Source of the DNA: an uncultured Mycoplasmatota bacterium
GTDB lineage: Bacteria; Bacillota_I; Bacilli_A; RF39; UBA660
NCBI GenBank assembly: GCA_947571135.1
Contig: CANOWY010000007.1
Span: 1 to 48,928 of the forward strand
DNA: 48,928 nt
Direction of reading: 5' to 3'
The notes below the pieces were generated by a model that saw only the letters and a list, made by a program, of their open reading frames with translations, was not told the DNA's origin and made no database searches. How positions within the stretch are numbered: position 1 is the stretch's first letter; each line of letters starts with the position of its first letter. The position numbers and the translations under genes were made by a program. Shown here one piece after another: positions 1 through 48,928 of the stretch.

Positions 1-54
1 CAGGCTTATTCCTGAAGTTGGGAGGTTATTCTTTTTTATTTCTTCTTTTTTCAT
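1..54 (-). CDS. 5' end of an unidentified protein (partial, runs off the window)
   Basis: An ATG at 54 (reading leftwards) opens a frame that is still open at base 1, giving 18 residues that begin MKKEEIKKNNLPTSG. A strong GGAGG ribosome binding site lies at 62-66, eight bases before the ATG, and a promoter lies behind it, so this is very probably a real start. Too little is visible to name the product. It is transcribed in the same direction as alaS but from its own promoter, after the alaS terminator. Confidence 0.6.
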   Translation of the reverse strand, partial: MKKEEIKKNNLPTSGISL

Positions 55-83
55 TTTTCTTCCTCCATCTATTTTCTAAATGT

Positions 84-113
84 AGTATATCACATAATTG
101 TACATATTGTACA
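84..113 (-). promoter_or_regulatory. Promoter with TGTACA-type palindromic operator
   Basis: Reading leftwards: a -35-like TGTACA (108-113), an 18-base spacer and a -10 TATACT (84-89), followed by the GGAGG of the partial gene. Two TGTACA blocks at 99-104 and 108-113 are separated by 3 bases. They form a near-perfect 15-bp dyad over the -35 and upstream spacer, the usual place for a repressor site. The regulator is not identifiable here. Confidence 0.5.
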
Positions 114-128
114 TTTTTGTTTGATGAA

Positions 129-157
129 AAAAGAAGATTATTTTTTATCTTCTTCCA
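129..157 (-). terminator. Intrinsic terminator overlapping the alaS stop
   Basis: On the minus strand GAAGAT and ATCTTC pair around an A-rich loop that contains the alaS TAA, followed by a run of six T. A short but typical rho-independent terminator built into the end of the gene. Confidence 0.5.
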
Positions 158-1892
158 AAATTGCTTTTATTCTTCTTACACCTGCACTACTCGCTTCTTC
201 TTTTTTGATTTTAAATGTTCCAAGAACACTAGTGTTTTTAACATGTGGTCCACCACATAATTCATGCGATACATCCCCAATAGAATAAACTGTAACAACA
301 TCTGGATAACGCTCAATAAACATACATTCTGCACCAGATGCTATAGCATCTTCTTTAGACATTTCATTAACCGTTACAGGAAGACCTTCTTTAATCCAAC
401 TATTTACCAATTCTTCTGTCTTTTGTTTTTCTTCTTCACTTAACTTATGATCACAGGAAAAATCAAAACGCATTCTCTCACTTGTAATATTACTTCCCTT
501 TTGATGAACATCTGATCCTACAACTACTTTTAAAGCCGCATTGAGTAAATGCGTTGCTGTATGATACTTGGTCTCTATTTCGCCATTTCCTGCAAGTCCA
601 CCTTTAAACTTTCCCTGACTTGCCGTTCTAGAAAGTTCTTGATGCTTTTTAAACTTTTCTTGAAAACCGACTTCATCCACTTTTAGATTTCTTTCACTTG
701 CTAGTTCTATTGTTAACTCAATCGGAAAACCATAAGTATCATAAAGATGAAAAGCATCCTCTCCCGTAATATCTTGATTATTCTTTGTAACTTTTTCAAA
801 TTCCTTTAAACCTTTTTCTAAAGTACGACCAAATTTTTCTTTTTCCGTTTTTAAAACTTCTAAAACAATACTTTCATTATCTTCTAATTCTTTATAATAC
901 TTTTTATACTTATTTAAGATAATAGAAGCAATTTTTTGTTCCCAATCACTACCAATATCGATATTTAAATTTCTAGCATGGCGAATAGCACGACGAATAA
1001 GTCTTCTTAAAATATACCCTTGATCCGTATTGCTTGGTTTTATTCCAGCAGGGTCTGCACTAATGAATACTGCTGTTCTTATATGATCTGCAATGATACG
1101 CATAGATTTTTCATTACCTTCATAAGGAAGTCCTGAAATATCTGAAATAAGGCTTATAACATCACTCCAAATACTTGATTTATAATTATCATCGACGCCT
1201 TCTAATATTGAAACTGTTCGTTCTACCCCCATTCCAGTATCTACATTTTTCTTAGGAAGTTCTGTTACTCCACCATCTTCATCTTTATAGTATTGCATAA
1301 ATACATTGTTCCATATTTCTACCCAACGATTATCTTCAGGATCAAAAACTTCAGGAATTTCTTCATCACTTCGCCAGTAAAAAATTTCGGTATCGGGTCC
1401 ACATGGTCCAGATTCGCCTGCAATCCAAAAATTATCATCTACCGTTTTAGCAATTCTTGCATCAGGTATTCCTAACTCACGCCATTTGTTATAACTTTCT
1501 TCATCAAACGGAATAGTAGCACTTCCTGCATATACAGTAACGGCAAGACGCTCCTTTGGAATATGTAAAACTTCTGTTAAAAATTCAAAACTCCAAGCAA
1601 TACTCTCGCTCTTAAAGTAATCTCCTAAACTCCAATTACCTAACATTTCAAAAAAAGTTTGGTGTGTTGAATCTCCTATAATATCTAAGTCATTTGTACG
1701 AACGCATTTTTGATAATCACAAAGTCTTGTCCCATAAGGATGACTTTGTCCCATTAAATAGGGAATTAAAGGTTGCATTCCCGCCGTATTAAAAAGTACC
1801 GATGGGTCGTTTTCTGGAACAACTGGTGCACTTGGTATTTGTTTATGTCCTTTACTCACAAAAAAATCAATATATAAATCTTTTAAATTCAT
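138..1892 (-). CDS. alaS: Alanyl-tRNA synthetase, compact form without the C-terminal domain
   Basis: Charges tRNA-Ala in the cytoplasm. The class II catalytic core occupies about residues 1-240 and the tRNA-recognition helices run to about 425. The editing domain follows almost at once, with HTATH (H444, H448) and CGGPH (C546, H550) as the zinc and editing residues. The protein ends at 584, right after GVRRIKAI, whereas the common bacterial enzyme is about 870 residues. Both the beta-barrel insert before the editing domain and the C-terminal DHHA1/C-Ala region are absent. This matches a known short AlaRS subgroup (about 590 residues), so it is not a truncation: the stop is followed by a terminator. 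The gene starts inside the stop of the upstream kinase-like gene (4-base overlap), and both lie behind an alanine T-box. Confidence 0.95.
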   Translation of the reverse strand: MNLKDLYIDFFVSKGHKQIPSAPVVPENDPSVLFNTAGMQPLIPYLMGQSHPYGTRLCDYQKCVRTNDLDIIGDSTHQTFFEMLGNWSLGDYFKSESIAWSFEFLTEVLHIPKERLAVTVYAGSATIPFDEESYNKWRELGIPDARIAKTVDDNFWIAGESGPCGPDTEIFYWRSDEEIPEVFDPEDNRWVEIWNNVFMQYYKDEDGGVTELPKKNVDTGMGVERTVSILEGVDDNYKSSIWSDVISLISDISGLPYEGNEKSMRIIADHIRTAVFISADPAGIKPSNTDQGYILRRLIRRAIRHARNLNIDIGSDWEQKIASIILNKYKKYYKELEDNESIVLEVLKTEKEKFGRTLEKGLKEFEKVTKNNQDITGEDAFHLYDTYGFPIELTIELASERNLKVDEVGFQEKFKKHQELSRTASQGKFKGGLAGNGEIETKYHTATHLLNAALKVVVGSDVHQKGSNITSERMRFDFSCDHKLSEEEKQKTEELVNSWIKEGLPVTVNEMSKEDAIASGAECMFIERYPDVVTVYSIGDVSHELCGGPHVKNTSVLGTFKIKKEEASSAGVRRIKAILEEDKK

Positions 1893-2419
1893 TTTATCTC
1901 CTCCAATATTGTCTTTGCCGCGTTTTCTAAAACGCCTTTTTCTTTATTATTTACAACATAATCATAGTCTAAATATTTTCTAAATTCATGTTCTGTTACA
2001 TGATTTTTTTCTTCTTCTGTTAATACTCTTTGCGGTTTCTCATTATTTGCAAGCACTGTTGTTACATCATATGGACTTTCAATCAAATCTTCTATCTCCA
2101 GAAGCAACCTTACATCTGAAATCACAATAATATCAAAATACTCTTCATAAACACGAAAATCTTCTAACATTCTTCTTATAAAAAACTTTCTATCTTGTAA
2201 TTCTTCTCTAATAAAACTGCCTGTATTTTGTAAAAAGGCTCTAGGTTTATTTTCGCTATTTCCATCATAACCTAAAATTTCACTCGCATACATCTTGATA
2301 TATTTACTATACTCTGTTTGTAACGCCCGAAGGCCTTGCTCTTTGGCAAACTCTACTATTTTCTTACCTAAATACGTCTTCCCACTACCAGCACTACCAG
2401 CAATTAATACTACTTTCAT
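1889..2419 (-). CDS. P-loop nucleotide-kinase-like protein
   Basis: 176 residues with a Walker A motif GSAGSGKT at 8-15. A VISDVRLLLEIEDL segment at about 98-111 resembles the DVR box of deoxynucleoside monophosphate kinases and the dephospho-CoA kinase fold. A basic lid-like region (REELQDRKFFIRR) lies between them. The substrate cannot be read from the sequence. The start is supported by AGGGAGG just upstream. It is the first gene after the alanine T-box and overlaps alaS by ATGA, so its expression should follow uncharged tRNA-Ala. That is unexpected for a nucleotide kinase and may only reflect translational coupling. I am sure of the P-loop fold and unsure of the reaction. Confidence 0.7.
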   Translation of the reverse strand: MKVVLIAGSAGSGKTYLGKKIVEFAKEQGLRALQTEYSKYIKMYASEILGYDGNSENKPRAFLQNTGSFIREELQDRKFFIRRMLEDFRVYEEYFDIIVISDVRLLLEIEDLIESPYDVTTVLANNEKPQRVLTEEEKNHVTEHEFRKYLDYDYVVNNKEKGVLENAAKTILEEIK

Positions 2420-2433
2420 ACATCCTCCCTAAT

Positions 2434-2592
2434 AAAAAAGAACCACAAAACTTACGCCTCAAGGAGCAAGTTCTGCGGTACCATCCTTTATATTACTTAA
2501 TTTAAGATAACGGGACTTCCCCGATTAATCTAGGATAAGCAGCACATTTATTTCTTTCTTTGTTTACTTTCCACCTCGCATAAACTCTCTAT
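2434..2592 (-). promoter_or_regulatory. T-box riboswitch, alanine (specifier GCU)
   Basis: Leader of the kinase-alaS operon, read leftwards. AGAGAG at 2585-2590 starts stem I, GGTGGAAA follows, and the specifier is GCT (2541-2543), an alanine codon, just before GCTTATCCTAG. The T-box sequence AAGGATGGTACCGC is at 2475-2488. It can pair into an antiterminator or be replaced by the terminator hairpin at 2434-2478, which ends in TTTTTT. Aligning it with the threonine T-box at 12.9 kb puts GCT and ACT at the same position, which supports both specifier calls. Uncharged tRNA-Ala should stabilise the antiterminator and switch the operon on. Confidence 0.93.
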
Positions 2593-2628
2593 AAAATACT
2601 CAAAATAAACTTTCTTATCTTAAAACGA

Positions 2629-3765
2629 TTAATTATTTTGTAAAATTTCATATTTACTTCTAGCAAATTCCCAAATCACTTTTAATAAAGCAATACATGG
2701 AGTTGCTAAAATCATACCTATAATACCAAAAAAATTGTTAAAAATCAATAAACCTATCATAATAGTAACAGGATGTAACTTCATTGTTTTACTCATAACA
2801 ACTGGTTGTAAGATAAAGTTTTCCACACACTGAACAACTACACAAATAATTAAAGTCATAACCCCAATAAAAGTACTTTGGGAAAAACCAATTACGACAG
2901 CAACGGCACCTCCTATATAAGGACCAATATAAGGAATTAAATCCGTAATCCCACAAAATAATCCAAATAACACTGGAGCCTGTAAGCCAACAATCATAAA
3001 TCCTATGGAATCACAAACAAAGACCATAACAGCAACTAACATGGTTCCATTAACACTTTTTCTTACCTCTCCCCCAATATTATTAAGAAGAACTTGCGCT
3101 TCAAATCTTTTTCTTTCTGGAAGAAGGTTTAAGAAATGACGTGAAATAGAATCAAAATCAAATAACATATAAAGTCCTATAAATAAACCTAGTCCAATTG
3201 TAACCAAACTAGAGAAAAATTTAACAATAATATCCAAAAGCATTGTTGGGAAAGTGGTTGTAAATTCTGTCAACTTCGTTTCCATTGTTGTCATGACATT
3301 GTTGCGAATAGAATCAATATCCAATCCCTCTACATGAGAAAATTTCATAAAAATTTCGTTTACACTATTTTTGACTTCATTAAAAATAGAAGGTAAGTTT
3401 TTAATAAGTTCATTCACTTGCATATAGACTGTTGGTACTAAAAATCTCAAAAATATGGCAATAATGACTAAAAATACAGCATAAACAAGGATAGAACCAA
3501 ACATTCGAGGAATTCCTTTATTTTCTAATCTTTTTACCAAAGGATTAAATAACCAAGCAATCACAAATCCAATAAACAAAGGAGATAATACTTTTAAAAA
3601 TGTAAAAATAAACTTTAAAATTCCCCATTCCTTTACTAAAATCGTTACAATTAATACACAAGCAATAATCATAGCAATATATAAAATATGTAAAATTTTA
3701 CTTGATAAACTTACGACTTCGTTCACATTCTCAATATTGATTTCACTTTTTTTCTTTTTTTCCAT
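2629..3765 (-). CDS. AI-2E family transporter (PerM/YtvI-type membrane protein)
   Basis: 378 residues with about seven or eight hydrophobic helices. Two lie at the N-terminus (about 27-50 and 58-75), one at 90-115, then a hydrophilic loop, helices at about 180-205, and a closing group from 240 to 365 containing the family-typical GITDLIPYIGPYIGG segment. Members of PF01594 export small molecules or couple to ion gradients; the name reflects one member linked to autoinducer-2 and does not prove that substrate. The start codon overlaps the miaB stop by one base (TAATG), so the two are translationally coupled. The alanine T-box begins about 37 bases after the stop. Confidence 0.85.
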   Translation of the reverse strand: MEKKKKSEINIENVNEVVSLSSKILHILYIAMIIACVLIVTILVKEWGILKFIFTFLKVLSPLFIGFVIAWLFNPLVKRLENKGIPRMFGSILVYAVFLVIIAIFLRFLVPTVYMQVNELIKNLPSIFNEVKNSVNEIFMKFSHVEGLDIDSIRNNVMTTMETKLTEFTTTFPTMLLDIIVKFFSSLVTIGLGLFIGLYMLFDFDSISRHFLNLLPERKRFEAQVLLNNIGGEVRKSVNGTMLVAVMVFVCDSIGFMIVGLQAPVLFGLFCGITDLIPYIGPYIGGAVAVVIGFSQSTFIGVMTLIICVVVQCVENFILQPVVMSKTMKLHPVTIMIGLLIFNNFFGIIGMILATPCIALLKVIWEFARSKYEILQNN

Positions 3766-5183
3766 TATATTGGAACACCTTCTTTCACAATTTCGCCGTC
3801 AAGACTAAAACTTTTGGCTTCTTTTATTTTGATAGGAACAATATTCCCAATCAAATCTTTTCCACCCTCAATATTTACAAGTTTCATAGTATCAGTATAC
3901 CCATAAACGCGTGTTTTATCTTTTTCATTTTCTCCAAGAATTAAAACTGGCACTACATTTCCTACTAAACGTTGATTCGCTTCTAAAGAATATGCATTTA
4001 CAAGCGTATTTAGTCTTTGTAAACGTTCTTCTTTCTCTTCCATTGTAACATTATCTTTTATAAGGCTTGCAGGAGTACCAACTCTCGGACTGTAAATAAA
4101 TGTAAAGGCAGAATCAAATTTACAAGTATTCACAACATCTAACGTTTCTAAAAAATCTTCTTCCGTTTCATTGGGAAATCCGACAATAATATCGGTAGTA
4201 ATAGAAACATTCGGAATTTTTTCTTTAATCTGATTATACAAATGCAAATATTCTTCTTTCGTATATCGGCGTCCCATTAATTTTAAAATCGCATCACTTC
4301 CACTTTGAAGTGGCAAATGAATATAAGGCATAATGTTATCATATTTTGCAATTACATCAATCATTTCTGGTGTGAAATTCCAAGGGTGACTCGTAACAAA
4401 GCGAACTCTTTCTATTCCAGTTAAGGCTACTTTCTCTAGTAAATCTTTAAAGTCATACCCCATATTTAAATCTCTTCCATAGGCATTGACGTTTTGCCCA
4501 AGCAAAGTTACTTCTTTATAGCCATTTTGTTTTAGTTCTTCTACTTCCGCAATAATGTTCTCTAACTTTCGACTGCGTTCTTTTCCCCTTGTATAAGGAA
4601 CAATACAATAGGTACAAAACTTATCACAACCATACATAATGTCTACCCATGCCGTAATTTTAGAATCCCTTTTGTACTGAATTCCTTCGTAAACATCGCC
4701 CTCTATACTATAAACTTCAATAGTTTGTTTTTCTTTATTTTCTAATAATAATTTTGGAAGTTCATTAATATTATGGGTTCCAAACACAATATCGACATAA
4801 GGATGTTTCGTTTTGATTTCAAAAACCACATTCTCCTCTTGGCTCATACATCCCCCAATCGCAATTAAAAGGTCTGGTTTTTCTCGTTTTAAGTGTTTAC
4901 AACGTCCCAAATACCCAAATACTTTATCATGAGCGTTTTCACGAATAGCACATGTATTCAAAACAACCAAATCGCTTTCTTCTAAAATTGTAGTTTCCGT
5001 AAATCCTAAGATTTCTAAGTACTTTCTAATTTCCTCAGAATCATGCACATTCATTTGGCAACCATAAGTTCTTAAAAAATATTTTTTATTTACAAAAGCC
5101 TTAGGAAAATTATATTCTACTTGTTTTTCTACTACTTCATTATCTGTTCTTTTTTTTGCCTCTTTTAAATCAGGTAAATTCAT
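3765..5183 (-). CDS. miaB: tRNA-2-methylthio-N6-dimethylallyladenosine synthase
   Basis: Radical-SAM methylthiotransferase that adds the 2-methylthio group to N6-isopentenyladenosine at position 37 of tRNAs reading UNN codons. The N-terminal domain carries the auxiliary-cluster cysteines C42 (TYGCQMN), C78 (LNTCAIRE) and C112 (GGCMSQ). The radical-SAM motif is C186-x3-C190-x2-C193 (GCDKFCTYC), and a TRAM RNA-binding domain lies at about 405-470. I start at the ATG at 5183 because AGAGGAAG lies eight bases upstream; a GTG three codons earlier overlaps that site. An extended -10 promoter precedes it. The three-domain layout and length are normal for MiaB. Confidence 0.95.
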   Translation of the reverse strand: MNLPDLKEAKKRTDNEVVEKQVEYNFPKAFVNKKYFLRTYGCQMNVHDSEEIRKYLEILGFTETTILEESDLVVLNTCAIRENAHDKVFGYLGRCKHLKREKPDLLIAIGGCMSQEENVVFEIKTKHPYVDIVFGTHNINELPKLLLENKEKQTIEVYSIEGDVYEGIQYKRDSKITAWVDIMYGCDKFCTYCIVPYTRGKERSRKLENIIAEVEELKQNGYKEVTLLGQNVNAYGRDLNMGYDFKDLLEKVALTGIERVRFVTSHPWNFTPEMIDVIAKYDNIMPYIHLPLQSGSDAILKLMGRRYTKEEYLHLYNQIKEKIPNVSITTDIIVGFPNETEEDFLETLDVVNTCKFDSAFTFIYSPRVGTPASLIKDNVTMEEKEERLQRLNTLVNAYSLEANQRLVGNVVPVLILGENEKDKTRVYGYTDTMKLVNIEGGKDLIGNIVPIKIKEAKSFSLDGEIVKEGVPI

Positions 5184-5208
5184 AAAATTCACTTCCTCTT
5201 GTATGGAT

Positions 5209-5217
5209 ATTATAACA
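5209..5217 (-). promoter_or_regulatory. Extended -10 promoter of miaB
   Basis: TGTTATAAT on the minus strand, a perfect extended -10 (TGnTATAAT), with only T-rich sequence where a -35 would be. It lies about 25 bases before the miaB start. Confidence 0.55.
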
Positions 5218-5245
5218 CGTATTAAAAAAAAACAAAAACAGCAAC

Positions 5246-6212
5246 TTAATTAAAACTTATATCTTGTAAAATTTTTTTAAGAGTTCGACTATGAGACATC
5301 TCCTTCAGTTTTTTATATATTCTTTTCTCTATTTCCTTAACTCTTTGATAACTAATCTGATAATCCATGGCAATACTAGAAAGACTAGAAGGGGAATAAC
5401 CCTTCATACCCAATCTTTTATAAAATATTTCTATATCTCTTGAAAGAAACATTAGGAACTTTGCTAATCATTTCTATAACTTGTTCTTTTAACATTTCAT
5501 TTTCTATTAATGTTTCTCTATTTGCTCCCTCTATTTTGCAAACAAAACTTTCTTGATCTTTCATATTACAAATAGGATAAATATATTGTTCTAAAAAAGA
5601 AGGAAGAATAAAATTAAGTTGTCTTGCAGAAATATTCTTATTTTCGAATAATCCTTGCTTTTCTAAAAACGCATAAATAGTTTCAAATAAAAAATAAAAG
5701 GAACCTGCTATTTTGTTTTCATAAGTTTCTGTAAAATCATGAAAAGAAAAAGTCACATATCGACAACGCATCAATAAATAGTGTATAAGCAATTTGATAC
5801 ATTCTTGTTTTCCTATTCCAAAAACCAAAAAATAATCTTGACAGTTTTTTTCCATTTGATACAAACGAGTATTTATTTTCCCAAAAATATCCCTAAAAAA
5901 ATCATTATAAAAAGAAATATTTAATAATTCTCCAGATAAAACAAATTCTATCCATAATTCCGATGCTACGCTTATAACATCATCAACATCTATCATACCA
6001 TTAGGAAAATAAGGTAAATAAGATGTTTTTAATAGCCTATATACAACATGCAATGTTCCTAAAATTATTTCATCTTGTAATTCTTTTTTGGTTACTTCAT
6101 TGGTAGTAGTCATTATTTTTTAATACAACATTTTGGCTTCTTCTAACTTCAACTCTTTTTCGCTACTTATACTTTTGTACCATTCTTCTAGTTTCTGTAA
6201 ATTATAATTCAT
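5246..6212 (-). pseudogene. Sigma-70-like factor gene, interrupted by a stop and a frameshift
   Basis: Three pieces fit one protein. An ATG at 6212 with GGGGGAGG upstream encodes 30 residues (MNYNLQKLEEWYKSISS...) and meets an in-frame TAA at 6120-6122. The same frame continues as a 231-residue ORF from 6113, with a segment like sigma region 2 (DEIILGTLHVVYRLL, then DVDDVISVASELWIEF). A 68-residue ORF in the +1 frame (5246-5452) then supplies a region-4 helix-turn-helix (YQISYQRVKEIEKRIYKKL). The 231-residue frame runs past the junction near 5435-5450 into unrelated residues. Read together this is one group-3-like sigma factor with one nonsense codon and one +1 shift. Either it is decayed or the sequence carries errors; translational coupling of separate pieces is possible but less likely. 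Confidence 0.6.
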
Positions 6213-6233
6213 ACTAAACCTCCCCCAAAGCAA

Positions 6234-7217
6234 TTACTTATCTTTTTTACGTACCAACACTTGGGTATTTTCCAAAAAAACTTTCTCAACTTCTTTTTCC
6301 TCTATAAAAAAACTATCATAATATTTTTTCACATAATGCCAAAAATTAGAGTAAGAAATTTGAGCATCAAAAAGGCTAGTATAAAGAGTCGATATATATT
6401 TAAAATCCAATTCCTTACCCTCTTCAGAAAAATTTTGTATTTTTCCATCTTGCAAATATCCTACATCTCCATTTCCTGGATCAACACATAGCACAGTATT
6501 TTCATAATTCATAAGAACTATATTATGATTGCCATATAATTTTCGAAGACAATTTGCATTCTCATCTGGACTATAAACCACGCAAACTTGGGCTTGATAT
6601 TCTGGATGAATACTATTCATTTTCACTACAAAATCATCTGCTATATTACGGCAACACGCAACCCCATTTAAAATATCTAACCTTAAATAACCAAAGGCAT
6701 CAATCTCTGGTTTCCCATATTCATAACGCCTATTACTTTCTAAAACTGTTTCCTCTATAATTTCAAATAAATGAGTCTCGTCCTTCATTTCTTCTTGGTA
6801 TTCTTTTAAATATTCATTATAAACCTCTATTTCTTCTTCATAACATAGGGAATTAAGACCAAAGACAAGCATGCTTCCTAGTTTTAGAGCGAAAGTGATT
6901 GCAAAAGCCGTATTGCATAGTGGAGGCAAAAATTCAGATATTATATTTTTATATTGATAAGCATACCCTTTTATAAGTTTTCCACTTTCCATATACACAT
7001 CTAAAAAGTATTGACTATAATAAAAATCAATTCCATGTTTTTTAGAAAGCAAATCATAATTTTTGGTTTTTAAAAGTCTAAAAATATCTTGAATTTGTAT
7101 TATTTTCGGAACATAATTTTTATAAATTTTAGAACCATATAAATGATAAATCTTGTTGTATTCTCGGTGAAATACTAAACGTCGAATTTGTTGAATGTCC
7201 TCTTTATCCAATTTCAT
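6234..7217 (-). CDS. Putative transglutaminase-like (papain-fold) protein
   Basis: 327 residues, no signal peptide. Residues 184-250 resemble the transglutaminase-like core: GVACCRNIADDF gives C189 as a candidate nucleophile, GNHNIVL gives H231 and VDPGNG gives D246, in the Cys-His-Asp order and spacing of the fold. An LGSMLVFGLNSLCYEEEIEVY segment sits before it at 113-133. Whether it is a protease, a transferase or inactive cannot be said. Translation should start at 7217 (AAAAGGAAG upstream). The next gene upstream shares the VFGL..L.YEE.IE.Y motif, which suggests a functional pair. The decayed sigma-like gene follows directly downstream. Confidence 0.5.
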   Translation of the reverse strand: MKLDKEDIQQIRRLVFHREYNKIYHLYGSKIYKNYVPKIIQIQDIFRLLKTKNYDLLSKKHGIDFYYSQYFLDVYMESGKLIKGYAYQYKNIISEFLPPLCNTAFAITFALKLGSMLVFGLNSLCYEEEIEVYNEYLKEYQEEMKDETHLFEIIEETVLESNRRYEYGKPEIDAFGYLRLDILNGVACCRNIADDFVVKMNSIHPEYQAQVCVVYSPDENANCLRKLYGNHNIVLMNYENTVLCVDPGNGDVGYLQDGKIQNFSEEGKELDFKYISTLYTSLFDAQISYSNFWHYVKKYYDSFFIEEKEVEKVFLENTQVLVRKKDK

Positions 7218-7301
7218 AATAACTTCCTTTTCTCTTTGCTTTCACTATTCTACTGAAAATAGTAAAAAAACACAAGAAAAATAGTCATGGCACTGCAAGT
7301 A

Positions 7302-7802
7302 TCATTCATTATTCAAAATTTTAATATTTGCATTTTTTACCTGCAATTCATTTAAAACCTCATGAAGTATATCCTTATTACCTACAACAGAGCCCATTAC
7401 ATATTCTTTGTTATTTTTCGATTTAACAACAAGATTTTCTCCTGCTTTAATTCCATACTTATATTTCTCTTTTATATATCCTTCTATAATTTCTTCATAT
7501 AAAAGCGCTTGGAGTCCATAAACAAGATATTTTTTGGTCAAATAAATGTGATACTTTTTATAACATGTATCATTTAAATGTGATAATTCACTTCTCAATT
7601 CTTTCAAAAATTCCTCATCATTTAAAGTTTTATTTGTTTTTAAAATGCTTGGGAATATATATTCTAAAGAAAGAATAAGAAAAAACAAACCAAACAATGC
7701 TAAAATTTGATAAGTCATTACTGTTCTTTCAGTTATTACATGTTCTTTTACATAAACTTGACCTAAATATTTAAAAAAATTATTCTGATTTAATTCCTCC
7801 AT
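7302..7802 (-). CDS. Unknown protein with one N-terminal membrane segment
   Basis: 166 residues. A hydrophobic helix at about 32-52 (LALFGLFFLILSLEYIF) is followed by a soluble tail. The segment YLVYGLQALLYEEIIEGY at about 91-108 closely resembles part of the downstream transglutaminase-like protein, so the two may be evolutionarily or functionally linked. The ATG has no ribosome binding site upstream. A TATATT -10 ends only three bases before it and GGAGG lies just inside the frame, so the message may be nearly leaderless or the true start may be non-standard. No family recognised. Confidence 0.5.
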   Translation of the reverse strand: MEELNQNNFFKYLGQVYVKEHVITERTVMTYQILALFGLFFLILSLEYIFPSILKTNKTLNDEEFLKELRSELSHLNDTCYKKYHIYLTKKYLVYGLQALLYEEIIEGYIKEKYKYGIKAGENLVVKSKNNKEYVMGSVVGNKDILHEVLNELQVKNANIKILNNE

Positions 7803-7873
7803 TTAATATAGAATAATCAACAATACATCTAAAATAGTTTCTTTTTTTTATCTTATTTTCTTCTTTATAAGTT

Positions 7874-7900
7874 AAAAAGATTATCTTTTTTGGATAATCT
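7874..7900 (-). terminator. Intrinsic terminator of serS
   Basis: AGATTATC and GATAATCT form a perfect 8-bp stem with a CAAAAAA loop, followed by a T run, seven bases after the serS stop. Confidence 0.85.
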
Positions 7901-7906
7901 ATTCTT

Positions 7907-9196
7907 CTATTTATTTGGAATTAGTTTTTCTTTTCCACCCATGTAAGGCTGCAATACTTTAGGTATTAATACACTTCCATCACTCTCCAAGTTATTTTCT
8001 AAGAATGCAATCAACATTCTTGGAGGAGCAATTACGGTATTGTTAAGCGTATGTGCAAACACTTTTTCTCCATCACTCGTTTTATAACGTATACCTAGTC
8101 TTCTTGCTTGAGCATCAGTTAAGTTTGAACAAGAGCAAACTTCAAAATATTTTTGTTGTCTAGGACTCCATGCTTCTATATCACAAGAACGATATTTTAG
8201 ATCTGCTAAATCTCCGCTACAACAAATCAATTTTCTTACTGGTATATCCAAAGTTCTAAACAACTCTACAGAATAATTCCACATCTTTTCGTACCAAGAA
8301 TCACTTTCTTCTGGTTTACAAATCACTACCATTTCTTGTTTTTCAAACTGGTGAATGCGATATACACCACGTTCTTCAATCCCATGTGCTCCTACTTCTT
8401 TACGAAAGCATGGAGAATAAGAAGTCATCGTAATAGGAAGTTCACTTTCCTTTAAAATTTGATCTTTAAATTTCGCAATCATACTGTGTTCACTTGTACC
8501 AATTAGGTATAAATCTTCGCCTTCAATTTTATACATCATGGCATCTTTTTCTTCAAAAGACATTACCCCATTTACAGCATCTCCATGAATCATAAAAGGC
8601 GGAATACAGTATGTAAAACCTTTTTCAATCATAAAGTCTCTTGCGTAAGCAAGTACAGCAGAATGAAGTCTAGCGATATCCCCCATTAAATAATAAAAAC
8701 CATTTCCGCTAACACGACCTGCTGCGTCTTTATCAAGACCATTAAATGACGCCATAATATCACTATGATAAGGAATTTCAAAATCGGGAACAATTGGTTC
8801 TCCAAAAACTTGTTCCTCTACATTTTTAGAATCATCTTCTCCAATTGGAACATCATCGGCGATAATATTTGGAATCATCATCATTTTATTTTTAATTTCT
8901 TCACGTAAAGTAATTTCTTTTTCTTCTAGAGAAACAATTTTCTCTTTCATTTCTGTTACTTTTTTCTTTAACTCTTCAGCATCACTAGTCTTTTTATCTT
9001 GCATAAGAACACCAATTTGTTTACTCATTTTATTGCATTCGCTTTTTAAGCCATCATTTTCCGTTTGTATCTCACGAAGAACAACATCCTTTTCTCGAAT
9101 TTCATCTACCAAACTATTTTTATGTTCTTGAAATTTTTTCTTATTATTTTCTTTTACAAGTTCTGGATTTTCTCTTATTAATTTAATATCTATCAT
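7907..9196 (-). CDS. serS: Seryl-tRNA synthetase
   Basis: 429 residues, the normal length. An N-terminal coiled-coil tRNA-binding arm (about 25-105, rich in K/E with heptad spacing) is followed by a class II catalytic domain. Motif 2 is visible as SYSPCFRKEVG with GVYRIHQFEKQEM after it, and motif 3 lies near the end as LNNTVIAPPRMLIAFLENN. It charges tRNA-Ser with serine and can also form Ser-tRNA-Sec. Its ATG overlaps the stop of the HD gene by four bases (ATGA), so the two are co-translated. No T-box is visible upstream of this pair, unlike alaS and thrS. Confidence 0.97.
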   Translation of the reverse strand: MIDIKLIRENPELVKENNKKKFQEHKNSLVDEIREKDVVLREIQTENDGLKSECNKMSKQIGVLMQDKKTSDAEELKKKVTEMKEKIVSLEEKEITLREEIKNKMMMIPNIIADDVPIGEDDSKNVEEQVFGEPIVPDFEIPYHSDIMASFNGLDKDAAGRVSGNGFYYLMGDIARLHSAVLAYARDFMIEKGFTYCIPPFMIHGDAVNGVMSFEEKDAMMYKIEGEDLYLIGTSEHSMIAKFKDQILKESELPITMTSYSPCFRKEVGAHGIEERGVYRIHQFEKQEMVVICKPEESDSWYEKMWNYSVELFRTLDIPVRKLICCSGDLADLKYRSCDIEAWSPRQQKYFEVCSCSNLTDAQARRLGIRYKTSDGEKVFAHTLNNTVIAPPRMLIAFLENNLESDGSVLIPKVLQPYMGGKEKLIPNK

Positions 9197-9912
9197 TTCA
9201 CTAATCTCCTTTTTCTTATTTCTTGTTCTTCCAAATCTTCTGCGCGCGCTTTTACTAAAGGGATATATGGTTTATATTTAGTAGAGGCCTTATGCCTTTG
9301 TTCTTCCGTTGGTAAATCTTTCACTCGCTCAGGACTTTGATTATGTAACATATCAGCAAGTTTCGCTTTTGGTACTTCTAAAATTTCAGAAGGTAAAATA
9401 CGTTCAAATATATAAGCCTCATATGTTGTATAAATGTCTTTATCTCTAGTAAGAACATCCACAATACAAACAGACTTTTCATTAAAGCGAAAAACATAAG
9501 ATAAACTACCTAAAGTAAGATAACCATCTTCTACTACATCATGTAAAAATCCAGCGACTTTTCCTTCGTATGTTTCTAGCGCATCACTAACAGCACGTAA
9601 ATGTCTCGACTCTGGATTTCCAGACTGATCCTTTCTTTCTGCATAAATTCTTCCAACTACTGTTATGGCTTTTACATAATCATCTGGCATATTAGCAATA
9701 AATTGGATTTCTTCTTCTGTAAACCAAATTCGCGCCGATATTCTATCGACCACTTCACTAGAAAAGCCAATCGTTCTTAATTCTTTAAAAGGAATCCTTA
9801 CCTTTTCCGATTTTAAAAGAAATGCCACAATTTCTATTGTTTCTTCTTCCGTAAATACATTAGATTCTTGTAACCTTTTTCGAATACTCTCTTTTTCTAC
9901 TTCATATTCCAT
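9193..9912 (-). CDS. HD-domain hydrolase, (p)ppGpp-hydrolase-like
   Basis: 239 residues from the ATG at 9912, chosen because GGGGGAATC sits just upstream; the longer frame from 9960 has no such site. The metal-binding residues of an HD phosphohydrolase are visible: SRHLRAV (H104), FLHDVVEDG (H124-D125 with the following ED) and AKLADMLHN (D187). This H...HD..ED...D set matches the hydrolase half of RelA/SpoT and the small MESH1-type enzymes. An extra N-terminal region of about 85 residues is unassigned. No synthetase domain is present. Pairing with serS by a 4-base overlap is suggestive, since alarmone signalling responds to amino-acid starvation, but the substrate is inferred. Confidence 0.7.
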   Translation of the reverse strand: MEYEVEKESIRKRLQESNVFTEEETIEIVAFLLKSEKVRIPFKELRTIGFSSEVVDRISARIWFTEEEIQFIANMPDDYVKAITVVGRIYAERKDQSGNPESRHLRAVSDALETYEGKVAGFLHDVVEDGYLTLGSLSYVFRFNEKSVCIVDVLTRDKDIYTTYEAYIFERILPSEILEVPKAKLADMLHNQSPERVKDLPTEEQRHKASTKYKPYIPLVKARAEDLEEQEIRKRRLVK

Positions 9913-9964
9913 TATAGATTCCCCCAAAATAACCTTACCACTTCTACTTTTTACAGCCAACTAA

Positions 9965-9973
9965 AGTATACCA
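9965..9973 (-). promoter_or_regulatory. Extended -10 promoter of the HD-serS operon
   Basis: TGGTATACT on the minus strand (-10 TATACT with the TG extension) lies 53 bases before the HD gene start, with only A-rich sequence upstream as a poor -35. Confidence 0.45.
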
Positions 9974-9980
9974 TATATTT

Positions 9981-10509
9981 TTATTTTTTTAAATTATTAT
10001 TAATCTCTAAACTTTCTAATATATGATATAAAACTTTAGCATTTGGTTTCCCATAATCAGAATCGTTTAACAAAGTAACATTTTCTTGTGTTTCTATATT
10101 TAGTTTTGCAATATCAAAAAATTCTATATTTTTCAATTTATCTTTCCCAAACTCCATCATTTCCCTTTGCTCAAACGTGGGATTTTCTATTAAATAAAAC
10201 AAAGCCATATTAGTTGGATGAATAATATTAGGAGCCATATTCATATAAACAAAACAACCTGAAAGTTGAAATAAAGGAACTATTTCACTATAAACTTTAG
10301 TTGGATTATGGCGATAATAATGAAAATCAATATTCGATAAAACTTCTCGAACAAACAAATTATTTTTATATAATTCTTGAAAATATTCAATGTGATATTC
10401 CAACCCCTTTTGCTTATTTATATAGATTTACCCCCCTCCCAGGCAAAAAAATACAAAGAACGGATAAAGAAAAATCTAAATCCCTTAAATCTTTTAAAAC
10501 ATTTTCCAT
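9981..10509 (-). pseudogene. Unknown protein gene split by a frameshift
   Basis: A good start exists at 10509 (TAGGAG eight bases before ATG, with a TTGTTC-17-TATAAT promoter behind it). It opens a 31-residue frame, MENVLKDLRDLDFSLSV..., that stops at 10414. The next frame is open from about 10427 to the stop at 9981 and encodes 140 residues from a TTG with no well-placed ribosome binding site. Shifting one base between 10427 and 10414 joins them into one protein of about 170 residues. I recognise no domain in it. The junction lies just after a CCCCCCTCCC tract. Either the gene is broken or the sequence has one wrong base here. Confidence 0.45.
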
Positions 10510-10572
10510 AAAAATCTCCTATCTTGCATTAATTATAACTGTTCTTAATGAATTGAACAATTTTTTCAACAG

Positions 10573-10598
10573 AAAAATTCGCACCAATACATGCGAAC
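10573..10598 (-). terminator. Intrinsic terminator of thrS
   Basis: TTCGCA and TGCGAA pair around a TGTATTGG loop and are followed by TTTTT on the minus strand, six bases after the thrS stop. Confidence 0.8.
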
Positions 10599-10603
10599 TA
10601 TTC

Positions 10604-12358
10604 TTATTTTCTATTCATAATAACATCTTTTATAAATTTTACAAATTCATCTTTAGCAACGGTTGTTGTGGCATCACTTCCATATTTACGATATGAAATT
10701 GCTTTTTCATCCACTTCTTTTTGTCCTAAAACAAGCGTAAATGGTATCTTTTTTATAACAGATTCTCTCATACGATAGCCGACTTTTTCTTCACGTTTAT
10801 CTAACTCTACACGAATATTTTCCTCATTTAATAAATTGTAAATTTCTTCCGCATATTCTAAATGGTATTCATTATTTACAGGCAAAATATTGACTTGTAC
10901 TGGTGAAAGCCAAGTAGGAAGAGCACCTTTCGTTTCTTCTAAGTAGTAAGCAATAAATCGATCAACGCTTCCTAAAATCGCTCTATGCAAAACAACTGGC
11001 GTTTTCTTCTCACCATCTTTGTCTACATATTTTAAATCAAATTTCATAGGAAGACAAAAATCAATTTGGCAAGTCGATATTGTATATTCATTTCCAACAG
11101 CAGGTTTTACTTGTACATCAAGTTTCGGTCCATAGAAGGCTGCTTCTCCAATTTTTTCTATATAAGGAATCCCTATTTCATCTAGTATTTCTCGTAGTTT
11201 ATTTTCAGCATTGTTCCACATCTCATCATCAGGATGGTATTTTTTCTTATCTTCTGGATCTCTTAAAGACAATTCAAAATGGTAATCTTTAATTCCTAAT
11301 TCTTGATACACTTCTAAAATTAAATCCACAACGGATTTAAATTCACTACCAATTTGCTCAGGTGTTACAAATAAATGCGCATCATTTTGGCAAAAAGCAC
11401 GAACTCTTTCAATGCCTTTTAAAGCACCGCTTGCTTCAAACCTGCAATCCCTAGCGATTTCTCCAATACGAAGTGGAAGATCACGATAAGAATGAATGTC
11501 ATTTGCATAAATCATCATATGGTGAGGACAATTCATAGGGCGAAGAACAAATTCTTCTCCTTCTACTTCCATTTTAGGAAACATACTATCTTGATAGTGT
11601 TCCCAGTGTCCACTTGTTTTATAAAGTTCTACGTTTCCTAAAGGCGGAGTCAAAACATGTTTATAGCCAAGTTTCTTTTCTTTTCCTTTAATATAGTTTT
11701 CAAACTCTTCCCAAATTATATACCCATTAGGTAAATACATAGGAAGCCCTTTTCCTACCAAATCACTTGTCATAAAAATACCTAAATCACGCCCAAGTTT
11801 ACGGTGATCACGATTTTTGGCTTCCTCAAGTTCTTCTAAGTAAGCATTTAACTCTTCTTCCGTTGGAAAACAAACACCATAAATTCTTTGCAAGACTTTG
11901 TTATTCACATCCCCCTTCCAGTATGCTCCACTAAATTTAAGCAATTTAAAATATTTGCATTCTTTTACCGTATCTACATGTGGTCCACGACAAAGATCCG
12001 TAAAATCACCTTGGGTATAAGTCGAAATAGTAACTTCATTTTCATCCATTCTGCTAATCAAATCGATTTTATAAGGGTCATCTTTAAATTGTTCAAGCGC
12101 TTCACTTTTACTAATTTCATTACGAACAATTCTTTTGCCATCTTTACTAATTTTTTTCATTTCTTTTGTAATAGCCTCAATATCAGTATCCGTAATCACT
12201 TTGTCTCCTAAATCGATATCATAATAGAACCCTGTATCAATTACAGGTCCTACCCAGAATTTTGCATCTGGCCATAAATGTTTAATCGCTTGTGCCATCA
12301 TATGGGCACAACTATGGTTTAGTTTGTTTAATTTTTCATCTTCTTTAAAATTTATCAT
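10604..12358 (-). CDS. thrS: Threonyl-tRNA synthetase lacking the TGS domain
   Basis: 584 residues, about 60 shorter than the usual bacterial enzyme. It starts almost directly with the editing domain: HSCAH gives H15 and H19, and LCRGPH gives C123 and H127. The class II catalytic core (motif 2 RDCRFEASG, with RPMNCPHH and zinc-binding residues) runs to about 480 and the anticodon-binding domain closes the protein. The missing part is the N-terminal TGS domain, which also varies elsewhere and is not needed for charging. Start is supported by GAAGAAGG upstream. The gene follows an unknown 161-codon gene by 14 bases, both behind a threonine T-box. Confidence 0.96.
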   Translation of the reverse strand: MINFKEDEKLNKLNHSCAHMMAQAIKHLWPDAKFWVGPVIDTGFYYDIDLGDKVITDTDIEAITKEMKKISKDGKRIVRNEISKSEALEQFKDDPYKIDLISRMDENEVTISTYTQGDFTDLCRGPHVDTVKECKYFKLLKFSGAYWKGDVNNKVLQRIYGVCFPTEEELNAYLEELEEAKNRDHRKLGRDLGIFMTSDLVGKGLPMYLPNGYIIWEEFENYIKGKEKKLGYKHVLTPPLGNVELYKTSGHWEHYQDSMFPKMEVEGEEFVLRPMNCPHHMMIYANDIHSYRDLPLRIGEIARDCRFEASGALKGIERVRAFCQNDAHLFVTPEQIGSEFKSVVDLILEVYQELGIKDYHFELSLRDPEDKKKYHPDDEMWNNAENKLREILDEIGIPYIEKIGEAAFYGPKLDVQVKPAVGNEYTISTCQIDFCLPMKFDLKYVDKDGEKKTPVVLHRAILGSVDRFIAYYLEETKGALPTWLSPVQVNILPVNNEYHLEYAEEIYNLLNEENIRVELDKREEKVGYRMRESVIKKIPFTLVLGQKEVDEKAISYRKYGSDATTTVAKDEFVKFIKDVIMNRK

Positions 12359-12373
12359 ATTGATTCCTTCTTC

Positions 12374-12859
12374 CTATAATGTATGTTTTTCATCAAAATT
12401 ATTTTTCCATGTCCGTACGAATTCAGCAATTTCGAGGGTTGTTTTTTCCTTAAACTCTATACCTTGATAATGATTAAAAGAAAGTCGATCTTCAGGATAA
12501 TAGACTAAAAGTTTTTCTATATGTTCTAATTGTCTTAAACTACCAAAATCATGAGGTAAGTAAACTTCTATTCCAGGCAAATCACAATTTAATAAACTTG
12601 GATCATTTACAATATCTCTTAAATTAAAATTGATTAAAGATACAATTCCTTCTTTGGCTAAAGTACTTACAATAGGCATGTAATTTACATATTCATGAAA
12701 TGCGAATTTATATTTATAACAAAGATTCGCAAATCGTGGCATTTTCTCTAAATTGTTTTGTAAAGAATCCAAATGATGAGGAAAATGCGTTATTGGAACA
12801 GTTTCCACCCCCCCATCTTGGTAAATGAACACAATAGATTGCATTGGCAAATTATCCAT
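12374..12859 (-). CDS. Unknown protein co-transcribed with thrS; G7 tract in codons 16-18
   Basis: 161 residues from the ATG at 12859 (GAAGGAGTG upstream). The longer frame from 12910 is rejected because it would start inside the T-box terminator. No signal peptide, membrane segment or recognised domain. The sequence is rich in H, N and Y and looks globular. Seven consecutive G (12808-12814 on the plus strand as C) fall in the codons for Asp-Gly-Gly-Val at about residues 15-18, so a single-base slip would shift the frame near the start. As the first gene of the threonine T-box operon it should rise with threonine starvation. Confidence 0.65.
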   Translation of the reverse strand: MDNLPMQSIVFIYQDGGVETVPITHFPHHLDSLQNNLEKMPRFANLCYKYKFAFHEYVNYMPIVSTLAKEGIVSLINFNLRDIVNDPSLLNCDLPGIEVYLPHDFGSLRQLEHIEKLLVYYPEDRLSFNHYQGIEFKEKTTLEIAEFVRTWKNNFDEKHTL

Positions 12860-12875
12860 AAAAATCACTCCTTCT

Positions 12876-13040
12876 AAAAATAAAAACCACAAATCTCTGC
12901 CAAGGAGCAAAGACTTGCGGTACCATCCTTTATTTTACTTAATTTAAGATAACGGCTTTTCAACCGGGGAGTATTAATCCCTCTAGAAAGTAGTAACCTT
13001 ATTATTTATTTATTCATTTACACCAACCATGAACTCTCTT
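12876..13040 (-). promoter_or_regulatory. T-box riboswitch, threonine (specifier ACU)
   Basis: Leader of the operon ending in thrS. AGAGAG at 13034-13039, then GGTTGGTGTAAA, then the specifier ACT (12992-12994, a threonine codon) followed by ACTTTCTAGAG. The T-box sequence AAGGATGGTACCGC is at 12917-12930. The competing terminator pairs CCGCAAGTCTTTGC with GCAGAGATTTGTGG and ends in TTTTT (12876-12920). The stretch TTATCTTAAATTAAG before the T-box is identical in the alanine T-box at 2.5 kb, so the two leaders share recent ancestry or strong constraint. Confidence 0.95.
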
Positions 13041-13089
13041 TAAAATAAAATAATAAAATCGTGTCTTTCATCAACAATTTCTAATTGAA

Positions 13090-13118
13090 AGTTTAACACT
13101 TTACATGATTTTTGTCAA
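13090..13118 (-). promoter_or_regulatory. Promoter of the threonine T-box operon
   Basis: TTGACA (13113-13118), a 17-base spacer and TAAACT with a TG extension (13090-13095), about 50 bases before the stem I start of the T-box. The 210 bases between this promoter and the antisense-RNA locus at 13.33 kb hold nothing I can assign. Confidence 0.7.
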
Positions 13119-13337
13119 TTTTTTAACTCCCTCTATGGATAATTTTGTTACTTTGGCAATTTTCTATATTGTATTTACACCAAGTCAAAGTAAATATTTT
13201 GTTGTTCCATTGCATTTTGCTTAATACTTTCTACTCTTATCTGTTTCATTTCCATTTTAATATTTTCATTCTTGTGTATATTTTACTCCTATTTTTCTTT
13301 CTATTTTTCTTTACTTTTCTATAAAACTATATTAAAC

Positions 13338-13410
13338 TTATTTTAAGCGAGACACTTTAGATTAAGTGCTTGCCGTTGTAGCAGCACCATCAAATGATGG
13401 CGCTTTTTTT
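13338..13410 (+). ncRNA. Candidate antitoxin antisense RNA, locus 1
   Basis: Plus-strand RNA predicted from a -10-like TATATT (13328-13333), a conserved hairpin made of GCGAGACACTT and AAGTGCTTGC, and a terminator at 13384-13410 (GCACCATC / GATGGCGC with a seven-T tail). The first 70 bases, including the promoter area, are almost the same at 44.51-44.58 kb, while the terminators differ in sequence but not in form, as expected for a conserved RNA. It runs into the 3' end of the oppositely transcribed small-peptide mRNA, so it would be a cis-antisense RNA. The -35 is poor and the 5' end is an estimate. Confidence 0.6.
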
Positions 13411-13437
13411 ATACCCACCCCCCCTAGAACTAGTTCC

Positions 13438-13506
13438 CTAGTCAAATAGAATTAAAAGTACAATTATTACTAAAAGTCCCAAAACTAAAAAATCTTGTTT
13501 CTTCAT
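13438..13506 (-). CDS. Small hydrophobic peptide, candidate type I toxin, locus 1
   Basis: 22 residues beginning MKKQDFLVLGLL and ending LLILFD: a charged N-terminus followed by one uninterrupted membrane segment. A GGAGGG ribosome binding site (13519-13524) sits inside the loop of a hairpin whose stem is CCACTT/AAGTGG (13513-13518 with 13537-13542), which would limit translation. A paralogue of 20 residues with the same layout lies at 44.7 kb (shared LLVII core). Size and composition resemble Ibs peptides of Sib/Ibs type I systems. The homology to any named family is not established. A C7 tract follows shortly after the stop. Confidence 0.65.
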   Translation of the reverse strand: MKKQDFLVLGLLVIIVLLILFD

Positions 13507-13574
13507 TTGTAACCACTTCCCTCCATAATTGAATTAAAGTGGCAAGTTCCATACAATTTGTGCCTCGTAAAAAC

Positions 13575-13603
13575 ACTCTAAAACAACTTAAAAACAAATG
13601 CAA
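13575..13603 (-). promoter_or_regulatory. Promoter of the locus 1 peptide mRNA
   Basis: TTGCAT (13598-13603), 17-base spacer, TAGAGT (13575-13580). The predicted 5' end near 13568 starts with ACGAGGCAC (13560-13568), which can pair with GTGTCTCGC in the mRNA 3' hairpin (13347-13355). The same design recurs at locus 3. Confidence 0.6.
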
Positions 13604-13631
13604 ATTGCGAATTTCTTAAATTCACTTAAAC

Positions 13632-13683
13632 AAAAAAAAAGAAAATCTGCCTAAAGAAATTTACACGTTTTAATAGACAGATT
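13632..13683 (-). terminator. Intrinsic terminator of clpB
   Basis: AATCTGTCTA (13674-13683) and TAGGCAGATT (13644-13653) form a 10-bp stem on the minus strand with one G-U pair, followed by TTCTTTTTTTTT. Confidence 0.8.
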
Positions 13684-13711
13684 TACTACAATTCATAAAA
13701 TTTTTATTTTT

Positions 13712-15820
13712 TCAATTTTTTACCATAATTTTAAATTCACCATTAGAAGTATCAATATACAAAGTATCATTAAATTTTATTTGGTCTTCTAATATTAAAT
13801 TTGCAAGCAAAGTCTCAATATTACGCGTAACATAACGCTTTATTGGTCTTGCACCATAATTAACGTCATAAGAATCTTCTAAAATTTTATTTCGAGCATT
13901 CTCACTAATTTCAATATGAATATTGCTTGGAACTAAACGTAATTCAATCTCCTTTATAATTTTATCTAAAATGGTATTGATAACCTCTTTTGTTAAAGAT
14001 TTAAAAATAATAATTTCATCAATACGATTAATAAATTCTGGACGAAATGCACTCTTTAATTCATTCATGACAAGTGTTTCACTATTTTCACTCGCATCTA
14101 AAATATATTCACTACCTAAATTGCTTGTCATAATAATAATGGTATTTTTAAAATCTACGGTTCTTCCTTGACTATCAGTTATGCGTCCATCGTCTAAAAT
14201 TTGTAAAAGAATATTGAAAACATCTTTATGTGCTTTTTCAATTTCATCGAATAAAACAATAGAAAATGGATTTCTTCTAACTGCTTCTGTAAGTTGCCCA
14301 CCCTCGTCGTATCCTACATATCCAGGAGGGGCTCCTACTAACCTACTTACATTAAAGGCTTCCATATATTCAGAACAATCTATACGAATCATATGGCGAT
14401 CACTATCAAATAACTCACTTGCAAGACTTTTTGCAACCTCAGTTTTTCCTACCCCCGTTGGTCCTAAAAATATAAACGAACCGATGGGACGATTTGGATC
14501 CTTTATCCCACTACGAGCACGAATAATGGCTTCACTCACAAGTTTTAAAGCCTCATCTTGTCCCTTTACTCTTTTTCTTAAATTTTCTTCTAAATGAAGT
14601 AATTTTTCCTTTTCACCACTTACCAGTTTAGAAATAGGAATGTTAGTCCATTTTGAAACAACTCCTGCAATATCTTCATCACTTACAACATCAGAAAGCA
14701 TTAAATTTTTTGTATTCTCTTTTAATTCCTCTAGTTCACGTTCAAGTTTTGGAATTACTCCATGACGAAGTTTGGCACTAGTCTCCAAATCGTAATTACT
14801 CTCTGCCATAGCAAGATTATGACGAGCACTCTCTAACTCTTCTTTTTTCTTACTAACCGTCTCATTAATTTCTTTTTCTTCTTCCCAAGACGCACGCATG
14901 TCTTTTTCTTTCGTCTTTAATTTTTCTACTTCTTCCTTTATTTTTTCTAAACGCTCTTTCGACAACTCATCTTTTTCTTTTTTTAAGGCTTCACGCTCAA
15001 TTTCTAATCGCATTATATCACGAGTTAAAGTATCTAACTCTACTGGAACAGAATCCATTTGCATCTTTATCGTTGCACAAGCCTCATCCACCAAATCAAT
15101 TGCCTTATCAGGTAAAAAACGATCTGTGATATATCGATCACTAAGCGTTGCCGCAGCCACTAAAGCATTATCTTTAATATTCACTTTATGATAAACTTCA
15201 AAACGTTCTTTTAAGCCTCTTAAAATCGTAACAGTATCTAGGACATTAGGTTCACTAACCAAAACTTTTTGCAAACGTCTTTCTAAAGCACCATCTTTCT
15301 CTATATATTTACGATATTCATTTAAAGTGGTAGCACCAACCAGTTTAATCTCTCCACGAGCAAGCATTGGCTTTAACATATTACCAGCGTCCATAGCACC
15401 AGACTCTCCTGCCCCTACAATCATATGGATTTCATCAATAAACATAATGATATCTCCGTTACTTTCTTTCACTTTCTTTAAGACCGCTTTTAATCTTTCT
15501 TCAAATTCACCACGATATTTAGCACCTGCAACAAGTGCTCCCATATCCAGTTCCCAAATTGTTTTATTTTTTAGACTATTAGGAACATCCCCCGCAACAA
15601 TACGTTCCGCAAGGCCTTCTACAATGGCAGTTTTCCCTACCCCTGGCTCACCAATTAAAACAGGATTATTTTTTGTTTTTCTAGATAAAATACGAATCAC
15701 ATCACGTATTTCATTGTCTCTTCCTATTACGGGATCTATTTTATTATCAATAACACTTTTTACAATATCTCGTCCATATTTTTCTAATACATCTAGATTT
15801 TCTTCATTATTATTGTACAT
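13712..15820 (-). CDS. clpB: ClpB disaggregase without the N-terminal domain
   Basis: AAA+ disaggregase that works with DnaK to rescue aggregated proteins. 702 residues against about 860 for full-length ClpB: the first residues ([11 protein letters not shown]) already belong to the linker before AAA-1, so the mobile N domain is missing. Present are AAA-1 with Walker A GEPGVGKT (57-64) and [14 protein letters not shown], the coiled-coil M domain (about 265-390) that marks ClpB rather than ClpA/C, and AAA-2 with GPTGVGKT and the [13 protein letters not shown] pore loop. Promoter and CIRCE lie right before the ATG, so the short start is genuine. The ATG has GAGGGAG upstream. Expression should be under HrcA repression and heat-inducible. 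Confidence 0.95.
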
Positions 15821-15845
15821 ACATCTCCCTCTTTTCTATACATGT

Positions 15846-15887
15846 ACTATACTACCATAATTAGCACTTGTCAATATTAAGTGCTAA
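15846..15887 (-). promoter_or_regulatory. CIRCE operator overlapping the clpB promoter
   Basis: The inverted repeat TTAGCACTT-N9-AAGTGCTAA (15861-15887) matches the CIRCE consensus for HrcA except at the inner base of each arm. The -35 TTGACA (15869-15874) lies inside it, with a 17-base spacer and -10 TATAGT (15846-15851). HrcA bound here would block RNA polymerase directly. Control of clpB by HrcA/CIRCE, rather than CtsR, is the reading supported by the sequence. Confidence 0.93.
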
Positions 15888-15895
15888 TTCCAAAA

Positions 15896-15930
15896 AGAAA
15901 AAAATGGTAAATTTATTATTAATTTACCAT
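15896..15930 (-). terminator. Intrinsic terminator of the surface protein gene
   Basis: ATGGTAAATT and AAATTTACCAT pair and are followed by TTTTTT on the minus strand, directly after the stop at 15935. Confidence 0.85.
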
Positions 15931-15934
15931 GAAA

Positions 15935-17377
15935 TTATTCATTTATACTTATCCTATATGGATTTTCTTTTGTTCCATCTCCACTTTTATATAGAACTCT
16001 CTCTTTTAAATAGAATGTTGGTTTTAAATAAGAACCGTCGTCTTCATAATAAACATAACTTACATTTATACATCCTTCCACACTTATAAACCATGCTAGC
16101 GCTGACCTACTTGTCATATACCAAGTTGCTTCTGGACTTATTGTAAACTCACCATTAGCATTATATAACCAAGCATTTTCTATATACTTATTTGCATTTG
16201 TATAAACACTTTCATTTATAAAATTGCTCCCTAAAGAATACGCATAATCTGACGGATACATTAATCCTATATTTGCAATTGTATTTAAATTTCCACCTGC
16301 ATATGCTCTAGTACTGCTTCTTTCTAAATTATAAAACCTTTCTGGTGTATACAACTCCCATACACTAGAAGTAGAAGTAGAATATGTCGGTGCTCCTAAA
16401 TACCATACACTTGATACAATATATTTTTGATATTCACCTAAAGTATTATAATATGAATTATTTAAGGCTATTTTCATCGGACTTGAATCCCATTGATTAT
16501 TAGTTTTATTAGCACCCCAAGAATATTTGGTATTTGTAAAATAACTATTTTTAATTAATTTAACTCTATTTTCATATTCTCCATCAACTTCACTCTGTGT
16601 AGGTATTACTCCTATGATTCGGTATAAGTTATCTTCAGGACAAGTTTCTTCTTCACTTCCAAAACATACATAATTATTGGGATTACTTCCTGTGTACCTA
16701 TAATCTGTTAAGGCAGGCGTTTGACTTGTTGCTTCATGCGTAAATACTTCAAAATCTTTACTTGTATCACTTAGAATATAATCTACAAATTTTTCTACTG
16801 CTATTTGGTTTTGTCTAGCGTCAATTACAACTTTACTATAAAATGTTCCGTTTTGTGAATCATTTCCTGCACTTTCATCTAACCATATTCTTACCTCATG
16901 TTCGACACTTTCATACGGCTTTATACTTCCACTATGTATCGTATATGCTTCTACTGCGGTATAATCACTTTCTTTGTAGGTTAATGGTGCACTTGGATTG
17001 TTACTTAGTATACTCTTAGCATTTTCATCTACTTTTGTTGCTATGTTCTTACTTGCTATTCGAGATTCTGTTTCCATTACTTCTAAGTTTACGTTATAGT
17101 CTACTCCTACCCCACAAGTATTTGTGAGTTTAAATCGAAAGGGTTTTAAATTTTTTCCTACTTCATCTGTTATAGGGTGAGTATTTTTTAAGTTTATCGC
17201 ATTGGTTAGTTCTTCCATTGTGACACTGATACAGTCTGTTTCTAGTACATTGATTCCTTCTTGTCTTGTACTATAGGCTATATAGGCATAACTAACACTT
17301 ATAATTATAGTCAAAAAACATATGCCACTTATTCCTATAATCAAGATATTTCTTTTATCTTTCCAAAAATTTTTCAT
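15935..17377 (-). CDS. Exported or membrane-anchored surface protein
   Basis: 480 residues. A basic N-terminus and a hydrophobic segment at about 12-33 (ILIIGISGICFLTII...) serve as signal or anchor. Residues about 35-200 look like a beta-rich, TasA/camelysin-like domain (SVSYAYIAYSTRQ..., LTNTCGVGVDYNVNLEV). The rest carries a segment YVCFGSEEETCPEDNLYRIIGVI followed by VKLIKNSYF, a pattern I associate with DUF6273-like repeats in gut Firmicutes surface proteins, rich in Y, S, N and W. No sortase motif is seen. AAGGAG lies 13 bases before this ATG. Another ATG ten bases upstream opens a 10-codon overlapping frame, so initiation may be inefficient. Confidence 0.65.
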   Translation of the reverse strand: MKNFWKDKRNILIIGISGICFLTIIISVSYAYIAYSTRQEGINVLETDCISVTMEELTNAINLKNTHPITDEVGKNLKPFRFKLTNTCGVGVDYNVNLEVMETESRIASKNIATKVDENAKSILSNNPSAPLTYKESDYTAVEAYTIHSGSIKPYESVEHEVRIWLDESAGNDSQNGTFYSKVVIDARQNQIAVEKFVDYILSDTSKDFEVFTHEATSQTPALTDYRYTGSNPNNYVCFGSEEETCPEDNLYRIIGVIPTQSEVDGEYENRVKLIKNSYFTNTKYSWGANKTNNQWDSSPMKIALNNSYYNTLGEYQKYIVSSVWYLGAPTYSTSTSSVWELYTPERFYNLERSSTRAYAGGNLNTIANIGLMYPSDYAYSLGSNFINESVYTNANKYIENAWLYNANGEFTISPEATWYMTSRSALAWFISVEGCINVSYVYYEDDGSYLKPTFYLKERVLYKSGDGTKENPYRISINE

Positions 17378-17418
17378 ATTTTTTCATATTCTCCTTTTAC
17401 TATCTATATGTTGTATTT

Positions 17419-17447
17419 AGTATAACAAAAAGAAAAATATTTTACAA
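17419..17447 (-). promoter_or_regulatory. Promoter of the surface protein gene
   Basis: TTGTAA (17442-17447), 17-base spacer, TATACT (17419-17424), about 40 bases before the start codon. Confidence 0.7.
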
Positions 17448-17471
17448 CTAATTGATTGTATTTTTAAAATT

Positions 17472-17502
17472 TAAAAAAGTAAAGATTCATTTGTCCTTTA
17501 CT
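17472..17502 (-). terminator. Intrinsic terminator of the hydrogenase gene
   Basis: AGTAAAG (17496-17502) and CTTTACT (17478-17484) pair, followed by TTTTT; the hydrogenase TAA is in the 5' arm. Confidence 0.75.
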
Positions 17503-18769
17503 TAGTAATTTTAATACTACTTGCTTCATCTGTATAACTCTGATGTAATAATTCTCCGGCTTTTTTACTTAACGGTTTTTCCAGTGCATTCTCATATAAC
17601 CTTTTTATATCATTATTTTCATAACTATTCCTAAAATCTAAACTTGCATCATGTTCATATAAACTTTTGCTTCTGGCATCAATTATACTTGCTAGTTTTT
17701 GAACAGGTAAAACAGGTTGGCCTCCACCTCCAACACAGCCTACTCCACAAGTCATCACTTCTACAAACGAATATTCTTTTAATGCATTATACATTTTGTT
17801 TACATTATCTATTCCATAAAGAACAGCAACTTTGATAGTTTGTACCCCTAAATCAATAGTCGCTTCTTTAATAGAAAGATTTCCTCTTACCTTTTCTAAA
17901 CGAAAGAAATCCTCTGGAGCATTCCGATGATTCAATAAAAAATAGGCTGTACGAAGAGCCGCTTCCATAACGCCTCCACTAGAACCAAAAATAATACCTG
18001 CTCCACTTCCTTTCCCTAGAAGCGAATCAAATGCTTGTTCTTTGCATGTTTTAAAATCAATCTCTTGTTCACGAATCATCATAGCAAGTTCACTAGTAGT
18101 AATCACATAATCATTATTCTCGTCGTTCTTTATCTCACTCTTCTTAGAAACACAAGGTGCTAAAGAAATAGTCACAATATCACTTGGATTTAAGTTTTTC
18201 ATACTAGCAAAATAATTTTTAATAACCGCACCTTGCATTCCAATAGGACTTTTACAAGTTGATAAATGATGTAAATCTTCAGGATGATACTTTTCCATAT
18301 AAAGAACCCAAGAAGGACAACAACTTGTATACATCGGCAAATTTTCATTTTTTTTCATTCTTTTCACCAATTCTGTTGCTTCTTCCATAATAGTTAAATC
18401 TGCACCAAAAGTAGTATCAAAAACATAATCAAAACCAAGTGTTTTTAAAACTCCCACTAATTTACTTTCTAAAAATGCACCTGGTTCAAATCCAAATTCG
18501 TCACCAATCGCAACACGAACAGCAGGACTAATGCTAACTATTGTAATCTTCTCTTCATCATGAATATTGGCAAGCACTTCTTTGTAATTGTATTTTGGAA
18601 CTAAAGCCCCCATCGGGCAAGTCATAATACACTGTCCACAGTTAATACAATCCTCATTTACTAAATGATTTTTACTTTTACAAGTTTCTAAACATTGCCC
18701 ACAATCAATACATTTTTCTATAATACGTTGTAAAGATTCATTATCTTCACTGATTTTTACTTTTGCCAT
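17498..18769 (-). CDS. [FeFe]-hydrogenase-like protein with two [4Fe-4S] clusters
   Basis: 423 residues from the ATG at 18769. Two ferredoxin-type clusters are predicted from CxxCxxCxxxC at residues 20-30 and 41-51. The H-cluster domain shows L1 TSCCPSW, L2 APCVSKKSE and L3 TCGVGCVGGGGQP. All four H-cluster cysteines are present, but L2 (usually MPCTAKK) and L3 (usually CPGGC) deviate, as in sensory or less-studied hydrogenase groups. It could evolve or take up H2, or sense it. No maturation genes (hydE, F, G) are in the window. The start is four bases after the dnaI stop, so it shares the dnaI promoter, an unusual partnership. Confidence 0.85.
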   Translation of the reverse strand: MAKVKISEDNESLQRIIEKCIDCGQCLETCKSKNHLVNEDCINCGQCIMTCPMGALVPKYNYKEVLANIHDEEKITIVSISPAVRVAIGDEFGFEPGAFLESKLVGVLKTLGFDYVFDTTFGADLTIMEEATELVKRMKKNENLPMYTSCCPSWVLYMEKYHPEDLHHLSTCKSPIGMQGAVIKNYFASMKNLNPSDIVTISLAPCVSKKSEIKNDENNDYVITTSELAMMIREQEIDFKTCKEQAFDSLLGKGSGAGIIFGSSGGVMEAALRTAYFLLNHRNAPEDFFRLEKVRGNLSIKEATIDLGVQTIKVAVLYGIDNVNKMYNALKEYSFVEVMTCGVGCVGGGGQPVLPVQKLASIIDARSKSLYEHDASLDFRNSYENNDIKRLYENALEKPLSKKAGELLHQSYTDEASSIKITK

Positions 18770-18773
18770 TTTC

Positions 18774-19646
18774 CTAATCCCTTCTATTTTCACTTATAAG
18801 TTCCATATCCATAGTTAACTGTTTGATTCTTTCAATAATTCTTCTTGCTTTTACTTTATCTACACTATTATTTGCAAGTGCTAAATTGTTTTCTAATTCT
18901 TTTATGGTTAAATTAGAGGTAAAGAACGTTGTTTTATTTTGCTCCATCCTAGTTTGCAAAATGGTTCCTAACACTTCGTCTCTGCCCCATTCGGTTACTT
19001 TTTCTGCCCCAATATCATCAAGAAGTAAAATATCAACATGCATAAACCTTTGCATTTTATAACCAAAAGTATCAAAATCTTCTTTAATAGAGCGAAGTAC
19101 TTCTGGAAAATACACAATTTCAATTGATACATTTTTATTAAATTCTAGTTCGTTTAACAATGCCGATAATAAGTAAGTTTTTCCAGAACCAAAACTACCA
19201 TGTAAATACAAGCCCTTACTATTTTTAGTCAAATCATACTCTTCATAAAAACTATCCATCCATTTAATGACACTCAACTGTTTTTTATCCTTTGTGTCAA
19301 TATCTTTCATACGTACTTTACGTTCATTTTGTCTGGTTTTTTCTAATATCTGTTGCTCGTACTTACAAGGCATATACGTAAAGTAAATTCTATTTTCTTT
19401 TTTAGTAGGAATTAATACATGTCCGTTATAAGAATTTTTACACATAAACGTTCCTTTACAATTCTTACAATGACTTTTTTCTTCTAAGGTTTCTTGTAAC
19501 TTAGAAGTCATTTTCATTGCAGATTTACTGTCCAATTCCAAAGATTTTACTAAAGATACAAAATCTTTATCACCACATGCTTCTTTATAACTATTTTCAA
19601 GGCTAGTTTTATTACTTTTTAATTCCATTTCACTTACTAAAGGCAT
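18774..19646 (-). CDS. dnaI: Primosomal helicase loader DnaI
   Basis: 290 residues from the ATG at 19646 (GGGAAGTGAAG upstream; the longer frame from 19697 would start inside the promoter). A zinc-binding region (HCKNCKGTFMC, then PCKYEQQ) sits near residues 60-105, followed by an AAA+ domain with Walker A GSFGSGKT and Walker B LLLDDIG. DnaI is the ATPase that loads the replicative helicase in Bacilli together with DnaB and DnaD. dnaB lies just upstream but dnaI has its own promoter. The hydrogenase gene follows in the same transcript. Confidence 0.92.
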   Translation of the reverse strand: MPLVSEMELKSNKTSLENSYKEACGDKDFVSLVKSLELDSKSAMKMTSKLQETLEEKSHCKNCKGTFMCKNSYNGHVLIPTKKENRIYFTYMPCKYEQQILEKTRQNERKVRMKDIDTKDKKQLSVIKWMDSFYEEYDLTKNSKGLYLHGSFGSGKTYLLSALLNELEFNKNVSIEIVYFPEVLRSIKEDFDTFGYKMQRFMHVDILLLDDIGAEKVTEWGRDEVLGTILQTRMEQNKTTFFTSNLTIKELENNLALANNSVDKVKARRIIERIKQLTMDMELISENRRD

Positions 19647-19668
19647 AGACTTCACTTCCCTAATTTTT

Positions 19669-19697
19669 ATTATAAAGTATAGAAAATACTTTGACAA
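19669..19697 (-). promoter_or_regulatory. Promoter of dnaI and the hydrogenase gene
   Basis: TTGTCA (19692-19697), 17-base spacer, TATAAT (19669-19674): a near-consensus housekeeping promoter 22 bases before the dnaI start. Confidence 0.8.
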
Positions 19698-19748
19698 TTT
19701 ATTTTAATACTGACTGCATTTTATGGATTATTTTTCAACTATATTTCC

Positions 19749-21020
19749 CTACTTATACTTATCCAAAATACTTGCAAGTTCCTCTGTTTCTTCCTCACTC
19801 ATAGCATCACTTTCTAGTTTTTCATTAAACCAAACTGGCTCTATCGTTTTATCTATTTTGGGATTTGTAATTTTCTTACTATATTTTTTATGTTCTTTTT
19901 CGGCAACATTCATCGCATCTTCTGCCGTTTCGATATTAAGACGTCTCCACTGTCCTGCAATGGTTTCCACAAATGCTTGATTTAATTTATTATCATTCTT
20001 TTTAAGTACATAATCAATTAAGACATTCACCACCGCTGGTTTTAAATTTAAATCTATCAAAAGAGTTTCTAAAAGTTTTAAATCACGACTTGTTGGATTT
20101 GCTCCCTTATATTTGCTTTTTAAAAAGTCATAAGGACTTGTATTTTCAAATACCCCAATAATTTTACCACGATTGCTATTATCTCCAACTGGATTTTTTA
20201 AATACTCTGGTTGTGTACGATAAACGAGTGTTGGCAATTTTCCATTATTATTGTATTGATAATACTTTCTAGCAGACTTTCGTAATTCTTCTTTGTCTAT
20301 ATATCCTTTGTCATTGATAACCAAACGAATCAGTTCTTTCATCTTCAAAGTGTCCAAATTATAAATAAAAGCCAAATTGTTAATGAGTTCCTTTAACTTT
20401 TTATTGATACTTCTCTCATTTAATATTCCTTTAGGAATGGAAGAAAACAATAAATCAAAATCCACTTGATCTTGAATGGTTAAAGCGTTTTCACTTCTTC
20501 CAATCGCATCAAAACTAACATTAGAAGTAGCCTTATACGTCATATCCAACGTTGCTGTAATATCTTGATATTCTTTTAAATCAATTTTATATTCTTTAAA
20601 CTCTGCTTTTAAAAGTTCGTATTCATATTTTCCTAAATTATTATATAAAATCACACTAAAAACAGGATGGGCAAAAAATTCCTTAGGACTCATTGGGGAA
20701 TATAATTCATAAACATAACTATTTAAATCTCCTTGTTTTACATAAGTTTTAATGAGTCCTACACTTTCTAAAGACTTTCTCGCATTCTTAATCGTTTCTA
20801 AATCACACTTTAATAAACTCATTAAATGGTGATGATTATAATCCATACTCACAAGTTCTAAGCGATCAAGATCACGCCACAAAGTTAAATACAAACTAAC
20901 TGCTGCATAACCAATAACAGGTTCATATAAACTAATCAAATTTTTACGTTCCTTATCTGTAAGTACTGTTTTATTGACAACAACATATTTATCAGCAGGA
21001 AGTAACGTAATGAATTTCAT
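19749..21020 (-). CDS. dnaB: Replication initiation and membrane attachment protein DnaB (Bacillus type)
   Basis: 423 residues from the ATG at 21020, with GAGGTG six bases upstream; the GTG three codons earlier overlaps that site. An N-terminal winged-helix region (LISLYEPVIGYAAVSLYLTLWRD at about 25-50 is typical) is followed by a C-terminal DnaD/DnaB2-type domain with the LNQAFVETIAGQWRRLNI signature near 350. This is the Firmicutes DnaB that works with DnaD and DnaI in helicase loading, not the helicase of that name in Gram-negatives. Its promoter region contains AACGT-TTT-ACGTT just before a TATAAT, a possible operator. Confidence 0.9.
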   Translation of the reverse strand: MKFITLLPADKYVVVNKTVLTDKERKNLISLYEPVIGYAAVSLYLTLWRDLDRLELVSMDYNHHHLMSLLKCDLETIKNARKSLESVGLIKTYVKQGDLNSYVYELYSPMSPKEFFAHPVFSVILYNNLGKYEYELLKAEFKEYKIDLKEYQDITATLDMTYKATSNVSFDAIGRSENALTIQDQVDFDLLFSSIPKGILNERSINKKLKELINNLAFIYNLDTLKMKELIRLVINDKGYIDKEELRKSARKYYQYNNNGKLPTLVYRTQPEYLKNPVGDNSNRGKIIGVFENTSPYDFLKSKYKGANPTSRDLKLLETLLIDLNLKPAVVNVLIDYVLKKNDNKLNQAFVETIAGQWRRLNIETAEDAMNVAEKEHKKYSKKITNPKIDKTIEPVWFNEKLESDAMSEEETEELASILDKYK

Positions 21021-21116
21021 AGTGTACACCTCAAATCACTTCTCTATTATAACGTAAAACGTTTTCTATTTCTTCTAAAAAATCAAAATTCTTGTAAAAA
21101 AAAAGCACTTGCTCTT

Positions 21117-21842
21117 TTAACAAGACTCATCGCAGTCTACTTGATAGACTTTACGAATAAGTTCCATAAAACGATTTTGAAGTTCCTCTTGTTGTTCAAT
21201 ACTTAAATCATCATATCCATTTTCTTGACTCTCCACTGTTCCCACATGAATATCAACAATCTTACCATCTTTTATAGCAACTACAGTTGGAGCCATTAAT
21301 CTTTTTTCTTTTGTATCAATCTTTTTATCATCTTCACTTATTAAGTAATAAGGATCTAAAACTTCATCCATAAGTTCAAGAATTTTATAGTACCCTTTTG
21401 TTCCTTCTTCTTTTACTTCAACTTTGTTTTTTTCACCTAATGCCAAAGTATCACGAATACTACCGATATTTAAATAATACATGCGTTCAATACTCATATT
21501 CTTTAATGTTTGCAATAACACTGGTAGCATATTACGACACCAAGGACAATCTGGAAAACCAAAATATAAAATACCTGTTCCACTTTCTAGTAAAGCAATG
21601 GCTTCTTCCTCTGTTAAAATATCTACTGGATTATTAGCATCAATGGAAATTTCTTTGATTGTTCTTCCATCTTTCTCACGAACGACATTATTTAAAGATT
21701 CGTACTCATTTTTAAAACTAATCGAATCGGAATTCATTACACTTTCTTCCTTTTTATCTCGAAAAGCAATAATACCTATCATAATCATAAAAGTAAACAA
21801 AAGTAATAATATTCCCAAAAACATTTTTCTATCTTTATCCAT
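21117..21842 (-). CDS. Membrane-anchored thioredoxin-like protein
   Basis: 241 residues. One N-terminal membrane segment (about 8-27, FLGILLLLFTFMIMIGIIAF) places the rest outside the membrane. A thioredoxin-like fold carries the redox motif CPWC at C99-C102 (YFGFPDCPWCRNMLPVLL), and APTVVAI around 185-191 supplies the cis-proline region. There is an insert between the two, and the C-terminus ends in a Cys pair (DCDESC). It probably acts in extracytoplasmic disulfide exchange or as a bacteriocin-accessory-like thioredoxin; the partner is unknown. Confidence 0.75.
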   Translation of the reverse strand: MDKDRKMFLGILLLLFTFMIMIGIIAFRDKKEESVMNSDSISFKNEYESLNNVVREKDGRTIKEISIDANNPVDILTEEEAIALLESGTGILYFGFPDCPWCRNMLPVLLQTLKNMSIERMYYLNIGSIRDTLALGEKNKVEVKEEGTKGYYKILELMDEVLDPYYLISEDDKKIDTKEKRLMAPTVVAIKDGKIVDIHVGTVESQENGYDDLSIEQQEELQNRFMELIRKVYQVDCDESC

Positions 21843-21869
21843 CTTAAACCACCTTATTAAAAGTGTAAC

Positions 21870-23327
21870 TTAATTTGTACTACTTTTCAAGATTTTTCGA
21901 GCAAGGGTTACATTCGATAATGTTCTAGCATTACTTCGTGCTTGCAAAATTGACTTTGCAAGACACAAAGAAGGTTCTGTTACTTTAAAATTTTCACTGA
22001 TAATAAAATCTTCTAGAAGACACACAAACTTATCTTCTAGCCTAGTATCTTCTGAAACAGAATAGACAAAACGATGTAAATACACTAAAGCCAAATAAAG
22101 GGTCAAATTTTTTTGTTCTTCTAATCCTTCTAAAAATAACGGGATTCTATTTTTATTAGAAGTAGAAGCATTTACAAAAACAGTGCGTAAAAAAACTTCT
22201 AATTTTACTTGAATTTCTTCTGCACTATAAACATTAGGCAAATCTTCTATTTCTTCTTCATCACTTGCATCAATTAATTTGGGTTGATTTCGCTTTTGAA
22301 AAGCAACAATTTGATCGTAATCTTGAAGCATTTCTAAAAACATATTTCCTTCCTTCTCTACATAAGAACCTATTCTTTTTGCAACCTGTTTTTTAACCAC
22401 TTCAAACACTTTCTCCTGTTTTTTAGTAAGGCATATAGAATCATTTAAATGATAAATGATATAATTTTCCACTTTACTCACAAACTTACGATGCATTCCA
22501 TTTGGTTTTTCAAAAGAATCAAAATACACACAGTACTCCAAATATTTCAAAAAGAATACAGCAAGAATAGCAGATTGTTCTTTTTTTATATACTCTTCTC
22601 CTTGGGCAAATATCGCCTCCTGTAAGGATTCATCATTACGAATTTTTTGGATTTCACTATTAATAATTTCACCAATTTTTTTCTGCTCTACCATTACTGT
22701 CAAATCGTGAAATGCACTTTCTATTTCAAGCAAATTTTGCTCTGCGCATTTTATTTTCTTTAAAACTGGATCGATATAATAAAGAACATAACCATCTACT
22801 CTTAACTTTTTACGCTTTTTCATTTCATATTCAAGGATATAGGTACATTCACGATCACGATTATAAGAAACAGGATCTGAAGTTACAAAATTTTCCATTC
22901 GAATAAAAGTTGGCTCATTCATTTCATCAATAATGTTATTTTTATAAACAAAAGTATGTAAATAAAACAAAAACAATTTTCCAACCAAATGATAATCAGT
23001 AGAACATTCTTCATAATACTTTAAAATTTCATCATAATCATAAGTATCAAATTCTTCAAAATAAGCATCTATAAAATCTCTAAAAACTTTCTCTGTATCC
23101 ATTATAAACTTTTTTCTTTCTGTATCAGATAGTTTCTTTTTTTCATACTCTTGGTACTGCTCTTTTAACTTCATTAACTTTAATATTTTTTTATGTGTTT
23201 TATCTACAAACTTGATAAAAGACTGTTCTTGCAAGTCAATTTGCTTATTATTTTCATTTTTAGAAAGGGTAAAAAAAGAATATTGTCCATTTTGTTCTTC
23301 TACAAAATTATCCATATATAACGCCAT
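21870..23327 (-). CDS. Large soluble protein of unknown function
   Basis: 485 residues, predicted mostly helical, rich in K, E and Y, without signal peptide or membrane segments. A short acidic stretch (DASDEEEIEDL, about 360-370) separates two halves. Both halves carry a similar FL.YLHTFVY / LVYLHRFVY element (around 122 and 426), which hints at an internal duplication. I recognise no family. It has a strong promoter of its own and is followed by the thioredoxin-like gene after 27 bases, so the two form an operon. Confidence 0.6.
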   Translation of the reverse strand: MALYMDNFVEEQNGQYSFFTLSKNENNKQIDLQEQSFIKFVDKTHKKILKLMKLKEQYQEYEKKKLSDTERKKFIMDTEKVFRDFIDAYFEEFDTYDYDEILKYYEECSTDYHLVGKLFLFYLHTFVYKNNIIDEMNEPTFIRMENFVTSDPVSYNRDRECTYILEYEMKKRKKLRVDGYVLYYIDPVLKKIKCAEQNLLEIESAFHDLTVMVEQKKIGEIINSEIQKIRNDESLQEAIFAQGEEYIKKEQSAILAVFFLKYLEYCVYFDSFEKPNGMHRKFVSKVENYIIYHLNDSICLTKKQEKVFEVVKKQVAKRIGSYVEKEGNMFLEMLQDYDQIVAFQKRNQPKLIDASDEEEIEDLPNVYSAEEIQVKLEVFLRTVFVNASTSNKNRIPLFLEGLEEQKNLTLYLALVYLHRFVYSVSEDTRLEDKFVCLLEDFIISENFKVTEPSLCLAKSILQARSNARTLSNVTLARKILKSSTN

Positions 23328-23357
23328 ATTAAATCACCATTAAAAAAAGTACTGTTT

Positions 23358-23386
23358 ATTATAAACTTAGAATGGCGTTTATGCAA
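23358..23386 (-). promoter_or_regulatory. Promoter of the 485-residue protein gene
   Basis: TTGCAT (23381-23386), 17-base spacer, TATAAT (23358-23363). It begins just four bases after the stop of the upstream gene. Confidence 0.8.
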
Positions 23387-23390
23387 GTAA

Positions 23391-24260
23391 TTAATTTTTT
23401 CTTTTTGCCCGTATTAAACTTTCTTCGTTTTTTAATTTTTCAAAATCATTTACATAAGTCTTATAAATAGCAGGATATGGTCCAAATTCAACAGTGTTGT
23501 ATTCTTTTTTATCTGGTATTACCAAAACTTTTAAATGGTTAAGAGTTTCCGAACCCTTTATACCGATATTGGGAATAAAAAAGTAATATGTATCAAACAC
23601 ACTGTAATTAGGTGTTGTTGTAGCAAAGGGAAGAACTCTTTTTATCTCTTCATATAAGGTATATAAATCAATAGAAGGAGAAAAATGAATATGTTTATTA
23701 CAAAAAGCACTCGTACCATAAAGATTATAAATTATAGTATGTTGAAAGAGATCATCTTCTTGATAAGAAATAAATTGCCTTGAAAAATACTCATAACCTG
23801 CTCTATCTATTAAAGAAATATATGGTTTTGATTTTACTTCAAAAAACATATACAGTAGATTCGTATTCATTAAGAGAGAAACTTCTTCTTCATTATGTTC
23901 ACAAATATCTTGAAAAAGACTAAAATACTGAAAAGCACTTTTCAAATCGTATTCATCAATGGCTAAATAAATAAGTTCCAATAAAATAAAAGCACGATTT
24001 CCACTCTCTTTTGTCATAGAAAGTAAAGTTAATAATACTTCTTTTGCAGTTTGATTATTTTTAAGAAATCGCAAAAGTTTTCCATATTTATACCAACCAC
24101 CCAAATCTTTAGGATATTTCTCCAAATACTCTTTTGCACATTTTATAGCCAAACTAAGATTTCCATTCTCCATAAGAGTATCAATGTTTTCTTTTTCTCT
24201 TCGATTGCTTTTTATTTCTCTATATTTTTGTTTTCTTCTTCTATTACTATAAGTTGCCAT
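23391..24260 (-). CDS. TPR-like helical protein of unknown function
   Basis: 289 residues. A strongly basic start (RRRKQKYREIKSNRREK) is followed by helical repeats of TPR type, for example NGNLSLAIKCAKEYLEKYPKD at about 32-52 and a second pair at 55-85. The C-terminal third (DTYYFFIPNIGIKG..., LNHLKVLVIPDKK) is beta-rich and unassigned. AGGAGG lies before the start and a good promoter before that. No partner is evident. The basic N-terminus could bind nucleic acid, but nothing proves it. Confidence 0.55.
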   Translation of the reverse strand: MATYSNRRRKQKYREIKSNRREKENIDTLMENGNLSLAIKCAKEYLEKYPKDLGGWYKYGKLLRFLKNNQTAKEVLLTLLSMTKESGNRAFILLELIYLAIDEYDLKSAFQYFSLFQDICEHNEEEVSLLMNTNLLYMFFEVKSKPYISLIDRAGYEYFSRQFISYQEDDLFQHTIIYNLYGTSAFCNKHIHFSPSIDLYTLYEEIKRVLPFATTTPNYSVFDTYYFFIPNIGIKGSETLNHLKVLVIPDKKEYNTVEFGPYPAIYKTYVNDFEKLKNEESLIRAKRKN

Positions 24261-24292
24261 AATATCAAACCTCCTCTATTGCTCTTTTATTT

Positions 24293-24321
24293 AGCATAGT
24301 ATCTTTTTCTGGTTTTGTAAA
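24293..24321 (-). promoter_or_regulatory. Promoter of the TPR-like gene
   Basis: TTTACA (24316-24321), 17-base spacer, TATGCT (24293-24298), ending immediately after the upstream gene. Confidence 0.65.
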
Positions 24322-24918
24322 TTACTTTAATGCATTTCCATTTTCTCTATTATCAATAGGAATATTATATTTTTGAATAACTTCAAATAAAAAAGTTTGA
24401 AATTTAGTTAATAGATTTTTTTCTGTTTCAACGGCTAGCAATTCATTTACTCCAAATACGGAAGCAAAGTTTTGGCATTCTCCATAATTATAGATACCTA
24501 GAATAAATAGTAACATCATCAATTCCGCTCCTGAAAAATAAGCAAAAGTAAAGGCAATATCTTTTGAAAGATAGGAAAGATAAACATTATTTGGTAACCC
24601 ACTTATTATATTAGAAAATAATGTTTTATAAAGTACATCTTGACTACGTTCTTGTTTTTCTTCTGCTGTTTTTAATTGTTCAATATTACTTTTTACCTTT
24701 TCACTTAAAAAGTAATATTTATACTTTCCTTTGCATTTTTCCTCAATTAGATTTTCCTGAATTAATTTATTCAATATAGTCGTTAAATTGGGTGCTAATA
24801 AAGATAATACTTCACAAATTCCACTATGAAATAATCCTGGTCTTTCATATAATAAATTTAGGATATTCTCTCCATATTTCCTAGAAATTTTCTTTGCCTT
24901 TAATAAATAATCTTCCAT
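24322..24918 (-). CDS. Winged-helix (MarR/ArsR-like) protein
   Basis: 198 residues. The first 75 form a winged helix-turn-helix: NILNLLYERPGLFHSGICEVL, recognition helix LAPNLTTILNKLIQENL and a wing ending YKYYFLSEKV. The remaining helical part contains a hydrophobic stretch (AELMMLLFILGIYNYG, about 131-146) that may be a dimer or ligand surface. It is the last gene of a three-gene set with an XRE regulator and a small membrane protein, which looks like an accessory or stress module. Target unknown. Confidence 0.6.
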   Translation of the reverse strand: MEDYLLKAKKISRKYGENILNLLYERPGLFHSGICEVLSLLAPNLTTILNKLIQENLIEEKCKGKYKYYFLSEKVKSNIEQLKTAEEKQERSQDVLYKTLFSNIISGLPNNVYLSYLSKDIAFTFAYFSGAELMMLLFILGIYNYGECQNFASVFGVNELLAVETEKNLLTKFQTFLFEVIQKYNIPIDNRENGNALK

Positions 24919-24933
24919 AACCCCAAAACCTTT

Positions 24934-25200
24934 CTATTTCTTCAATAATTTTCTAAAAAAGCAAATATATAAAATGAGAAGAAGAAACAAAATAAAAAGC
25001 ATAACAACCCCACCTAATATTTCTTTTTTAATAAACAATTTAATGCTTATTATAAGAAAAATTCCCAAAATTACAAGATATAACGCATTTATAAAGATAA
25101 ATAAAGGATAACGTATCCATTTTGAAATGTTCTTATTCTTAATAATTTCAAATATTCCTTCAAAGAATATTTCTCCTAAAATTTCAAATAGCAATTCCAT
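24934..25200 (-). CDS. Small membrane protein
   Basis: 88 residues with two strongly hydrophobic helices (about 32-54 and 60-84), separated by a short basic loop and ending in KKLLKK. It lies between an XRE regulator (7 bases) and a winged-helix gene (15 bases), so the three are one operon. Function unknown; a toxin-like or small exporter role is possible but not shown. Confidence 0.55.
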   Translation of the reverse strand: MELLFEILGEIFFEGIFEIIKNKNISKWIRYPLFIFINALYLVILGIFLIISIKLFIKKEILGGVVMLFILFLLLILYICFFRKLLKK

Positions 25201-25207
25201 AACTTTC

Positions 25208-25462
25208 CTACTTTCTTCTTACCTTTTCTATTTTAATCGTGTAGCCGATAGGACCTAATATTTCTAACAAACTTAAAATACTTGGAGAACTTATTCCCGC
25301 TTCAATTCGAGCAATCTTTACCCGTGAAACACTTGAAAACTTCGAGAGTAAATCTTGTGTTAGATTATTTTCTTTTCGAAATCTTATAAATTCTTTAATA
25401 AAAATTTCATTTAATTTTATTGGGTCATACGCCTCATCTATATAATTAACATCATAATCCAT
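25208..25462 (-). CDS. XRE-family helix-turn-helix regulator
   Basis: 84 residues from the ATG at 25462, chosen because AGGTG lies six bases upstream; the longer frame from 25489 has no proper site. The helix-turn-helix is RFRKENNLTQDLLSKFSS followed by SRVKIARIEAGISSPSIL, as in HigA-type antitoxins and Xre regulators. The last residues (YTIKIEKV) resemble the strand ending many HigA-like proteins. No HigB-like toxin is adjacent; the next genes are a small membrane protein and a winged-helix protein. The promoter (TTTACA, with TACAAT about 19 bases on) lies just upstream and divergent from the acyltransferase. Confidence 0.7.
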   Translation of the reverse strand: MDYDVNYIDEAYDPIKLNEIFIKEFIRFRKENNLTQDLLSKFSSVSRVKIARIEAGISSPSILSLLEILGPIGYTIKIEKVRRK

Positions 25463-25584
25463 TTTCATCACCTGTATATATTGTAACATATTTGATACTA
25501 GATATGTAAAGTAATATTGTAATATTTAAAAAAACAATTTATATTAAAATTGTAGTAAATAAAATAAAGAATTGGAGAAAATAT

Positions 25585-26607
25585 ATGGAAAAAAGTGAAA
25601 TTAAAATACTAACTTTAAAAGAAGAAAAACAACTAAGCAAGTTCGAATTACAAGAATATTATGAAAAACTAAGAGAATACGCTAAAACTAGAAAATTAAC
25701 AAATACCACACCAGGTGCTACCAGTATTGCTCCTAAACTAAAAGAAGCCACTAACAAAATTGCAGATAAATTAACAGATTTTTTAGCAGGCGGAAATGTT
25801 ATTAAAGTTTCAGATGGTCAAGAAAATATTCCTGAAGGCTCTGTCATATATGCTCATTCTCATCAAGGTCTACTAGATAATTTTTCTTGGATTCCTTTTA
25901 CACCAGAACATGCTGTTATACTTCATTCAAAAAAAGTAAAAAAAATATTAGTATTCGTTCAATTAAATACTGGGCTAGTACTTGTAAGCAAAGATCCAAG
26001 CGATAAAGAAAATCGTCAAAATGCAAAATTAGATTTAATGACCCTAGGGCTAAACGGAATTTCTCTTGCCTACTTCCCAGAAGCCGCTTGGAACTTATCT
26101 CCAAATAAATTACATTTACCAATGAATTATGGATTTTTAGATATTGCAAGAAAAACAGAAATGCCAGTTATTCCCACAGTTGATGAATTTAGTTATGATA
26201 CTTCTAGCAACAAAGTAACAATTACAAAAATACATACAAGATTTGGAAAACCTATTTATGTAAATCCAAAAGATAATCTTTCTAAAAAATTATTAGAATA
26301 TGAAGAACAAATTTCTACTATGCGTTGGGATTTAATTGAAGAAAAAGGTTTATTTCAAAGAAAAGATATCTCCGACATGGACTACATCAAGTATCTTCAA
26401 AAAAATATCCAAGATTTAAATATGGGCGGAATAGATATTAACGTTGAAAGAGAAACAATTTGGCAATCAGAAGACGAATTTTATAAATATTTCCATGTAA
26501 ATGATGTACCTTATGATGAAATTTTAGCAAAATATGGATATGGTAAATTATTAGAGACAGAAGAAGTTAGAAAATTAAAAAGAATTAATAAGATACATAA
26601 TATTTAA
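25585..26607 (+). CDS. Acyltransferase of the PlsC/LPLAT type
   Basis: 340 residues. The HxxxxD catalytic motif of glycerolipid acyltransferases is HQGLLD (H93-D98), with YFPEAAWN near 170 in the place of the usual FPEG substrate motif and PVIPT after it. Unlike most PlsC enzymes there is no obvious membrane helix, and the N- and C-terminal extensions are charged, so it may be a cytosolic or peripheral enzyme. GGAG precedes the ATG. It stands at the head of the main plus-strand block, but the histidine kinase after it has its own promoter. The acceptor is unknown. Confidence 0.7.
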   Translation: MEKSEIKILTLKEEKQLSKFELQEYYEKLREYAKTRKLTNTTPGATSIAPKLKEATNKIADKLTDFLAGGNVIKVSDGQENIPEGSVIYAHSHQGLLDNFSWIPFTPEHAVILHSKKVKKILVFVQLNTGLVLVSKDPSDKENRQNAKLDLMTLGLNGISLAYFPEAAWNLSPNKLHLPMNYGFLDIARKTEMPVIPTVDEFSYDTSSNKVTITKIHTRFGKPIYVNPKDNLSKKLLEYEEQISTMRWDLIEEKGLFQRKDISDMDYIKYLQKNIQDLNMGGIDINVERETIWQSEDEFYKYFHVNDVPYDEILAKYGYGKLLETEEVRKLKRINKIHNI

Positions 26608-26635
26608 GAAAAATTAACTTTTTTCTTTTTTTCTA

Positions 26636-26644
26636 TGATATAAT
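26636..26644 (+). promoter_or_regulatory. Extended -10 promoter of the histidine kinase gene
   Basis: TGATATAAT at 26636-26644 (TG extension plus TATAAT), with T-rich sequence and TTAACT 19 bases upstream as a weak -35. Confidence 0.55.
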
Positions 26645-26662
26645 TCTTACAGTAAGGTAGGT

Positions 26663-28522
26663 ATGATTTTTATGTTATCACAATTAACAAATACTTTTTT
26701 TCCAATATGTTCTTTAATAATATCTATATTTCTATGTTTTGTTTTTTTTCTAAAAAAGAATATTCAAAACAAAGAAACAAAAATATATTCAAAATTAATC
26801 ATCTGCGGATTAATAGAATCTTTTTTATACACTGCTATTTGCTTGACAGGAGATTTTTTCTTTAATGAAAATACATATCATTTCTATGTTTTTTTAAATA
26901 AAATATTATGTTTAATATACCTAATATGGATGGCATTATTATTTTATTACATAGCAGATATTGCAAAAAAAATTAATAATCCTAAAAAAATAAAAATAAT
27001 TTTAGTAATTCTCAATGTATTTTTTGGATTATTAATTTTCTTAAATAATATAGATTTGGTATTAGACACAGCAACAAAACAATCCAATGCAACAGGAACA
27101 TCTATAAATATTTTATATGGACTGTGTTCTTTCTACTTAATCGGCATGATAACAATACTCTTAACTAATTTTAATAATAAAAAATTAAGAAAAAAATTCA
27201 TTCCATGCTATTCACTAATTGCATTATTTACTATTTCATTAATTATACGACTAATAGATCCTTACTTTAACATAACTTCGAATATATTTTCTTTAGTTCT
27301 ACTAATTATGTACTTTACTATTGAAAATCCAGATGTACAAATGATTGAACAATTAAACATTGCTAAAGAACAAGCAGATAAAGCAAACCAAGCAAAAACT
27401 GAATTTTTATCTAGTATGTCACATGAAATTAGAACGCCACTGAACGCCATCGTTGGTTTTAGTGAATGTATGTTACCTTCTACTAATTTAGACGAAATTA
27501 AAGGTTTTGCTAAAGACATTGTAGATGCCTCTCATAATTTACTAGAAATTGTAAATGGTATTCTAGATATATCCAAAATAGAAGCAAATAAAATGGAAAT
27601 TATTCCTAAAGAATACAATCCTAGAGAAGTATTCAATTCTCTTTATAAATTAGTAAAACCTAGAATTGGAGATAAACCAATCGAATTTAAATTAAACATC
27701 ACCCCAGATTTACCTGGTATTTTAAAAGGAGATATGGGAAAAGTTAAGCAAATTATATTAAACTTACTAACCAATGCTGCAAAATATACAGATGAAGGAG
27801 AAATTGAATTTAATGTAACTTGCATTAATCGCCAAGATACAAAAAAATGCCTACTCTACGTCGCCGTTAAAGATACAGGGCGTGGTATTAAAAAAGAAGA
27901 TATTAGCAAATTATTTAATAAATTTGAAAGAATTGATGAAGATAGGAATACCACAATTGAAGGTACTGGTCTTGGACTTGCCATTACCAAAAGCCTTACT
28001 GAAATGATGGGCGGAAAAATTACAGTTGATAGTAAATTCGAGAGTGGTTCCGTATTTAGAGTATATATAGAACAAGAAATCATTAGTATGGAAATACCAG
28101 AAAGTAACACAGAAGAAATAGAAATTGATTATACAAATAACCCTGGTAAGCGCATTTTAATTGTAGATGACTCTAAAATCAACTTAAAAGTGGCCAACCA
28201 AATACTAAAGCCATATAATTTTAATGTTAAAATGGTAGAAAGTGGTTATGAATGTTTAGAAGCATTAGAAACTCAAACTTTTGATTTAATTTTAATGGAT
28301 ATTATGATGCCAAAAATGAATGGCGTTGAAACATTAAGAAGATTAAAAGAAATGGACGGATTTGATATTCCCGTTATTGCCTTAACCGCTGATGCGATTG
28401 AAGGAACAGATGAGAAATATTTAAATGTTGGATTTAATGCTTATCTATCCAAACCAATTGATAGATACGAACTTGACAGAGTTTTAAATAAATATTTAGG
28501 AGGAAATGATAATGACGAATAA
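26663..28522 (+). CDS. Hybrid sensor histidine kinase with receiver domain
   Basis: 619 residues. Residues 1-220 hold six or seven membrane helices and almost no extracellular loops, so the sensor is inside or between the helices. Then come the HisKA dimer with the phospho-accepting H254 ([17 protein letters not shown]), a HATPase domain (N box [14 protein letters not shown]1 [11 protein letters not shown]2 [12 protein letters not shown]) and a receiver with acceptor D546 ([13 protein letters not shown]) and the KPI lysine. No DNA-binding domain. The start may be three codons later (26672), which sits better with AAGG upstream. It overlaps the next gene, an Hpt-receiver protein, as the next step of a phosphorelay. 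Confidence 0.9.
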
Positions 28523-29264
28523 AATTGATTTATTAAAAAATAATAATGTTGATGTTAATGCTGCTTTAGAATTATGGGGAGATATAGATTCTTATAATGA
28601 AAGTTTAAAAGAGTTCAAAGATACTTTGAACTCCAAACTTGCAAGTTTGGAAAATTATAAAAATGAAAGCGATTGGTCAAACTATGCTATTCTTGCCCAT
28701 AGTATAAAAAGTGAAGCAAAATACTTAGGTTTTATGAAAGACTCTGAAGTTTTTTTAGATCATGAATTAAAAGGAAAAGAAGGAAATAAAGACTATATTT
28801 TAACAAATTTCAATACTTTAAAAGAAACAGTGCGCAATATAGTTACTCTTCTAAATAGTTACTTTAGTACAGAAATCAATAATAAAAAGAATATTCTAAT
28901 TGCAGACGATTCTAATATTATTTTAAATTACTTAGAAAAAAATATGGCAGAAGAATATAAAATTTCACGTGCCAATGATGGAAGTGATGCCATTACTATC
29001 CTTCAAAATAATGATGTTTATGCTATATTACTCGATTTAAATATGCCAGGACTAGATGGATTTGAAGTATTAAAGTATTTAAAAGAAAACAATTTAATTG
29101 AGAAAATTCCTGTTGTTATCATTACTGGAGATGATACTGAAGAAACAATCAAAAAAGTATTTAGTTACCCTATTTTAGATGTTCTGAACAAACCATTTAA
29201 TGATAAAAGTATTGATAAGATTTTACTTTCTATTAAAGGTTTTTACGAAAATAACAAATTATAA
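28512..29264 (+). CDS. Hpt domain-receiver fusion, phosphorelay partner
   Basis: 250 residues from the ATG at 28512, placed eight bases after GGAGG; the ATG at 28506 is too close to that site. An Hpt domain comes first, with the phosphotransfer histidine H63 ([15 protein letters not shown]). A receiver domain from about 125 has acceptor D175 ([13 protein letters not shown]) and a KPF lysine. It lacks an output domain. The start lies inside the kinase gene, so the two are coupled. The likely route is H254 to D546 to H63 to D175, ending on a receiver that must act by protein contact. The target is not in the window. Confidence 0.85.
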
Positions 29265-29343
29265 TGTATAAACAAAAAAAAGATGTTCATAATAAAAATG
29301 GAAGCAAGTAATGAAAGTTTTGTTAATTGTTTCCATATAATTT

Positions 29344-29382
29344 AAAAAACACTTAGTTCAAGTTTTGAATTAAGTGTTTTTT
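29344..29382. terminator. Bidirectional terminator between convergent genes
   Basis: AACACTTAGTTCA and TGAATTAAGTGTT form a 13-base stem with one mismatch, flanked by A on one side and T on the other, so it can stop transcripts from both directions. A second dyad (ATGGAA...TTCCAT) lies at 29296-29338. Confidence 0.8.
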
Positions 29383-29383
29383 A

Positions 29384-30157
29384 TTACTCCATATTGTTAT
29401 ATTTTTGTTCTATTAAAAGATATGGATATCCCCTATTATCAATTAAATCTAAATTTAAATGTAAATCTTTGGCCACCTTTAACAATGCATCATATTCTTT
29501 TAATACATTTTTAGAATACTTTTTTACTTCTATTTCAATAAAATAACCTAAATCTTTAGTAAAATCCAAAGCAATTTCATATTTATCCAAATAGCAATAT
29601 GTTTTACGCTCCTTATCTACACAAATTAACTCTTCCAATCCAAGAGCAGTAAATATTTTTGTTAAATTCTCTTTATTGTCAATTTCTACTTCATACTCAT
29701 CACAATAATTTATATGCCAATATTTGTAATTTAAAATCACTTTATTTCCCCTTTTTCCAATACGTAGCCATTCTTTTATTTCTTCTTTATTTTGTATCTT
29801 CTCTTGATTTATAAAATTACGAAATGTTGGCTGAAAATAAGTATCCAATTGCTTGTTTTCTCCTAAAACGGTTGCATTATTTTTAAAAAACAGTTCTAAT
29901 TCTTTGTACTCTTTTTCAGTAAGTTTAAAACGGATTTCTGTCTCAATATCATTCCTTTCTATTTCCCCATAAACAAGATAACTAATATTACAATCAAAGA
30001 CTTCACTCATTTTGGCTACGAATGCTAAACTTGGTTCTGTACGATTGGCTTCCCAACTAGAAATAGTCTTATCACTTACAAAAAGTTTATCTGCTAATTC
30101 TTGCTGACTTAATTTTTTTCTTTTTCGCATTTCTGCTATTCTATATCCTATGTTCAT
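29384..30157 (-). CDS. XRE helix-turn-helix fused to a CYTH (CyaB-like) domain
   Basis: 257 residues. Residues 1-65 are a clear XRE helix-turn-helix (RIAEMRKRKKLSQQELADKL, SDKTISSWEANRTEPSL). From about 70 the protein looks like a CYTH triphosphate-binding domain: the ETEIRFKL segment gives the ExExK motif, followed by a basic LRIGKRGNKVILNYK strand, EYEVEID, KERKTY, and LGYFIEIEVKKY near the end. CYTH enzymes bind or split triphosphates such as thiamine triphosphate or inorganic triphosphate, or make cAMP. The fusion suggests a regulator that senses a phosphorylated ligand. AAGGTG lies before the start and a dyad (TCTACA/TGTAGA) in the upstream region may be its own operator. Confidence 0.75.
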   Translation of the reverse strand: MNIGYRIAEMRKRKKLSQQELADKLFVSDKTISSWEANRTEPSLAFVAKMSEVFDCNISYLVYGEIERNDIETEIRFKLTEKEYKELELFFKNNATVLGENKQLDTYFQPTFRNFINQEKIQNKEEIKEWLRIGKRGNKVILNYKYWHINYCDEYEVEIDNKENLTKIFTALGLEELICVDKERKTYCYLDKYEIALDFTKDLGYFIEIEVKKYSKNVLKEYDALLKVAKDLHLNLDLIDNRGYPYLLIEQKYNNME

Positions 30158-30232
30158 ATTTCTTCACCTTAAAAATATTCTAACACAGTTTACTAAAATA
30201 TTTTCTCTACATTTTGTAGAAATCTAAGTGAA

Positions 30233-30262
30233 ACAAAAAAAAGTAGAAAACTCTACTTTTAC
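30233..30262 (-). terminator. Intrinsic terminator of the lipoprotein gene
   Basis: AAAGTAGA and TCTACTTT pair around GTTT and are followed by a T run, directly downstream of the lipoprotein stop. Confidence 0.75.
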
Positions 30263-30268
30263 TTTATA

Positions 30269-30724
30269 TTACTTTTCACAAGTGATTCCCAGAGACTCAT
30301 ATAAACTCTTAATAGTTTCTAACTTTACTTTTCCGTCTTGAATTAGACTTCCGTTTGCAGAATCAATCTCAATCATTTTTGAAGTATCAATTTTGGTATA
30401 ATCAATATCAGCAGTACTTGTCAAAACATTACCATCGATACTAACATTCGTAACATAATGTTCAACATCTTTATATGGGGCATATTGTGTCTCGACATTC
30501 TTACGATATGTTTCCAATAATTCTTCATCATCACTTGTAATTTTTTCTTTTGATTTTACAACATCTACATATGCACCAGTGTATAATACTTCATATTTTA
30601 AATCAATAGAGGCACCACTTTGGTTCATAGTTCTTGAACAATTCATTGTTTTCTGCTCATTCCCACAACCAGTCAGCAACATAAGAGATAAACAAGCAAC
30701 AATTCCCATCATGACTTTTTTCAT
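30269..30724 (-). CDS. Lipoprotein, DUF1307 (YehR-like) candidate
   Basis: 151 residues from the ATG at 30724, chosen because AAGGAGTG lies upstream and because it gives a proper signal peptide; the longer frame does not. Lipobox LTGC with the lipidated cysteine C20, then a hydrophilic exported domain. The pattern of conserved-looking elements (NCSRTMNQSG..., LKYEVLYTG, LYESLGITCEK at the end) resembles the small DUF1307/YehR lipoproteins of Firmicutes, whose role is not known. A terminator follows, and the gene stands alone. Confidence 0.65.
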   Translation of the reverse strand: MKKVMMGIVACLSLMLLTGCGNEQKTMNCSRTMNQSGASIDLKYEVLYTGAYVDVVKSKEKITSDDEELLETYRKNVETQYAPYKDVEHYVTNVSIDGNVLTSTADIDYTKIDTSKMIEIDSANGSLIQDGKVKLETIKSLYESLGITCEK

Positions 30725-30818
30725 CTTTTCACACTCCTTATAAATAATATACCAGATTATAAAAATAAATGAAAGCAAATTTTAATATTATTCCATTCTT
30801 TTAAGAATATTCAAAATT

Positions 30819-31373
30819 TTACAAATCATATTTTCTTTTGGTTCTTAACTTTTTATACTCAAAATAGTCTTTACCCATAAAAATAATAGATAATAAAAAC
30901 ATTATGAAAAACGATAGATAATCCCAACTAGTAAGATTATTTTCAATCGCAAATCGAACTAAAATAATATGAATAAACAATGAAAGTGGTATACCAAGAA
31001 AACAAGTAATACCTAAAACCAAGTATTGCCTTTTTTTTAATGTCTTAAATAAAAAATAGACACTCCATAAATACCATAAAGAAACCAAAGAAATGCAAGT
31101 ACCAACACCAAATAATTTTTCTACTTGTAGTAAATAGCCCAATATATATAAATATGGAAGTAAAAGTATAGTTAAAACAATTAAACTACGACTTATGCCT
31201 TTTATTCCTAACTTTATACTAGGAATAATCACTCCCCAAGAAAATGCAAGAGAAACTACTACTAATATGGACCAAGTAAACTGATTATGAACCACTACAT
31301 CACTTATAAAACATACTACTATCGCTATTAAAAACAAACTTGAGACAAATATAGAATATCCTTTTTTTTCCAT
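30819..31373 (-). CDS. Integral membrane protein of unknown function
   Basis: 184 residues with six hydrophobic helices in an even pattern (about 8-24, 32-48, 62-82, 88-112, 118-138 and 148-166) and a strongly basic tail (KKLRTKRKYDL). AGGAGG lies nine bases before the ATG. The six-helix size resembles small DUF-type membrane proteins, but no family motif is seen. No partner gene is adjacent. Confidence 0.55.
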   Translation of the reverse strand: MEKKGYSIFVSSLFLIAIVVCFISDVVVHNQFTWSILVVVSLAFSWGVIIPSIKLGIKGISRSLIVLTILLLPYLYILGYLLQVEKLFGVGTCISLVSLWYLWSVYFLFKTLKKRQYLVLGITCFLGIPLSLFIHIILVRFAIENNLTSWDYLSFFIMFLLSIIFMGKDYFEYKKLRTKRKYDL

Positions 31374-31460
31374 AGAAAATCCTCCTTATTCTATTAATAC
31401 TATATCATTTATTTAAAAATTTAGCAAAAATATATATAATTTAAAAAATGAAGTTTTTAG

Positions 31461-31489
31461 TTGCAAGACATCCTAAAGTATGCTATCAT
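31461..31489 (+). promoter_or_regulatory. Promoter of tRNA-Met
   Basis: TTGCAA (31461-31466), 17-base spacer, TATCAT (31484-31489), 16 bases before the tRNA. Confidence 0.75.
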
Positions 31490-31505
31490 TATATTGTTTA
31501 TTTGT

Positions 31506-31582
31506 GGCGCTGTAGCTCAGTTGGCTAGAGCAACCGGTTCATACCCGGTAGGTCGAGAGTTCGAATCTCCCCGGCGCTACCA
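31506..31582 (+). tRNA. tRNA-Met (CAU), elongator type
   Basis: 77 bases including encoded CCA. The acceptor stem GGCGCTG pairs with CGGCGCT (two G-U pairs). The anticodon stem ACCGG/CCGGT holds the loop TTCATAC with anticodon CAT. The T arm is GAGAG-TTCGAAT-CTCCC with one mismatch. Overall similarity to the Bacilli elongator tRNA-Met is close. An Ile-CAU identity (lysidine-modified) is possible but the body does not suggest it. Confidence 0.9.
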
Positions 31583-31617
31583 TTGAACAATCTGTTCGAA
31601 TAGTTCGAACTTTAGAT

Positions 31618-31643
31618 AAGAGACTTGTTAAAAGTCTTTTTTT
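31618..31643 (+). terminator. Intrinsic terminator of tRNA-Met
   Basis: AGACTT and AAGTCT pair around a short loop, followed by TTTTTT. The hairpin also contains the -35 of the next plus-strand promoter. Confidence 0.75.
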
Positions 31644-31653
31644 ATGTTATTAT
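31625..31653 (+). promoter_or_regulatory. Promoter of the locus 2 antisense RNA
   Basis: TTGTTA (31625-31630), 17-base spacer, TATTAT (31648-31653). It overlaps the tRNA-Met terminator and would start RNA at about 31660. Confidence 0.55.
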
Positions 31654-31659
31654 GAATAT

Positions 31660-31776
31660 GTCAAGGAAACTTGCATAAAATAAAAAAGGGAACATTCAGT
31701 TTTGCTATGTTGAATGTCTACCCATATTAATGTGTAAGACATTTAATTCATATGTGAATTAAGTGTCATTTTTTTA
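31660..31776 (+). ncRNA. Candidate antitoxin antisense RNA, locus 2
   Basis: Predicted plus-strand RNA of about 115 bases. It has its own promoter, a hairpin ACATTCA...TGAATGT (31692-31717) and a strong terminator at 31738-31776 (13-base stem GACATTTAATTCA/TGAATTAAGTGTC with an eight-T tail). It is complementary to the last codons and 3' untranslated region of the oppositely oriented small-peptide gene. The arrangement equals that at 13.3 and 44.5 kb, although the sequence is unrelated. Confidence 0.55.
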
Positions 31777-31858
31777 TTACTATTATCATAATGATAAGGA
31801 GAAATAAAATGATAGCAATGAGCCTAAGAGTTTTAATGATAAAAGTCCTAGTTTTCAT
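31766..31858 (-). CDS. Small hydrophobic peptide, candidate type I toxin, locus 2
   Basis: 30 residues beginning MKTRTFIIKTLRLIAIILF and ending MIIVIKK: a basic head, one long membrane segment and a basic tail. The start has a perfect AGGAGGT (31867-31873) site. This can be masked, because GAGGT of that site is complementary to ACCTC (31889-31893) in the 5' leader. Upstream lies its promoter; downstream the mRNA would end at a hairpin with a T-rich tail (31682-31717). The leader segment TTGAGTGTCTACC (31891-31903) pairs with GGTAGACATTCAA (31710-31722) in the 3' region. Not similar in sequence to the peptides of loci 1 and 3. Confidence 0.65.
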   Translation of the reverse strand: MKTRTFIIKTLRLIAIILFLLIIMIIVIKK

Positions 31859-31924
31859 TTTATCAAACCTCCTCTCTTTGAAAAATTAGAGGTAGACACT
31901 CAACAACTGATATTCCCTAAGGAA

Positions 31925-31953
31925 AGTATACTATTAAAATATATTAAAAACAA
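31925..31953 (-). promoter_or_regulatory. Promoter of the locus 2 peptide mRNA
   Basis: TTGTTT (31948-31953), 17-base spacer, TATACT (31925-31930). Predicted RNA start near 31918, about 60 bases before the peptide ATG. Confidence 0.65.
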
Positions 31954-32094
31954 GCGAACAAGATAAATTTATAAATTATTTTATGAACCACTTAGAGAGA
32001 GTGTAAAAAATTTTGTGTAAAGTCCATCTAACCATGGTAATTCAAATTTGCTAGGAATTCAAAGGATTCCTTTTTCTATGATTGAATCATATCA

Positions 32095-32222
32095 TAGATA
32101 TATCAAAGAACTAAATTCTTCCTTCAAACATAATGGAAAATTCACCGAGGATTAAATCCCAATTTTCTTCCCATGATTTAATGCAGTTGGATATTTATTT
32201 TTCCATTTCTCTTTTATTTTTT
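32095..32222 (-). pseudogene. Relic of an IS256-family transposase
   Basis: No open frame, but two minus-strand pieces in different frames read like the conserved end of Mutator/IS256 transposases: IKEKWKNKYPTAL (about 32183-32222), then SWEENWDLI (about 32148-32174), matching the usual K.KYP.A.KSW..NWD order. Frameshifts and stops surround them. No terminal repeats are recognisable. It fills part of the otherwise empty 31.96-32.44 kb stretch, where I see nothing else except a GTCCT/AGGAC dyad near 32.31 kb and the terminator at 32.4 kb. Confidence 0.45.
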
Positions 32223-32366
32223 ATAATTGTTCATATCCTATTTTTCCATAATAAAAACTACACAATTTCTTGCATAGTTTCTTAAACTGATGACATTGCG
32301 TCCTCCCTTAGGACACCAGTAAGAAATGAAGTGGCTTCGAAAAGTTAGAAGAAGTCATCTTTTAAT

Positions 32367-32417
32367 AAAAAAACTCCTTTTAAAGCCCAATTTGAATACT
32401 TCATAAGGAGTCTTTTT
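32367..32417 (-). terminator. Intrinsic terminator of the 119-residue protein gene
   Basis: ACTCCTT (32406-32412) and AAGGAGT (32374-32380) form the stem on the minus strand with a long loop, followed by TTTTTT. Confidence 0.6.
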
Positions 32418-32444
32418 ATTTTATTATAATGAAAAATTACTGCT

Positions 32445-32804
32445 TTAAATCCACCTTGAGATATAAATACTTCTAGTCGTGTCTTCTTCATAATGATTAA
32501 AAATAGCAATAATACTCTCTACTACAGTACGTAATTTATTTTTATATGTTTTAGTTATCTTTACATTAAAGATTTCTTTTTGCATTTTTCTTCGAAATAA
32601 ATTATCATCAATATATTTCCCAAGAACATAATCAATTTTCTTTACAATTTTAACATCCTCTTCATTTTTGATATCGGCTTTAAAGATAAAATCCTCATAT
32701 ATTTTAATTATTTTTTCACTTACTAAATCTTCTTCAAAATATTCAAAATTGATAATACGATAGAAATTAGGACACAATTCCAATACTTGCTTATTTTTAT
32801 TCAT
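32445..32804 (-). CDS. Unknown small soluble protein
   Basis: 119 residues, helical and charged, with a Y/F-rich first part (CPNFYRIINFEYFEEDLV) and no membrane segment. GGAGG lies about 15 bases upstream, and the promoter shares its -35 area with the divergent LdcB-type gene. It stands alone, with its own terminator. No family recognised. Divergence from a wall peptidase might imply joint control, which is not proven. Confidence 0.5.
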   Translation of the reverse strand: MNKNKQVLELCPNFYRIINFEYFEEDLVSEKIIKIYEDFIFKADIKNEEDVKIVKKIDYVLGKYIDDNLFRRKMQKEIFNVKITKTYKNKLRTVVESIIAIFNHYEEDTTRSIYISRWI

Positions 32805-32835
32805 CCCTATTAAGACCTCCTACTATCATATAAAC

Positions 32836-32886
32836 ATAATACTACAACTCTTCCTCTTTGTAAATAGTTTACGACTGTGTTATAAT
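32836..32886. promoter_or_regulatory. Divergent promoters with overlapping -35 boxes
   Basis: Minus strand: TTTACA (32859-32864), 17-base spacer, TATTAT (32836-32841) for the 119-residue gene. Plus strand: TTGTAA (32858-32863), 17-base spacer, TATAAT with TG extension (32881-32886) for the peptidase gene. The two -35 boxes share five bases, so polymerases compete. Confidence 0.75.
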
Positions 32887-32912
32887 GTTCCTATACTAGA
32901 AAGAAGGATAAA

Positions 32913-33875
32913 ATGAGCAAACTGAAACTAAAAAAGAAAGTAATGTACAGAGGAATTATTGTATTAATTATTCTCATCGTTGGAAGTATTTTAGGGCTAA
33001 ATTTTTATAATGATTATCAATACAGACAAACATATGAATACAAACTTATAGAACATGGCTATACTTTGGAAGAAGCAAAAAAATTAGTAGATTTTTATAA
33101 AGAAGATGAAATTTTAAATTCTATTCTTTTAAGAGAAAAAAATACAACAATTGTAGAGTTAATTCAAGAAAAATACTACATACATAAAAATTTAGAGCGT
33201 TATTTAAAATACAAAGAAAGCAATAAGGATACTATTATAAAAGACGTAGTAGCCATTGTAAATGTAAATCGAGACTATGACTTTTATGAACATGATATTC
33301 CAACAGACACTTCATTAGGAGTTTTAATAAACGTAAATAAATACTACACTCTTCCTGATAATTTTGAACCACTTGAAATATCAGATATTAGTATCCGTTA
33401 TTCTTATGATGGAAATAAAATCACGAAAGAAGCAAATGATGCATATGTTTCCATGTGGAACGCTGCAAAAAACGAAGGATTAACTTTAATTGTAAATTCT
33501 AGTTACCGTGATCTTGCAACCCAAGAAAGAGTTTATAATAATATTAAAGCAAGCAGTGGTATGAAGGAAGCCGATAAAGTTGCAGCAAGACCAGGACACT
33601 CTGAACACCAAACAGGACTAGCAATCGATGTATTTGAAATAGGAAACCAAGCAACCTCTACATTTAAAGACTCTCCAGCCTATTCATGGTTAAAAAACAA
33701 TGCTCATTTGTATGGCTTTATTGAACGATATCCCGAAGAAAAAGAATACTTAACTGGATATAGTTTTGAAGCATGGCACTGGCGTTATGTAGGAAAAGAT
33801 GTTGCTACTCAAATGTATGAAGAAAATATCACCTTTGATGAATACTATGCTTATTATATAGAAAACCAAGCCTAA
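32913..33875 (+). CDS. Membrane-anchored peptidoglycan carboxypeptidase, LdcB/VanY (M15B) type
   Basis: 320 residues. Basic N-terminus and one membrane helix (about 13-30), then an extracytoplasmic spacer with charged helices. The zinc-peptidase domain occupies 190-300: SSYRDLATQ, then SEHQTGLAIDV (zinc ligands H232 and D239) and EAWHWRY (E286 as base, H289 as ligand). M15B enzymes remove the terminal D-Ala from wall peptides (VanY on pentapeptides, LdcB on tetrapeptides); which one this is cannot be read. Together with dacA it shows a cell with peptidoglycan. AGAAGGA lies before the ATG. Confidence 0.9.
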   Translation: MSKLKLKKKVMYRGIIVLIILIVGSILGLNFYNDYQYRQTYEYKLIEHGYTLEEAKKLVDFYKEDEILNSILLREKNTTIVELIQEKYYIHKNLERYLKYKESNKDTIIKDVVAIVNVNRDYDFYEHDIPTDTSLGVLINVNKYYTLPDNFEPLEISDISIRYSYDGNKITKEANDAYVSMWNAAKNEGLTLIVNSSYRDLATQERVYNNIKASSGMKEADKVAARPGHSEHQTGLAIDVFEIGNQATSTFKDSPAYSWLKNNAHLYGFIERYPEEKEYLTGYSFEAWHWRYVGKDVATQMYEENITFDEYYAYYIENQA

Positions 33876-33893
33876 TTACTTGGTTTTTTTAAT
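33862..33893 (+). terminator. Intrinsic terminator of the M15B gene
   Basis: AACCAAG and CTTGGTT pair across the stop codon, followed by TTTTT. Confidence 0.8.
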
Positions 33894-33916
33894 TTTTTTA
33901 ATACTTCTCTATTGCC

Positions 33917-34870
33917 TCAATATACCCACATATGATGTGTTTCAATATAAGTAAATTCACTCATTAGACCATGTTCAAAATCTAATATGTAATATAATTC
34001 ACTTAAAGTAAAGGAAACATTTGCATCAGTTAGTAAAACATCTTGTACTCGCTCATCAAGGCTTAATAACTGATACACAGAAATTCCGACACTTTCTAAA
34101 AATTCATAATAAACAAAATCTTTTTTTATATGTTTCATACGATTATAAATGGTTACAAAACTTTCTAATTCACTATCTGTTACTTTATCTTGAATATCTA
34201 CCCCTTTTAAAAATTTATTTTGATAGATTTCCCACAAATTAAAAGTTCTCCAACCATTTGTAATGAAACCGAAAATACGAGTAAAAACTTCTCTTTCAAT
34301 TGCATCTTGATAATCAAAACCATTTCTTTTCCAAAAATTGATTTGATTAGGGTCTAATTTATATTTTTGAGCAATTGATTTTAATTGAACACCAAACAAT
34401 TTAGCACTTTTTCTAACACATCCTTCTTTTATGACAAGCGAATTTTGAACGGCTTCATACAAATTTAAACCTTTTTGAATTTTTTTGTAAATAATAGACA
34501 TATTTAATTGTTCACGATTACAAAAATCCGTTAAACTATTATATTCTTTAGGTAACCCAATTTCACGTAAATAATTTAGTGTTTGCAGTTTTTTTTCTTT
34601 CATTTCTTTTTGATAATCTATTATTTCTTCTTCTGACATACCATTGCGAAATCCTCTGCTCATTATTTTTACAGATACATTTGCTTTTTCTGCAATATTT
34701 TTTATTGTAACATGGTGTTTATAATTCAAACAGTACAAAAAAGCATCTTGTGCAGACAATCCTTTTTTTCTCTGACTATAATAAACTGATTGATTTAAAT
34801 CTAATTCTTTCAGAACTTCTACTGCATTGCATTCTTTTCCTTCATGTATAATAGTATGATCATATTTCAT
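33917..34870 (-). CDS. Protein with tandem helix-turn-helix-like repeats
   Basis: 317 residues from the ATG at 34870 (AAAGGAAAAGG upstream; the TTG seven codons earlier overlaps that site). At least four related segments occur, each shaped as N-x-S-x-x-Y-x-+-+-x-x-x-G-x-x-x-x-x-A: SVYYSQRKKGLSAQDAFLY, SVKIMSRGFRNGMSEEEII, MSIIYKKIQKGLNLYEAVQ and PNQINFWKRNGFDYQDAIE. Such repeats are common in DNA-binding proteins of phages and mobile elements of Firmicutes. The C-terminal 100 residues are unassigned. Probably a DNA-binding protein; its target is unknown. Confidence 0.5.
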   Translation of the reverse strand: MKYDHTIIHEGKECNAVEVLKELDLNQSVYYSQRKKGLSAQDAFLYCLNYKHHVTIKNIAEKANVSVKIMSRGFRNGMSEEEIIDYQKEMKEKKLQTLNYLREIGLPKEYNSLTDFCNREQLNMSIIYKKIQKGLNLYEAVQNSLVIKEGCVRKSAKLFGVQLKSIAQKYKLDPNQINFWKRNGFDYQDAIEREVFTRIFGFITNGWRTFNLWEIYQNKFLKGVDIQDKVTDSELESFVTIYNRMKHIKKDFVYYEFLESVGISVYQLLSLDERVQDVLLTDANVSFTLSELYYILDFEHGLMSEFTYIETHHMWVY

Positions 34871-34932
34871 AAGTATACCTTTTCCTTTCAAAAATTATCA
34901 TTATTATACTCTATACTTTTTATATTTCAACT

Positions 34933-34957
34933 AAAAAAAATACCCTCTCGGATATTT
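34933..34957 (-). terminator. Intrinsic terminator of infC-rpmI-rplT
   Basis: AATATCC and GGGTATT pair around GAGA and are followed by TTTTTT, starting within the rplT stop region. Confidence 0.7.
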
Positions 34958-35534
34958 ATTTTAAATTACTTAATAATTCCTCTTTTTTCATAGTAGAATA
35001 TCCTTTAACACCTTGTTCTTTTGCTACTGCTTTTAATTCTGCTAAAGTCATTTTACTATAATCTTTTGTTTCTTCTTTTTTAGGAGATTCTTTTACTTCT
35101 TCCTTTTTCTCTTCTTTTTTAGTTGAAGTAACTTTCTTTTCTTCCTTTACTACTGTTTTTTCTACTGGTTTCTTACCACTTTTTAATGCTTCTTTTGCAA
35201 CATTTACTAAATCAGCAAAAGCCTTAGAATCATCAATAGCAAGTTCAGATAACATCTTTCTATTTACTTCGATACCTGCAATATTAAGTCCGTTTATAAA
35301 TTTAGAATAACTGATATCATTTTCACGACATCCTGCATTAATTCTTGTAATCCATAATTTTCTAAAATTTCTTTTATTCGTTCTTCTATCACGATAAGCA
35401 TATTCTCCACTATGGAAAACTTGTTCTTGAGCAGTTTTATAAAGTCTATGTTTACTTCCAAAATAACCTTTTGCTTGTTTTAATACTTTTCTTCTACGAT
35501 TTTTAGAAACTGTTCCACCTTTAACTCTTGTCAT
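34956..35534 (-). CDS. rplT: Ribosomal protein bL20 with a C-terminal Rho-N/SAP-like extension
   Basis: 192 residues, whereas L20 is normally about 117. Residues 1-115 are ordinary L20 ([19 protein letters not shown]..., NRKMLSELA). A Lys/Glu/Thr-rich, probably disordered linker follows (about 116-157). The last 35 residues ([31 protein letters not shown]) match the Rho N-terminal/SAP helix pair that binds nucleic acid in many proteins. The extension could add RNA or DNA contact to the ribosome. L20 in this operon also controls translation of its own message. GGAGGG lies before the start. Confidence 0.93.
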
Positions 35535-35551
35535 CTTTTATACCCTCCTTA

Positions 35552-35749
35552 CTAGATTACTGACTTAATTCTGTCAGTATCTCCTTTACTTAATGTTCCT
35601 TTATTTCTTCTTTGTCTAACTTGTTTTGCACTATCTTTACTTGTTTTATGGTTTCCTCCTGATTTTTTATAAGATAATGTTCCATTTGCGCGCTTTTTAA
35701 ATACTTTGCTACTTGCTTTATGTGTTTTTTGTTTTGGTCCTTTTGCCAT
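35552..35749 (-). CDS. rpmI: Ribosomal protein bL35
   Basis: 65 residues, the normal length, basic, with the family-typical KTHKASSKVFKKRANGTL start and HKTSKDSAKQVRQ segment. It lies between infC and rplT in the conserved Firmicutes order, with GGAGTG before the ATG. Confidence 0.95.
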   Translation of the reverse strand: MAKGPKQKTHKASSKVFKKRANGTLSYKKSGGNHKTSKDSAKQVRQRRNKGTLSKGDTDRIKSVI

Positions 35750-35766
35750 AATACACTCCTTCTTTC

Positions 35767-36297
35767 CTACTTTTCTTTTTTTGGTGCCAAAATGATATAC
35801 ATACTTCTACCTTCCATTTTTGGTTCGGTTTCGACATCGGCATATTCATTTAACGCATCGGCAAATTTTACTAAGACATCACGCCCAAGTTCAGTATGAG
35901 CCATTTGTCTTCCTTTAAAACGAACTAAGCCTTTAATTTTATGTCCTTTTTCTAAATATTCTTTTGCATTTTTTGCACGAGTTTCAAAATCATGAACATC
36001 AATCGTAACAGATAAACGATACTCTTTTACTTCTTTATTAGTTTCACGTTGTTTTTTTTGGGCTTCCTTTTGTTTTTTTTGCTTTTCATATTTATACTTA
36101 TTATAATCCATTACTTTAGCAACTGCCGGATTCCCACCTGCATTCATTAAAACCAAATCAAGTCCTGCATAATTTGCAAGTGTCAAAGCATCTTCTAATT
36201 TTTTTAAACCCAATTGCTCTCCATTTGGTCCAATCACCATTAATTCTGCTACATTAATCTGCTCATTAATCGGCAATTCGTTTTTATAATTTGCTAT
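35767..36297 (-). CDS. infC: Translation initiation factor IF-3
   Basis: 176 residues in the standard two-domain layout. The N-terminal domain (INEQINVAELMVIGPNGEQLGL) is joined by a basic helix (YEKQKKQKEAQKKQRE) to the C-terminal domain (KEYRLSVTIDVHDFETR..., KGLVRFKGRQMAH). The frame is open to an ATG at 36345, but that start would lie in the regulatory hairpin. GGAGG (36307-36311) lies nine bases before an ATA at 36297 and three before an ATT at 36303. infC is known for non-AUG starts (AUU in E. coli and Bacillus), which let IF-3 limit its own synthesis, so I place the start at ATA. Confidence 0.93.
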   Translation of the reverse strand: MANYKNELPINEQINVAELMVIGPNGEQLGLKKLEDALTLANYAGLDLVLMNAGGNPAVAKVMDYNKYKYEKQKKQKEAQKKQRETNKEVKEYRLSVTIDVHDFETRAKNAKEYLEKGHKIKGLVRFKGRQMAHTELGRDVLVKFADALNEYADVETEPKMEGRSMYIILAPKKEK

Positions 36298-36440
36298 ATA
36301 AATGCACCTCCATACATTATAAAAGGCAGATACACCTGTATCCACCTAAAAAAGCACAACTCACACTTACTTTGGCTTTTTACCTACCGCTATTCGCTAG
36401 TCAGGTGGACTTTGGATACAGTCGCTTTCCTTTTCTTGTA
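36298..36440 (-). promoter_or_regulatory. Ribosomal L20-type leader with attenuator
   Basis: Leader of infC-rpmI-rplT on the minus strand. A terminator can form from GGTGGATAC and GTATCTGCC followed by TTTT (about 36320-36350). An upstream segment CTGTATCCAAAGTCCACCT is complementary to AGGTGGATACAG and can compete with it. This is the arrangement known for the L20 leader of Bacillus, where free L20 binding favours termination. The assignment rests on position and pairing, not on a covariance search. Confidence 0.7.
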
Positions 36441-36448
36441 ACAATTAA

Positions 36449-36478
36449 ATTATATAGTAAAGTATATGCCAATGTCAA
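36449..36478 (-). promoter_or_regulatory. Promoter of infC-rpmI-rplT
   Basis: TTGACA (36473-36478), 18-base spacer, TATAAT (36449-36454). Both boxes are consensus. The 110 bases beyond it, up to 36591, hold nothing I can assign. Confidence 0.8.
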
Positions 36479-36591
36479 GCAAAAATTTCTTGACATTTCA
36501 TTACAAAATACTTTTTTCTTATTTTCAATCACGTTTTTTTGACATAATTAGAATTGTAATTTTATTTTAAAATTAATTTCCCAATTTGTTC

Positions 36592-37154
36592 CTATTCTTT
36601 AATTACTAAATCATAAAATGGTATATTACATTCATCATAAATTTTTTTAACTTCTTCAAATGTGACATTTTCAGTATACCATTCAAAATATTTTGAATAG
36701 TATTTGATTTGTTTAAATAATAATAGCCTTCCCGTTACCGTAAATAAATCAATAATGTCTGCATCATCATTACTAATACTTATATTTAATCTAGTAAACC
36801 CGAATCTTTCCATATTAATAATACTATCTAGTGAAGTAACACTTTTATAAGAACAAGGTTGTATATCAAAATTACTTTCAATATAATCTGTTAAATAAGA
36901 TAAAACTTTAAAGGTATTTTCTCGATTCATACCCTGAGGTAATAAGAAAGGTTTAAATGGACAATCGTGAAATCCTACATTATTATCCCTTATACCATAT
37001 CCTTCTCCAAATCTATGATAATTAACATAATGCAACCTATATACATTTTGACTTCCTAATGGATGGTCTTCAAATTTCGCATCAAATTCATAATCTTTAT
37101 TTTACTACCAAAACATTCCATTTTTAAATTCTCCAATTTTTCTTTTATATTCAT
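36592..37154 (-). pseudogene. Unknown protein gene with a frameshift
   Basis: The long open part (36592-37035) encodes 147 residues but has no real start. Its frame stays open upstream through KDYEFDAKFEDHPLGSQNVY to about 37095. In the other frame an ATG at 37154 gives MNIKEKLENLKMECFGSK, ending where the first begins. Adding one base in the AAAATAAAG run near 37095 joins them into one protein of about 187 residues. No domain is recognised (YHRFGEGYGIRDNNVGFHDCPF is distinctive). Real mutation or homopolymer sequence error cannot be told apart here. Confidence 0.5.
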
Positions 37155-37183
37155 TTATCACAAAAAGACTCCACTATTATAAT

Positions 37184-37609
37184 CTACTTTTCATACTCTT
37201 CTAAAACTTTTCTAATTCCTTTATAAGGCAATAAAGCACAAGTTTTACGATTTCCTTGTTTATAAATAGTATTGTAAACAATTCCTTCCTTTAATACTTC
37301 TTCACTATATTCCCTTTCATTTATCATAGCATCAAAGCAATCAATATATTCTTGTGCTTCTTTAATTGTCTTTCCTATTAAATTTGTAATCATAATAGAC
37401 GTTGAAGAAGTAGAAATTGCACAGGCTTCTCCATCAAATTTGATATCTTTTATAATTCCTTCTTCTATTAAAATATAAAGATTAATATTATCAATACAAG
37501 ATTCGTTATTAGAATTTGCTTTTATATAACGTGCGTCTTCCACCGTTTCTTTGTTCTTTGGATTTTGATAGTGATCCAAAATAATTTCTCTTCTTACATT
37601 TTCGTCCAT
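37184..37609 (-). CDS. sufU: Fe-S cluster assembly protein SufU
   Basis: 141 residues. The three conserved cysteines of the SufU/IscU fold are C38 (NNESCID), C63 (GEACAIS) and C124 (RKTCALL). In Gram-positive bacteria SufU binds zinc and takes sulfur from SufS. The usual Asp after the first cysteine is present one position later (CID instead of CGD). Its start overlaps the sufS stop by one base (TAATG), giving tight coupling to its partner. Confidence 0.93.
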   Translation of the reverse strand: MDENVRREIILDHYQNPKNKETVEDARYIKANSNNESCIDNINLYILIEEGIIKDIKFDGEACAISTSSTSIMITNLIGKTIKEAQEYIDCFDAMINEREYSEEVLKEGIVYNTIYKQGNRKTCALLPYKGIRKVLEEYEK

Positions 37610-38805
37610 TATAACATCTCCTTTAATATCTTATCTTTATCTAAAAGTAACTCTACTAACATATCAACTTCTTCTACTGTATTATAAAAATACAAACTAA
37701 CACGAATAGTATTATGAACTCCAACTTCTTTCTTTAAAATTTTTGCACAATGATTCCCTGCTCGCACACAAATATTATATTTATTTAGATAATAAGCCAC
37801 ATCTTGGCTAAAAATATCGGTAATATTAAAAGAAACGATACCACTATCACTTTCAATATTAATAATATCAATGTGAGGTATTGTAAGTAATCTATCCACT
37901 AAATACTTTCTTAAATCTTTTTCATACATTGCAATGTTATCAAGCCCAATGCTTTCTAAATAATCTATGGCACTTCCTAGCGCAATTACCCCTGCAATAT
38001 TTGGGGTTCCTGCTTCTAAACGAGTGGGAAGTTCTTTATAATACACCTCATGTTCGTTATCAAAAGACTCATTCATTCCCCCACCTAAAATGAATGGCTC
38101 TACTTCCTCTAACAGTTCTTTTTTTCCATATAAAACCCCTACACCAGTTGGTCCACACATCTTATGAGCAGAAAACGCCATAAAATCAACATCTAAATCC
38201 TGTACATCGGTTTTAATGTGTCCAATACTTTGTGCTGCATCGACAACTACAAAAATATTATTTTGATGAGCAAACTCCACAATTTCTTTAATAGGACGAA
38301 TATCACCTATTACATTAGTAATATAAGCAAGACTAATCACTTTTGTATTTGGTGTAACACTTTTCTTAACATTATCTAAAGTAACATAATGATTATCATC
38401 TAAAGGAATGTATCCTATTTTTATTCCATTGGTATTCGCAAGAGAAAACCAAGGAAGTACATTAGAGGCATGCTCGGATTTTGTAATCAATACTTCGTCT
38501 CCTGGTTCTAATAATTTTTTAAAAAAACCACTTGCAATCAAATTTAGGCTCTCTGTTGAACCCGCCGTAAATATAATTTCTTCTAAATACTTAGCATGAA
38601 TAAAATTACGTACTTTGTCTCTTGCTCCTTCATATTCTTGATCTACTTTATAAGCAATATCATAATCCCCTCGATGACTACTAGCACCGTATTCGCTATA
38701 GTATTCTACTGTTTTATCAATTACACATTTCGGCTTTAAAGTAGTGGCTCCATTATCAAAATATACAATATCTTGGGCAAGCATTGGAAAATCTTCTCTA
38801 TTCAT
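37609..38805 (-). CDS. sufS: Cysteine desulfurase SufS
   Basis: 398 residues, PLP enzyme that moves sulfur from cysteine to a persulfide. PLP lysine K215 (FSAHKMCGPTG), SufS-type active cysteine C353 (RAGNHCAKIL), and the cofactor Asp/His elements VVDAAQSIGH. Length normal. It follows the SufD-like gene by one base and overlaps sufU by one base. The order sufC-D-S-U is that of Bacillus, but sufB, which should follow sufU, is not there. Confidence 0.96.
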   Translation of the reverse strand: MNREDFPMLAQDIVYFDNGATTLKPKCVIDKTVEYYSEYGASSHRGDYDIAYKVDQEYEGARDKVRNFIHAKYLEEIIFTAGSTESLNLIASGFFKKLLEPGDEVLITKSEHASNVLPWFSLANTNGIKIGYIPLDDNHYVTLDNVKKSVTPNTKVISLAYITNVIGDIRPIKEIVEFAHQNNIFVVVDAAQSIGHIKTDVQDLDVDFMAFSAHKMCGPTGVGVLYGKKELLEEVEPFILGGGMNESFDNEHEVYYKELPTRLEAGTPNIAGVIALGSAIDYLESIGLDNIAMYEKDLRKYLVDRLLTIPHIDIINIESDSGIVSFNITDIFSQDVAYYLNKYNICVRAGNHCAKILKKEVGVHNTIRVSLYFYNTVEEVDMLVELLLDKDKILKEML

Positions 38806-38806
38806 A

Positions 38807-39475
38807 TCATTTCACCTCCCCAGTCTTTAATTCTTCATTTTCCACAATCCCTTTTAAAAAACCCTCTTTAATTAAAGAAGTGGCATGGGTCTTATCTAAA
38901 CCTTTACTTTCCAAATAAAAGAGTTCTTCTGTGTCAACAGGACTTATCGTTGCGTTATGAGTTGCCATAACAGAATCTGTTTTCACAATTAAATCTGGCA
39001 TCACCTTTATACTATAATTATAATTTGTCAGTGCTTTAATATCTTCTAAATAGACATTATCCTTCGTATCATGTTCTATACTTCCTGTTGCTTTTACTAT
39101 TAAAGTTCCCTCTTCTTCTACTGCTCGAATCAAAATCCTATTCTCATTATGAGAAGTGGCAAGGATACTATCAACAATAAGTTCATTTTCGCCTTTATAA
39201 GTACAAGCATAATGTAAATCCAACTTTGCATTTTCTCCATTAGAAATCGTAATTTTATTTTTACTATTTTCTATACTTATCAAAAACTCAATAATTAAGT
39301 GACTATTTTCTTCTAACTGAATATGCAACTCTTTATTTGTAAAATCCTGTATTCCACAGTACACTCTTCCTTTTACAGTTAAATCTAATTTATTTGGACG
39401 TATATCTAAAACTGCATCTTCCTCCTGTAAAACTAAAACATCTTGTTCTACTATTATTTTATTCAACGTTATCAC
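38807..39475 (-). CDS. sufD: Short SufD/SufB-like scaffold protein
   Basis: 222 residues, about half of a normal SufD or SufB. A beta-rich body is followed by the family end: PDLIVKTDSVMATHNATISPVDTEEL, then FYLESKGLDKTHATSLIKEGFL, which matches the SufB/D C-terminal region with the conserved His (THNAT). The N-terminal helical region of larger relatives is missing. It starts at a GTG overlapping sufC by 17 bases; a TTG three codons later is an alternative. Since no sufB follows, it may form a homodimer with SufC, as in minimal SmsCB-like systems, or sufB may lie elsewhere. Confidence 0.8.
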   Translation of the reverse strand: MITLNKIIVEQDVLVLQEEDAVLDIRPNKLDLTVKGRVYCGIQDFTNKELHIQLEENSHLIIEFLISIENSKNKITISNGENAKLDLHYACTYKGENELIVDSILATSHNENRILIRAVEEEGTLIVKATGSIEHDTKDNVYLEDIKALTNYNYSIKVMPDLIVKTDSVMATHNATISPVDTEELFYLESKGLDKTHATSLIKEGFLKGIVENEELKTGEVK

Positions 39476-40214
39476 TCTTATCTATAATGCTTGCCCCAGT
39501 AAATCCTTCATTAAATATTTTTGAAGCAAGTTCATATCCTCCACTTTGGACAATCTTCTTATTATTCAGTACATGAACAAATTCTGGTCTTACAATCTCT
39601 AAAAGTGCTCTTTGATGAGTAATAATAAGAAGACTAGGTTTATATTCTTCGTAATATTCTCGAATAGAAGTTGCAACTAGTTTTAATGAATCTACATCTA
39701 AACCAGAATCAATTTCATCTAGAATAATAAAGTTAGGTTTTAACATCCACATGTGAAGAAGTTCCATTTTCTTTTTTTCTCCTCCACTCATGTTGTAGTT
39801 AATATCACGATGAATAAACTCTTTTGGAATCAAAAGTTTTTCACAAAGACGCGTTAAATGACGATTAAATTCTAAAATATTTTCTTCTTTCTTTCCTTGA
39901 TCATTTAATGTTGTTCGTAACATCTCTGCATTACTAACCCCTTTTATTTCTACTGGATTTTGTCCGATTAAAAAAACACTTTCTCTCGCTACTTCTGTTG
40001 TGTTCATATTTAATAAATTTTTCTCATTTAAAATGATACTGCCATTTGTAATTTCATAATGAAGATCTCTTAATAGAACTTTCGAAATAGTTGATTTCCC
40101 TGCACCATTTTGTCCCATCAACACATGGATTTCCCCTCTATTTATTTCTAAATTAAAATCTTCTAATATTGTTTTATCTAAAACTTTTACAGTCAAATTC
40201 TTTATTTTTAACAT
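39459..40214 (-). CDS. sufC: SUF system ATPase SufC
   Basis: 251 residues from the ATG at 40214, with GGGTG upstream; the longer frame to 40280 runs back across the promoter. ABC-type ATPase with Walker A GQNGAGKS, signature MSGGEKKK, Walker B FIILDEID and the SufC-type DSGLDVDSL stretch. It drives conformational change of the SufB/D scaffold. First gene of the suf operon behind its own promoter. Confidence 0.95.
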   Translation of the reverse strand: MLKIKNLTVKVLDKTILEDFNLEINRGEIHVLMGQNGAGKSTISKVLLRDLHYEITNGSIILNEKNLLNMNTTEVARESVFLIGQNPVEIKGVSNAEMLRTTLNDQGKKEENILEFNRHLTRLCEKLLIPKEFIHRDINYNMSGGEKKKMELLHMWMLKPNFIILDEIDSGLDVDSLKLVATSIREYYEEYKPSLLIITHQRALLEIVRPEFVHVLNNKKIVQSGGYELASKIFNEGFTGASIIDKSDNVE

Positions 40215-40231
40215 AGTAAACACCCGTAAAT

Positions 40232-40260
40232 ATTGTATCAAATTCTTTAAATGAAGTCTA
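40232..40260 (-). promoter_or_regulatory. Promoter of the suf operon
   Basis: TAGACT (40255-40260), 17-base spacer, TACAAT with TG extension (40232-40237), about 17 bases before the sufC start. Confidence 0.6.
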
Positions 40261-40280
40261 GAAAATGGAATCTTTTTCAT

Positions 40281-40309
40281 TTGACAAAAGAAATTGTGTA
40301 TTGTAATAT
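40281..40309 (+). promoter_or_regulatory. Promoter of the acetyltransferase gene
   Basis: TTGACA (40281-40286), 17-base spacer, TAATAT (40304-40309). It is followed by the ribosome binding site, which is a run of seven G (40328-40334) ending GTG, nine bases before the ATG. Confidence 0.7.
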
Positions 40310-40343
40310 ATCACTTACTTACAAAAAGGGGGGGTGAATTTCT

Positions 40344-40865
40344 ATGTTCTTAAAACCACTTGCAGAGGACGAAGAAAGTTACAAATTACTGTATACCTTT
40401 ACAAAAGAAAATAATCCTATGTGGAAACAAGTTTTTTTAAAAAGTGTTTGTAAAGAAAAAATAAATCTAGAAACTTTGTCGGATTTTGAATATTTTAAAT
40501 TGCTCTACAATACCCAAAAAACATATGAAAGTGTACTATCAAAAAACTATATGTTAATTATAAATGGCAAACCGTTGGTCAATATTTACATCATGATGAG
40601 AACTTCAAATATTGCTGATATTTCATTCATAACGCATAGAAATCATAGAAAAAAAGGATTTGCAACAATAGCCCTTAATATGTTAGAACAAATGTTATTT
40701 TGTAATCCAAATATTCTATTTACAACTATCATGGATTTGACACCTAATAAAATAACAAGCAAAATTGCTCTAAAATCAGGATATACATTTAATGAAGATA
40801 CAAACTATTTCATCAAAGCAAATCCAAATATTAATTTAGAAGATTTAATCGAAAACAAAAGATAA
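40344..40865 (+). CDS. GNAT-family N-acetyltransferase
   Basis: 173 residues. The acetyl-CoA binding part is visible: the beta strand IADISFITH, then RNHRKKGFATIALNMLEQMLF (pyrophosphate loop with helix) near 107-127, and the C-terminal NKITSKIALKSGYTFNED typical of GNAT motif B. Substrate unknown. The ribosome binding site is a G7 tract, so slippage there could tune translation. It is divergent from suf and convergent with the exporter genes. Confidence 0.8.
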   Translation: MFLKPLAEDEESYKLLYTFTKENNPMWKQVFLKSVCKEKINLETLSDFEYFKLLYNTQKTYESVLSKNYMLIINGKPLVNIYIMMRTSNIADISFITHRNHRKKGFATIALNMLEQMLFCNPNILFTTIMDLTPNKITSKIALKSGYTFNEDTNYFIKANPNINLEDLIENKR

Positions 40866-40879
40866 AATCTTCCCATAGA

Positions 40880-40914
40880 AAAAGTCCCTTTTACTAGAGA
40901 CCTTTTTTATTTTT
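40880..40914. terminator. Bidirectional terminator between convergent genes
   Basis: AAAAAGTC and GACCTTTTT pair with one bulged C around an internal loop, with A and T runs on both sides, between the acetyltransferase and the ABC permease. The exact end is approximate. Confidence 0.55.
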
Positions 40915-42226
40915 CTTTTACAGATTTAAATATTTTTTTCCATAAATTTTGACTAGAATAATTAAGTATTCCTACTTTATAAATACGTAAACCAAAGTGG
41001 AACAATAGATACGTTGCAATTCCACAAATCACAGTTGAAATAATAAGTTCTAGCAAACTAATCTGTCCAAGTAAAAATATTACGGGAGCAATTAAGAAAG
41101 ATAACATCGGAATGTAAGCCACTATTTTTACAAACAACGCCCCTTCAAAAGCCGAAGCCATAATAGCAATATAATATCCAACAAGTAAAATAATCATAAG
41201 TGGTGTTTGTAATTGTTGATAATCTTCAATATTTGTAGTCATAGAAGCAAGTACTCCAGCAATAATTGCATAAGCCAGAAAACTGAAAATAAATAATAAT
41301 AAAATAAATGGTAATCCTTTTACTAATAAATCAAGAACACCCGTATTTTTAACCGTTGTCAAAGTTTCTGTTACAAAATCTGTTACTTCTCCTGGAACTG
41401 CCCCGATTAAAGATGATGTTAATAATTTACGTATTATAAGAGCAACAATTGCATATCCGACTAATAATAGGGCTTGAATAATTACAAACAATGTAGAAGA
41501 AATAATTTTAGATGCAAAATGGATTTTTGGAGAGACATTTGAAATAATGATTTCCATACTTCTGGTTGACTTTTCATCGTTAATCTCTGCTCCTATCATT
41601 TGGGTTAACATCGTAATAAGTAAAAAGAACGGAACAATCATGACAAGAATTAAACCACTCGATAAAATGTCACGCCCTTCTGCATTTTCATCTAATTCTG
41701 GATTCGTAACTTCTTTATGGATACTTACATTACTTGTAAGTGCTGCAATTTCACTTTCAGAAATTCCACTATTTTGTAAAACGTACGCAGATTTTACACT
41801 ATTTAAACTAGTTTGTAAGAGTTGTTCTGTAATCGTTCCAATTGGATCAAAACTAATAACATCTGCTTTAATGTATTCTTCATTAGAAAGAGAAATGTTT
41901 ACAATAACACTATCACTTTCCTTAATCTCTTCTTTTAATTCTTCAATGCTTTTTTCACTATTTTCAAGTTCATAATTTCCAAGATCTTCTAACGAATCTT
42001 TTAATGCATTAAAATTTGACTCTAAAAGCGGATAAGCATTTGCATCATCAACTACGAATATTTTCGTACTATTCTCAAAATCTCCACCAAAGAAACTGAT
42101 CACTCTATCAATATTTACAATACCAATTAATAAAATTAAAATTAAGATATTGGCAATTTTAAACCATTTCGTATCAATCTTCTTTTTTAAACTTTGTTTA
42201 ATTAAAAATTTTAATTTAGTTTTCAT
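40907..42226 (-). CDS. ABC-2 type exporter permease (NatB-like)
   Basis: 439 residues. One helix near 25-42, a large soluble loop outside the membrane (45-185), then five or six helices between about 190 and 425. This is the ABC-2/NatB layout, seen in exporters of sodium, drugs or peptides. The conserved-looking EINDEKSTRSMEIIISN element sits at the start of the second helix group. Its start overlaps the ATPase gene by 11 bases. Substrate not readable. Confidence 0.85.
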   Translation of the reverse strand: MKTKLKFLIKQSLKKKIDTKWFKIANILILILLIGIVNIDRVISFFGGDFENSTKIFVVDDANAYPLLESNFNALKDSLEDLGNYELENSEKSIEELKEEIKESDSVIVNISLSNEEYIKADVISFDPIGTITEQLLQTSLNSVKSAYVLQNSGISESEIAALTSNVSIHKEVTNPELDENAEGRDILSSGLILVMIVPFFLLITMLTQMIGAEINDEKSTRSMEIIISNVSPKIHFASKIISSTLFVIIQALLLVGYAIVALIIRKLLTSSLIGAVPGEVTDFVTETLTTVKNTGVLDLLVKGLPFILLLFIFSFLAYAIIAGVLASMTTNIEDYQQLQTPLMIILLVGYYIAIMASAFEGALFVKIVAYIPMLSFLIAPVIFLLGQISLLELIISTVICGIATYLLFHFGLRIYKVGILNYSSQNLWKKIFKSVKEK

Positions 42227-43118
42227 AGGTTACACCTACTTTCTCTAAGAAAATTTCATTTAAAGTAGCATCTTCTACTACAAATTTACTTACTTCTTTG
42301 TATTTTTTTACAAAGTCAAATACATCACTTGCATTTTCGTTTGATTCAATTTTTACAATGATTTCATTCTCATTTTCGATAACCTCTAGAACACCTTTTA
42401 CTTTTTTTAATGCCCGAGTATCAATTCCTTCTGCTTCAATATGAATATTTTTCTTACGATATTCTTTTTTGATTTGTTTAAGTTCTCCAGATAAAACACT
42501 CTTTCCATGTACAAGAACTACTAACTTTTCACAAAACATTTCTACATGTTCCATACGATGTGAAGAAAATATAATACTAGTACCTTTCTTTTTTAAATCT
42601 CTTATAACGTCCATAAACATTTGTACATTAATTGGATCAAGACCTGAAAATGGCTCATCTAAAATTAGTAATTTTGGTTCATTTATAATTGCAGTTATAA
42701 ATTGCACCTTTTGTTGATTTCCTTTGGAAAGTTCTTTTATTTTTCTTTCTTTGTACTCTGTAATATGAAATCTTTCTAACCAACACTCTAATTTCTCTAA
42801 TATAGTTTTTTCATCCATTCCCTTTAAAATACCATAATAAATGGCTTGTTCTTTTACGGTTAACTTTGTAAGTAAACTTCGCTCTTCCGTTAAAAAACCA
42901 ATTTTATCTGTTACTGTATAGTCAATCGGTTTTCCATCAAGAGTAATACTTCCCTTTGTTTTATCAAGAAGACCATTAATCATTCGAAATGTAGTTGTTT
43001 TACCAGCACCATTTACACCCAGTAAGCCAAAAATTTCACCCGTTTTCACTTCAAAAGATAAATCATCAACTGCTAAAAAGTCTCCATAATATTTTGTTAC
43101 ATTTTCTACTTTTAACAT
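42216..43118 (-). CDS. ABC-2 exporter ATPase (NatA-like)
   Basis: 300 residues from the ATG at 43118 (AGGAGGAAG upstream; the longer frame starts before that site). Walker A GVNGAGKTT, signature LSKGNQQKVQ, Walker B LLILDEPFSGLDP, then a C-terminal domain of about 80 residues common in this exporter family. Coupled to the permease. Two possible promoters: a distal one with a G10 spacer and a proximal extended -10 (TGTTATAAT at 43138-43146) that would give a very short leader. Confidence 0.93.
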   Translation of the reverse strand: MLKVENVTKYYGDFLAVDDLSFEVKTGEIFGLLGVNGAGKTTTFRMINGLLDKTKGSITLDGKPIDYTVTDKIGFLTEERSLLTKLTVKEQAIYYGILKGMDEKTILEKLECWLERFHITEYKERKIKELSKGNQQKVQFITAIINEPKLLILDEPFSGLDPINVQMFMDVIRDLKKKGTSIIFSSHRMEHVEMFCEKLVVLVHGKSVLSGELKQIKKEYRKKNIHIEAEGIDTRALKKVKGVLEVIENENEIIVKIESNENASDVFDFVKKYKEVSKFVVEDATLNEIFLEKVGVTYEN

Positions 43119-43180
43119 ATAACTTCCTCCTAAATTCATTATAACACGTAATGATTCCTATAGAAATGTTTTCTATTTAA

Positions 43181-43211
43181 ATTATACCCCCCCCCCGAAG
43201 GTATTTGTCAA
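43181..43211 (-). promoter_or_regulatory. Promoter with a G10 tract in the spacer
   Basis: TTGACA (43206-43211) and TATAAT (43181-43186), both perfect consensus, are separated by 19 bases: nine mixed bases and then ten G (43187-43196, C on the plus strand). A spacer of 17 is optimal, so losing two G would strengthen the promoter and gaining one would weaken it. This copies the logic of phase-variable poly-G promoters known in pathogens. It would drive the ABC exporter. Confidence 0.75.
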
Positions 43212-43221
43212 ATATTTTATT

Positions 43222-44427
43222 TTATTTTTTTCGTTTTTTCTTTTTTCGTATAATCCAAATACATAATACAATTAGGACTAAAATACAAAGAAGGATTAAT
43301 TTTGTATGTTTATATGCAATTTCTTCTTGTAAAAACACTTCGTATGTATACAAAGTTTTATCTTTATATTTCACATCTATTTCCCCAAGTTTCTCATTTG
43401 TTTTTACTTTATAATTTAAAGATTCTATTCCTCTATAAACGTACTCAATTTCAGTTTCGTTTTCTAAATAAATATTTTTATCTTCTGTACTTTTAATTTC
43501 ATATACTTTCGAAAATCCATCTTCAATTTCCAAAGTATGAAGAACTTCTCCATTTTCTAAGATAGATTGATAACTGAAATTGTCAAAGAAATAATTGTAA
43601 ATGTTTAAACTATCGACGATATGATTAGGAAACCCATTTTCATATGCAGATCCTGCTGTAATAAGTAAATATTGTATTCCATTATACTCTGCAATACTAG
43701 ATAAACATAGTCCTGCATTTCTTGTATACCCCGACTTAGAGCCTTTAATATTTTGAATATTTAAATTGTATTTAGACGAAGGGGCAACTAGTGTACTAGA
43801 AAATTCTAAATTATTTAAAGTGATATACTGTCTTGTTGTATAAATTTCATAAAAGGTTGAATTTTCTAAAGCATAAAATAAAAGTTTTGCTAAATCATTT
43901 AAAGTGGAATAATTTTGTTCATTGTCTCTCCCCACTGGATTCTCATAATGCGTATTTTGCATATCTAAATATTTCGCTTTCTCATTCATTTTTTCTACAA
44001 AAGAAGAAAGACTACCACTTGTTAATATGGCTAGAGCCTGTGCGGCGTCTGCGCCACTTGGAAGAAGTGTTCCATAAAGTAAATCTTTAATAGTAACATG
44101 GTCTCCTACTTTAAATCCTGCTTCTGCATAACCAGATACATTGTAAAATGCCCCATTTGGTACAGTTACAACTTCGTTTAGATTAGTAAATGACTCTATG
44201 GCAACAAGTGCCGTCATAATTTTAGTTAAACTCGCAATTGAAATTTTTTCCCCACTATTTTGTTCATATAGAATTTGACTATCATTTAAATTATAAAGCA
44301 ATATATTTTTAGCCCCTACATTAGGTAAGTGAATATCTAAATAGATATAGTCTGTTTTAGCACAAGGACAGGTAATAAAAAGGAAAAAGAAAAATAAAGC
44401 AAAAATAAGTTTATTCAGTTGTTTCAT
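43222..44427 (-). CDS. dacA: D-alanyl-D-alanine carboxypeptidase (PBP5-type, S11)
   Basis: 401 residues. Signal peptide (about 1-23), then a serine peptidase domain with the SxxK motif at S66-K69 (SIASLTK), the second motif SGADAA at 124 (Ala where many enzymes have Asn) and the third motif KSG at 231. A beta-rich domain follows, and a C-terminal membrane helix (about 375-394) with a KKKKRKK tail anchors it. It trims the last D-Ala from wall pentapeptides. GAGGG lies before the start and an extended -10 (TGTTATAAT) before that. Confidence 0.9.
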   Translation of the reverse strand: MKQLNKLIFALFFFFLFITCPCAKTDYIYLDIHLPNVGAKNILLYNLNDSQILYEQNSGEKISIASLTKIMTALVAIESFTNLNEVVTVPNGAFYNVSGYAEAGFKVGDHVTIKDLLYGTLLPSGADAAQALAILTSGSLSSFVEKMNEKAKYLDMQNTHYENPVGRDNEQNYSTLNDLAKLLFYALENSTFYEIYTTRQYITLNNLEFSSTLVAPSSKYNLNIQNIKGSKSGYTRNAGLCLSSIAEYNGIQYLLITAGSAYENGFPNHIVDSLNIYNYFFDNFSYQSILENGEVLHTLEIEDGFSKVYEIKSTEDKNIYLENETEIEYVYRGIESLNYKVKTNEKLGEIDVKYKDKTLYTYEVFLQEEIAYKHTKLILLCILVLIVLCIWIIRKKKKRKK

Positions 44428-44540
44428 AGTATCCCTCTTTACTTTCTTTAAAAATTATAACACTCTTTTCTAAATTTTAACATCTATCCACCTCTTTCAT
44501 TGCAAATCTTCTTTACTTATATAAAAATATATTATAGACT

Positions 44541-44623
44541 TATTTTAAGCGAGACACTTAATTTTAAGTGCTTGCCGTTTTTAAGACAAGCATCTGTCCT
44601 TTTAAAATGGACGGTGCTTTTTT
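44541..44623 (+). ncRNA. Candidate antitoxin antisense RNA, locus 3 (paralogue of locus 1)
   Basis: Plus-strand RNA predicted from a -10-like TATTAT (44530-44535), the conserved hairpin GCGAGACACTT...AAGTGCTTGC, and a terminator with stem AGCAT-CTGTCC/GGACGGTGCT and a six-T tail. Sequence from about 44511 to 44581 is almost identical to 13310-13379. It converges on the peptide mRNA transcribed from the other strand. Confidence 0.6.
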
Positions 44624-44652
44624 AATTCCAAACCCCCTTATGTTATTTACTT

Positions 44653-44715
44653 CTAGTTAAAAAGAATTATTATCACAAGTAATACTAGAATTAATATATC
44701 TTTCTTACTTATCAT
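44653..44715 (-). CDS. Small hydrophobic peptide, candidate type I toxin, locus 3
   Basis: 20 residues beginning MISKKDILIL and ending VIIILFN: short charged head and one membrane segment, with the same LLVII core as the locus 1 peptide. The ribosome binding region (GAGAGA) sits in the loop of the CCACTT/AAGTGG hairpin (44720-44725 with 44744-44749), conserved with locus 1. The stop is TAG in both, followed by the convergent small RNA. Short ORFs arise by chance, but the conserved peptide, leader and RNA at two loci argue for a real gene. Confidence 0.65.
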   Translation of the reverse strand: MISKKDILILVLLVIIILFN

Positions 44716-44781
44716 GTGACCACTTCTCTCTGTAATAGAATTAAAGTGGCAAACACCAAATTTTTGCATCTCGCAAGTTAC

Positions 44782-44809
44782 AATATAATACAAGTAAAAA
44801 TAGCGTCAA
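44782..44809 (-). promoter_or_regulatory. Promoter of the locus 3 peptide mRNA
   Basis: TTGACG (44804-44809), 16-base spacer, TATATT (44782-44787). The leader then begins with GCGAGATGC (44766-44774), complementary to the 3' hairpin segment GTGTCTCGC (44549-44557). The remaining 150 bases up to 44963 hold nothing else I can assign. Confidence 0.6.
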
Positions 44810-44963
44810 ATTGCTAATTTGCCAAATTTAATACAAAACAAAGGAAATCTACTGGGGAATTTTCAAAAAGAAAAAAACAATTTGCTAAATCTGTAAAAAT
44901 GGAAGGAAAATTAGTAAAATCTTTAAAATGTTTCTATTTTTCTCAAATTTTGTAAAACTTATC

Positions 44964-45707
44964 TTAATTTTCATTTTTAAATAAATACTCTTGCATTCTA
45001 TCTGAATTTTCTAAAAATAATTTGTAAGTTTTAAAAATCTCTGTCTCTTTATATTCTACTTTTTTTAAATTCTGATTTAAATCTAAAATTTCACCATCAC
45101 GATAAGATATTAAAATAGGAGAATGTGTTGCAATAATAAATTGAGAACCACTTTTAGATAATTCATCTATCAAACAAAGCAAACTCATTTGCCTATTTGG
45201 TGATAACGCGGCTTCTGGCTCATCTAAAATATAAAGTCCTTCTTTCGAAAAACGATTTTGAACAACTTTAAGGAAGGCTTCTCCATGACTACATTCATGT
45301 AAATATCCGCCATATGCATCTAGTAAAGTAATAAAACTGTCCTCTTCTACTAATCTTTGCATTTCAGTAGAAAAGTTATAAAAAGATTCTGCTCTTAAAA
45401 AATATTTTGTGCTAGGTACACGTCCTGATTTATGTAAAGTAAGATAACGATTTAGAGAAGAATGTGTATCTTTGGATTTATAAAGAAAATTCTGCGTACC
45501 ACTTTCACTACTTAAACCTAAAGAAAGTGCTATCGCCTCTATAAGTGTAGATTTCCCCACTCCATTTTCTCCAATCAAAAAAGTAACATTTGAATGAAAC
45601 TCTAAACTTTCAAAGTTATTTATAATTGGAATAGAAAAAGGATACTTACTAAAATCACTTACCTTATCTCTTTCAAAAATAATTCTTTTAATAAACAAAT
45701 CATTCAT
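44964..45707 (-). CDS. AAA/ABC-type ATPase of the predicted-ATPase (RecF-like) group
   Basis: 247 residues. Walker A GENGVGKST near 47-55, a signature-like region, Walker B LYILDEPEAALSPNR and a switch histidine IATHSP near 194. The single-domain form without membrane partner is typical of the AAA_15/AAA_21 ATPases. Some of these work with a nuclease partner in defence, but none is next door. It starts two bases before the TtcA-like stop, so both are in one operon. Role unknown. Confidence 0.75.
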   Translation of the reverse strand: MNDLFIKRIIFERDKVSDFSKYPFSIPIINNFESLEFHSNVTFLIGENGVGKSTLIEAIALSLGLSSESGTQNFLYKSKDTHSSLNRYLTLHKSGRVPSTKYFLRAESFYNFSTEMQRLVEEDSFITLLDAYGGYLHECSHGEAFLKVVQNRFSKEGLYILDEPEAALSPNRQMSLLCLIDELSKSGSQFIIATHSPILISYRDGEILDLNQNLKKVEYKETEIFKTYKLFLENSDRMQEYLFKNEN

Positions 45708-45709
45708 AT

Positions 45710-46540
45710 TTATTTTTCCTCATATGTATCCAAAAAACTATGTTTTTCTCCATCTTTTGTATATCCTAAAATACAATGCATATTGACATTTGAAATACTC
45801 TTCATAATATTATCGTCGATATCTTTTCCTTCTTTTCTTAATTCATTCACTAATTTTTTCATTTCCAAACGTTTACTCGTTCCATCATCTACGAGACTAC
45901 AATTTTCTGTAAATCTGCAAGCACAATTTAAAAATGTTAATTCATTAAAATTTTTCCAAGCAAGAATACTATTTTCTTTCACGAAATACAAAGGACGTAT
46001 TAACTCTAATCCTTCAAAATTATCACTATGTAGTTTGGGCATCATAGTTTTAATTTCTGCTCCATAAAACATCGATAATAAAGTCGTTTCCACAACATCA
46101 TCAAAATGATGTCCTAAAGCAATTTTATTACACCCTAACTCTTTTGCTTTATTGTACAAATGTCCTCTTCTCATACGTGCACACAAATAACAAGGATTTC
46201 CTGTCTCTAAAGTATTTACATAACCAAAAATATCGGCATTAAAGATTTCAATCGGAATATTTAACAGTTTAGCATTTTTTATAATTTGTTCCTTATTCGC
46301 TTCATTATATCCAGGGTTCATCACGACATATTTTGCATCAAAGTGTATTTTCCCATGACGAAGTATTTCTTGCATACATTTAGCAAGCAAAAAAGAATCT
46401 TTTCCTCCACTTATACACACCATAATTTTATCATTTTCTTGAATTAATTCATAATCTTTGACTGCTTTTATAAAACGACTCCATATCTCTTTTCGATATG
46501 TCTTAATAATACTTCGCTCTACTTCTTTATATTTTTCCAT
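45710..46540 (-). CDS. TtcA-like tRNA-thiolation PP-loop enzyme
   Basis: 276 residues. PP-loop motif SGGKDS at 44-49 for adenylation, CYLCARMRRG (C117, C120) for an Fe-S cluster, and the GHHFDDVVETTLLSMFYGA block typical of TtcA, which makes 2-thiocytidine at tRNA position 32. A CAC pair near 207 could be the third ligand region. The fold is sure. Whether the target is C32 or another tRNA base cannot be seen, and the short C-terminus leaves related TtuA-like enzymes possible. Fe-S supply would come from the suf operon. Confidence 0.8.
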   Translation of the reverse strand: MEKYKEVERSIIKTYRKEIWSRFIKAVKDYELIQENDKIMVCISGGKDSFLLAKCMQEILRHGKIHFDAKYVVMNPGYNEANKEQIIKNAKLLNIPIEIFNADIFGYVNTLETGNPCYLCARMRRGHLYNKAKELGCNKIALGHHFDDVVETTLLSMFYGAEIKTMMPKLHSDNFEGLELIRPLYFVKENSILAWKNFNELTFLNCACRFTENCSLVDDGTSKRLEMKKLVNELRKEGKDIDDNIMKSISNVNMHCILGYTKDGEKHSFLDTYEEK

Positions 46541-46558
46541 TTTTATTTCAACTCAATT

Positions 46559-46765
46559 CTACAACAATTCTAATATACCGTGTAAAAATTCACGAAATAT
46601 TTTAGACACTTGATACAATTTTATAAAACTAATAACGGTAAGTAAAATACTAAATAGACAAACTAGATATTTTATAAATCCATCTAGACTTTCAAAAGCA
46701 AATATCTGTAAAACAAACATAACAATTCCCAGTATGCCTAAAAACAAATATAACCATTTTTTCAC
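46559..46765 (-). CDS. Small membrane protein with two helices
   Basis: 68 residues from a GTG at 46765, with GAGGTG six bases upstream; the frame opens three codons earlier at another GTG that is part of this site. Two hydrophobic helices (about 4-21 and 30-50), then an amphipathic end. It lies between ogt and the TtcA-like gene, 23 bases after ogt. Function unknown. Confidence 0.5.
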   Translation of the reverse strand: MKKWLYLFLGILGIVMFVLQIFAFESLDGFIKYLVCLFSILLTVISFIKLYQVSKIFREFLHGILELL

Positions 46766-46788
46766 ATTAAACACCTCATTAATATCAT

Positions 46789-47316
46789 TTATTGTACTAC
46801 ATTTTTCTTTTTCTTTTCATAAAAATAATACCCTTGTAAATCTATTCCTTCTAATGTTAATAATTTTATTTTTAATTTCATTCCTAGTCCATAACCTACT
46901 AAATTATGATGACATCCAATTACACGATGACAAGGAACAATAATAGGAATTGGATTATGATGAATCGCATTTCCAACTGCTTGACTAGACATTTTGGGGA
47001 TATTTCTTTTTAATGCAATTTGATTCGCAATTTCTCCATAAGTTATTACCTTTCCATAAGGAATTTTTAAAAGGATTTCCCAAACTTCTTTTTGAAAAGC
47101 AGTCCCTTCTAACTTTAAAGGAAAATTGGCTATAGGTTCCTTTCCTTGAAAATAAATATCTAACCATTTTTTTACTCTTTGAAACAACGGCAAATTATTA
47201 TTCTCTTTTAAAACCATATTATTATCTTTTCCTATTTCTAAAGAAAGTAAATATTTTCCATCACTAATCAGAATAATTTCACCAATAATAGAATCATAAC
47301 GACAAAAATACTTCAT
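46789..47316 (-). CDS. ogt: Methylated-DNA-protein cysteine methyltransferase
   Basis: 175 residues from the ATG at 47316 (AAAAGGAAA upstream); the longer frame to 47373 would run up to the tRNA. Suicide repair of O6-methylguanine: active-site PCHRV with C129, the helix-turn-helix KVITYGEIA before it, and NPIPIIVPCHRVIG intact. An N-terminal domain of about 70 residues is present. Upstream lies tRNA-Glu, downstream a small membrane protein. Confidence 0.93.
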   Translation of the reverse strand: MKYFCRYDSIIGEIILISDGKYLLSLEIGKDNNMVLKENNNLPLFQRVKKWLDIYFQGKEPIANFPLKLEGTAFQKEVWEILLKIPYGKVITYGEIANQIALKRNIPKMSSQAVGNAIHHNPIPIIVPCHRVIGCHHNLVGYGLGMKLKIKLLTLEGIDLQGYYFYEKKKKNVVQ

Positions 47317-47376
47317 AGTTAGTTTTTCCTTTTCTAAAATAAAAAGCCCATAACTAAGGACTTTAAAATACATAAA

Positions 47377-47453
47377 TGGTAGCCTGTACGGGTTTCGAAC
47401 CCGTGAATACCACCTTGAGAGGGTGGCGTGTTAAACCCCTTCACCAACAGGCC
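47377..47453 (-). tRNA. tRNA-Glu (CUC)
   Basis: 77 bases with encoded CCA. Acceptor GGCCTGT pairs with ACAGGCT. The anticodon arm is CCACC-CTCTCAA-GGTGG, anticodon CTC, which reads GAG. The T arm is ACGGG-TTCGAAA-CCCGT. CUC is the rarer Glu anticodon in AT-rich genomes, so a UUC tRNA should exist elsewhere. Confidence 0.9.
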
Positions 47454-47460
47454 AAAAATA

Positions 47461-47518
47461 AAGACATTAACTTATAAGTTAACATCTTTAGTCTACCATA
47501 AAAGAATCACTTTGACAA
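47461..47518 (-). promoter_or_regulatory. tRNA-Glu promoter overlapping the glycosidase terminator
   Basis: TTGTCA (47513-47518), 17-base spacer, TAGACT (47490-47495). Directly after it a hairpin (AAAGATGTTAACTT/AAGTTAATGTCTTT, 47461-47488) followed by ATTTTT probably terminates the upstream glycosidase transcript. The tRNA transcript would start within the 5' arm. Confidence 0.65.
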
Positions 47519-47525
47519 ATATTTT

Positions 47526-48815
47526 CTACTTCAGAATAAAGGAACTCACAACTGGTCTTGTCACATGGGCTCCACTTCCATTTACAATATCATTAATATA
47601 ACAATAGTCTTTTTTACAACGTGTTTTCATTTCTTTTTCTGTAATATATTTTTTTGCTTCTTCTTTTGGAAGCACCATTACACTTGATGTACCGCCATCT
47701 AAATTCGTAGCATTATAAGCACCATAATTGTATAAAATATTCATTAAATCTACAAGTGTTGCTCCTGGATTTTGAACTGTTCTTCCATCTACTACTAACA
47801 TAAGGACAATCCCATCTTTTCTTTGGCCAATCGCAGTTCTGGGCGCATAGCCCCAACCACCATTTCCCTTAGTAAAAGACTTCTTACCATTTACAATTAA
47901 GAAAGGACGAAAAGAAACAGCATCTCTTACTCCTTTACTAAGGGCTTGTTTGGCATTCATCTTTCCCAAAATAAGTTTATTATCTTTTGTAAATCCAATA
48001 ACCCCACCAGAAGTATTATAAGGTTTATCAGATAAAACTTTTCCATTTCGAATTAAAACCCCATCTGGAATTCCACCCGTTCCTTTTTTATTTTGATCTA
48101 AGAATCCTCCTCCGTTAATAGCAAAAAGGGCATGATTATCTGCAGCCATTTCGGTAACATACTGTCCTGTTGCATTTAAATGTTTTGTTACAGCAACACT
48201 AATTCTTGCAGGATCATAAATAACGGCTAAATAACCCTTAAAATTTTTTTCAGTAATTGGAATAATTTTATAAGGATCATTTACATTTTCTAACGTAAAA
48301 ATATCTCTTTCATATTCATTTTCATAATGGTCTTTATTAAAATTCCCATTAAATTGAATGGAATCTAAATCCGTATCCTCATTTTGTTCAATCAACTGAT
48401 TGGCTTCTAATACTTTATTAATTTCCTCTTCACTATAAAACCATGTAGCCAAATACTTATGACTCATTGTCGCCATAGCAGAAGAAATAAGCCACTCACG
48501 AAATACTCGAATAGGACTATACAAAAGAATTAGAAAAGTACTACTTCCTAAAATTTCTAGACTCAAAAAAACAACAAATACTATTTTTTTGACCTTCGAT
48601 AATTTTTCTTTTTTTTCTTTTCTATTTTTAAACAATAAGAAAATACATGTTAAAAACAAAGAAAAGGTAATAAAAAAAACTACAGATATAATATAATGGA
48701 TTGGTCTTATCACAAGTTCATTACTATGAAATCCTATGAATCCAAAAACAAATAAAATAGGTAGCAAAATACTAGCAATCATCGCGATTAAGCGAAATTT
48801 TTTAACATTTTTCAT
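47526..48815 (-). CDS. Phosphodiester glycosidase (NAGPA/DUF2233) with membrane domain
   Basis: 429 residues. Four hydrophobic helices in the first 120 residues, then an extracytoplasmic domain from about 190. The catalytic-domain pattern of the NAGPA family is clear: FAINGGGFLDQNKKGTGG, PDGVLIRNGKV, FRPFLIVNG, APRTAIGQRKDG, LMLVVDGRT and NATNLDGGTSSVM. Such enzymes cleave N-acetylglucosamine-1-phosphodiesters or act on exported glycans. AAGGG lies nine bases before the ATG. Single gene with terminator; its substrate here is inferred only from the family. Confidence 0.85.
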   Translation of the reverse strand: MKNVKKFRLIAMIASILLPILFVFGFIGFHSNELVIRPIHYIISVVFFITFSLFLTCIFLLFKNRKEKKEKLSKVKKIVFVVFLSLEILGSSTFLILLYSPIRVFREWLISSAMATMSHKYLATWFYSEEEINKVLEANQLIEQNEDTDLDSIQFNGNFNKDHYENEYERDIFTLENVNDPYKIIPITEKNFKGYLAVIYDPARISVAVTKHLNATGQYVTEMAADNHALFAINGGGFLDQNKKGTGGIPDGVLIRNGKVLSDKPYNTSGGVIGFTKDNKLILGKMNAKQALSKGVRDAVSFRPFLIVNGKKSFTKGNGGWGYAPRTAIGQRKDGIVLMLVVDGRTVQNPGATLVDLMNILYNYGAYNATNLDGGTSSVMVLPKEEAKKYITEKEMKTRCKKDYCYINDIVNGSGAHVTRPVVSSFILK

Positions 48816-48928
48816 CCACTTCAGCCCTTCTTTTTATAAACCCCTTGTTTATTAATAATTATAATATCATAATTTAACGCGTTGTGCTAGTTAAAATTCA
48901 AAATATTGGATATTTTAGTGGAATCATT

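Follow-up and report, generated by a model that had tools for sequence, protein, structure and literature searches.

We propose that each of three loci in the window, the whole 48,928-nt stretch of DNA analysed here, is very probably a chromosomal type I toxin-antitoxin module, and that they represent a real, widespread and apparently undescribed type I toxin-antitoxin-like family, which combines a par-like plan with peptide and RNA families of its own and with twin 5' hairpins. Two of these, locus 1 (13310-13610) and locus 3 (44490-44810), are labelled type A, and the more diverged locus 2 is labelled type B. Loci 1 and 3 have a common convergent layout, in which the plus strand carries a predicted antitoxin RNA gene of ~70-80 nt with a hairpin terminator at its end and the minus strand encodes a hydrophobic peptide of 20-22 aa, the predicted toxin, whose ribosome binding site (RBS) lies within a hairpin. 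The RNA gene runs from a GCGAG-A-CACTT/AAGTG-CTTGC hairpin through a linker to a hairpin with a T-run, and its putative promoter consists of TTTACT, 17 nt, and then TAAACT or TAGACT. Upstream of the peptide genes, GGAGG or GAGAG is embedded inside a CCACTT/AAGTGG hairpin. The features of the two loci are as follows:

13310-13338, plus strand: putative antitoxin promoter of locus 1, with -35 TTTACT at 13310-13315, a 17-nt spacer and -10 TAAACT at 13333-13338 (sequence; hexamers and spacing equal in aligned relatives)
13340-13410, plus strand: predicted antitoxin RNA of locus 1, ~71 nt (covariance model R2, E = 2.3e-12; terminator scan; covariation)
13347-13373, plus strand: 5' hairpin of this RNA, GCGAG-A-CACTT/AAGTG-CTTGC
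13384-13403, plus strand: its terminator hairpin, with the T-run at 13404-13410
13438-13506, minus strand: predicted toxin peptide of locus 1, MKKQDFLVLGLLVIIVLLILFD, 22 aa (ORF; purifying selection on the 22-aa class, pN/pS 0.37)
13513-13542, minus strand: RBS hairpin of locus 1, CCACTT/AAGTGG around GGAGG (sequence; fold; model R3, E = 1.1e-15 over 13489-13582)
13575-13604, minus strand: putative toxin promoter of locus 1, TTTGCA, 18-nt spacer, TAGAGT (toxin-leader alignment)
44512-44540, plus strand: putative antitoxin promoter of locus 3, TTTACT, 17-nt spacer, TAGACT (sequence; alignment of relatives)
44542-44623, plus strand: predicted antitoxin RNA of locus 3, ~82 nt, with both hairpins and the T-run as in locus 1 (model R2, E = 7.8e-14)
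44653-44715, minus strand: predicted toxin peptide of locus 3, MISKKDILILVLLVIIILFN, 20 aa (within a listed 46-aa ORF; the 20-aa start adjoins the RBS)
44720-44749, minus strand: RBS hairpin of locus 3, CCACTT/AAGTGG (sequence; fold; model R3, E = 6.1e-14 over 44695-44789)
44780-44809, minus strand: putative toxin promoter of locus 3, TTGACG then TATATT

An initial annotation of this DNA had pointed to the shared convergent layout with minus-strand peptides of 20-22 residues, and both loci indeed display it (22 aa at 13438-13506; 20 aa at 44653-44715), along with the CCACTT/AAGTGG arms that it had placed around the RBS (13513-13518 with 13537-13542, and 44720-44725 with 44744-44749). Its further claim that the first ~70 bases of the RNA region are nearly identical at the two loci stands as regards the degree of identity (60 of 71 positions, 13307-13377 against 44509-44579), but the shared stretch takes in the promoter of the antitoxin as well as the first hairpin of its RNA, so that it is not RNA sequence only. 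The 22-mer ACTTATTTTAAGCGAGACACTT is found exactly at both loci, twice in the window, and did not occur in any of 100 shuffles. As simple promoter scans at locus 1 yielded no excess over shuffles, we base the promoters of these loci on the alignment of relatives. No terminator of the toxin's own turned up: at locus 1 the sole terminator-like site lies on the antitoxin strand, and at locus 3 a simple scan gave no site at all.

The peptide frame is under purifying selection, with pN/pS of 0.37 in the 22-aa class (26 sequences) and 0.33 in the 27-aa class (19 sequences), as against 0.97-1.09 and 2.30-2.35 in the frames shifted by 1 or 2 bases; these values were computed pairwise with the tree ignored, and the contrast between frames is large. 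Most of the variation in the ORF falls at third codon positions, and an alignment of 34 peptides yields the consensus MxKKDxLIxxLLxIIILLI, in which K3, D5, L11, I14 and I15 are nearly invariant. At the dacA-side site in another genome (G002) that matches the position of locus 3, the peptide copy (L038) has three more codons than that of locus 3, and the difference is in-frame. Based on the contrast between frames and this whole-codon difference, we conclude that the peptide frame is selected. A toxin-like ORF was correctly placed at 57 of 71 and at 30 of 44 antitoxin places.

The RNA halves of the modules were modelled with two antitoxin covariance models, R1 and its better successor R2, and with a separately built toxin-leader covariance model, R3; weak R1 matches in the family that had no toxin-like ORF were left out of the antitoxin alignment, with the exception of L064. 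Across 66 antitoxins, 94.6% of the cells in the stems are paired and double-sided changes affect 10 of the 18 pairs. The 79 double-sided cells stand against 18.8 in shuffles, none of 500 shuffles reaching that count, and against 3-14 in slid controls. These counts are tilted towards the model structure, since the alignment (A3) was fitted to that structure, and the sequences are phylogenetically related; in the freely aligned set that preceded fitting (A2) the covariation points in the same direction and is weaker. In diverged genera the antitoxin stems are rebuilt with other bases (L063, L068, L073, L156). The CCAC/GTGG stem of the toxin leader is paired in 93.8% of cells over 26 leaders, and GCGAG/TTTGC segments, a candidate 5'-end helix, are visible in the toxin leaders, where single-sequence folds often prefer other pairings.

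The two halves occur together with considerable regularity. Of 41 toxin-leader matches (R3, E <= 1e-5) across the 22 genomes of the genus, 37 have a convergent antitoxin (R2) within 400 bp and none has a divergent one. Of the four leaders without an antitoxin, one is truncated where its contig ends, and the remaining three, all in the window's own genome, have decayed: L004 has a shortened core with a D inside it and a broken RBS stem, L034 has lost its start codon and has a broken frame, and L243 has a shorter core and an altered leader. Antitoxins from which the toxin ORF has been deleted, on the other hand, persist (L033, L047, L048). This difference between decayed unpaired toxins, of which three were read, and persisting lone antitoxins is the asymmetry predicted for a toxin and its antidote. 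Several weaker toxin matches that appeared to be unpaired are type B modules missed by R2.

The numbering in the initial annotation implied a locus 2, and R3 duly detected a third, diverged module at 31650-31945 (match at 31849-31932, E = 0.001), with its antitoxin half at 31650-31773. This locus is likewise a convergent pair, in which the predicted antitoxin RNA faces MKTRTFIIKTLRLIAIILFLLIIMIIVIKK, a longer peptide than those of loci 1 and 3:

31660-31674, plus strand: leader hairpin of the antitoxin, GTCAAG(GAAA)CTTGC, with strong conservation across the type B subfamily
31679-31774, plus strand: predicted antitoxin RNA with the hairpin GGGAACATTCA.../TGAATGTCTACCC (fold; homologues in the genus sharing the leader)
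31738-31775, plus strand: antitoxin terminator, 13 bp (fold)
31766-31858, minus strand: predicted toxin peptide MKTRTFIIKTLRLIAIILFLLIIMIIVIKK (ORF; conserved versions encoded by type B relatives)
31871-31892, minus strand: RBS hairpin CCTCT/AGAGG (sequence; model R3, E = 0.001)

DNA matches to locus 2 were recovered in 21 of the 22 genomes of the genus searched, in three of these only at E > 0.003, and reach 26 in a single 1.2-Mb genome (G008), although many of them are partial and span only the conserved first 40-70 bases. Relatives of the locus encode versions of the peptide such as MKKRNFVIKVFRYIAIILFLLIIMIVVIKK.

The window's own genome (1.45 Mb in 62 contigs) has one further intact type A copy, the third, on contig C13, and decayed ones on contigs C1 (two), C3 and C9. 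A plain DNA search recovered type A in 7 of the 22 genomes of the genus; R1 matched 35 of 386 genomes of the family, and R2, in a search of the order at E <= 0.001, matched 134 of 385 genomes and 54 of 117 genera, every match lying in the window's own family. A search of the class (395 genomes) yielded 17 matches within the family and three elsewhere (L163, L165, L168), which we rejected as they have no toxin or module alongside. The 45 DNA stretches returned by a named scan all come from metagenome-assembled genomes labelled as uncultured Bacilli, Tenericutes, Mycoplasma, Bacillota and, once, Clostridia. Up to 12 antitoxin matches occur in one genome (G497). Occupancy of a given site varies: locus 3 lies between dacA and an ATPase gene in the window's genome (G000), a module is also present at the matching dacA-side site of G002, and it is absent from that site in G004, where the gene order is conserved. 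The repeated unit measures ~430 bp; its left boundary is sharp and coincides with the antitoxin -35, and its right boundary falls close to a terminator-like hairpin ~100 bp past the toxin promoter. We also considered whether the modules belong to mobile elements, a reading that we rejected after searches of plasmid and phage records and of viral contigs gave no match to them. As a separate observation, modules also form tandem arrays a few hundred bases apart, some of them without the toxin ORF (L150, G497:C42, G021:C19).

In functional terms, the minus-strand mRNA is predicted to encode a single membrane helix of 20-34 aa, with K or R and usually D close to its N-terminus and a core built from I, L, V and F, and this peptide, once made, would damage the membrane. 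The fold of the toxin mRNA leader would hide the Shine-Dalgarno sequence inside a hairpin, and the convergent plus-strand promoter would drive a short RNA with its own terminator; by binding the toxin mRNA, this RNA would either block translation or trigger degradation. Two pairing sites may be envisaged, namely the 3' region of the toxin mRNA, if the toxin transcript reaches the antitoxin gene, and the leader, via the self-complementary 5' hairpin common to both RNAs and via a short repeat beside the RBS.

With regard to the second of these sites, the same near-palindromic hairpin opens both RNAs, in the same orientation, and its two copies coevolve: cognate hairpins have a mean similarity of 11.3 as against 8.3, a value that none of 20,000 permutations over 22 clusters reached. 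The hairpin comes close to self-complementarity, and similar hairpins are for this reason complementary to one another as well. The hairpins fall into the types GCGAG/CTTGC, GGATA/TTCC and GGAAATA.TTAAC/GTT.AGTA. We tentatively raise the possibility that the antitoxin acts by strand exchange between these twin hairpins, each stem strand of one RNA pairing with the opposite stem strand of the other, such that joint changes in the hairpins would create new cognate specificities. The twin hairpins might serve in recognition, or might only protect both 5' ends, or might be used by a single protein or nuclease common to both RNAs. The antitoxin terminator additionally has a 5' arm that looks like a direct repeat of the sequence preceding the RBS (GGCAAGCAC.CAAC), clearly so in L062, L063, L073 and L139 and weakly at loci 1 and 3. 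At the level of clusters, cognates show an excess of complementarity for the terminator arm (p = 0.019) and for the 5' hairpin (p = 0.005), and locus 1 ranks poorly. Complementarity in trans between antitoxin and toxin leader was, for loci 1 and 3, generally no better than with non-cognate partners; all-against-all RNAduplex comparisons of whole leaders gave a weak cognate signal, and an ungapped direct-repeat score was modest and unspecific for these loci, on which grounds we do not claim trans pairing for them.

According to PMC12390103, type I systems were known only from Proteobacteria, Firmicutes and Tenericutes. The initial annotation regarded these sequences as absent from any described family, in agreement with our searches: no Rfam family was matched at cut-off, the near-misses of locus 1 lying far under gathering scores; no Pfam or NCBIfam entry, including Fst/Ldr, was matched among 34 peptides; and the open literature, with T1TAdb outside the search, yielded no papers on this lineage, though the peptide may already sit in an unannotated small-protein family elsewhere. 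As to the analogies that had been suggested, Ibs peptides are ~18-19 aa long and almost wholly aliphatic, with several chromosomal copies in enterobacteria, and the Sib RNA lies opposite the ibs coding sequence. That comparison fails in that the antitoxin RNA here ends before the peptide gene (~13410 against 13438 at locus 1, 44623 against 44653 at locus 3) and the promoters are convergent. In TxpA/RatA, BsrG/SR4 and related Bacillus systems the toxin mRNA and antisense RNA are convergent and overlap at their 3' ends, and the peptide is hydrophobic; their peptides, however, have ~38-59 aa and their antitoxin RNAs are longer than those described here, which have no sequence match to them in Rfam or Pfam/NCBIfam. 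The type I peptides of Clostridioides difficile are ~50 aa in length, unlike those of 20-34 aa seen here, for which there is also no plasmid, phage or viral match. What the two have in common is the presence of multiple loci per genome in a low-GC gut Firmicute (PMC7699646; review PMC6563280), and PMC7699646 ties the C. difficile loci to mobile elements such as prophage.

It is par_pAD1/Fst, with its RNA I and RNA II (PMC7472228), that offers the closest layout, also among the suggested analogies. Both have convergent promoters, a short antitoxin RNA with a terminator hairpin at its end, a stem-loop in the toxin mRNA that sequesters the Shine-Dalgarno sequence, and a short peptide with a membrane helix and a charged stretch following the start (K-K-D here, K and D in Fst). 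Counterparts may also exist here to the 5'-end helix and to the repeats that link toxin leader and antitoxin in par_pAD1. Yet the terminator of locus 1 looks one-directional, unlike the shared bidirectional terminator of par_pAD1, and the two RNAs share a 5' hairpin in the same sense, where par_pAD1 has only the direct repeats DRa and DRb. The signature of Fst peptides comprises P/D/S/TXXXG in the helix and a conserved W before a charged C-terminus (PMC7472228); the motif and a conserved W were both absent when looked for in the 34 aligned peptides, which are mostly 20-27 aa long and usually have no charged C-terminal tail. For this reason we do not file the family as Fst.

A type I toxin-antitoxin-like module, as first suggested, remains the best reading of these loci in light of a peptide frame conserved with synonymous bias and of covariance models that, when searched against the genome and its relatives, recover the module across the latter. 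It is improbable, in our assessment, that the peptide is instead a useful non-toxic small membrane protein, such as a regulator of a membrane enzyme, with the convergent RNA as an ordinary antisense regulator, even though selection on the frame and control by RNA would be expected equally in that case and the neighbours are housekeeping rather than mobile genes. The variable presence at the dacA side (with module in G000 and G002, without in G004), the many copies per genome, the tandem copies and the ORF-deleted copies that retain the RNA all speak against such a role; turnover of this kind and the decay of unpaired peptides are not what a fixed cellular role predicts.

A still less probable reading regards the modules as small interspersed selfish repeats, whose peptide and RNA serve the repeat's own propagation. 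The ~430-bp unit with its sharp left end, the high copy number (12 antitoxin matches in G497, 26 locus 2 DNA matches in G008) and the tandem copies (L150, G021:C19) are in line with it, but we saw no transposase, a target-site duplication was not established, plasmids, phages and viral contigs gave no match, and the selection on the frame together with the covariation of the stems exceeds the needs of a passive repeat. Short hydrophobic ORFs being common by chance in AT-rich DNA, we also weighed whether the layout arose by chance or convergence around a shared promoter, with peptide ORFs that are not translated; the pN/pS values, the codon-position pattern, the nearly invariant K3, D5, L11, I14 and I15, the Shine-Dalgarno sequences and the 37 of 41 convergent pairings leave this reading close to refuted.

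As no Rfam, Pfam or NCBIfam model matches them, modules of the proposed toxin-antitoxin family are invisible to current annotation. The natural variants of both RNAs and of the peptide provide a ready test of how type I pairs change specificity and of why reduced gut genomes retain them in such numbers.

We also noted additional sequence elements around the type A cassettes. In most type A copies a palindrome-like CAAATTNNNNATTTG (~13590-13620 and 44800-44830 in the window) lies across or next to the toxin -35 and could be an operator. Several type A copies (L001-L003, L033, L043, L048) are closed, ~100 bp past the toxin promoter, by a hairpin such as AAAAGACCAATTT...AAATTGGTCTTTT, which may insulate the cassette from its neighbour. 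Finally, GGGG(G)TTTTGG or GGGGGTCTTGG, a G-rich motif, directly follows the stop codon of the toxin in several copies from the window's own genus (~13411-13437 and 44624-44652 in the window) and is found inside the leader of the toxin in other family members (L089, L116, L118, L120, L128).
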